A stretch of 35,431 nucleotides of DNA, taken from assembly GCA_021810565.1 (NCBI GenBank), contig JAJZIM010000030.1:1-35431 (forward strand), written 5' to 3'. The notes beneath the pieces were generated by a model. The model had not been told where the DNA came from, made no database searches, and worked only from the letters and a program-made list of their open reading frames with translations. A program made the position numbers and the translations under genes. Shown here piece after piece: positions 1 to 35,431 of the stretch (its first letter is position 1; the number at the start of each line of letters is the position of its first letter). This DNA is from Bacillota bacterium (GTDB taxonomy: Bacteria > Bacillota > Sulfobacillia > JAJZIM01).

Positions 1-2
1 CC

Positions 3-248
3 GCGATCGGGGTCTCTTGGAAGTCGCCGCGCTGCCTGATCCACGTGGTGCCGGCCATCAAGGCGGGCGCCACCCAGGAGGAGATCTTCGAGGCGGTGGC
101 GGTGGGCATGATCGCCGCCGGTTTCGTTCCGGGCGGTCCCGGCATCCCCTACGCCTTCGAGTACGCCCTGAAGGTGCTGGAGGTGGCGGAGAAATATCGC
201 AAGGGTGAGCCCTGGGAGTACATGCAGCCGCCGGAATTCCGCGGCTAG
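3..248 (+). CDS. AhpD-like / carboxymuconolactone decarboxylase family protein, C-terminal part
   Basis: This is the 3' end of a gene cut by the left edge of the window; the frame is open from base 3 to a TAG stop at 246-248. The protein reads SPRCLIH, then IKAGATQEEIFEAVAVG. This is the CxxCxxH-type helix and the following helix of the CMD/AhpD fold. In this copy the first Cys of the family motif is Ser, while the second Cys and the His are kept. Members of the family are small alkylhydroperoxidase-like or decarboxylase proteins, and the substrate cannot be told from this fragment. The C-terminus (about 30 residues after the helix pair) looks complete. Confidence 0.75.
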   Translation, partial: AIGVSWKSPRCLIHVVPAIKAGATQEEIFEAVAVGMIAAGFVPGGPGIPYAFEYALKVLEVAEKYRKGEPWEYMQPPEFRG

Positions 249-253
249 TTTGC

Positions 254-283
254 GAGGAGGGAAGGGCGGGCAGCCCTCTCCTC
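254..283 (+). terminator. Imperfect hairpin after the AhpD-like gene, possible terminator without T-tract
   Basis: GAGGAG (254-259) pairs with CTCCTC (278-283) and AGGGC (263-267) with GCCCT (273-277), with a three-base bulge and a five-base loop. It begins six bases after the stop codon. No T-run follows, because the group II intron remnant starts within ten bases. Class C group II introns are known to insert just downstream of terminator hairpins, so this may be the interrupted terminator. That link is inference. Confidence 0.35.
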
Positions 284-290
284 CCCGAAT

Positions 291-545
291 GAGGGGTATG
301 CCTGGGTCGTCGACTTGGAACTGAGAGCTAATTCGACACACTCCCGAACGATCGGCAAACCGACTGCGTGGCGGCGGAGGTGAGCGATGGGTCCGTGCTC
401 CGCCTTATCCGGGCCATGCTGGAAGCCGGGGTGATGGAGAGTGCGGTCGTGAGGGAGAGCGAGATCGGAACACTGCCGGGAGGAGTGATAGGTCCCCTGC
501 TTCTGAAGCTGTACCTGCATCGGTTCGATGTCTGGGCAACGGCAC
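291..545 (+). pseudogene. Group II intron reverse transcriptase/maturase fragment (internally deleted, frameshifted)
   Basis: Translation gives EGYAWVVDLELRAN in one frame (291-332), then FDTLPN...EVSDGSVLRLIRAMLEAGVME in the next frame (from 332), then GTLPGGVIGPLL and LYLHRFD. These match the RT core of bacterial intron-encoded proteins in order: the WVVDxDLxxFFDTIPH block carrying the first catalytic Asp, the VxDGxVLxLIRxxLxAGVMExG helix, and the GTPQGGVISPLLxNIYLHxFD block. A single missing base at about 332 splits the first block. The sequence stops before the YADD active-site motif, so no functional RT can be made. The N-terminal RT domain, thumb, X and endonuclease regions are absent. 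Family identification rests on motif recognition and is strong; subclass is uncertain. Confidence 0.8.
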
Positions 546-549
546 GCAC

Positions 550-587
550 GGTTCTGTGAGGGGGGCGGTCGTCCGCCCCTACTCGAT
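550..587 (+). other. Group II intron 3' end remnant (domain V 3' strand and domain VI-like hairpin)
   Basis: GCACGCACGGTTCTG (about 550-564) resembles the 3' strand of a bacterial group II intron domain V. It is followed by a hairpin GGGGCGG (562-568)/CCGCCCC (573-579) with a TCGT loop and then CTACTCGAT. This is the layout of domain VI and the 3' splice end (AY) in bacterial introns. The 5' strand of domain V (expected GAGCCG) is missing. The deletion that removed the second half of the RT therefore ran into domain V. The intron 3' boundary is probably at 586-588. Confidence 0.55.
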
Positions 588-595
588 TTTCCGTC

Positions 596-624
596 TTGAC
601 GGCCCTTGCCTATTGATCTAGTAT
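596..624 (+). promoter_or_regulatory. Promoter and possible operator of the GntR operon
   Basis: TTGACG (596-601), a 17-base spacer and TAGTAT (619-624) form a sigma-A-type promoter about 35 bases ahead of the TTG start of the GntR gene. A perfect 10-base palindrome, TATAGCTATA (622-631), overlaps the -10 and the start region. That is a natural place for autoregulation by the YtrA-type repressor, although the operator role is inferred. Confidence 0.65.
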
Positions 625-658
625 AGCTATATCAAATTGCCGTAAGGGGGAGGCCGCC

Positions 659-1048
659 TTGCGCCTGACCATCGACCTGACCGAGGAGAAGCCCCTCTAC
701 CAGCAGATCCGCGACCAGATCGTGGAGGGGATCGCCGTCGGGCTCTTGGCGGAGGGGACGCCGCTGCCGCCCACCCGGCGGCTGGCCGCGGATTTCGGCA
801 TCAACTTTCATACCGTCAACAAGGCCTACGAGCTATTGCGTCGGGAGGGCTTGGTGCGGCTGCACCGCAAGCGGGGGGCGGTGGTGCACGTGAGCGCTCC
901 CGATGCGGCGGCCTGGGCGGACTGGGAGGCGCGGCTGCGCATCCTGCTGGCGGAGGCACGCGCCCGGGGAGCCACGGCGGAGGAGATCCAAGAGCGCTGC
1001 CGCCGGATCCTGAACGTCTTGATGCGACCTGCGGCAGGGGAGGCGTGA
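659..1048 (+). CDS. GntR family transcriptional regulator, YtrA subfamily
   Basis: A 129-residue regulator. Residues about 5-75 form the GntR winged helix: PLYQQIRDQIVEGIA, then LPPTRRLAADFGINFHTVNKAYELLRREGLV and a basic wing HRKRGAVV. Only about 50 residues follow, so the large FadR/HutC-type effector domain is missing. This is the size and layout of the YtrA subfamily, which usually represses its own operon together with adjacent membrane or ABC transporter genes. The start is TTG, with AAGGGGGAGG seven bases upstream. The next gene begins four bases after the stop, so the two are clearly one transcript. The inducing signal is unknown; YtrA relatives often respond to cell-envelope stress, but nothing in this sequence proves it. 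Confidence 0.9.
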   Translation: MRLTIDLTEEKPLYQQIRDQIVEGIAVGLLAEGTPLPPTRRLAADFGINFHTVNKAYELLRREGLVRLHRKRGAVVHVSAPDAAAWADWEARLRILLAEARARGATAEEIQERCRRILNVLMRPAAGEA

Positions 1049-1051
1049 GCG

Positions 1052-2134
1052 ATGCCTTGGGCCAACGTCGGGACTGCCTTGGCCGCAGTCTTGCTTTGCG
1101 GGATTTATTGGGTGATGCCCGACTTGCAGCCGGCCACCTTGCCCTTCGGGGTGCGGGTCCCGCCGGAGCGCGCACGGGACGCGGCGGTGCTGCGAGTGCG
1201 CCGCGGCTATCGGTGGGGCCTGCTGCTGGCGGGGCTGGCCGCCCTCGGGACGGGATGGGCGACCTTCCACCGTCCGGCGGACTTCGGGTGGACCGTGGCG
1301 GTGCTGGCGGCGGCGGAGTACCTGGACTTCTACCTTGCCTTCCGGCGCCTGGGCGCGGTGAAGCGGCGGGAGGGCTGGTACGCGGGAGTGCGCCAGGGAG
1401 CGGCGGCGGTGGTGGAGACCCGGCCGTTGCGCCTTGCCCCCTGGTGGGGAGTTCCCGCCGCGGTGGTGATCCTGGCCACCCTGGCCGTCGGCCTTTGGCG
1501 CTATCCGGACCTGCCGCCCCGGCTGCCGGTGGCTTTCGGCCTCGGGGGCCAGCCGCGGCATTGGCTGCCCACCACGCCGATGCATGCCTTTTTCCCGGTG
1601 CTGGAGCAGGCGCTGCTCACCGCGTTGCTGGGCGGCCTGGCATGGGTCATCCTGCGGGTGCGCCAGGAGTTGGATCCGAGCGATCCGGAGGGTTCCGCCC
1701 ACCGCCAGCGCTCCTTCCGGCGGATTATGGCCGCTGCGACCTGGCTGCTGGCGGCGTTGGGCGACGTGACGCTGGGGATCATGGCCCTGCGCAGCTGGGG
1801 GATGCTGCCGGGAGCCGCCGCCGCGGCAGCCGGAGCCGCGCTGTTTCCGAGCCTGATGGGAGGAGCGGGCATGACCATCCTGGCCGTGCGCACCGGCCAG
1901 GGGGGCAGCCGCCTGGCGGCGCCCGCCGGGTCGGCCACCGGGCTGGTGCATCGGGACGACGACCGATTCTGGAAGGGTGGGGTGATCTACTGGAATCCCC
2001 ACGACGCCGCGGTGTTCGTCATGAAGCGCTTCGGCGTGGGCTGGACCTTAAACTTCGCGCGGCCTGCGGCTTGGCTGCTCCTGATCGGGGTGTTGGCCCT
2101 GGCGTTGCTGCCGCTGGCGATTTTGCGGCGCTGA
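1052..2134 (+). CDS. DUF1648/DUF5808 domain multi-pass membrane protein
   Basis: A 360-residue integral membrane protein with about eight hydrophobic segments: near the N-terminus, residues 50-90, 130-155, 180-205, 230-290 and 335-358. The loop with LPPRLPVAFGLGGQP (about 150-170) resembles the DUF1648 segment found in SdpI-like proteins. The C-terminal stretch DDDRFWKGGVIYWNPHD, followed by a KRFGVGWTLNFARP-type motif, is the DUF5808 signature. Proteins of this type are commonly encoded right after a YtrA-type GntR regulator, as here (ATG four bases after the upstream stop). Function is unproven. The SdpI connection suggests self-protection or envelope homeostasis as one possibility. Confidence 0.8.
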   Translation: MPWANVGTALAAVLLCGIYWVMPDLQPATLPFGVRVPPERARDAAVLRVRRGYRWGLLLAGLAALGTGWATFHRPADFGWTVAVLAAAEYLDFYLAFRRLGAVKRREGWYAGVRQGAAAVVETRPLRLAPWWGVPAAVVILATLAVGLWRYPDLPPRLPVAFGLGGQPRHWLPTTPMHAFFPVLEQALLTALLGGLAWVILRVRQELDPSDPEGSAHRQRSFRRIMAAATWLLAALGDVTLGIMALRSWGMLPGAAAAAAGAALFPSLMGGAGMTILAVRTGQGGSRLAAPAGSATGLVHRDDDRFWKGGVIYWNPHDAAVFVMKRFGVGWTLNFARPAAWLLLIGVLALALLPLAILRR

Positions 2135-2162
2135 CGGCGCTCCGGGGAGCTTGAGAGCGCCG
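2135..2162 (+). terminator. GC-rich hairpin after the GntR operon, no T-tract
   Basis: CGGCGCTC (2135-2142) and GAGCGCCG (2155-2162) form a perfect 8-bp stem starting right after the TGA stop. A purine-rich stretch follows instead of a T-run, so classical intrinsic termination is doubtful. It lies at or near the left boundary of the IS607-type element. Confidence 0.35.
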
Positions 2163-2212
2163 GAGGGGGGAGGGGACATGGGGAAACGGGTTGGGAACTG
2201 CTCACGATTATA

Positions 2213-2241
2213 TTGACAAGCTGTATATATTATATTAAGAT
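2213..2241 (+). promoter_or_regulatory. Promoter of the IS607 recombinase, probably giving a leaderless mRNA
   Basis: TTGACA (2213-2218), a 17-base spacer and TAAGAT (2236-2241). The ATG of tnpA is at 2248, only seven bases after the -10 box, and there is no Shine-Dalgarno sequence between them. Transcription should therefore start at or beside the A of the start codon. The AT-rich spacer (TATATATTATATT) stands out sharply from the flanking DNA and is probably part of the element's left end. Confidence 0.65.
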
Positions 2242-2247
2242 GATACC

Positions 2248-2853
2248 ATGAAGCTGAGTCAATGGGCCAAGGAGCAGGGAGTGAGTTACCGCACGGCCTG
2301 GCGGTGGTTCCGGGACGGCAAGCTGCCGGTGGCCGCCGAGCAGTTTCCCACGGGGACCATCCTGGTGAAGGAGGCCAAGCCCGCGGCGAACACCGCTGCC
2401 ATATATGCCCGGGTGTCTTCGACCGATCAGGCGGGGGATCTGGACCGGCAGGTCGCGCGGGTGGTGGAACACCTCAACACGCAGGGAATTGCCGTGATCC
2501 GGACGGTGCGGGAAGTGGGGCCCGGTCTGAACGGACACCGGCCGAAGCTGCTGCGCCTTCTGGCCGATCCCAAGATATCCGTGGTGGCCGTGGAGCACCG
2601 GGACCGCCTCATGCGCCTGGGCGCGGAATACATGGAGGCGGCGCTGGCCGCCCAGGGAAGAAAGCTGTTGGTGGTGGATCCCGAGGAGATGAAGGACGAC
2701 CTGGTGCAGGACATGATCGACGTGCTGACCGGTTTCTGCGCTCGGCTGTATGGACGCAGGTCGGCCAGAAACCGGGCCAAACGGGCGGTTGCCGCCGCGG
2801 GAGAGGGGACCGAAGGTAATGCAGGCGACGTACCAGGCGAAGGTTTCCGATAA
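2248..2853 (+). CDS. tnpA: IS607-family serine recombinase (transposase TnpA)
   Basis: A 201-residue IS607-type recombinase. Residues 1-28 are a MerR-like helix-turn-helix (LSQWAKEQGVSYRTAWRWFRDG) that precedes the catalytic domain. That order is diagnostic of IS607, because most serine recombinases bind DNA with a C-terminal domain. The catalytic core starts at about residue 51 with AIYARVSSTDQ; the nucleophile is one of the two Ser at 57-58. It continues with DLDRQ and the VVAVEHRDRLMRLG block. The reading frame is complete and no key residue is visibly lost. The last 35 bases overlap the tnpB start, suggesting translational coupling. The ATG lies directly after the promoter -10 box, so the mRNA is probably leaderless. 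Confidence 0.88.
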   Translation: MKLSQWAKEQGVSYRTAWRWFRDGKLPVAAEQFPTGTILVKEAKPAANTAAIYARVSSTDQAGDLDRQVARVVEHLNTQGIAVIRTVREVGPGLNGHRPKLLRLLADPKISVVAVEHRDRLMRLGAEYMEAALAAQGRKLLVVDPEEMKDDLVQDMIDVLTGFCARLYGRRSARNRAKRAVAAAGEGTEGNAGDVPGEGFR

Positions 2854-4460
2854 AGGCATCTACCCGCTTTTGGACGCCATCGCTGCCCTGTACGGCCGGG
2901 CGGAGCGCGCCCTCTTCGTGGACCACCACGTGCGGGGCCGCGCGCTTTCGGAATGCAAGCGGGAGTACATCCGGAATTTCGGTCTGACCGCGCGGCAGTT
3001 CAACGCCCTTCGGGCCAACCTGGACGGCAAGGTGGAGGCGGCGCGGGAAGGCCAATAGAACCGCATCGCCCACCTGCAAAATGCCATCGCCGCGGCGGCA
3101 AAAGCGGTGAAGAAGGCCGAGCGGGACCTGGCAAAGCTCCGGAACAAGAAGGTACGTGCGGCGCAGGCGGCGGAGCAAAGGCACCGGCTGCGCTTCACCC
3201 TGCACCAGAAGAGGCGGCGCCTTTACGCATTGAAACGACGCCTTGCTGCCGCCCAGGCGGATCACCAGGCGGGGCGGGTACGCCTCTGCTTCGGCGGGAA
3301 GAAGCTTTTCCATGCCCAATTCCACCGGGAGGCCAACGGCTTCGCGGACTTGGCCGCATGGCAGGCGGCGTGGCGCAAGCGGCGCTCCTCCCAGTTCCTT
3401 TGCCTGGGGTCCAAGGACGAGCTGGCGGGCAACCAGACCTGCACCCGAGTGCCGGACGGCACGCTTCGTTTGCGGGTGCCGCCTCAATTGGAGGCGGCCT
3501 TCGGAAAGCACGTCCTGGTCAAGAACGTCAAGTTCGCCTACGGCCAATCGGAGATCGACGCCGCCCTGCGTCGCGGGGAGGCGGTGACCTATCGTTTCCT
3601 GCGGTGCGACGACAAGCAGGCCTGGTACGTGCGCCTCGGTGGAGCGTCCGGAGGCGAAGCTCACCACGGATCGGCGCCTGGGAGCCCTGGGGGTGGATTT
3701 CAACCCGGCCCACGTGGACGTGGGCGAGATCGACCGCTTCGGGAATCCCGTGGGTGTCCGGTCCTTTCCGCTGGACCTGGCCAAGAAGACCAAGGCCAGG
3801 GCGACGGCCATCCTGTCGGAGGTCGCGGCGGACATCGTGGACAGGGCCCGGCTTTCCGGCAAGCCCCTGGTGGTGGAGGAGCTGGACTTTCGGAAGAAGA
3901 AGGCCGCCCTGCGGGAGAGGTCGCCCCGCTACGCCCGGATGCTGTCGGCCTTCGCCTATCGGAAGTTCTTCCAGTTGCTGTTCTCCCGGGCGGCCCGGTA
4001 TGGCGTGGAGGTGATCGGCGAGGGGGGAAAGCCGGGGGTGAACCCGGCCTTCACCAGCGTGATCGGCGAGGTCAAGTTTGCCTCGGGATACGGGCTGTCG
4101 TCGCACTGCGCGGCGGCGGTGGCCATAGCCCCTCCCCGGCCTTGCCGGGCTGAGGCACGGGAACGTCTTCGGTCCAGATCCGCCTTTCCGCTACCTGGAA
4201 GGAATCGCGGGAAGCACGTCTGGAGCGACTGGAGGCGTGTGGCCCAGAGGCGGCGGGCCGAAAGGGCCCGTGGTCGGATGCCTCAGGCCGGCAAGGCCGA
4301 AGAGGAGGGCCGCGGCAGGGGTAAACCCCTATCCTCGGCGGCACCTATCCGGGCTCCTGCCGGACAAGGCCCGTCGTGGGATGGTTTTGCCGCGGTTCCG
4401 GGGCGCGATACCCCGGCGCAAACGGTCGGGAAAACTGTTCGCCCGGCCTGCGTGGTATAA
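2819..4460 (+). pseudogene. tnpB: TnpB-type RNA-guided nuclease, inactivated by an in-frame TAG and a frameshift
   Basis: The ATG at 2819 follows a GAAGG-like site inside tnpA. The frame runs to a TAG at 3056-3058 (about residue 80), continues in the same frame with clearly homologous sequence to about 3635, then shifts to a second frame. The RuvC-like half is in the second frame: GVDFNPAHVDVG with the RuvC-I Asp, VVEELDFRKKK with the RuvC-II Glu, and NPAFTSVIGEVKFASGYGLSSH near the RuvC-III region. Where most TnpB proteins have an Asp before the final Ala-rich helix, this copy has His (SSHCAAAVAIA). No CxxC zinc-ribbon pair is visible between the Glu and this motif. A basic tail KHVWSDWRRVA is reached at about 4240. 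Two independent lesions make a full-length product impossible. Residues after about 4260 may be RNA rather than protein-coding. Confidence 0.8.
4296..4460 (+). ncRNA. Candidate omega RNA / structured right end of the IS607 element
   Basis: Three successive stem-loops follow the conserved end of tnpB. The first spans 4296-4342 and is nested: GCCG/CGGC, GAGGA (4302-4306)/TCCTC (4332-4336) and AGGGG (4317-4321)/CCCCT (4326-4330). The second pairs CGGGC (4350-4354) with GCCCG (4369-4373). The third pairs CCGGGG (4398-4403) with CCCCGG (4411-4416). Known omega RNAs overlap the 3' end of tnpB and finish at the transposon right end, with the guide taken from flanking DNA. This position and structure fit. 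The guide would then come from the start of the CPBP gene. Inference from structure and position only. Confidence 0.4.
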
Positions 4461-4461
4461 A
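4453..4461 (+). promoter_or_regulatory. Extended -10 promoter ahead of the CPBP gene, possibly leaderless
   Basis: TGG followed by TATAAA (4456-4461) is an extended -10 element. The ATG of the next gene is at 4467, five bases downstream, with no usable ribosome binding site. No good -35 is present. If real, transcription would start at the start codon, and the promoter would lie at the very right edge of the IS607 element. Confidence 0.4.
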
Positions 4462-4466
4462 AGGCC

Positions 4467-5351
4467 ATGGTTTCAGGAACGGTGGATTGGCGAGGCGTCG
4501 GGTGGTATCTGATCATCGCCTTCGGTCTGGCCTGGGCCATCGACGCCGGGATCTGGCGGCTGGGCGGTATCGGCGACCGCGGGATTTTCCAGGGGGGGGC
4601 GGCCCTGTCCATGTGGTGTCCGGCCCTGGCCGCCTGGACGGTGCGGCATCTGCGCCGCGAGGGCTGCGCCGACGTGGGCTGGCGATGGGGTGCGCCTGCC
4701 GCCTGGGCGGGGCTGTTGCTCCTGCTCCCCGTCCTCTTCGCCGCCGCCTACGGCGCGACGGCGCTTTTGGGCTGGGGCCGGCTGGACTTCAGCCGGGAGG
4801 GTGTTGCCGCCCGGCTACACCTGCCGGCCGGGCTGCTTCCACCCCATTGGGGGGCGTTCCTGGCGGTGCTTTGGCTCGCCACCGTCCTGGTGACCCCCTT
4901 CGTCAACGGCGCCTGGGCCTTGGGGGAGGAACCGGGCTGGCGCGGCTACCTGTTGCCGCGGCTGTGGCCGTTGGGCCGCGGGGGGGCCCTGGCCCTGTCC
5001 GGCGGGATCTGGGGACTTTGGCATGCGCCCTTGGTGGCCATGGGCTTCGACTATCCTGGCCATCCGGTGGCGGGGATCCTCTTCATGATGATGCTCACCA
5101 CCCTTTTCGGGGTGCTCCTGGGCTACCTGCGACTGCGCCACGGCAGCGTCCAACTGGCCGCCTTGGCTCACGGCGCCTTCAACGCGCAGATGTTCGGGGT
5201 GTGGCCCCTGGCCCTGGCCGGGGCCGACCCGCTGCTGGGGGGCATGACGGGTATTGCCGGCCTGTTCTTCCTGGCGCTGGTAGCCGCCTATTGCCTGCGG
5301 CGGGATTGGGTGCCGGTGGGAGACGAACCTGCGCCCCGGGATGCGGATTGA
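4467..5351 (+). CDS. CPBP family intramembrane glutamic endopeptidase (CAAX-protease-like)
   Basis: A 294-residue multi-pass membrane protein with about eight hydrophobic segments. The three family motifs are present: EEPGWR (E154, E155 and R159), GLWHAP with H186, and FNAQ near residue 237. In Abi/CPBP proteins the Glu pair, the His and the Asn make up the active site inside the membrane. Bacterial members act in protein processing, bacteriocin maturation or immunity, or membrane regulation; the substrate here is unknown. The ATG follows an extended -10 box and lacks a Shine-Dalgarno, as with tnpA. The gene stands alone between the IS607 element and the RNase H fusion gene, and no gene for a small peptide is obvious beside it. 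Confidence 0.82.
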   Translation: MVSGTVDWRGVGWYLIIAFGLAWAIDAGIWRLGGIGDRGIFQGGAALSMWCPALAAWTVRHLRREGCADVGWRWGAPAAWAGLLLLLPVLFAAAYGATALLGWGRLDFSREGVAARLHLPAGLLPPHWGAFLAVLWLATVLVTPFVNGAWALGEEPGWRGYLLPRLWPLGRGGALALSGGIWGLWHAPLVAMGFDYPGHPVAGILFMMMLTTLFGVLLGYLRLRHGSVQLAALAHGAFNAQMFGVWPLALAGADPLLGGMTGIAGLFFLALVAAYCLRRDWVPVGDEPAPRDAD

Positions 5352-5400
5352 GGACCTTCGAGCGGCCACGAAAGTGGCGTCGTGGTGAAGACATAGATGG

Positions 5401-5430
5401 TTGACTTGTGGGCGGCTGCCGGGCTATGAT
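5401..5430 (+). promoter_or_regulatory. Promoter of the RNase H fusion gene
   Basis: TTGACT (5401-5406), an 18-base spacer and TATGAT (5425-5430), each 5/6 to consensus. The transcription start would be near 5437, leaving an untranslated leader of about 120 bases before the GTG start at 5556. Confidence 0.65.
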
Positions 5431-5555
5431 TGGGGATAGCTGGATATTGCGAGCGAAAGGATGGGCGTGGCAGACCGCCCGGGACCTGGGCGGAGCAGGG
5501 TCGGCGCGACGGGCTTGGCGCCGGACGCGATCCAGCGCGTGAGGGAGGCGATCTG

Positions 5556-7487
5556 GTGAGCAGCGGCACGGCCTTGCGGTCGGAAGGCGCGACCGTTCTC
5601 GTTCCGCCATGGGCCGGACAGGGGACCGTCGCGACGGGCGCGGATGAGGGCTGGGCGGCGTACGCGGACGCCAGCTTCCGGGGCGGCGAGGGCGTGTGGG
5701 CCGCCATGCTGGCGGATCCCGGTGGCGGCGTGGAACGGATCAAGTTCTCCGGCGGCCGGTGCGCCGGCAGCCATGAAGCCGAGACGCTGGCGGTGCTCCT
5801 GGCGGCCGACCTGCTGCGGTCCAGGGGCGTGCGTGGCACCGTCTTCAGCGATGCCATGGGGGTCGTGCAGCGGGCTGGCACCCTCCTGTCGGGCCGGGAG
5901 GAAGTTCTGGCCGTGCTCTGGGTGCCTCGAGAGCACAATCAGATGGCGCATTTATTGGCCGAGCACGGCGCCGCCGGGTGGAATGCCGTCAAGTCCGCCG
6001 GCCGCCGGATGGTCATCCCGGCGTCGGCGATGGTGCCGCAGCCGGGGGGTGTTCCAGGGACCGCCTTCTCTGCGGGGGGGAGCGCCACCGGCCTCAATTT
6101 CGCCGTGGCGCCGGCAAAACTCAGCACGGCGATTTCCGCGATCTTGCGCAGCGCCGGGATGCCGGTGGACATGGATGAGATCCGCCGCAAGGCAGTCGCG
6201 GCATGGCCGGCGCTGGCGGCCAAGAAGGAGATCGACTTCATGAACGCCCTGGCGAGCCGGCTGGGCGACGGGGCCTTGCTGATGCTGCGGGACGGCCGGA
6301 TCGCCGTGCAGGCGGACGGCTTGCCGGTAATTGACCGGCAGGAAGCCCTTTTGCACATCAATCTGCGGATCGCCGAAACGGCCCGGCCAGGGACGGCGAA
6401 GAAGAAGAAGCGGGCGGACGATCTGACACTGGGTGGGCGCTCGGCCCTGGCGCAAATGATCCGGCAGGAAATGGCCAAGTGTGGCGGCATCCTCCCGCTG
6501 GGACCGCTCCTGGAGCGCATGACCACGGATTCCCCGTCGGCGGCGATTTTCTTCGAAAAGCCGCGCAACATCCATGCCGCCCTGGGCGGGATGGGGGAAC
6601 TGGCCGCCTCGGGCTCCTTCCTGGCCGTGGCGGGCGGGAAGTCGGTCGCCTTGCTGCTCGGGGGCGTCACCGCAGGTCCGAAGGAGGTGGCGGCCTTCTG
6701 CGGGAGCGCGCGCCTGGAGGTGGGCAGACTGCCCAAGAGGCCCGTGCGGCCGGTGGCATGGGTCAGCCGCAACTTCCGGCGGGCGGACCACCTGACTTCC
6801 GGCGGCCTGGAGGGATCTGTGCTGCTGCTGCCCGTGGGTGGGCATGCCGGGGCGCGGCAGCGCGTGTTGGTGCCGAAGGACGCCTTCGACGGCTTCGTCG
6901 CCCGCCATGGTCTCGACGAGGTGTTGCGGGCGCGGCAGGCGGAGGCCCAGGCAGAGGCGCTGCGGCGCATGGAGGAAAAGGCCGCCGAGGCCCGACGCCT
7001 TGCGGACGTTCTTTCGGACGCGGGCGCGGACCGGGCGAGCCTTGGGCTGCGTTCCCCCGTGGGTGGTCCCGGGCTACCCGGCGATGCGGCCATGAGGCTG
7101 CTCTCCCTGGCCGAGGCGTGGTCGCTTCTGGGCCTGGATCCCGCCGACGGGCGCCGCGCGGCGGAGCTCGGCCTGGTGGACCTGGTGCGCCTGGGCGGTC
7201 GGGAGTACGTCGGCACGGCCAAGGCGGGCCGGGTGCTGGAGGATCGGGAGACGGCGTTGGCCCCGGTGCTGGATGGGATGCAGGTGGCACCGTGGGAGGC
7301 GGCGGCCATCCTGGGCGTGGCCAGGAGCGTCATCCACCGGCTGCAGGAGCGGGGACGGCTGAAGGTGGTCGGATACGGTAGCTCCCGCCGGGCACAGTGG
7401 CCGCTGTTCAGGCGCGGCGACGTGGCGGCGTTGCGGAACCGACTCCCCGCCCTGCTGCGGGACCTGGCGGCGGCCGCCGGCCGGTGA
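5556..7487 (+). CDS. RNase H-like domain fused to winged-helix-like domains, unknown function
   Basis: A 643-residue protein with no full-length family that I recognise. The GTG start at 5556 has GGGAGGCG five to seven bases upstream. Residues about 30-140 form an RNase H fold of the RVT_3 type: ADASFRGGEG (D38), SHEAETLAVLLAADLL (E76), VFSDAMGVV (D99) and VPREHNQMAHLLAE. At the last motif the usual catalytic Asp is His132. Residues about 190-270 and 300-380 look like two winged-helix-type units, with a Lys-rich linker KKKKR near 290. A charged helical stretch lies at 460-490 (Glu/Ala/Arg rich). The last 70 residues contain WEAAAILGVARSVIHRLQERGRL, an excisionase/MerR-like helix-turn-helix. 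A nucleic-acid-acting protein is likely. It has its own promoter and no operon partner. Confidence 0.75.
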   Translation: MSSGTALRSEGATVLVPPWAGQGTVATGADEGWAAYADASFRGGEGVWAAMLADPGGGVERIKFSGGRCAGSHEAETLAVLLAADLLRSRGVRGTVFSDAMGVVQRAGTLLSGREEVLAVLWVPREHNQMAHLLAEHGAAGWNAVKSAGRRMVIPASAMVPQPGGVPGTAFSAGGSATGLNFAVAPAKLSTAISAILRSAGMPVDMDEIRRKAVAAWPALAAKKEIDFMNALASRLGDGALLMLRDGRIAVQADGLPVIDRQEALLHINLRIAETARPGTAKKKKRADDLTLGGRSALAQMIRQEMAKCGGILPLGPLLERMTTDSPSAAIFFEKPRNIHAALGGMGELAASGSFLAVAGGKSVALLLGGVTAGPKEVAAFCGSARLEVGRLPKRPVRPVAWVSRNFRRADHLTSGGLEGSVLLLPVGGHAGARQRVLVPKDAFDGFVARHGLDEVLRARQAEAQAEALRRMEEKAAEARRLADVLSDAGADRASLGLRSPVGGPGLPGDAAMRLLSLAEAWSLLGLDPADGRRAAELGLVDLVRLGGREYVGTAKAGRVLEDRETALAPVLDGMQVAPWEAAAILGVARSVIHRLQERGRLKVVGYGSSRRAQWPLFRRGDVAALRNRLPALLRDLAAAAGR

Positions 7488-7671
7488 CGCCGGCCGCGCG
7501 GTGCCCCGGTGGCCACGGGTCGTCCGCGATCCATGAGGAAGAAAGAAGGCGAGGCGATGGGACGTCCGGCGCACTCGTCGGCCGGGGCGCCCGTCTGACG
7601 GGGGGCGGCTGGATATTCCGGGCGCCGGGCGGGTTGGGGCAGACTGCCCGGAGCCTGCGGCGTAGTACAGC

Positions 7672-8658
7672 ATGGGGGATGAGGAGTTGAGTAATCCGCG
7701 GCTGGTAAGGAGCGTGTGGGCAAGCGTGGCGGGGGTCGTGCTGCTGGCGGGCTGTGCCTTTGGGAGTCATCAGCCCTCCCCCCGGCCTGCCGCCAGCGGG
7801 TCAAAATCCCGTCCGGCGGCCCCCGCCGTGGCGAGCCCGGCGGCAAGCCCGAAGGTCCCCCCGCTCATCCGTAGCCTGCGGGTGGTGCCCGCGGCGGTGT
7901 CCCAGGGCGATACCGTGGACATCCGCCTCTCCTTCAACGCCGCGCCCGCCGCCTGGCAGCTCACCGTCAACGGCACGCCCTACCCGGCCTACCCCGTAGG
8001 CGTTGACCGCTACCGGCTGCTTCTAGGTACCGACCCTTGGAGCGCCACCGGCAGCTTCCAGGTGCTGCTTTCAGCCCGGGGGCCGGCCGGGACGGTCCAG
8101 GCCGCCACCGGCTACCGGGTGTTGCCCCGGGCGTATCCCCGGCGCACGGTGACGCTTCCTTCCGGCAAGGTTGCCCTTTTGTCGCCCCAGGTGGGTCAGG
8201 AGGAGGAGGCTCTGGCCGGGGCGGCCCTGGCCGTGCGCACCGACCGGCAGTTGTGGAGCGGTCCCTTCCAGGAACCGATACCGGGGGCGCCCATCGATTC
8301 TCCCTACGGGGAGCAGGGGGTGTACAATGGGCGGTTGGAGTGGTTCCACGGCGGGGTGGACTTCACCGCGAAGACCGGCACCCCGGTGCACGCGGCCGCC
8401 GCCGGCATGGTGACCCTGGCCCGTCACCTGCCCCGGGGCGGCGACACGGTGATCGTCAACCATGGTCAGGGGGTCTTTTCGGAATACCTGCACCTTTCCA
8501 GGAGCGAGGTGGCCGTGGGACAGGTGGTGAGCGCGGGGCAGGTGGTGGGTCTGGTGGGCGCCACAGGGCTCACCACCGGACCGGGCCTGCACTGGGGCGT
8601 CTTCGTGAACGGCATCCCGGTGGACCCGCTCTCTTGGGCCCAAAACCCGCCAGCCTGA
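7672..8658 (+). CDS. Lipoprotein with M23 (LytM-type) peptidase domain, one catalytic His replaced
   Basis: A 328-residue exported protein. A hydrophobic N-terminus ends in the lipobox LLAGC, so it should be anchored by its Cys after signal peptidase II. A Pro/Ala/Ser-rich linker follows, then an Ig-like module (about 65-150) and the M23 domain (about 200-325). Zinc ligands are visible: H226 and D230 in HGGVD, and H307 in LHW. H274 in YLH is also present. The usual HxH pair is GxH here (G305), so one catalytic His is missing and activity is uncertain. The ATG at 7672 is given; the TTG at 7687 makes a better basic signal-peptide start and is equally possible. It precedes the transporter genes and may act on or bind peptidoglycan at the cell surface. 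Confidence 0.82.
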   Translation: MGDEELSNPRLVRSVWASVAGVVLLAGCAFGSHQPSPRPAASGSKSRPAAPAVASPAASPKVPPLIRSLRVVPAAVSQGDTVDIRLSFNAAPAAWQLTVNGTPYPAYPVGVDRYRLLLGTDPWSATGSFQVLLSARGPAGTVQAATGYRVLPRAYPRRTVTLPSGKVALLSPQVGQEEEALAGAALAVRTDRQLWSGPFQEPIPGAPIDSPYGEQGVYNGRLEWFHGGVDFTAKTGTPVHAAAAGMVTLARHLPRGGDTVIVNHGQGVFSEYLHLSRSEVAVGQVVSAGQVVGLVGATGLTTGPGLHWGVFVNGIPVDPLSWAQNPPA

Positions 8659-8685
8659 TCCCAAGAAGGGAGGGAGGTCCCGGGC

Positions 8686-9459
8686 ATGGTCCGGGACGAA
8701 GCGATGGCGACAGCGACCGAGCCGCAGTCGGAGCACGAGATCCACTGGCTGCAGGCCATGGGCCGGGTGCTGATCTTTCCCCTGGATACCTTCCGCCGCC
8801 TGTATGACCGACCGGCATTTTTGGGTGCGGCCCTAGTGCAGACGGCGGTGTACGTTGTGGCGGGGCTGGCCTTGATCGGGCCCACCGAGCGGGCCGCCCT
8901 GGCGGCGCTCTCCTCGGCGCATCTGCCGGCGGGCGTGCCCGCAGCGACGGTGGCTACCGAGCGGCAGATGGTGCCGGCCATCGCCTATGTGAGCGTGTTG
9001 GTCTTGGTGCCCCTGACGCTGTGGATCCGCTGGACGGCGGTGGCCCTGGTCTACTACCTGGTGGGACTTACCGCCGAGCGGGAGACCGGTTTCGGGCGGT
9101 GGTACGCCGTGGCGGTGTACGCGGCGATCCCCGGCCTGGTTGCCTACCTTTTAGGGGCGCTGCTCTTGCAACTGGGTCCGGTGGCGCCGGCCCTGGCCAA
9201 GGACCCCGCGGCCCTCTTCAGCGCCGGCGCCTTCCTGCCGGCGGCGGCCCTCACCACCTGGACCGGCATGTTTCTGACGCAACTCAACCCCTTCACCATC
9301 TGGTATCTGGCCCTGGCGGGCAGCGGCTTCGCGGTGTTCTCCGGGTGGAGCCGCCTCCGGTCCATGCTCATGGTGGTGGGCCTTTGGCTGTTGGAGGTCC
9401 TGGTCTTGAGCAGTCTGGCCGTCGTCGGCGCCGCCTTGACCCATTTGGGAGGGGCCTGA
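8686..9459 (+). CDS. Yip1-domain membrane protein, YknW-like
   Basis: A 257-residue protein. A soluble N-terminus (about 45 residues, with the RVLIFPLDTFRRLYDRP entry typical of Yip1 proteins) is followed by five hydrophobic segments near 50-70, 105-125, 145-170, 185-200 and 215-250. The loop with LTQLNPFTIWYLALAGSGFAV is a recognisable Yip1 family stretch. In Bacillus subtilis, YknW is a Yip1 protein that joins the adaptor YknX and the transporter YknYZ and helps assemble them. The same order (Yip1, HlyD-type, MacB-type) occurs here. The ATG at 8686 has GGGAGGGAGG about nine bases upstream. The adaptor gene begins six bases after the stop. Confidence 0.78.
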   Translation: MVRDEAMATATEPQSEHEIHWLQAMGRVLIFPLDTFRRLYDRPAFLGAALVQTAVYVVAGLALIGPTERAALAALSSAHLPAGVPAATVATERQMVPAIAYVSVLVLVPLTLWIRWTAVALVYYLVGLTAERETGFGRWYAVAVYAAIPGLVAYLLGALLLQLGPVAPALAKDPAALFSAGAFLPAAALTTWTGMFLTQLNPFTIWYLALAGSGFAVFSGWSRLRSMLMVVGLWLLEVLVLSSLAVVGAALTHLGGA

Positions 9460-9465
9460 GCCGAC

Positions 9466-10983
9466 ATGCGGCGTATTTGGATCGTGCTGGCCGGCCTGGT
9501 CCTGGCCGGCTTCGCTGCGGCCGCCGGGATGGCCGCCCTGCGGGGCGCCCACGGCAACGCCGGGGTGGCGGTGGCGGTGTACCGGCTGGAGCCGACCACC
9601 CTCACCCGGACCGTGCGGGTGAGCGGCACGGTGGCCGCGGCGGGCACGGCGCGTCTTTACGGGCCGCCGGGGGGGCTGCGCCTGGCGCAAATGAACGTGC
9701 GTCCCGGGCAACAGGTGGCGGCGGGGCAGGTGCTAGTGCGTTTTCACGCCGGATCGCTGCGGGCCGCCTACGCCCAGGACGCGCAGAACCTGGCCCAGGC
9801 CCAGGCGGCGCTGGAGGCGCTTTTGGGCGGCGCCGCCCCGGCGCAGCTGGCCGCGGATCATGCGGCGGTGGCCGAGGCCGCGGCCCAGGTGACCCAAGCC
9901 CAGGCCCGCCTGGCCCAGGCGGCCGAACCGGCCACCGCCGAGCAGCTGGCGGCGGCCAAGGCCCAGGTGGCGGCGGGCCAGCAGCAGGTGCAAAGCGCCG
10001 CGCAGGCGGAGGCCAGTGCGGCTCAGGCCAAGGACGAGGCCAATCTGCAGCTGGCCATGGCCCAGGGCGCCTATCCCGCCACGGCGCCGGAGGTGGTCAG
10101 CGCCCAGGAGGGATATGACCAGGCGGCCAGCTCCTGGGCCAGCAGCGAGAGCGCCCTGGCCCAGGCCGAGGCCGCCTTGGCTCAGGACCAAGCCAATCTG
10201 GCGGCGCTGGAGCGCCAGCCCGATCCCCATGCCGTGGTCCAGGCGCAGGGAGCCGTGGCCCAGGCCGAGGCAACCCTGGCTCAGGCCCAGGCCCGTCTGG
10301 CCCTGGACACCACCCCGCCCCGTCCGGCCCAGGTGGCTGCGGACCGCGCGGCGGTGGCCGGGGCCCGGGCGGCGGCGGATCTGGCCGCGGCGCGCCTGGC
10401 GGGAGCAGTGCTGCGTGCCCCGGCGGCGGGGGTGGTGCTGACGGTGAGCGGTCATCCCGGCCAGGTGGTGCCTCCCGGCACTTTGTTGGTGCGGGTGGCG
10501 GCCCCGGGGGCGGCCCGGGTCACCGCGGCGGTGGACGAGACGGACATAGCGCGGCTGCGGGTGGGGGAGCGGGCGGTCGTCACCACCTACGACCTGCCGG
10601 GGAAGCGCTTTTCCGGCGCGGTGGCGCGCATCGAGCCGCTGGGGGTGCGCCAGAACAACCTGGCGCGCTACACCGTGGAGGTGGATCTGGCGGCGGTCCG
10701 GGGACTCTTGCCTGGCATGTCGGTCCAGGTTCGGGTGGCGGTGGGCAGCCAGTCGGGGGTGCTGGCGGTGCCGCTTTCCGCCGTGGCGGCCTTCGGCCAG
10801 GGTCAGGCGGTATGGCTGGACCAGAGGGGGCGGGCGGTGCGCCGCAGCGTGACCCTGGGTGAGCATGCCGGCACCCTGGTGGCGGTGAGTTCCGGCCTCC
10901 GGCCGGGGGAGGAGCTGATCACCGGGCCGTCTCGCACGCTGTCGACATTGCGTCCGGGGGAACGGGTGCGGGTGGCTTCATGA
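9466..10983 (+). CDS. HlyD/MacA-type efflux periplasmic adaptor, YknX-like
   Basis: A 505-residue adaptor. A single N-terminal membrane anchor (about 4-26) is followed by a beta part with GPPGGLRLAQMNVRPGQQVAAGQVLVRF (first lipoyl half). A very long Ala/Gln-rich coiled-coil hairpin (about 95-310, with repeated AQAxAALAQ units) comes next. The second lipoyl half (APAAGVVLTVSGHPGQVVPPGTLLVRV) and the beta-barrel and membrane-proximal domains end the protein. The coiled coil is much longer than in standard MacA proteins. The Ala/Gln repeats are encoded by near-identical codons (GCCCAGGCC), so the hairpin has probably grown by internal duplication. It presumably bridges the membrane permease and the outer cell wall. 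The stop overlaps the permease start (ATGA). Confidence 0.88.
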   Translation: MRRIWIVLAGLVLAGFAAAAGMAALRGAHGNAGVAVAVYRLEPTTLTRTVRVSGTVAAAGTARLYGPPGGLRLAQMNVRPGQQVAAGQVLVRFHAGSLRAAYAQDAQNLAQAQAALEALLGGAAPAQLAADHAAVAEAAAQVTQAQARLAQAAEPATAEQLAAAKAQVAAGQQQVQSAAQAEASAAQAKDEANLQLAMAQGAYPATAPEVVSAQEGYDQAASSWASSESALAQAEAALAQDQANLAALERQPDPHAVVQAQGAVAQAEATLAQAQARLALDTTPPRPAQVAADRAAVAGARAAADLAAARLAGAVLRAPAAGVVLTVSGHPGQVVPPGTLLVRVAAPGAARVTAAVDETDIARLRVGERAVVTTYDLPGKRFSGAVARIEPLGVRQNNLARYTVEVDLAAVRGLLPGMSVQVRVAVGSQSGVLAVPLSAVAAFGQGQAVWLDQRGRAVRRSVTLGEHAGTLVAVSSGLRPGEELITGPSRTLSTLRPGERVRVAS

Positions 10984-12173
10984 GCGCCCTGGAGGCCCTG
11001 CGCACGGCTCTGGGCAACCTGCGCGCCAACCTGCTGCGCTCGGCGCTCACCATCCTGGGCATCGCCGTGGGGACGGCGGCGGTGATCGCCGTGGTGGCCA
11101 CGGGTCAGGCGGGGCAGCGTCAGGTGCTGGGCAAGATGGAGAGCTTCGGCACCAACCTGATCTTCGTGGAGCCGGCGCAGCTGATGCACGGGGAGATCGG
11201 AGTGCGCCTGTCCACGCTGCGCAATTCCGATGTGCGGGCCATCGCCCGCCTGCCGGGGGTGACGGCCGCCTCGCCCGAGATCAACGTGCAGAAGGAGGTG
11301 CGCACCGCTCGCGGCCATCGGACGGAGGGGGTCTGGGGAGTGAGCGCCTCCTTGCCCAGCCTGCGCAATCTGAAGCTCGCCGAGGGCAGCTTCTTCACGG
11401 CCCAGGACGTGGCGCAGCATCGGCGGGTGGTGGTGTTGGGGCCGAAGCTGGCGGGGGACCTGTTCGGCCGGCAGGATCCCCTGGGCCGCACGGTGCAGGT
11501 GGGTAGCGGCCTCTTTCGCGTGGCGGGGGTCACCGCCCATCTTCCCAAGGGTATCCTGGGCAACGAGTACAACAACCACTCCGTATTCATGCCCTACACC
11601 ACCCTGGAGGACCGCACCGGCAGCCACCACATCTACTACCTGGACGTGCGGGCGGCCAGCGCCGGGGCGGTGGGTGCGGTGCAGCGGGAGGTCCAGGAGT
11701 TGTTGCGCCTGCAGGAGCCGGGAGGCAAGTACATGGTGCAGTCCCTGCAGTTCGCTATCCGCCAGGTGGCCAGCGCCACCGCCATCCTCACCACCATCAT
11801 CGGGGCCATCGCCGGCGTCTCCCTGTTCGTGGGCGGCACGGGGATCATGAACGTCATGCTGGTCACGGTGCACGAGCGCACCCGGGAGATCGGCATCCGC
11901 AAAGCGGTGGGGGCCCGCCGGCGGGACCTCATGGGCCAGTTCCTCCTGGAGTCGGTGTTCCTGGCCCTGGTGGGGGGCGCGGCCGGCTTCCTGCTGGGCT
12001 GGGCCCTGGTGCTGGGGCTGGCGCGCTTGGCCCTGCATTTCCCGGTGGCGGTGAACGCCCTCTCGGTGCTATTGGCCTTCGGCTTCTCCGCCGGGGTGGG
12101 CCTGGTCTTCGGCTTGTACCCGGCCCACAAGGCTTCCCGCCTCTCCCCGGCGGAAGCCCTGCGGGCGGAGTGA
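10980..12173 (+). CDS. MacB/FtsX-type ABC transporter permease, YknZ-like
   Basis: A 397-residue permease of the MacB superfamily. TM1 is at about 20-42 (LLRSALTILGIAVGTAAVIAVV). A large extracellular MacB core domain runs over about 45-255 (with ASPEINV and FFTAQDV segments). Three C-terminal membrane helices follow at about 270-292, 320-345 and 355-378, with the loop HERTREIGIRKAVGARRRDLM between TM2 and TM3. That loop contacts the ATPase in MacB. The C-terminus LYPAHKASRLSPAEALRAE is standard. The ATG overlaps the adaptor stop, so there is no room for the YknY-type ATPase that normally lies between these two genes. Confidence 0.88.
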   Translation: MSALEALRTALGNLRANLLRSALTILGIAVGTAAVIAVVATGQAGQRQVLGKMESFGTNLIFVEPAQLMHGEIGVRLSTLRNSDVRAIARLPGVTAASPEINVQKEVRTARGHRTEGVWGVSASLPSLRNLKLAEGSFFTAQDVAQHRRVVVLGPKLAGDLFGRQDPLGRTVQVGSGLFRVAGVTAHLPKGILGNEYNNHSVFMPYTTLEDRTGSHHIYYLDVRAASAGAVGAVQREVQELLRLQEPGGKYMVQSLQFAIRQVASATAILTTIIGAIAGVSLFVGGTGIMNVMLVTVHERTREIGIRKAVGARRRDLMGQFLLESVFLALVGGAAGFLLGWALVLGLARLALHFPVAVNALSVLLAFGFSAGVGLVFGLYPAHKASRLSPAEALRAE

Positions 12174-12183
12174 GGGCGCCGGC

Positions 12184-12927
12184 ATGGAGTTTTTGATCGA
12201 GGCGGCGGGGCTCGCCAAAAACTATCCCGGTCGGGCGCAGCCGGCGGTGGCCGATCTCAACTTGCGGGTGGCCGCAGGGGAGATTTTCGGTTTCTTGGGG
12301 CCCAACGGCGCCGGCAAGACCACCACCATTCGGATGCTGGCGGGGATCCTGCGGCCGGATGGGGGCCGCGTGCGGGTGGCCGGGGTGGATCTTTCCCGGG
12401 ACCCCGTGGCGGCCAAGGCCCGCCTGGGTTACGTACCCGACGAGCCGGCCCTGTACGAGCGGCTGACGGGGGCGGAGCATCTGAACTTCCTGGGCGACGT
12501 CTACGGCGTGGACCGGGCCACCCGGGCGCGCCGGGGGGGCGAACTGGCCCGACGGCTGGAGCTGGCCGACAGCCTGGGGATGGCCATCGGCGGGTACTCC
12601 CGGGGCATGCGCCAGAAGCTGGCGATCATCGGAGCCCTGCTCCACGACCCGGCGGTGCTATTCCTGGACGAGCCGCTGGTGGGCCTCGACCCCAAGGCGG
12701 CCCGCCACCTCAAGGACCTGCTGCGGGAATTGACGGCGGCGGGCCGGGCGGTATTTTTCTCCACCCACGGCCTGGAGGTGGCCCAAGGGCTTTGCGACCG
12801 GGTGGCCATCATCGACGCTGGACGGCTGATCGCCGAGGGCACCCCGGAGGAGCTGGGGGCTACCCCGGAGCGGGCCGGCTCCCTGGAGGAGCTCTTCCTG
12901 CGCCTGACGGGGGGCCAGGACCGATGA
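12184..12927 (+). CDS. ABC transporter ATP-binding protein, ABC-2 exporter type
   Basis: A 247-residue nucleotide-binding subunit. Walker A is GPNGAGKTT (39-47), the Q-loop region is near 85, and the signature is YSRGMRQK, the form usual in CcmA/ABC-2 ATPases. Walker B is VLFLDEPLVGLDP and the switch His is in FSTHGLE. The C-terminal DAGRLIAEGTPEEL is typical of ABC-2 exporter ATPases rather than of MacB/LolD/YknY ATPases. It starts ten bases after the MacB-type permease and overlaps the next permease by ATGA, so it is most likely that permease's partner. Whether it can also energise the MacB-type permease is an open question raised by the missing YknY. Confidence 0.9.
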   Translation: MEFLIEAAGLAKNYPGRAQPAVADLNLRVAAGEIFGFLGPNGAGKTTTIRMLAGILRPDGGRVRVAGVDLSRDPVAAKARLGYVPDEPALYERLTGAEHLNFLGDVYGVDRATRARRGGELARRLELADSLGMAIGGYSRGMRQKLAIIGALLHDPAVLFLDEPLVGLDPKAARHLKDLLRELTAAGRAVFFSTHGLEVAQGLCDRVAIIDAGRLIAEGTPEELGATPERAGSLEELFLRLTGGQDR

Positions 12928-14510
12928 GGGCTCTGCGGGCCGCCGCCTGCCTGATGCTGCGGCTGGATCTGCTCGGGATTTTCAGGAGCCGGCGCTGGTG
13001 GGTTCCCCTGGTCATCGCGGTTGGGTTGGTGCCCTTGGAGCTTGGTTGGTACGGCTTGCTGCGGGCACTATACGTCCTGTTCGCCGCCCGAAACGACGGT
13101 AGGATGGTGCTGGTGCTGGGGGTGACGGCGGGGATGCTGACGGCGCTGCTCTTCGGAAGCGCGTATCTGCTGTCCGCCATCTTCTACGGTCGGGATCTGG
13201 CTTTCCTCCTGGCCTTGCCCCTGCGCCGCTGGCAGGTGGTGCTGGCCAAGCTCCTGCCGGTGGTGATGAATGAGTATCTGACCTTGCTGTTCGTGGCGGG
13301 TCCGGCCTTTGCGGTCTACGGCGCGGGCGCGGTGGCGGGTCCGGCCTACTGGGCGGCGTTGCCCCTGGTTTTTGTCGCCTTGCCCCTGGTTCCCTTGGCC
13401 GTCGCGACCATGGTCATCCTGGCGCTGGATCGGCTGGCGGGGGTGCACCGGGAGTCGGTGCGCACCCTTTCCGGGCTGGGGGTGGCCACCCTGGTGCTGG
13501 CCATCCAGGCCATGGTGCGCCAGACCCAAGAGCTGCGGCTGGACGCTCCGGCGGTGGCTCCCCTGTTGGCCGGCTACCGGGCCTGGGCGGCGGCCTTGGA
13601 CCGCTGGTTTCCCTTTCCCGGATGGGCCGCCCGGGGGCTGACCGGCCATCCGGGCTACCTGCTGGCCTTCCTGGGAACGAGCGGGATCGCGGCGGTTGCG
13701 GCCGTGGTCTTGGCCGGCCGGTCCCTGGAGACGCTGACGGCGGCGCACCGGAGCCGGACCGTGGGGGGCGATGTATGGCGGGAGAGGGGGCGCCTGCGGG
13801 CCATGGCGTTTCGAGAGGCCGCCATTCACTTGCGCACTCCGGTGTTCCTCACCTCCAGCCTGCTCGGCACCGTCCTGCTGCCGGCGGTGCTGGCCTTCTC
13901 GATCTTGCGGGGGCACCCGGTCGAAGGGGCCGTTCCGCAGCGTCTGCAGATCCTGGCCGGGCTCGGGGCGGTGGGCCTGTCGGTGCTGGCGGCGGCCAGC
14001 GCGGGGCTAGGCGCCACGGCCCTGTCCCGAGAGGGCAGGAGCTTTTGGCTCTCCCGCCTCCTGCCCGTGCCCGCCCGGGAACAGTGCCTGGCCAAGCTGG
14101 GCTACGCCTGGAGTTGGTCTCTGGTGGGGGTGGGCCTGGCGGTGGGAGCGGTGTCGTTGCTGGCCCGCCTGCCATGGGGAGTGGTCCTGCCCTGCGCCGG
14201 GACGGCGGCGCTCGCCGTCCTGGTGGTTGCCCAGATCGGCCTCTTGGTGGACCTGTACCGTCCCCGACTGGATTGGGAGGAGCCGCGTCAGGCGGCCAAG
14301 GGCAATCCCAACGTGCTCCTGGCCATGCTGGCCACGGCGGCGGTGCTGTTTCCGGGAGGGCTGGGCGGTGCCCTGGCCGATCTGGCGGGCCTCGCGCCCT
14401 GGAAGATCTGGATCGGGCTCGGCCTATACATGGGATTGCTTTCGGTCGGCGGCTGGCTCTTGCTGCGCGGCTTGGCCGAGGGAGCGTACCGGCGCATCGA
14501 GCGGTTTTAG
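12924..14510 (+). CDS. Large ABC-2-type exporter permease, multi-pass
   Basis: A 528-residue membrane protein with about twelve hydrophobic segments, arranged as two similar halves. Each half starts with an amphipathic helix (FRSRRWWVPLVIAVGLVP in the first; FREAAIHLRTPVFLTSSLL in the second, about residue 295). The pair of long hydrophobic bundles and a short linker with PRLDWEEPRQAAKGNPNV near residue 455 resembles the putative ABC-2 exporter permeases that pair with CcmA-type ATPases. The ATG overlaps the ATPase stop. Cargo is unknown. No export-substrate gene (small peptide) is visible nearby. Confidence 0.82.
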   Translation: MRALRAAACLMLRLDLLGIFRSRRWWVPLVIAVGLVPLELGWYGLLRALYVLFAARNDGRMVLVLGVTAGMLTALLFGSAYLLSAIFYGRDLAFLLALPLRRWQVVLAKLLPVVMNEYLTLLFVAGPAFAVYGAGAVAGPAYWAALPLVFVALPLVPLAVATMVILALDRLAGVHRESVRTLSGLGVATLVLAIQAMVRQTQELRLDAPAVAPLLAGYRAWAAALDRWFPFPGWAARGLTGHPGYLLAFLGTSGIAAVAAVVLAGRSLETLTAAHRSRTVGGDVWRERGRLRAMAFREAAIHLRTPVFLTSSLLGTVLLPAVLAFSILRGHPVEGAVPQRLQILAGLGAVGLSVLAAASAGLGATALSREGRSFWLSRLLPVPAREQCLAKLGYAWSWSLVGVGLAVGAVSLLARLPWGVVLPCAGTAALAVLVVAQIGLLVDLYRPRLDWEEPRQAAKGNPNVLLAMLATAAVLFPGGLGGALADLAGLAPWKIWIGLGLYMGLLSVGGWLLLRGLAEGAYRRIERF

Positions 14511-14790
14511 GGGTTCGACGAGGCGGCAGGAGGGATCACGACCGGGGATTCTCCGGCTTCCCGGCCGACGGCGATGTGGGCGGTCGGGATGGATCCGCGG
14601 CAGGACGCCGCAGGATTGGCCAGGGGATGGGAGCGGGAGTGGAATGCACGGGAGAAGCAGGACCTGACAGGGGACCTCGGACCGGGGCGGGTTTCCTGGG
14701 GCGGCGTGGGGATGGAAAAAAATTTGTCGGGGAGGAAGGAGAAGCTCCCTTTAAGCGCGAAGGCCTTCCACAAGACAGCCATCAACGGGA
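14511..14790 (+). other. Intergenic stretch of 280 bases, no gene seen
   Basis: No open frame with the window's normal codon bias and no convincing intrinsic terminator. A purine-rich section with an A7 run (14716-14722) stands out from the GC-rich surroundings. TTGTCG (14724-14729) is a poor -35 candidate without a matched -10. It probably holds the promoter and leader of the SLH gene, but I cannot locate them. Confidence 0.5.
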
Positions 14791-17628
14791 GTGGTCGTGG
14801 TGCGCCAAGGGGCAAAGGCGGCGGCTTGGTTGCTGCTTGCCGCCGTCGGCCTGTTTTTCTGGCCGCTGACCAAAGGGGAGGCCCAGGCCTCCTTTCAGGA
14901 CGTGTCCCCCGGCGCCTGGTATGCCGGGGCGGTGCAGTACGTCACGAGCCGCGGGATCATGCATCCGGCGGCTCCCGGGCGGTTCGACCCCGGCGCTCCC
15001 GTCACCCGGGGGGAGCTGGCCGGCATCCTGGACCGTGCCTTGAACCTTGGACAGCAGATCGGCCCGCGCTTCTCCGACGTGACGTCGGCCACTCCCAACT
15101 ATCAGGCCATCGAAACGGTGGCTGGCGACGCCCTTATGCGGGGCACGGGGCCGGACACCTTCGACCCGGGGGGTCTTTTCGACCGGGCCCAGGCGGCGGT
15201 GGTGTTCGCCAAGGCGGCCGGCCTGGAAGCTGCGGCGGCGGATCTCGCCCAAGCCGCCCTGCCTTACGGCGACGCGGCCCGGATCCCCTCCTGGGCGGCG
15301 GGGGCGGTGCAGGTGACGACCAGCCTGGGGCTCTTGCAGGGCTGGGGGGGCGCGTTCCATCCCGACGGGGTGCTCACCAGGGCCGAAGTGGCGGTGCTGG
15401 TCCAAAAACTCGCCGCGCTGACGCCGACCCAGGTTGGGCGCGCGGCCGCCGCGGCGGCCACCCGCGTCACGGCGGGACCTGCCGGAGTTACGGTCAACGC
15501 AGGACAGCCGGTGCGGTTGTGGGCGTTGGTGCAAGACGCCCACGGCTTCGTGCTGCCGGTGCCGGTGAGCTGGGCCGCTCCCGGTGGCCAACTGCAGTCC
15601 AGCTATGATCCTGCCCTCACGGCCACCGTGGCCCACTTCACCCCCGGCGCGGGCGGCAGTTTTCCGGTGACCGTGACGGTGCCGGGAACCCACCTGTCCG
15701 CCACGGTGCAGGTGGCGGTGCATCAGCCTACCTCCCTGGCCTTTGGCGCCTTGCCCGCCGTGCTCCTTGAGGGACACAGCCTGAGGGGACAGGTGCAGGT
15801 GCTGGGGGCGTCGGGACAGCCGGACCCGGCCGACAACGGCCGGTCGGTGGCGCTGTCCCTTCAAGGCCCGGCTGCCCAAACGGCCACGGTGCAGGATCAA
15901 GGCGGCTCGGCCTCCTTTTCCTTCGCGGGGCTCACCACCGGTTCTTACACTCTCACCGCCACCGCGGCTGGCTTGACTGAGGCGTCTTTCAACTTCCGGG
16001 TGGTGGGGCAGCCCTTGGGGACGCTCACCGCCACGGCGCCGCCCCAGCTGAGCGCCGGGGCCACGGGCAGCCTCCGGGTGACGGAGCCGGGCGGGGTCAG
16101 CGTGCCGCTGGTGGTGTACTCGACTGCTTCCGGAGTGGTCCAGGTGGCCGCCGGTACCGCTTCCGGCAGCTGGCAGCTCACCGGCGGGGCCCAGCCGGGG
16201 ACGGCGCAGCTGGTCATCACGGCGGTGGGAGGGGCCTTCGAGCCGGACGATCTCACGGTGACCAACCCGGTGCTGGGCCGCATGTCCTTTCCGGTTCCCA
16301 GCGCGGTGGCGACGGCGGGGAGCACCCAGACGGTGCCGGTGGACTTGAGCGGTTCACCCTCGGGGGTGCCGGTCACCCTGACGGTGACCGCCCCCGGGGG
16401 ATGGCAGCAGCAATTCACCGCCGACACCGTCTCCGGCACGGCGTCCTTCCCGCTGCAGGAGACCCTGGCCGGCAGCTACGGGCTGCAGGCGACGGCTCCC
16501 GGCTACGCTGCACCGTCCGCAGGGGCGTCCCTCACCGTGCAGCCGGGTCCCGCGGTGGGCTTCCAGACGGAGCTGGCGCCCTCCGGGGTGTTGGTGAGCG
16601 GGGAAAAGGCCCAGATCCGGGCGTCCCTGGTGGATCGCTACGGCAACCCGGTGCCGGGTTCCTTCCAGGTCGGCGTGCAGGCGGCCGGCCTGCCGGGCGT
16701 GCTAACCCCTCAAGACGGCAGCTACGGCGGCTTGTCCACCGTGGCCACCTTCACGGCAGGGAGCCCGGGGGAGGGAAGCGTGACCGTGACCGCACCCGGC
16801 TATGCGCCGGTGGTGCTGCGGGTGCGGGCGGTGGCCTCCCCGGCGGCCATCACCGCCGGGAAGGGCATGTGGCTGATGTATGCCGACTGGAAGGGCAACG
16901 CCCCGGGCGAGCTTTTGGCCCAGGCCAAGGCGGACGGGATCCGCTACCTCTACCTGGAGGTGGCCACCTCCCGGGATGGGTTTTATGGGGGACCGGCTCT
17001 GGAGTCCTTCCTGGCCCAGGCCCATGCCCAGGGCATCGCCGTGCTGGCCTGGGTGTATGCGGATCTGACGAACCCTGCCGCCGACACCGCCCTGGCCCGA
17101 CAGGCGGCCTCCTTCACCACTCCCTGGGGCGTGCGCGCGGACGGGGTGGCGGCGGACCTGGAGGGGAACCAGATCACGGCCCAGACGGTGACCCCCTATG
17201 CCCAAGTCCTGGCGGCGTCCTTGGGATCTGAGCGGCCCCTGGTGGCCGTGACCTACCCGCCCCAGATGCGGCCGAATTTCCCCTTCGCCGCCCTGGCCCC
17301 CTACACCCAGGTCTTCGCGCCCATGGACTACTGGCACGCCGTCCAGGCCGGCTACAGCTATCAGCAGGTGTACCAGTACGTGGCGGACAGCGTGAGCCAG
17401 ATCCGCAGCCTGAGCGGCGATCCCACCCTGCCCGTCAGCATCGCGGCCCAGGCTTACGACATGTACGGCAACGGCGCCACCGGCGCCTACAGTCCCACGG
17501 GGCTGGAGGAGCGCGCGGCGGTTCGCGCCGCCCGGGCGGCCGGAGCGGAGGGCATCTCCTTCTACCGCTGGGGCACCGCCTCATCGGCGGAGTGGAGCGT
17601 CATCGCCACGGCGTGGCCGGGCGGGTGA
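14791..17628 (+). CDS. S-layer (SLH) protein with Ig-like repeats and a C-terminal TIM-barrel glycosidase-like domain
   Basis: A 945-residue secreted protein. A signal peptide (RQGAKAAAWLLLAAVGLFFWP...GEAQA, about 1-33) precedes three SLH repeats (about 34-80, 90-140, 150-210). Their recognisable parts are FQDVSPGAWYAGAVQYVTSR, FSDVTSATPNYQAIETVA and IPSWAAGAVQVTTSLGL. Several beta-rich Ig/bacterial-surface-type repeats follow (about 215-680). The last 255 residues, from GKGMWLMYADW through YLYLEVATSRDGFYG, VLAWVYADLT, GVAADLEGN and ISFYRWG, look like a glycosidase-type (beta/alpha)8 barrel. Acidic residues at likely strand ends are consistent with this. SLH repeats attach proteins to pyruvylated cell wall polymer. 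GTG starts at 14791, 14797 and 14800 are all possible; the last two fit a GGGAG site better. Confidence 0.85.
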   Translation: MVVVRQGAKAAAWLLLAAVGLFFWPLTKGEAQASFQDVSPGAWYAGAVQYVTSRGIMHPAAPGRFDPGAPVTRGELAGILDRALNLGQQIGPRFSDVTSATPNYQAIETVAGDALMRGTGPDTFDPGGLFDRAQAAVVFAKAAGLEAAAADLAQAALPYGDAARIPSWAAGAVQVTTSLGLLQGWGGAFHPDGVLTRAEVAVLVQKLAALTPTQVGRAAAAAATRVTAGPAGVTVNAGQPVRLWALVQDAHGFVLPVPVSWAAPGGQLQSSYDPALTATVAHFTPGAGGSFPVTVTVPGTHLSATVQVAVHQPTSLAFGALPAVLLEGHSLRGQVQVLGASGQPDPADNGRSVALSLQGPAAQTATVQDQGGSASFSFAGLTTGSYTLTATAAGLTEASFNFRVVGQPLGTLTATAPPQLSAGATGSLRVTEPGGVSVPLVVYSTASGVVQVAAGTASGSWQLTGGAQPGTAQLVITAVGGAFEPDDLTVTNPVLGRMSFPVPSAVATAGSTQTVPVDLSGSPSGVPVTLTVTAPGGWQQQFTADTVSGTASFPLQETLAGSYGLQATAPGYAAPSAGASLTVQPGPAVGFQTELAPSGVLVSGEKAQIRASLVDRYGNPVPGSFQVGVQAAGLPGVLTPQDGSYGGLSTVATFTAGSPGEGSVTVTAPGYAPVVLRVRAVASPAAITAGKGMWLMYADWKGNAPGELLAQAKADGIRYLYLEVATSRDGFYGGPALESFLAQAHAQGIAVLAWVYADLTNPAADTALARQAASFTTPWGVRADGVAADLEGNQITAQTVTPYAQVLAASLGSERPLVAVTYPPQMRPNFPFAALAPYTQVFAPMDYWHAVQAGYSYQQVYQYVADSVSQIRSLSGDPTLPVSIAAQAYDMYGNGATGAYSPTGLEERAAVRAARAAGAEGISFYRWGTASSAEWSVIATAWPGG

Positions 17629-17629
17629 G

Positions 17630-17658
17630 TTGACCGCCGCCAGGCGAAGGGGTATAAT
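17630..17658 (+). promoter_or_regulatory. Near-consensus promoter of the thi operon
   Basis: TTGACC (17630-17635), exactly 17 bases, then the perfect TATAAT (17653-17658). Transcription should begin near 17665, at the 5' edge of the TPP aptamer. The -35 overlaps the end of the SLH gene region by only two bases. Confidence 0.85.
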
Positions 17659-17661
17659 CGG

Positions 17662-17752
17662 GGCACCGGGGAGCTCCTGCCGAGGGGCTGAGAAAGGGCT
17701 CGCGAGCACCTGACCCGCATACCGGCCGGGTAATGCCGGCCCAGGGAGAAGG
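17662..17752 (+). ncRNA. TPP riboswitch (thi box aptamer)
   Basis: The conserved thi-box core is present in order: GGGGAGC (17669-17675), GGGGCTGAGAAAGG (17685-17698), the ACCTGACCC block (17708-17716), GGTAATGCC (17729-17737) and the closing CAGGGAG (17742-17748). CTGAGA and CCTGA hold the pyrimidine of TPP, and the GGTAAT-type helix binds the pyrophosphate with magnesium. It sits between a strong promoter and the thi genes, so high TPP should switch expression off. A terminator-like hairpin follows directly. Confidence 0.95.
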
Positions 17753-17762
17753 GCGATTGGAG

Positions 17763-17789
17763 AGGCGCGCCTGGCGGTGCCGCCTTTTT
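17763..17789 (+). terminator. Riboswitch-controlled transcription terminator (attenuator)
   Basis: AGGCG (17763-17767) pairs with CGCCT (17781-17785), and the helix is followed by TTTTT (17785-17789). An alternative inner hairpin GGCG/CGCC (17773-17776/17781-17784) shares the right arm. It lies between the aptamer and the ribosome binding site AGGGGAGG at 17796. This position fits transcriptional attenuation of the thi operon by TPP. Confidence 0.6.
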
Positions 17790-17810
17790 CTGTTTAGGGG
17801 AGGTGGTGGG

Positions 17811-18290
17811 GTGGAGCAGCAGCGCCGGATATACCGGATCCTGGATGCCAACCTGAACCGCGCCGCCGAGGGGTTGCGGGTGCTGGAGGAGTTGGGGCGT
17901 TTCCTCCTGGACCGGGGGGAGCTGTCGCTGGCGGCCAAGGAACTGCGCCACGACCTGGCGGCGGCGGCTCAGGTGATCCCGGGCGGACGGCGCCGCTTGG
18001 TGGCGGCCCGGGATGCGGCGGGGGACGTGGGCGCCCCCTACTCACCGTGGGAGGGACGCGCGGGAGTGGCGGACCTGGCGGCGGCCAACGCCCGGCGGGT
18101 GGCCGAGGCCCTGCGGGCCTTGGAGGAGTTCGGCAAGCTGGCATCCCCCGACGCCGCCCCGCATTTCAAGGAGCTGCGATTTCGTGCCTACGGGCTGGAG
18201 CAGCGGCTTTACGAGGCCCTGGATGCGACGGAGGGGAAAGGAGCGACGGTCCATGACCAACGGGGAGATACTGGAGAAGATCCGCGCTGA
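17811..18290 (+). CDS. thiD2: ThiD2-family hydroxymethylpyrimidine phosphate kinase-like protein
   Basis: A 159-residue protein starting at the GTG at 17811, with AGGGGAGG about seven bases upstream. The YRILDANLNRAAEGLRVLEELGRF opening, the LRHDL segment, ARDAAGDVG and NARRVAEALRALEEFGKL are characteristic of the ThiD2 domain. This domain occurs alone or fused to ThiE and has been linked to phosphorylation of HMP-P in place of ThiD. In this operon no classical ThiD is present, and ThiM, ThiE and ThiC are, so a ThiD2 role closes the pathway between HMP-P and thiamine phosphate. The last 38 bases overlap thiM. The assignment is by domain recognition; the activity is not shown by the sequence itself. 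Confidence 0.82.
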   Translation: MEQQRRIYRILDANLNRAAEGLRVLEELGRFLLDRGELSLAAKELRHDLAAAAQVIPGGRRRLVAARDAAGDVGAPYSPWEGRAGVADLAAANARRVAEALRALEEFGKLASPDAAPHFKELRFRAYGLEQRLYEALDATEGKGATVHDQRGDTGEDPR

Positions 18291-19047
18291 CCGGCCGCTG
18301 GTGCACCATATCACCAATCAGGTGACCATCAGCGAGTGCGCCAACGTGACCCTGGCTCTGGGAGCGCTGCCGGTGATGGCCGATGCTCCCGAGGAAGTGG
18401 TGGAGATGGTGGCCCTAGCCTCCGCCCTGGTTCTGAACATCGGTACCTTGTCGCGCAAGCAGGTGGACACTATGCTATTGGCGGGGCGGGAGGCCAATCG
18501 GCGGGGCGTGCCCGTGGTGCTGGATCCCGTGGGAGCGGGGGCGACGGCTCTGCGCACCGAGAGCGCCAAGCTCCTGCTGCGGGAGTTGGAGGTGGCCGTG
18601 GTCAAGGGCAACGCCGGCGAGATGGCCATCCTGGCAGGCGGGACCGGACAGGTGCGGGGTGTGGAGTCCGTCGGAGCCGCGGGGGAGCCGGCGGACATCG
18701 CCCGGGACTTCGCCCGGAACTACGGCACGGTGGCGGTGGTGACGGGACCCGAGGACGCGGTGAGCGACGGGCGGCGCACGGCCCTGGTGGGCAACGGTCA
18801 CCCCCGCATGGGTACGGTGGTGGGCACCGGCTGCATGGCGGCCTCGGTCCTTGGGGCCTTCTGCGCCTGCGATTCCGACCACTGGCGGGCGGCGGTGGCG
18901 GCCATGGCCGCCTTCGGCCTGGCGGGGGAACGGGCGGCCGGAACCCAGGCGGGGCCGGGGGCATACAAGGCGGCTTTCTTCGACGCCGTGCATCTTTTGA
19001 CCCCCGCAGCGGTGGATGCGGAGGGGAGGGTTCGGGAGCTTGCCTGA
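18253..19047 (+). CDS. thiM: Hydroxyethylthiazole kinase
   Basis: A 264-residue enzyme that phosphorylates hydroxyethylthiazole (salvaged thiazole) for coupling by ThiE. The start ATG at 18253 has AAAGGAG nine bases upstream and lies inside the end of thiD2. Diagnostic stretches are PLVHHITNQVTISECANVTLALGA at the N-terminus, PVMADAPEEV, NIGTLS, VPVVLDPVGAGAT, VVKGNAGE and the catalytic GTGCM motif with its Cys near residue 195. Length and order are as in Bacillus ThiM. Because the window has thiM but no thiG, thiS or thiO, thiazole may be taken up or made elsewhere in the genome. Confidence 0.95.
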   Translation: MTNGEILEKIRADRPLVHHITNQVTISECANVTLALGALPVMADAPEEVVEMVALASALVLNIGTLSRKQVDTMLLAGREANRRGVPVVLDPVGAGATALRTESAKLLLRELEVAVVKGNAGEMAILAGGTGQVRGVESVGAAGEPADIARDFARNYGTVAVVTGPEDAVSDGRRTALVGNGHPRMGTVVGTGCMAASVLGAFCACDSDHWRAAVAAMAAFGLAGERAAGTQAGPGAYKAAFFDAVHLLTPAAVDAEGRVRELA

Positions 19048-19717
19048 TCCATGCCTGGACCTGTACGTGATCACCGACCGGCGTTGGGAGGGCGGACGGG
19101 ATCCGGTGGAGGTGGCCCAGGCGGCCATCCGCGGCGGGGCCACGGCCATCCAGCTGCGGTACAAGGAGCTGCCGGTGCGGGAGCTGTTGCGGGTGGGGCG
19201 GCGCCTCAGGGAGGTCACCAGGGAGCACGGGGTGCTTTTCATCGTCAACGATCGCGCCGATCTGGCTTTGGCCCTGGAGGCCGACGGAGTGCATCTGGGC
19301 CAGGACGATCTGCCCCTGCCGGCGGCGCGGCGGGTGGTGGGGCCGCGGCTGCTGATCGGGGTGTCCGTGGCCGATGAAGGGGAGGCCTTGCGGGCCCAGC
19401 GGGAAGGGGCGGACTACTTGGGGGTGGGACCGATCTTCGCCACGGCCACCAAGGCCGACGCGGGAGCCCCCGTGGGACTGGAGCGGCTGCGGCAGCTGCG
19501 GCGGGTGAGCCACCTGCCCCTGGTGGCCATCGGCGGGATCGGACCCAAGAACGCGGCCCAGGTGGTGCAGGCGGGGGCGGACGGCGTGGCGGTGGTGTCG
19601 GCGGTGGTGGGACAGCCGGATGTGGCGGCGGCGGCCGCGATGCTGGCCCGGCAGGTGCGCCACGGCAAGGACATGCGCTGCTACCTGGCCAAGGCGAAGG
19701 GGGTGGCGGAGCGATGA
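19040..19717 (+). CDS. thiE: Thiamine-phosphate synthase
   Basis: A 225-residue TIM-barrel enzyme joining HMP-PP and thiazole phosphate into thiamine phosphate. Visible family sequence: [11 protein letters not shown] at the start, [33 protein letters not shown], the [16 protein letters not shown] phosphate-binding loop and [19 protein letters not shown] chose the TTG at 19040 because GGGGAGG lies nine bases upstream and it starts directly at the family's N-terminus. The ATG at 19016 has no ribosome binding site. The TTG start overlaps the thiM stop by eight bases. Its TGA overlaps the thiC ATG (ATGA). Confidence 0.93.
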
Positions 19718-21018
19718 CCATCATGGAGCGGGCGGCGGCGGGGGAGATCACCTCCGAGATCCTACGGGCGGCCCGGCGGGAGAGCCTGGACCCGGAGACG
19801 CTGCGCCGCGGCGTGGCGGCGGGGCGGGTGGTGGTTCCCGCCAATCCGGCCCACGGGACATTGGACCCCCTGGCCATCGGGGAGGGAACGGCTACCAAGG
19901 TCAACGCCAATCTGGGCACCTCGGTGGACTTTCCCGCGCCGGAGCGGGAGCTGGAGAAGCTGCGAGTGGCCTTGGAGGCCGGGGCCACGGCGGTGATGGA
20001 TCTGTCCACCGGACGGCGGGAGGATTTTCGCCTCCTGCGCCGGGCCATCCTGGAGCGTTCGCCGGTGCCGGTGGGCACCGTTCCGGTGTACCAGGCCACG
20101 GTGGACGCCCTGGAGGAGCGCGGATCCATGGTGGAGCTCACGGCGGAGGATCTATTCCAGGCCATCGAGGAGCAGGCGGACGACGGCGTGGACTTCATGA
20201 CCGTCCATTGCGGCGTGACCCTGGAGACGGTGGAGCGGCTGCGCCGGGAGGGTCGGGTGGCGGACATCGTCAGCCGCGGCGGGGCCTTTCTGACCGGCTG
20301 GATGCTGCACCACGACCGGGAGAACCCCCTCTATGAGCAGTTCGACCGCCTGCTGGAGATCGCCCGGGCGCACGAGGTCACCTTGAGCCTGGGCGACGGG
20401 CTGCGTCCGGGGTGCCTGGCCGACGCCACCGACCGGGCGCAAGTGCAAGAGCTGTTGATCCTGGGCGAGCTGGTGGACCGGTGTCGACGGGCCGGGGTGC
20501 AGGTGATGGTGGAGGGACCGGGGCACGTGCCCCTGGATCAAGTGGCGGCCAACGTGCAACTGCAAAAATCGGTGTGCCACGGAGCGCCCTTCTATGTGCT
20601 GGGTCCTTTGGTGACCGACGTGGCTCCCGGCTACGACCACATCACCTCCGCCATCGGCGGGGCCTTGGCGGGGGCGGCCGGGGCGGACTTTTTGTGCTAC
20701 GTCACGCCGGCGGAGCACCTGGGTCTGCCCTCCCTGGAGGATGTGCGGGACGGTGTGGTGGCCGCCCGCATCGCCGCCCACGCGGCGGATCTGGCCAAGG
20801 GGCTGCCGGGAGCGCGGGAGTGGGACCTGGCCATGGCTCGGGCGCGCAAGGCATTGGATTGGGAAGGTCAGATCCGGCTGGCCATCGACGGGGAGAAGGC
20901 GCGCCGCTATCGGCGTGAGCGCACCCCGGATGACGAAACCGGGTGCAGCATGTGCGGTCCGTACTGCGCCATGGAGGTGGTGGACCGCTACCTGGGTAAG
21001 CCGGGGGAGCGCTGCTAG
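19714..21018 (+). CDS. thiC: Phosphomethylpyrimidine synthase (HMP-P synthase)
   Basis: A 434-residue radical-SAM enzyme that rearranges aminoimidazole ribotide into HMP-P. It contains [19 protein letters not shown], the DLSTGRRE and [10 protein letters not shown] blocks, and [13 protein letters not shown]. The C-terminal cluster motif CSMCGPYC has ligands C411, C414 and C418; this is the unusual ThiC-type [4Fe-4S] site located at the end of the protein. Start ATG overlaps the thiE stop. Length is at the short end for bacterial ThiC, because there is no N-terminal extension, as is common in Firmicutes. The stop at 21016-21018 overlaps the stop of the convergent minus-strand gene. Confidence 0.97.
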
Positions 21019-21446
21019 GGGGGCGTCAGCCGGCCGTCGACCAGCAGGAAATCCCGCTCCTCCAGGACGTCCACGGCCAAGTCCAGGATGAAAAGCAGCC
21101 GCAGCATACCGCCTTCCAACGATCCATGGGCGGTGCCGACGCCGGCCCGGGCCTCCAAACGGACGCCGGCAGGCAGGGCAGAACACGGCCACAAGATGCT
21201 GAAGGGCCACTGCGCCTCCTGGGCGTGGCGGCGGCCGTCGGCGGCGGGGTAGAGCAGGATGGTCCGAATCAGGCCCTCTCCGGCCACGCCGCGGCTGAAC
21301 CGCACCGGGTTGAAAACGGCCGCCGCGGAGTGCACCGTGGGGGCCGCGATGGCGGTCGCCTGGGGGGTCAGCCGGCGATCCAGGAGCAGCTCCTGCCGCA
21401 GGGACTTAAGGACCACGCTCACCCGCAGGGTGGTTTTGCCTTCCAT
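21015..21446 (-). CDS. SPOCS-like (DUF3794) beta-rich protein, probable spore-related
   Basis: A 143-residue protein read from the ATG at 21446 leftwards, with GGGGAAGAGG just upstream on this strand. Codon use is as expected for this genome (third positions strongly G/C), so this is a real gene rather than a shadow. Its stop overlaps that of thiC (CTAG at 21015-21018). Sequence such as [40 protein letters not shown] and [16 protein letters not shown] resembles the beta-sandwich SPOCS domain of SipL and spore coat proteins. There, a short beta strand, a pFs segment and an LxVxVxE strand recur. Assignment is by visual similarity and moderate at best. With SpoIVF-like genes next door, a spore-formation role is plausible. 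Confidence 0.7.
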
Positions 21447-21569
21447 GCCCCTCTTCCCCCGTTAGGGGGTATATGCCCGGGGGAGGGGACAAAGACGGCG
21501 GCGTGTGACCGGGATCACGGCGGGAGCGGCGGCGGCGGTGCTGGAATGGGACGTGGGGGGGTGGTAGGC

Positions 21570-21950
21570 ATGGGCATGGCCGCCGAGCTGCGGGAGAACG
21601 CCGCCTTCGTCGATCCCGCCGGAGCCTATCTGGACATCAAGGTCTCCTACCTCATGAAGGTCATCTACAACCACCTGGAGGGATTGCGCTTTGCCGCGGA
21701 GTTTGAGCAGCTGGTGGGGGCCCTGCGCGAGAGCGAGCGCAACGAGCTGCGGGGACGGCTGGTCCCGGGAGCGAACGGGGAGCAGGAACTGGTGCTCTTC
21801 GGGGTCCGGTCCTCCTCCTACGACATCGGGTTTTTGGAAACCGGCTTCGGCCCCGCCGCCCGACGCGTCCCCGCTCCGGACGGACGGGAATACGCCGAGT
21901 GGGAGCGGCTTACCGCAGTGACCTTCCGGGAGGACCGCCCCGGCAGCTGA
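21570..21950 (+). CDS. Conserved-looking hypothetical protein, function unknown
   Basis: A 126-residue soluble protein with no family that I recognise. It starts at ATG 21570 (ATG 21576 also possible); the upstream sequence is G-rich but lacks a clear AGGAGG. It reads as an alpha/beta mix: FVDPAGAYLDIKVSYLMKVIYNHLEGLRF, then two charged helices, QELVLFGVRSSSYDIGFLETGFG and a C-terminal EWERLTAVTFREDRP. Third-position GC matches its neighbours. It lies divergent to the SPOCS-like gene, with 123 bases between their start codons, and about 100 bases ahead of the SpoIVFA-like gene. A sporulation or envelope context is possible by position only. Confidence 0.65.
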   Translation: MGMAAELRENAAFVDPAGAYLDIKVSYLMKVIYNHLEGLRFAAEFEQLVGALRESERNELRGRLVPGANGEQELVLFGVRSSSYDIGFLETGFGPAARRVPAPDGREYAEWERLTAVTFREDRPGS

Positions 21951-22046
21951 GGCTTGGCATATGGGCCTGGCTCCCTCCCATAGACATGGGGGGGAGAGGG
22001 GGGCGCGCCAAGCTTGGGGCGGATCTGGCGGCGGCAAGGGGGACGG

Positions 22047-22640
22047 GTGTTGGCGGGCCGGTCGTCCCTGGGACGGCAGGCCCTGGCGGCGGCCCTCCTG
22101 GGGGTGCTGGCGTGGTCCGCCGGATATCTCCCGGGTCCGGTGGCGGGCCGGGCGGAAGCTCTGGTGTCCCGGGCCGTGGGCACCGACTACGACTTCGCGG
22201 CAGCGGCGGCGCGGCTGGCGCGCCGGGGGGAAGCCGCGGCGCGCGACCTGGGCGTGGTGCCCTCCTCCGCTCCGTGGCGCATGATCATCCCGGTGGACGG
22301 GGTGCTATACAGGCCCTTCGGCTGGTGGAGCGGAACCGGTGGGCCGGTGCTGCACCGCAGCATCCTGATCCGGGCGAAGCCGGGGACCGCGGTGCGGGCG
22401 GCTATGGCGGGGCGGGTGGGCTCGGCGGGTGCCGCCCTCGTGACGGTGGTCCGCCGGGGGATCACCACGAAATACCGCGGCATGGCGCAGGTGCGGGTGC
22501 GCGCCGGACAAAAGGTGGCGCAGGGGCAGCGGCTCGGGACCTTGGGAACTGCGGGGCTACGGTTCGAGGTGCAGGCCGGGGGGCACGCCGTGGACCCGCT
22601 GCAGCGCCGTTTCTTCCGAGGCTGGTCGGCGGCTTCCTGA
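22047..22640 (+). CDS. spoIVFA: SpoIVFA-like protein with degenerate M23 (LytM) domain
   Basis: A 197-residue membrane protein (from GTG 22047, with AAGGGGG about five bases upstream; TTG 22014 is an alternative). One membrane helix near residues 12-32 precedes a C-terminal LytM-like fold. In that fold the HxxxD zinc motif is reduced to HRSIL and the HxH motif to LRF, so it cannot be an active peptidase. SpoIVFA in Bacillus is exactly such a degenerate LytM protein, which holds the protease SpoIVFB silent in the forespore membrane until signalled. The immediate neighbour downstream is SpoIVFB-like (start four bases after this stop), which supports the assignment strongly. Residues MIIPVDGVLYRPFGWW and GRVGSAGAALVTV are typical of the domain. 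Confidence 0.75.
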   Translation: MLAGRSSLGRQALAAALLGVLAWSAGYLPGPVAGRAEALVSRAVGTDYDFAAAAARLARRGEAAARDLGVVPSSAPWRMIIPVDGVLYRPFGWWSGTGGPVLHRSILIRAKPGTAVRAAMAGRVGSAGAALVTVVRRGITTKYRGMAQVRVRAGQKVAQGQRLGTLGTAGLRFEVQAGGHAVDPLQRRFFRGWSAAS

Positions 22641-22644
22641 GCCG

Positions 22645-23526
22645 ATGGTGCTGGGCAGCCTGTTCGGCGTGCGGTTGCGGGTAAACCCCTATTTCCTGCT
22701 GTTCCTCGCAGCGTACGCCTTCCTGGGCCTTTTGCGTCCGGTGCTGATCCTGGTGGCCGTGGTCTTGGGCCACGAGTTGAGCCACGTCCTGGTGGCCCGG
22801 GGCTACGGTCTGGCGGTGCAGGAGGTGGAGCTTTTGCCCTTCGGGGGGGTGGCCAGGCTCCCGACCCTGGAGGGCGCGGATCCCTTCGTGGAGACCACCG
22901 TGGCCCTGGCCGGCCCGCTGCACAACTTCTTCCTGACGGGGCTGGCCATTCTCCTGCGGCGGTGGGGCTTTTTGCAAGGCGAGCTCGGAAACTTCTTTCT
23001 GGAAGTCAATCTGGGCATGGCTTGCGGAAATTTCCTACCGGCCCTGCCCCTGGACGGCGGGCGGATCTACCGGTTGTACCTGGCCCGGGCCCTGGGCTAC
23101 CGGCGGGCGGGGGAGCGGTTGGTGGTCAGCGGCCGGATCACCGCCGGCGTGCTGGCGGCGGGTGGAGCGGCGGGGTTGGCCCTCGGCGCGGCGTCGCCGA
23201 CGCTGCTGGTACTGGCGCTTTTCTTGTTCTTCAGCTGCCGGAAGGAGGAGACGGCGGGCATGTACCGGGCGATGCGGGACTTGGTGGACAAGCGGCGGCG
23301 CTTCCAGGAAGCGGGGGTGGCGGGAGTGGAGCACCTCTTGGTGCGGGAGGACCTGGCCGCGGCCCAGGTGCTTTCCCGCCTGTTGCCGGGCCGCTACCAC
23401 CTGTTGTGGGTGGTGGACCGGCAGTTGCAGCCGCAGGGCTGCCTGAGCGAGGCGCAACTGTTGGAAGCGATGGCCGGGGAGGGGGGCTGGCGCACCGTGG
23501 GAGAGATTCTGGGGCGGCGCTCCTAA
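22645..23526 (+). CDS. spoIVFB: SpoIVFB-like M50 intramembrane metalloprotease
   Basis: A 293-residue polytopic protease. The zinc motif HELSH is at about residues 44-48, and NFLPALPLDGG (the NPxxPLDG-type motif with the third ligand Asp) is near 128-138. About six membrane helices surround them. A C-terminal soluble CBS-like domain (about 205-285, EHLLVREDLAAAQVLSRLL and YHLLWVVDRQLQ) follows, as in Bacillus SpoIVFB, where CBS binds ATP and contacts pro-sigma K. The product would release the mother-cell sigma factor from its membrane anchor. ATG 22645 follows the SpoIVFA-like stop by four bases. This pair is strong evidence for sporulation. Confidence 0.9.
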   Translation: MVLGSLFGVRLRVNPYFLLFLAAYAFLGLLRPVLILVAVVLGHELSHVLVARGYGLAVQEVELLPFGGVARLPTLEGADPFVETTVALAGPLHNFFLTGLAILLRRWGFLQGELGNFFLEVNLGMACGNFLPALPLDGGRIYRLYLARALGYRRAGERLVVSGRITAGVLAAGGAAGLALGAASPTLLVLALFLFFSCRKEETAGMYRAMRDLVDKRRRFQEAGVAGVEHLLVREDLAAAQVLSRLLPGRYHLLWVVDRQLQPQGCLSEAQLLEAMAGEGGWRTVGEILGRRS

Positions 23527-23534
23527 GGCTCGAC

Positions 23535-23563
23535 TTTTTTTTTGGGGCCGCCTCGTGTATAGT
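23535..23563 (+). promoter_or_regulatory. Weak promoter candidate for the radical-SAM/rng operon
   Basis: TATAGT (23558-23563) is a fair -10 box. The -35 position, 17 bases upstream, falls in a T9 run (23535-23543), which is a poor match. No hairpin directly precedes the T-run, so it is not a convincing terminator. The start codon of the radical-SAM gene lies about 33 bases downstream. Confidence 0.35.
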
Positions 23564-23595
23564 AGAAACTAGGGAGCGACAACGGGGGTCTTAGG

Positions 23596-25410
23596 TTGGA
23601 GGAAATCCTCCTTTCAGTGCAAAAACCGGCCCGCTACGTGGGCAGCGAGTGGAATGCCGTGCACAAGGATTGGGATCGGGTGGACGTCACTTTTGCCCTG
23701 GCCTTTCCCGACTTGTACGAGGTGGGGATGTCCCACCTGGGATTGCAGATCCTGTACCACGAGCTGAACCGCCGGGAGGACACGCTGGCGGAGCGGGTGT
23801 TTGCGCCGGCGCCGGACCTGGAGGCGGTTCTGCGGCGGCGGGGCCTGCCCCTGTTCGCCCTGGAGAGCCACCGAGGGTTGCGGGACTTCGATATTTTGGG
23901 ATTCACCCTGCAGTACGAGCTGACCTACACCAATATCCTCAACATGCTGGACCTGGGGGGCATACCCCTGCAGGCCGCCGACCGGGGCGAGGGCGACCCG
24001 TTGGTGGTGGGAGGAGGGCCGGGCGCCTTCAACCCGGAACCTCTGGTGCCCTTCTTCGATTGCTTCGTACTGGGAGAGGGAGAGGAGGTGGTCCATGAGC
24101 TGGTCGACGGCTGGCGGGAGTCGGCGGGGCGGTCCCGGGAGGATCGGCTGCGCCGCCTGGCGGCGGTCCCAGGGGTGTACGTGCCTTCCTTGTACCAGGT
24201 GCGCTACGGGGCTGATGGAACGGTGGCCGCCGTCCAGGCCGTCGCCCCGGCGCCGAGCCGGGTGATGAAGCGGGTGGTGGCGGACCTGGATGAGCTGGAT
24301 TATCCCACCTACCCGGTGGTGCCCTCGGTCCAGGCCATCCACGAGCGGGCCATGGTGGAGGTCTTCCGGGGCTGCACCCGGGGATGTCGCTTCTGCCAGG
24401 CGGGCATCATCTATCGGCCGGTGCGGGAGCGTTCTCCCCGGGCGGTGGTGCGCCTGGCCCAGGAGATCCTGGCCCACACCGGCTACGACGAGGTGTCTTT
24501 GGTTTCGCTGTCCACCGCCGACTACTCGGGAATCGACCGAGTGGCGCGGGAGTTGGCCCGGGATCTGGCCCCCCGGGGGCAGGCCGTCTCCCTGCCGTCC
24601 CTGCGGGTGGATGCCTTCTCCGTGGAGCTCGCGCGGACGGTGCGGGGACCCCGCAAGACGGGCCTGACCTTCGCCCCGGAGGCGGGAACCCAGCGGTTGC
24701 GGGATGTGATCAACAAGGGTGTGCGGGAGGAGGACCTGATGGCGGCGGCTCAGGCGGCCTTCTCCCAGGGTTGGGAGGCGCTGAAGCTGTATTTCATGAT
24801 CGGCCTGCCCACCGAGACGGAGGCGGACGTGGCGGCCATCGCCCAACTGGCCCGCCGGGTACGGGATCTGGGAGGCTCCCGCAGCCAGGTGACGGTCAGC
24901 GTATCCTCCTTCGTGCCTAAACCCCACACGCCCTTCCAGTGGGAGCCCCAGGATCCGCCCCAGACCCTGCTGGCCAAGCAGGCCCTGTTGCGGCGCGTCC
25001 TGAGGGGACGGGGGCTGTCCCTGCGCTGGCACGAGGTGGGCCCGTCTTGGATCGAGGGGACCTTCAGCCGGGGCGACCGCCGGATGGCGGCGGTGCTGGA
25101 GGAGGCCTGGCGCCACGGCTGCCGGCTGGACGGCTGGGGGGAGCATTTCCGACCGGAGCTTTGGGAGGAGGCCTTTCGGGCCGCGGGAGCGGACCCCGCT
25201 TTCTACAATGCCCGCCGCCGCTCTCCGGAAGAGATCTTTCCTTGGGATCACCTGGACAGCGGGGCGACCCGGGAGTTTCTCTGGGAGGAAAACCAGCGGG
25301 CGCTGACCGGGGAGGCGACGGCGGACTGCCGCTGGGAGGGCTGCTATCTTTGCGGGGTGTGCCAGGAGCTGCCGGTGGATGTCCGGCTTAAGGCGGAGGT
25401 CGAATGTTGA
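23596..25410 (+). CDS. Radical-SAM protein of the TIGR03960 family
   Basis: A 604-residue radical-SAM protein of the type always found beside a DUF2344 gene. The N-terminus (PARYVGSEWNAVHKDW to FSDLYEVGMSHLG-like) resembles a cobalamin-binding fold. The radical-SAM cysteines are C260, C264 and C267 in CTRGCRFCQAG, followed by VSLVSLSTADY and the PEAGTQRLRDVINKG stretch. A final CYLCGVC pair ends the protein and may hold another metal site. Its substrate is unknown. In this genome it precedes the ribonuclease gene rng and ribosomal genes, as in many Firmicutes, so a role in RNA or ribosome modification has often been suggested. TTG 23596 start; the stop overlaps the next ATG. Confidence 0.9.
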   Translation: MEEILLSVQKPARYVGSEWNAVHKDWDRVDVTFALAFPDLYEVGMSHLGLQILYHELNRREDTLAERVFAPAPDLEAVLRRRGLPLFALESHRGLRDFDILGFTLQYELTYTNILNMLDLGGIPLQAADRGEGDPLVVGGGPGAFNPEPLVPFFDCFVLGEGEEVVHELVDGWRESAGRSREDRLRRLAAVPGVYVPSLYQVRYGADGTVAAVQAVAPAPSRVMKRVVADLDELDYPTYPVVPSVQAIHERAMVEVFRGCTRGCRFCQAGIIYRPVRERSPRAVVRLAQEILAHTGYDEVSLVSLSTADYSGIDRVARELARDLAPRGQAVSLPSLRVDAFSVELARTVRGPRKTGLTFAPEAGTQRLRDVINKGVREEDLMAAAQAAFSQGWEALKLYFMIGLPTETEADVAAIAQLARRVRDLGGSRSQVTVSVSSFVPKPHTPFQWEPQDPPQTLLAKQALLRRVLRGRGLSLRWHEVGPSWIEGTFSRGDRRMAAVLEEAWRHGCRLDGWGEHFRPELWEEAFRAAGADPAFYNARRRSPEEIFPWDHLDSGATREFLWEENQRALTGEATADCRWEGCYLCGVCQELPVDVRLKAEVEC

Positions 25411-26177
25411 CCCTGCGAGTGCGCTTTGTCAAAGAGGGGCCGGCCCGCTTCCTGTCGCATTTGGACACCCTGCGGGCCCTGGAGCGCGCCCTGCGCCGCT
25501 CCGGCCTGCCCTTGGAGCTCACCCGCGGCTACAGTGCCCATCCCCGCTTGGCGGTGGCGGTCGCTTTGCCTTTGGGCATGGTGGGGGAGGACGAGTACCT
25601 GGATGCGGGGCTGGCCGCGCCGTGTGCCGCCGCGGACGCGCGCCGGCTGGCCAGCGTGCTGCCTGAGGGGCTGCGGCTGTTGGAGGCGGCGGTGCTCTTG
25701 GAGGCCAAGGCCTTGGAGCCTCGGGTGGCGGCGGCGGATTACCGGATTGCCTTGTGCCCCGGCCCCTGGGATCTGGTGCACCTGCGCCGCGCGGCGGACT
25801 TGCTCCTGGCGCAGGCCAGTCTGCCCTTTGCCCGGGCCAAAGGCCTGGTGGATCTGCGTCCCGGCATCCGGTCGGCGGACGCCGCCGAGCACGGGGGAGT
25901 TTTGCAGCTGGAACTGCGCCTCACCGCAGGCGGACACGGCACCGTCCGGCCGGAGGAAGTATTGAAGCTATTGGCCGAGGGCACGGCGGAAGGTTTCGCC
26001 CTGCGGACGACGGCGGTGCATCGCCGCCGGCTGCTGACCGCGGCGGGAGACCGGCTGGTACCGTTGCGGGAGGTGGCTTTCGCAAAAGGAGTGGAGATTT
26101 ATGCCCACGGAGATCATGGTGAACGTGGAACCCTTCGAGGTTCGGGCAGCCCTTTTGGAAGATGGTCAGCTGGCTGA
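25404..26177 (+). CDS. DUF2344 (TIGR03936) protein
   Basis: A 257-residue soluble protein. LRVRFVKEGPARFLSHLDTLRALERALRRSGLPL then YSAHPRLAVAVALPLGM is the family's N-terminal block, and it is highly conserved. Its ATG lies inside the stop of the radical-SAM gene (ATGTTGA), and the two are found together throughout Firmicutes, or even fused. It is thought to act with the radical-SAM partner. Its last 77 bases overlap the start of rng, which is unusual in length and indicates close coupling. The final 25 residues (GERGTLRGSGSPFGRWSAG) may therefore be little constrained. Confidence 0.88.
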   Translation: MLTLRVRFVKEGPARFLSHLDTLRALERALRRSGLPLELTRGYSAHPRLAVAVALPLGMVGEDEYLDAGLAAPCAAADARRLASVLPEGLRLLEAAVLLEAKALEPRVAAADYRIALCPGPWDLVHLRRAADLLLAQASLPFARAKGLVDLRPGIRSADAAEHGGVLQLELRLTAGGHGTVRPEEVLKLLAEGTAEGFALRTTAVHRRRLLTAAGDRLVPLREVAFAKGVEIYAHGDHGERGTLRGSGSPFGRWSAG

Positions 26178-27822
26178 GCTTTTTGTGGAGCATCCGATAG
26201 CCCAACGGCTGGTGGGCAACATCTACAAGGGACGGGTGGAGAACGTGCTGCCCGGCATGGAGGCGGCCTTCGTCAATGTCGGCGCGGAGCGCAACGCCTT
26301 CCTGTACGTCGGGGACACGGGGGCGGTGTGGAAGGAGGACGATCCGGGCGAGAAGATCCGGCCCCGCAACATCCGGGACATCCTCAAGCCCAAACAGGAG
26401 ATCGTGGTGCAGGTCACCAAGGAGGCCATCGGGACCAAGGGGGCCAGGGTGACCACCAACCTCACCTTGCCGGGACGCTACCTGGTGCTCATGCCCACCA
26501 TGGACTACGTGGGGGTGTCCCGGCGCATCGCGGACGACAAGGAGCGCGGTCGGCTGCGGGCCATCGCCGACCGGCTCAAGCAGCCCGGCGTGGGCATCAT
26601 TGTCCGCACGGTGGCTGAGGGACACAGCGAGGAGGAACTGACCCGGGACGCGGAGTTTCTGAAGCGGTTGTGGACCAAGATTCAGCACCGGGAGCACGCC
26701 ACCGCGGCGCCCAGCATGCTGTACAAGGACCTGGGACTGGTCTTTCGCATCGTGCGCGACCTGTTCACGGAGGGGATCCACCGCCTGTGGATCGATTCTC
26801 CCCATGAGTACGAGCGGGTGCAGGAGCTCTTGGACATGATGTCCCCCCAGCTCAAGGACCGGGTCAAGCTGTACAGCAACCGGGAGCGCAGCCTTTTCCA
26901 GGCCCACGGTCTGGAGGAAGAGATCGAGAAGGCAATCAAGCGGCGGGTCTGGCTGAAATGCGGCGGCTACATCATCATCGACCAGACCGAGGCCTTCGTG
27001 ATCATCGATGTCAACACCGGGAAGTTCGTGGGCAGCACGAATCTGGCGGACACGGTGCTCAGGACCAACCTGGAGGCGGCGGAGGAGATCGCGCGGCAGT
27101 TGCGGCTGCGGGACCTGGCCGGGATCATCATCGTGGATTTCATCGACATGGAGTCGGCGGAACATCGGGCGCGGGTGCTGTCCACCCTGGAGACGGCCCT
27201 GAAGCGGGACCGCACCACGGTGCACGTCCTGGGGTTGACGCAATTGGGGCTGGTGGAGATGACCCGCAAGAAGGTGCGCCAGGGCCTGGGCGCGGAGCTG
27301 CTGCGCCCCTGTCCCTACTGTGAGGGCCGCGGCCGGGTGCTGGCCGAGGAGACCATGGCCAGCAAAGTTCGCCGGGAGCTCAAGGAGATGCTGTTCCGAT
27401 CGGAGCACGAGGCCATCCTGGTGGAGGTCCATCCTTCGGTGGCGGCGCTGCTCATCGGCACGGGCGGGGCCAACCTGAAGGAACTGGAGCAGGAGACGGG
27501 GCGGGCCATCTTCATCCGGGGATCGGAGCAGTCGCACCTGGAGGGGATGCGCGTGCGTGCCACGGGCAAACGGGACGAGGTGGAGCGTATGGCCCTGCCG
27601 GTGCACGCGGGGGAGGTGCTGGAGTTGAAGGTGGAGGAGCCCCACGTGAACAACCCGCAGGACGGCATCGCCCGGGTGGAGGGATACGTGGTGAACATAG
27701 AGGGCGGAGCCGAGGCGGTGGGGGAGCGGGTCAAGGTGGAAATCGTCCGGGCCTTCCGGACCTATGCCAAAGGACGGATCGTGGGGGCGCTGCCGGAGCG
27801 ACGGGTGCCCTCGGCCGGTTGA
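26101..27822 (+). CDS. rng: Ribonuclease E/G family endoribonuclease
   Basis: A 573-residue endoribonuclease of rRNA maturation and mRNA decay. S1 domain at about 36-120 (GNIYKGRVENVLPGMEAAFVNVG), RNase H-like and DNase I-like catalytic parts in the middle. Catalytic Asp residues are D303 (IIDVNTGKF) and D346 (IIVDFIDM), at the same positions as in Escherichia coli RNase E. The Zn-link is CPYC at 404-407. The start has AAAAGGAG nine bases upstream. About 100 residues after the Zn-link complete a normal RNase G-like end; there is no long degradosome scaffold. It is in the cluster ahead of rplU, a typical Firmicutes order. Its stop codon lies inside a perfect terminator hairpin. Confidence 0.96.
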   Translation: MPTEIMVNVEPFEVRAALLEDGQLAELFVEHPIAQRLVGNIYKGRVENVLPGMEAAFVNVGAERNAFLYVGDTGAVWKEDDPGEKIRPRNIRDILKPKQEIVVQVTKEAIGTKGARVTTNLTLPGRYLVLMPTMDYVGVSRRIADDKERGRLRAIADRLKQPGVGIIVRTVAEGHSEEELTRDAEFLKRLWTKIQHREHATAAPSMLYKDLGLVFRIVRDLFTEGIHRLWIDSPHEYERVQELLDMMSPQLKDRVKLYSNRERSLFQAHGLEEEIEKAIKRRVWLKCGGYIIIDQTEAFVIIDVNTGKFVGSTNLADTVLRTNLEAAEEIARQLRLRDLAGIIIVDFIDMESAEHRARVLSTLETALKRDRTTVHVLGLTQLGLVEMTRKKVRQGLGAELLRPCPYCEGRGRVLAEETMASKVRRELKEMLFRSEHEAILVEVHPSVAALLIGTGGANLKELEQETGRAIFIRGSEQSHLEGMRVRATGKRDEVERMALPVHAGEVLELKVEEPHVNNPQDGIARVEGYVVNIEGGAEAVGERVKVEIVRAFRTYAKGRIVGALPERRVPSAG

Positions 27823-27838
27823 GGGTCCGGCCCTTTTT
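27813..27838 (+). terminator. Intrinsic terminator at the end of rng, overlapping its stop codon and the next -35
   Basis: GGCCGG (27813-27818) and CCGGCC (27827-27832) form a perfect 6-bp stem with an 8-base loop, followed by TTTTT (27834-27838). The rng TGA lies in the loop at 27820-27822. The last two T residues are also the first bases of the rplU -35 box. Confidence 0.8.
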
Positions 27839-27865
27839 GACAGCCGCGCCGGGCTGTGTTAAAAT
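27837..27865 (+). promoter_or_regulatory. Strong promoter of the rplU ribosomal operon
   Basis: TTGACA (27837-27842), 17 bases, TAAAAT (27860-27865): 6/6 and 5/6 to consensus. Transcription should start at about 27872, giving a leader of only about 30 bases. This is too short for the autoregulatory L21-type leader known in other Firmicutes. Confidence 0.85.
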
Positions 27866-27902
27866 CAACGATCGGCACGACATGTGAAAAGGCGGGATGT
27901 TT

Positions 27903-28220
27903 ATGTACGCAATACTGGAGGCGGGCGGCAAACAGTATCGGGTGCGGCCGGGTGAGCTCGTCGTGGTGGACAAGCTGCCCCAGGCGGCGGGAGAGCCCTG
28001 CGTGTTCGAACGGGTGCTGCTGGTTAGCGGCGACGACGGGCAGGTGCAGGTGGGGACGCCCGTGGTGCAGGGGGCCAAGGCCCTGGGGTGCGTGGTGGAG
28101 CAGGTGCGGGGCCCCAAGATCATCGGCTTTAAGTACAAGCCGAAGACGAATTACCGGCGCCGCTTCGGGCACCGTCAGGAGTTGAGCTGCGTGCGCATCG
28201 AGGAGATCCAGATCCAGTAG
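27903..28220 (+). CDS. rplU: Ribosomal protein bL21
   Basis: A 105-residue ribosomal protein of the large subunit, binding 23S rRNA domain I. MYAILEAGGKQYRVRPGEL at the N-terminus and YRRRFGHRQELSCVRIEEI near the end are typical. I start at ATG 27903, because the family begins at MYAI; GGCGGG is seven bases upstream. An in-frame ATG at 27897 would add two residues. One base separates its stop from the prp start. The set rplU-prp-rpmA is a standard Firmicutes block. Confidence 0.97.
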   Translation: MYAILEAGGKQYRVRPGELVVVDKLPQAAGEPCVFERVLLVSGDDGQVQVGTPVVQGAKALGCVVEQVRGPKIIGFKYKPKTNYRRRFGHRQELSCVRIEEIQIQ

Positions 28221-28221
28221 G

Positions 28222-28554
28222 ATGATCCGAGCCGTGGTGCGCCGCGACGCGGCGGGCGAGGCGGTGTCCCTGGAGTTGCGGGGACATGCGGGCAAGGGGC
28301 CGGCGGGGTTCGATCTGGTGTGCGCCGCGGTGTCGGCGGTGGTCCAGACCGCCGCCTTGGGACTGACCCGGGTGGCCGGAGCGCATCCGGCGGTGGAGAG
28401 CCGTAGCGGCTATTTCCGTTGTGTTCTGCCGGCGGCGGAAGCCGGAACACCCGCGGCGCGGGCGATACTGGAGACGGCGCTGGCGGGGTTGCGGGACATC
28501 GCCGAGGAGCACTTCGAGGCTTTGCGCGTTGAGGAGCACGGAGAGGAGAGGTAG
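28222..28554 (+). CDS. prp: Ribosomal-processing cysteine protease Prp (YsxB)
   Basis: A 110-residue cysteine protease that removes the N-terminal extension of ribosomal protein L27. Catalytic residues are H22 (RGHAG) and C34 (DLVCAAVS); these positions equal those in Staphylococcus aureus Prp. The gene lies between rplU and rpmA, one base after the rplU stop. The L27 protein in this window carries the matching extension (see rpmA), so the pair is expected to be functional. No anomaly seen. Confidence 0.95.
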
Positions 28555-28559
28555 GAAGC

Positions 28560-28844
28560 ATGGATCTGCAGCTGTTTGCCCACAAGAAAGGCTTGGGCAG
28601 CACCCGCAACGGGCGCGACTCCAACCCCAAGTACCTGGGCGTGAAGCGGCACGACGGTCAGTTCGTGCCGGCGGGGAGCATCATCGTGCGGCAGCGGGGC
28701 ACCCGCGTGGAGGCGGGGGCCAACGTGGGCATCGGTCGCGACCACACCCTTTTCGCCCTGAAGGACGGCGTGGTGCGGTTCTCCCCCAAGACCAAGACCA
28801 AGCGCCAGGTGAGCGTGGTGCCGCCCGAGGTCGTCGCTTCCTAG
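28560..28844 (+). CDS. rpmA: Ribosomal protein bL27 with Prp-cleavable N-terminal extension
   Basis: A 94-residue protein. The N-terminus [20 protein letters not shown] shows that the mature start HKKG is preceded by a 7-residue extension ending in FA. This is the form found in Firmicutes and removed by Prp after the LFA site (predicted cut between A7 and H8). The mature N-terminus reaches the peptidyl-transferase centre, so the extension must be removed. The remaining sequence ([25 protein letters not shown]) is normal. ATG 28560 follows an AGAGGAGAGG site. Confidence 0.97.
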
Positions 28845-28867
28845 CCGGCGTAAGAGATATACAGGGC

Positions 28868-30629
<1,762 letters not shown>

Positions 30630-30689
30630 GCGGCAGGAATCAGGTGTCGGACGGCGTATATAACCAAGTGCGGGGCTGGTGAATGGTGT

Positions 30690-31319
30690 TTGAAAGTATT
30701 GGGAGTCATGGGCGGGACCTTCGATCCCATCCACTACGGGCATCTGGTGACGGCGGAGGCGGCGCGCCAGAGCTTCGGAATGGAGCAGGTGGTCTTTGTG
30801 CCGGCGGGCCACCCGCCGCACAAGGAGGGAAAGCCGATCAGCACCGGCCAGCATCGCTACCTGATGACGGTGTTGGCTACGGTCACCAATCCGCATTTCG
30901 AGGTCTCCCGGACCGAGGTGGACCGCCCCGGCCCTTCCTACGCGGTGGAGACCATCCGCGAGTTCCACCGCCGTTACGGGGAGGACACCCAGATCTATTT
31001 CATCACCGGGGCGGACGCCATCCTGGAGATCTGCACTTGGTACGACTCCCGCAAACTGCTGGGCCTGTGCCAGTTCATCGCCGCCACCCGACCGGGCTAC
31101 TCCCTGGAGAACCTGGACGTGCTGCAGCATAAACTGTCGCCGGAATTGGTGCGCAGCATCCACCTGCTGGAGGTGCCAGCCCTGGCCATCTCCTCCAGCG
31201 ACATCCGGGAGCGGGTCCGCCGGCACGGCCCCATCAAGTACCTGCTGCCGGAAGCGGTGGAGCACTACATCGCCAAGAGCCGCCTCTACCTGGATGCGCC
31301 GGCCAATGGCGAGGCATAG
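30690..31319 (+). CDS. nadD: Nicotinate-nucleotide adenylyltransferase
   Basis: A 209-residue enzyme making deamido-NAD from nicotinate mononucleotide and ATP. The nucleotidyl-transfer motif GGTFDPIHYGH is at 9-19, and SSSDIRERV near 170-178 is the second ATP site. TTG 30690 start, with no strong ribosome binding site. A weak TATATA box lies at 30657. Downstream a good terminator ends the gene, so it is not co-transcribed with yqeK here in the simple way that is usual in Bacillus (nadD-yqeK-rsfS). An RRM gene and a long leader separate them. Confidence 0.94.
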   Translation: MKVLGVMGGTFDPIHYGHLVTAEAARQSFGMEQVVFVPAGHPPHKEGKPISTGQHRYLMTVLATVTNPHFEVSRTEVDRPGPSYAVETIREFHRRYGEDTQIYFITGADAILEICTWYDSRKLLGLCQFIAATRPGYSLENLDVLQHKLSPELVRSIHLLEVPALAISSSDIRERVRRHGPIKYLLPEAVEHYIAKSRLYLDAPANGEA

Positions 31320-31331
31320 GAAACGAGGGGG

Positions 31332-31362
31332 GTGCCTGGTTCTCTGGGACCACGGCACTTTT
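31332..31362 (+). terminator. Intrinsic terminator after nadD
   Basis: GTGCC (31332-31336) pairs with GGCAC (31354-31358), and inside it TGGTTC (31337-31342) pairs with GGACCA (31347-31352), with one bulged C and a TCTG loop. TTTT (31359-31362) follows. Confidence 0.75.
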
Positions 31363-31631
31363 GAGTATAGCAAGGGGCCAAGGAGAAGGAGGGTGAGGGC
31401 CAGCCTACTGCACAGCGCGAGCGACGGCGGCCGTTAGCGGGATCGGCGCAACACCCGTAGGAGATCGACACAACGGAGACGGTGGGTACCTTCCGGATCC
31501 GGCATCCGAGCCCTCCCCAACTGCCCGTCCACGGGCGGGAAATACAATTCCGAAAGGGGCGAAAACCTGGTCAGGGGGAGGACGTGTGGGCAAGCGGTAT
31601 TGCTCACATCTTTGTGCCAGGTGAGCGTCCT
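31363..31631 (+). promoter_or_regulatory. Long leader of the RRM gene with hairpins; promoter not certain
   Basis: About 270 bases without a real gene. Candidates for a promoter are a TATAGC box (31366-31371) right after the nadD terminator and TACAAT (31543-31548, 5/6 to consensus); neither has a good -35. Two hairpins stand out. GCCCG (31523-31527)/CGGGC (31532-31536) is the first. The second is a 9-10 bp stem TGTGGGCAA (31585-31593)/TTGCTCACA (31600-31608) with a six-base loop. It ends ten bases before the AGGTGAG ribosome binding site (31619-31625). The second hairpin could act on translation or as an attenuator of the RRM gene. Confidence 0.5.
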
Positions 31632-31889
31632 TTGATTAAGACTTTGTTCGTAGGCAATCTTCCCTGGTCCACCACGGAAGAGGGGTTGGCGCAGGCCTTC
31701 TCGGTGCACGTTCCCGTGCGGGGCTGCCGCATCATCTCGGACCGGGAGACCGGTCGTTCCCGCGGCTTCGGGTTTGTGGAGGTGGACGAGGAGGACGTGG
31801 CCAAGGCGATCGAGGCCATGAACGGCACGGAGTTGGACGGACGCGAGATCGTGGTTAACGAGGCCAAGCCCCGTCCGGGCCGCTATTGA
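31632..31889 (+). CDS. RRM-domain RNA-binding protein
   Basis: An 85-residue single RNA-recognition-motif protein, resembling cyanobacterial Rbp proteins. RNP2 is LFVGNL (4-9) and RNP1 is RGFGFVEV (about 44-51), with both aromatic positions in RNP1 filled by Phe. ISDRETGRSRGFG links the strands. The domain ends with AIEAMNGTELDGREIVVNEAKPR and a very short tail, so it has no Gly-rich extension. TTG 31632 has AGGTGAG six bases upstream; a longer in-frame reading from 31482 is not supported by any start signal. Such proteins are uncommon in Firmicutes. Here it lies between nadD and yqeK, after a long structured leader, and its stop overlaps the yqeK start (TTGA). It may act as an RNA chaperone, but the target is unknown. 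Confidence 0.9.
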   Translation: MIKTLFVGNLPWSTTEEGLAQAFSVHVPVRGCRIISDRETGRSRGFGFVEVDEEDVAKAIEAMNGTELDGREIVVNEAKPRPGRY

Positions 31890-32524
31890 GATCTGACAGC
31901 GGAGAGCTGCGCGCCTCCTTGCCTTCCGGCGGGGAGGCCGCAGCTCTTTGGGAGGATGATGCGGCGGTTGCGCGGGTGCGCAGGGCCTTGCCGGAGGAGG
32001 TCCGCCGCCATTCCCTGGGAGTGGCCGAGACCGCGGCGCGACTGGCCGCTCGCCATGGGGTGGCCCCGGAGCGCGCCTACCTGGCCGGCCTGGTCCACGA
32101 CTTGGCCAAGCCATTGCCGGGGGAAGAATTGTTGCGGGTGGCGGCTGCTTCGGGTATAATGGCGGACGAGATCCAGTTCCATGCGCCCTACCTCTTGCAT
32201 GGTCCGGTGGGCGCGGTGATGGCGCAGCGGGAGTTCGGCCTGGACGATCCGGAGCTGCTCCGGGCGGTGGCCAACCATACCACCGGGGTGCCGGGGATGG
32301 GGGACCTGGAGCTGGTGGTGTATCTGGCGGACGCCGTGGAGCCTGGGCGTAGGTACGCGGGGGTGGAGCAGCTGCGGGAGGCGGCACAGGGCGACCTTGA
32401 CGAGGCCGTGCTGGCCGCGGTGGCCCAGACGCTCAACAGCCTGACCCGACGGCGCATGCTCATTCATCCGCATTCGGTGGAGACCTGGAATTGGCTGCTG
32501 CTGACGCGGCGGCGAGGAAGGTGA
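31886..32524 (+). CDS. yqeK: HD-domain phosphohydrolase YqeK
   Basis: A 212-residue HD-domain hydrolase. The motifs are RRHSLGVAETAARLA (first His), LAGLVHDLAK (HD pair), LLHGPVGAV and HTTG. This is the arrangement of YqeK, a hydrolase of diadenosine tetraphosphate in Gram-positive bacteria. TTG 31886 overlaps the RRM stop; TTG 31919 is an alternative that drops 11 non-conserved residues. The first 25 residues are not typical of the family. rsfS follows after four bases. Confidence 0.9.
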   Translation: MRSDSGELRASLPSGGEAAALWEDDAAVARVRRALPEEVRRHSLGVAETAARLAARHGVAPERAYLAGLVHDLAKPLPGEELLRVAAASGIMADEIQFHAPYLLHGPVGAVMAQREFGLDDPELLRAVANHTTGVPGMGDLELVVYLADAVEPGRRYAGVEQLREAAQGDLDEAVLAAVAQTLNSLTRRRMLIHPHSVETWNWLLLTRRRGR

Positions 32525-32528
32525 TCGG

Positions 32529-32870
32529 TTGGAGGCACGGCTCTTGGCGGATCTGGCCGTGCGTACGGCCCAGGAGAAGAAGGCCCGGGATATAATCGTC
32601 CTGGACCTGCGGCCCAGCACTTTGGTATGCGACTACTTCGTCATCTGCACCGTGACGACTCCCCTGCAGGGGCGGGCGGTGGCGGACTACCTGGAGGAAG
32701 AGCTGCCGGAGCGGCTGCGCCACCGGGAGGGGTACCGGGAGGGCAGATGGATCCTCCTGGACTACGGCTCGGTGGTGATCCACGTGTTTCGGGAGGAGGA
32801 GCGGCGCTTCTACGACTTGGAGCGACTGTGGGCGCCACCGGAGCGGGAGCGGCCGGCCCAGATGGAATAG
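32529..32870 (+). CDS. rsfS: Ribosome silencing factor RsfS
   Basis: A 113-residue protein binding uL14 and preventing subunit joining. The sequence KARDIIVLDLRPSTLVCDYFVICTVTTPLQGRAVADYL and GRWILLDYGSVVIHVFREEERRFYDLERLW is diagnostic. TTG 32529 starts four bases after the yqeK stop. The order nadD, (RRM), yqeK, rsfS is conserved apart from the insertion of the RRM gene. A perfect terminator follows. Confidence 0.96.
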   Translation: MEARLLADLAVRTAQEKKARDIIVLDLRPSTLVCDYFVICTVTTPLQGRAVADYLEEELPERLRHREGYREGRWILLDYGSVVIHVFREEERRFYDLERLWAPPERERPAQME

Positions 32871-32881
32871 GTGCGACGGAC

Positions 32882-32911
32882 CACCGGAGGGAATATCCCT
32901 CCGGTGTTTTC
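32882..32911 (+). terminator. Strong intrinsic terminator after rsfS
   Basis: CACCGGAGGGA (32882-32892) and TCCCTCCGGTG (32896-32906) form a perfect 11-bp stem with a three-base loop, followed by TTTTC. The nadD-rsfS region ends here. Confidence 0.92.
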
Positions 32912-33003
32912 GTCTTGGAGGCAGGAGAAGGCCAATAAGGCATAGAAAGAATAGCAATAAATTTCGCTATAGAAGACGGCCACCGGCGGGAGGGGGATGA
33001 AGT

Positions 33004-33663
33004 CTGATCACCTTGGTGGATGCCACCGCGTTGGCGGAGATCGGACGCTGGCTGGGGATGGGTCAGGTGGTAGCCGGGGATGAGCTGCAGGTGGTGGACC
33101 GGGCCCAGGATACCACCGGGGCCTACCGGGCGGTGGCGGGGCGGCATCCGGACGTTGTGCTGGTCTCCACGGCGACGGGGAGCGCGGCGGCCTTGGCGCG
33201 GCTGATGGAGCAGGTGGGGCCAACCGGCACCCGGATGGTTTTGCTGCATGGCCGGATGGATGCGGCGGCGCGCCGGGACCTGGAGCGGGTCGCGGCTGCT
33301 GCCGGGGGCGTCTGCATCGGCCCCACGATCACGGCGGACGACATCCTGCGGGCCATCGGCGAGGTGCTCCCCCCCGCGTCGGTACGACCCAAGACACCAC
33401 CGGCAACGGGGGCGGCCTACCAGGAGGTGGTGCGGGTCCACGCCGCCAAAGCCATGCTCCTGTACCGGGACCAATTGGACCGTCTACTGGAGGGTTCCGG
33501 TCTGCTCATCGGGGCCGGGGGGCGCAACAGTGCCTCCAGCAAGGAGGACGTGCGTCATTATCTGTCTGCGGTGGAGCAGGTGGGCGGGCATGTGGCGGCC
33601 GCCGCCGCGCGGCTGATGATGAAGCGGGTGGCGCGGGAACTCGGGCTCGACGACGAATTTTGA
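33004..33663 (+). CDS. Degenerate receiver-like domain protein, likely partner of the ODP gene
   Basis: A 219-residue protein. Residues about 1-120 read like a response-regulator receiver: ITLVDATALAEIGRWLGMG at the front, then HPDVVLVSTATG, MVLLHGRMDAAARRDL and ADDILRAIGEVLP. The phospho-acceptor Asp is Ser55, the acidic pair is reduced to one Asp (D6), and the conserved Lys is missing, so it should not be phosphorylated. The last 90 residues are helical (ARMLLYRDQLDRLLEGSGL-like and LSAVEQVGGHVAAAAARLMM). A CTG at 33004 is the only candidate with a well-spaced GGGAGGGGG site (eight bases); TTG 33013 or GTG 33016 would lie too far. The downstream ODP gene begins 14 bases after this stop. Confidence 0.7.
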   Translation: MITLVDATALAEIGRWLGMGQVVAGDELQVVDRAQDTTGAYRAVAGRHPDVVLVSTATGSAAALARLMEQVGPTGTRMVLLHGRMDAAARRDLERVAAAAGGVCIGPTITADDILRAIGEVLPPASVRPKTPPATGAAYQEVVRVHAAKAMLLYRDQLDRLLEGSGLLIGAGGRNSASSKEDVRHYLSAVEQVGGHVAAAAARLMMKRVARELGLDDEF

Positions 33664-33677
33664 GAGGGGATGCGGGC

Positions 33678-34619
33678 ATGGTGTCCTTGGAGGAGCTGGC
33701 CGGCGGGCAGCCGGATCTTTCCCAGGCGGTTCTTCTCTTCGAGGCGGGCAGGCACCGGGTCTATTGGGTTGGCAGCGAGGAGGCGACGCATTTTCGCTGC
33801 AATGCCTACCTCTTGTGCCACGGCGACGCCAATGTGCTCATCGACCCGGGGGGCAGGTTCCATTACGACCAGGTGTCACGCCGGGTGGAGGGGGTGGTGG
33901 ACCCGCAGAAAATCACCCACATCGTGGTGCAGCACCAGGATCCGGACCTGTGCGGCTCCCTGCCGCTGTGGCTGGAGCGGCAGGGGGGAATAAAGGTGCT
34001 GACCAACTCCCGGGCGGCGGTGCTGCTGCCCCATTACGGCCTCACCTGTCCCATCGAGGAGACCGACGACGGCTGGCTGCCCTTGGGCGACGGAGCGAAG
34101 CTTCGTTTTCTGCCGGCACCCTTCATGCATTTCCCCGGAGCTTTCGTTACCTATGATCCAATTTCCAAATTTTTATTCAGTGGTGACATCTTCGCCGCGG
34201 TCAATGCGGATTGGCAGATGTTTGTGCAAGATTTCGACCTTCACAGCGGCTTCATGGAGATTTTCCACACCGACTACATGGCCGGACATCGGGCATTGGC
34301 CGGTTTCACCGCCATGCTGCGGCGTGAGCAGGTGCCCATCCGGGCGATCCTGCCCCAGCACGGCTCGATCATCATGGAGCGGGACGTGCCCAAAGCCCTG
34401 GAATGGCTGGGCAATCTCCTTTGCGGGTTGGACCTGATCTACCCGGCGGACGAGCCGCGGTCGACGCCGTCGCAGCGGCGTAGCCCGCCTGCCGTCCCGG
34501 TTGCCGATCGGGCGTTGGGCAAGCGGCCGATGAACACGGCGGCCCTGGTGCTGGGCCTGTTGTTGATCTTAACCGTGGGGGCGGCGGTGGAAGGTTGGAT
34601 CCCGACTTTGGCCAGATGA
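33678..34619 (+). CDS. Oxygen-binding diiron (ODP/FDP-type) metallo-beta-lactamase fold protein with C-terminal membrane anchor
   Basis: A 313-residue protein. The metal motif is H86-Q-D88-P-D90, then H151, D170 (LFSGDIF) and H228 (LPQHGS). This pattern (H-x-E/D-x-D, H, D, H) is that of the diiron centre of flavodiiron proteins and ODP sensors, with D88 in place of the usual Glu and the HQDPD form found in ODP-type proteins. No flavodoxin domain follows. Instead, a linker of about 35 residues leads to one membrane helix (ALVLGLLLILTVGAAVEGWI), so the sensor would face the cytoplasm from the membrane. ATG 33678 has GAGAGGGG eight bases upstream. Likely oxygen or NO sensing or reduction with the receiver-like protein. 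Confidence 0.85.
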   Translation: MVSLEELAGGQPDLSQAVLLFEAGRHRVYWVGSEEATHFRCNAYLLCHGDANVLIDPGGRFHYDQVSRRVEGVVDPQKITHIVVQHQDPDLCGSLPLWLERQGGIKVLTNSRAAVLLPHYGLTCPIEETDDGWLPLGDGAKLRFLPAPFMHFPGAFVTYDPISKFLFSGDIFAAVNADWQMFVQDFDLHSGFMEIFHTDYMAGHRALAGFTAMLRREQVPIRAILPQHGSIIMERDVPKALEWLGNLLCGLDLIYPADEPRSTPSQRRSPPAVPVADRALGKRPMNTAALVLGLLLILTVGAAVEGWIPTLAR

Positions 34620-34646
34620 CGCGGGCTCATCGGCGATGAACGGATC

Positions 34647-34675
34647 TTGACTTTTTTCCCGTCTGCGCTTATCAT
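34647..34675 (+). promoter_or_regulatory. Promoter of tRNA-Ala
   Basis: TTGACT (34647-34652), 17 bases, TATCAT (34670-34675), each 5/6 to consensus. Transcription would begin about nine bases before the tRNA 5' end. Confidence 0.8.
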
Positions 34676-34690
34676 CGTGTCTGTCCAAGT

Positions 34691-34766
34691 GGGGCCGTAG
34701 CTCAGCTGGGAGAGCGCATGAATGGCATTCATGAGGCCAGGGGTTCGATCCCCCTCGGCTCCACCA
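34691..34766 (+). tRNA. tRNA-Ala (anticodon GGC), CCA encoded
   Basis: A complete cloverleaf. The acceptor GGGGCCG (34691-34697) pairs with CGGCTCC (34756-34762), with one G-T. The D-arm is GCTC/GAGC and the anticodon stem CATGA/TCATG holds the loop ATGGCAT (anticodon GGC). The T-arm is AGGGG/CCCCT with loop TTCGATC. A73 and CCA (34764-34766) are encoded. It has its own promoter and terminator. Confidence 0.97.
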
Positions 34767-34779
34767 CCTAACGAAGCCT

Positions 34780-34808
34780 AGAGCCGCAAGGGTTTGCGGC
34801 TCTTTTGT
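34780..34808 (+). terminator. Intrinsic terminator after tRNA-Ala
   Basis: GAGCCGCAA (34781-34789) and TTGCGGCTC (34794-34802) form a perfect 9-bp stem (10 with A-T at 34780/34803) with a GGGT loop and a TTTTGTT tail. Confidence 0.92.
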
Positions 34809-35025
34809 TCCACGGATGTTCCACGCCGAAGGGGCTTTTGCTGTAAGATCGCTGTAACGGCGCGGGGGCTCCTTGCGGCTCTTACCCCAACAGATGCGCC
34901 AGTTTTCGGCGGTGGAAACTTGCCACCACCGACGGATCAGTCCAGGAAACTTTCCTGAACCGATCGTGGCGGCCGCTGTAGTATTGCTGGCACCTAACTT
35001 TTGCAGGAAATCTCCGAGACCCGAG
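34809..35025 (+). other. Stretch between tRNA-Ala and a transposase fragment, without a gene
   Basis: No open frame with normal codon use. TGTTCCACG occurs twice (34806-34814, 34817-34825) and GCTGTAA twice (34840-34846, 34851-34857), each pair spaced by 11 bases. A perfect inverted repeat CAGGAAA-C-TTTCCTG lies at 34943-34957. The last 50 bases, next to the transposase stop, may be the end of that element. Confidence 0.5.
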
Positions 35026-35355
35026 TTATCCACAGCCTGATCTCACGAGCGCATCGCCCAGCGGGTGCCCTGACGGAACCATGATGTCGGTCATTTGCTC
35101 CTGAGTGTTGATCCGGCCTGGCATTCTGAGCAGCTTATGGATCATGCCGGCGGTGCCCAGGGACTCCAGGGGTGTCCCGGCCAGATGCTCCGCCCGGAAC
35201 AGGCTGAGCAGATTGGCGGTCAGGAAGGCGGTGATCAGGAAGGACCAGATGCCATGGAAGGAACGGGTGCGCAGGTGGTTGATGAAGATCCCGCCCTTGT
35301 CCGCCTTGAACATGACGCCCGCGCATTCCCCTTCCCAGGCGCAGCCGGGAGGGGG
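35026..35355 (-). pseudogene. C-terminal fragment of a DDE transposase (IS4/IS1634-like)
   Basis: Read from right to left. The frame is open from about 35355, where an in-frame stop (35356-35358) cuts it, to TAA at 35026-35028. FKADKGGIFINHLRTRSFHGIWSF followed by LLSLFRAEHLAGTPLESLGTAGMIHKLLRMPGR resembles the C-terminal end of DDE transposases of the IS4/IS1634 type. The catalytic core is absent within the window, and the frame is broken towards the right edge. Whether sequence to the right restores the gene cannot be seen. The family name is from general resemblance only. Confidence 0.6.
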
Positions 35356-35431
35356 TCAAGCGGGCGGTGACAATCCCGCTTGCGCGAGGCGACCGCGGAT
35401 GTTATGATTACCATGGATTGTCGGCCATGGG

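Follow-up and report, generated by a model that had tools for sequence, protein, structure and literature searches.

The closest described relatives of the protein reported here are the RVT_3/RNase H1 proteins (archaeal-type enzymes and bacterial RNase HI), with which it has the core fold and the succession of D, E, D and R..N..A motifs in common. It departs from RNase H1 in having His for the fourth Asp, a gap of ~16 residues, neither GNPG nor TNN, and ~500 extra residues. At the fourth catalytic position of E. coli RNase HI, the D134N and D134H variants are described, in a passage of PMC4032109 that cites Haruki et al. 1994, as keeping reduced activity and gaining stability, and the same source, citing Tsunaka 2003, gives Asp134 as dispensable for Mn2+-dependent activity. 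RVT_3 domains on longer proteins with an extra domain are likewise found in Rv2228c (RNase H + phosphatase), and Firmicutes RNase H fusions (L065, L069, L072 and L076) end in a C-terminal Cys/His tail that is SWIM-like by eye. The CxC...CxH pattern of that tail marks another type of RNase H fusion. The protein reported here differs from Rv2228c and the Firmicutes fusions in carrying an HTH array as its extra domain and in the far greater divergence of its RNase H domain.

The window (the whole 35,431-nucleotide stretch of DNA analysed) is contig C28 of a 3.2-Mb genome, in which the fusion gene is present in a single copy. A protein of 643 residues had been claimed from the sequence alone, and the gene was confirmed at 5556–7487 on the + strand with a GTG start. 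We tentatively read its product, in a leading but by no means secure interpretation drawn from sequence comparison, as an accessory RNase H1-type protein that would be targeted by its HTH tail and might share the substrates of a Ski2/Mtr4-like helicase. The features on which the argument turns are as follows.

2248–2853, upstream of the fusion gene: IS607 transposase (TnpA)
4467–5351, upstream of the fusion gene: CPBP protease
5401–5430, + strand: sigma-70-like promoter, TTGACT-N18-TATGAT (10/12 matches; 0.1 expected in shuffles)
5461–5559, + strand: possible 32-codon leader ORF (MGVADRPGPGRSRVGATGLAPDAIQRVREAIW and a stop), overlapping the main start by GTGA; could be chance
5543–5548, + strand: Shine-Dalgarno sequence GGGAGG, read from the sequence, 7 bases 5′ of the GTG start
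5652–5996, + strand: RNase H-like (RVT_3) domain, residues 33–147 (Pfam, alignment, model, Foldseek)
5667, 5781, 5850 and 5949, + strand: codons of D38, E76, D99 and H132 (alignment)
6114–6311, + strand: possible winged-helix unit (H-H-H-beta-beta), residues 187–252; low-confidence secondary structure, no family match
6408–6665, + strand: possible second winged-helix unit, residues 285–370; low-confidence secondary structure
6876–7031, + strand: long helix (possible coiled coil), residues 441–492; no other stretch of the single-sequence model exceeds pLDDT 70
7089–7478, + strand: tandem HTH module, residues 512–641 (helicase-extension profile; HTH1 ~514–560, HTH2 ~574–636)

The RNase H-like domain and His132

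An RNase H fold of the RVT_3 type had been claimed for the N-terminal part, and Pfam, alignment, modelling and Foldseek all bear this out. The Pfam match to RVT_3 (PF13456) is borderline, reaching 23.2 bits on residues 1–180 alone (cut-off 21.6) and 24.2 bits in a frame search, and falling under the cut-off, at 18.8 bits, on the full 643-aa protein. In an RNase H alignment of 18 rows (17 RNases H plus the fusion protein), the columns that hold D38, E76, D99, R125, N128 and A131 are invariant, and the three acids and His132 all occupy the places first assigned to them. Structure prediction guided by an alignment gave the domain an RNase H fold with the elements in the order βββαβαβα (pLDDT 83.8, pTM 0.79); because that alignment consisted of true RNases H, the model is biased towards their fold and is consistent with it, not independent proof. 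The best Foldseek match of the model was 4h8k (E 1e-5, TM 0.63–0.66), matches in the PDB comprised LC11 RNase H1 (4h8k), Halobacterium RNase H1 (4e19) and Rv2228c (3hst), the best solved structures being RNases H1 of its own subgroup, and the E. coli D134H crystal structure (1kvb) was among the fold matches. An RNase H profile from the organism's own class alone gave the domain 7 bits, behind 1 of 1000 shuffles; Pfam, motif order and the model carry more weight, and we judge the similarity of residues 1–180 to RVT_3 to be real but remote. At another locus (G000:C1:15643, E 4e-24) the genome encodes an ordinary RNase HI, so the fusion protein is an additional one and not the housekeeping RNase H.

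Three of the four DEDD acids are kept (D38, E76 and D99), and with His132 in the fourth place the four-acid set is incomplete. A scan of ~85,000 genomes for the motif V-P-R-E-x-N-x-x-A-H-x-L-A gave six matches, two of which are, by translation, complete D-E-D-H RNase H domains that keep the other three acids: an Acidobacteriota RNase HI (L063:6553–6969) and a Clostridia protein (L064:5449–6084). Another match (L059) is an RNase H-like tail, and the remaining ones look like chance frames. Within this motif, and as judged by the scan, the change of the fourth Asp to His is rare but not unique, and in L063 and L064 nature provides test cases for a D-E-D-H active site. The Clostridia protein (Clostridia bacterium AS23ysBPME_66, 212 aa) reads YTDASF, E, SDCQGTV and WVPREENEEAHMLAQQ, where the fusion protein reads YADASF, E, SDAMGVV and WVPREHNQMAHLLAEH. 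A two-sequence BLASTP comparison of the two gives 4e-8, of which the part covering the last motif is not independent, since L064 was found through that motif. Unlike the fusion protein, L064 has no HTH array, keeps the β4-β5 insert and ends in a short unrelated tail.

His132 alone is no argument for inactivity, since the E. coli D134H enzyme keeps reduced activity. The substrate-contact motifs are also altered (the GNPG loop to GGEG, and TNN before the Glu to GSH, within GSHEAE), and ~16 residues, the β4-β5 helices, are missing between β4 and β5 relative to the rest of the aligned RNases H. These changes may have abolished hybrid binding, and they argue against ordinary RNase H activity more strongly than His132 does. 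The sequence-only reading had proposed action on RNA/DNA hybrids or nucleic acid binding; there is good support for the fold and for a role in nucleic acid binding. The domain most likely still binds RNA:DNA hybrids, and from its sequence there are perhaps even odds that it would cut them.

It is a real possibility, if not the one we favour, that the RNase H fold is catalytically dead and serves for binding only, as a regulator or scaffold that recognises hybrids or structured nucleic acid, or that holds a partner. Replacement of the fourth acid, shortening of the β4-β5 helices and loss of GNPG and TNN fit such a reading, as does a protein made up mostly of DNA-binding parts, and a family review (PMC3985635) observes that RNase H-like domains lacking a complete active site are frequently inactive; nonetheless, the three other acids have been kept despite far sequence drift, the reading frame is undecayed and, according to the passage on D134H in PMC4032109, that E. 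coli variant is active. We regard as quite unlikely a nuclease with another substrate, cutting DNA or structured RNA under HTH guidance, for example in DNA repair beside a Ski2-like helicase. The nearest relatives of the domain in sequence and fold are all RNases H1, which speaks against such a substrate even though the hybrid-contact motifs of RNase H1 are missing, the C-terminal part is of DNA-binding type, and some RNase H-fold nucleases use an active-site His, with diverse substrates in the family (PMC3985635).

The tandem HTH module and Ski2/Mtr4-like helicases

Residues 511–641 hold the only cross-genome similarity of the fusion protein outside the RNase H domain. The module first surfaced, among 398 genomes of the phylum, as weak matches to two long proteins, in both of which the matched region is the N-terminal extension of a Ski2/Mtr4-type DEAD-box helicase (DEAD + DSHCT). 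The C-terminal excisionase-like HTH of the sequence-only reading is present and is excisionase/MerR-like, but there are two in tandem, not one; its scores lie below both curated cut-offs (HTH_17, 19.3–20 bits against 27; excise, TIGR01764, 15–15.7 against 28.8). When the search was reversed, the helicase extension found the fusion gene in its own genome (E 2.7e-4), and across the 398 phylum genomes the fusion gene came next best after the true helicase relatives. Twelve genomes of another class were also matched, most of which, by inspection, carry such helicases.

A helicase-extension profile (A4) was built from 12 such helicases with the fusion protein left out, and its best match in the 154 genomes of the class was the fusion protein (E 5.9e-11, 43.6 bits), with both HTHs matched in order over profile positions 12–127 of 132. 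The next best matches in the class were helicases with the N-terminal module, at 29.6 and 27.4 bits, and the remainder were partial or single-HTH matches of ~25 bits or less. Profile comparison of the module by hhalign gave a probability of 97.9%, and its HMM score was 38.6 bits, compared with at most 4.8 for 1000 shuffles. By these measures the C-terminal module is linked specifically to Ski2/Mtr4-like helicases, a connection that the earlier reading had missed.

Helicases with an N-terminal tandem HTH occur in the same phylum (L010, L011, L054, L056, L057, L079–L083, L085 and L087) and in the same class (L089 and L090). Like their extensions, the module here has two consecutive MerR/excisionase-type HTHs, aligns from end to end and has in common with them RRGD and the helix that follows; unlike them, it is C-terminal, is joined to an RNase H domain without a helicase, and lacks the R-x-W of the first HTH. 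No helicase domain was found in the fusion protein, and the genome's own DEAD + DSHCT helicase (G000:C14:7122–9371) is without the tandem HTH module. Presence of the module on the fusion protein and its absence from the helicase are suggestive of a swap, seen in one case and not as a correlation. The helicase link consists of the shared module only, the fusion gene being on contig C28 and the helicase gene on C14.

The Ski2/Mtr4-like helicase of genus g193 is divided between two overlapping frames, always at one point between the two RecA domains (L017:6105–10104; also L011, L054 and L083). Programmed frameshifting was considered there and set aside, two overlapping genes being the simpler explanation given an AGGAGG Shine-Dalgarno sequence and a GTG at the junction (L017:8532–8550), which suggest two separately started polypeptides. 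A 281-aa protein (L012:1462–2304) has, besides a Cys-rich C-terminal part, an N-terminal HTH that resembles HTH2 of the fusion protein (32% over 56 aa).

The winged-helix-like units earlier proposed for the middle of the protein were not supported by family or PDB searches. Residues 150–510 matched no family, PDB sequence or helicase extension, and comparison of the middle region with the winged-helix-like part of the helicase extensions likewise gave no match. What is left are H-H-H-beta-beta patterns (~189–250 and 285–370) in the low-confidence single-sequence AlphaFold2 model of the full protein, which, with a pLDDT of 37, is of no use overall.

The gene, its distribution and its neighbourhood

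The gene lies in an open frame that spans 5430–7487 (+), and its likely start is the GTG at 5556; initiation at the TTG of 5430 is improbable, since the −10 element of the promoter overlaps it. GC content by codon position is 0.75/0.55/0.85 and stays constant along the whole ORF in 60-codon steps; 5′ of 5556 the main frame is not coding-like (0.81/0.67/0.62), the 635-aa antisense ORF opposite the gene lacks a coding GC signature, and no decay of the reading frame was seen. The promoter claimed for the gene is where it had been placed, and is the only promoter-like site within 5200–7800. The 643-aa fusion gene is a real gene. The 32-codon ORF at its start has codon GC of 0.72/0.66/0.91, with a coding-like GC3, and no good ribosome-binding site; it is a possible leader peptide with coupled translation. 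A search for a structured leader RNA gave a fold z-score of 0.0 and no Rfam match in the leader. The view that the gene has no operon partner stands for the large neighbours (gaps of ~200 and 184 bases) and fails for this small ORF, which overlaps the start.

No full-length homologue beyond the protein itself was found in its own genome, 60 relatives, the 154 genomes of the class, the 398 phylum genomes, 113 genomes of another class, plasmids or phages. Exact-peptide scans of 84,980 genomes and viral contigs, which find close relatives only, also gave none. The earlier statement that the full length is covered by no known family holds, and within all collections searched the fusion protein is, by sequence similarity, an orphan. 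Weak matches to a gene that reads as prolyl-tRNA synthetase (L002), to a malic-enzyme-like gene (L013) and to a frame that is spurious by reading (L004) were discarded as chance, and a combined whole-protein alignment was dropped as misaligned.

Both neighbours named earlier, the IS607 element and the CPBP protease gene, were confirmed upstream. Downstream lie an M23 peptidase and a YknW/MacA/MacB-like ABC exporter set (operon), thiamine genes and an M23/M50–RNase G–Obg region. The IS607 element looks decayed: the frames at 2953–4460, after TnpA, overlap and by eye resemble broken TnpB-like pieces, and a Pfam search of 3639–4457, the putative TnpB remnants, returned nothing. The CPBP gene stands between the element and the fusion gene, which is outside the element and has its own promoter, and nothing was found that ties the fusion gene to the IS607 and CPBP neighbours.

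A role in defence or mobile-element control had been suggested, and the evidence here does not sustain it. That the gene is part of the IS607 element or a solitary anti-phage factor might be argued from the upstream TnpA, the excisionase-like HTH and the orphan distribution, but is very improbable in view of the intervening CPBP gene and separate promoter, the native composition (GC3 0.85) and the genes downstream (exporter operon, thiamine and M23/M50–RNase G–Obg). No defence genes were recognised near the fusion gene, PADLOC matches amount to weak HTH similarity to mad1 and AbiEi, those in PHROGs are generic HTH similarity too, and searches of viral contigs, phages and plasmids gave no relatives. 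That the frame is open by chance in GC-rich DNA is hardly credible: the absence of a homologue and the long spurious ORFs on the opposite strand could be cited for it, but against it stand a coding signature over all 643 codons, a promoter and Shine-Dalgarno sequence, and two independent in-frame domain matches.

Proposed role and significance

On our best reading, the fusion protein would be an accessory factor that cuts or binds RNA:DNA hybrids, is directed by the HTH tail and possibly works with a Ski2-like helicase. Judging from the type of HTH, the tail most likely binds DNA or targets the protein to a complex, and the tandem HTH and the uncharacterised middle would together bring the protein to a DNA or nucleoprotein site. 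Elsewhere the module is part of Ski2/Mtr4-like helicases, and the organism's own helicase is without it; the fusion protein and that helicase may therefore share substrates, on which both would act, and a link between the two is plausible. A fuller scheme, in which helicase and HTH module would have parted in this lineage, and the helicase and an RNase H that cuts with a D-E-D-H active site would clear RNA:DNA hybrids as a pair at sites picked by the HTH array, we consider unlikely.

The combination of an RNase H domain with a tandem HTH is, on sequence evidence, new in the collections searched. It joins RNase H and the Ski2/Mtr4-type helicase, both of which handle RNA:DNA hybrids, through a common targeting module. 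Should the domain prove inactive, it would illustrate how an RNase H fold can be taken over for binding. The combination also raises two testable questions: is a naturally occurring D-E-D-H RNase H active, and do HTH-extended bacterial Ski2-like helicases act on R-loops?
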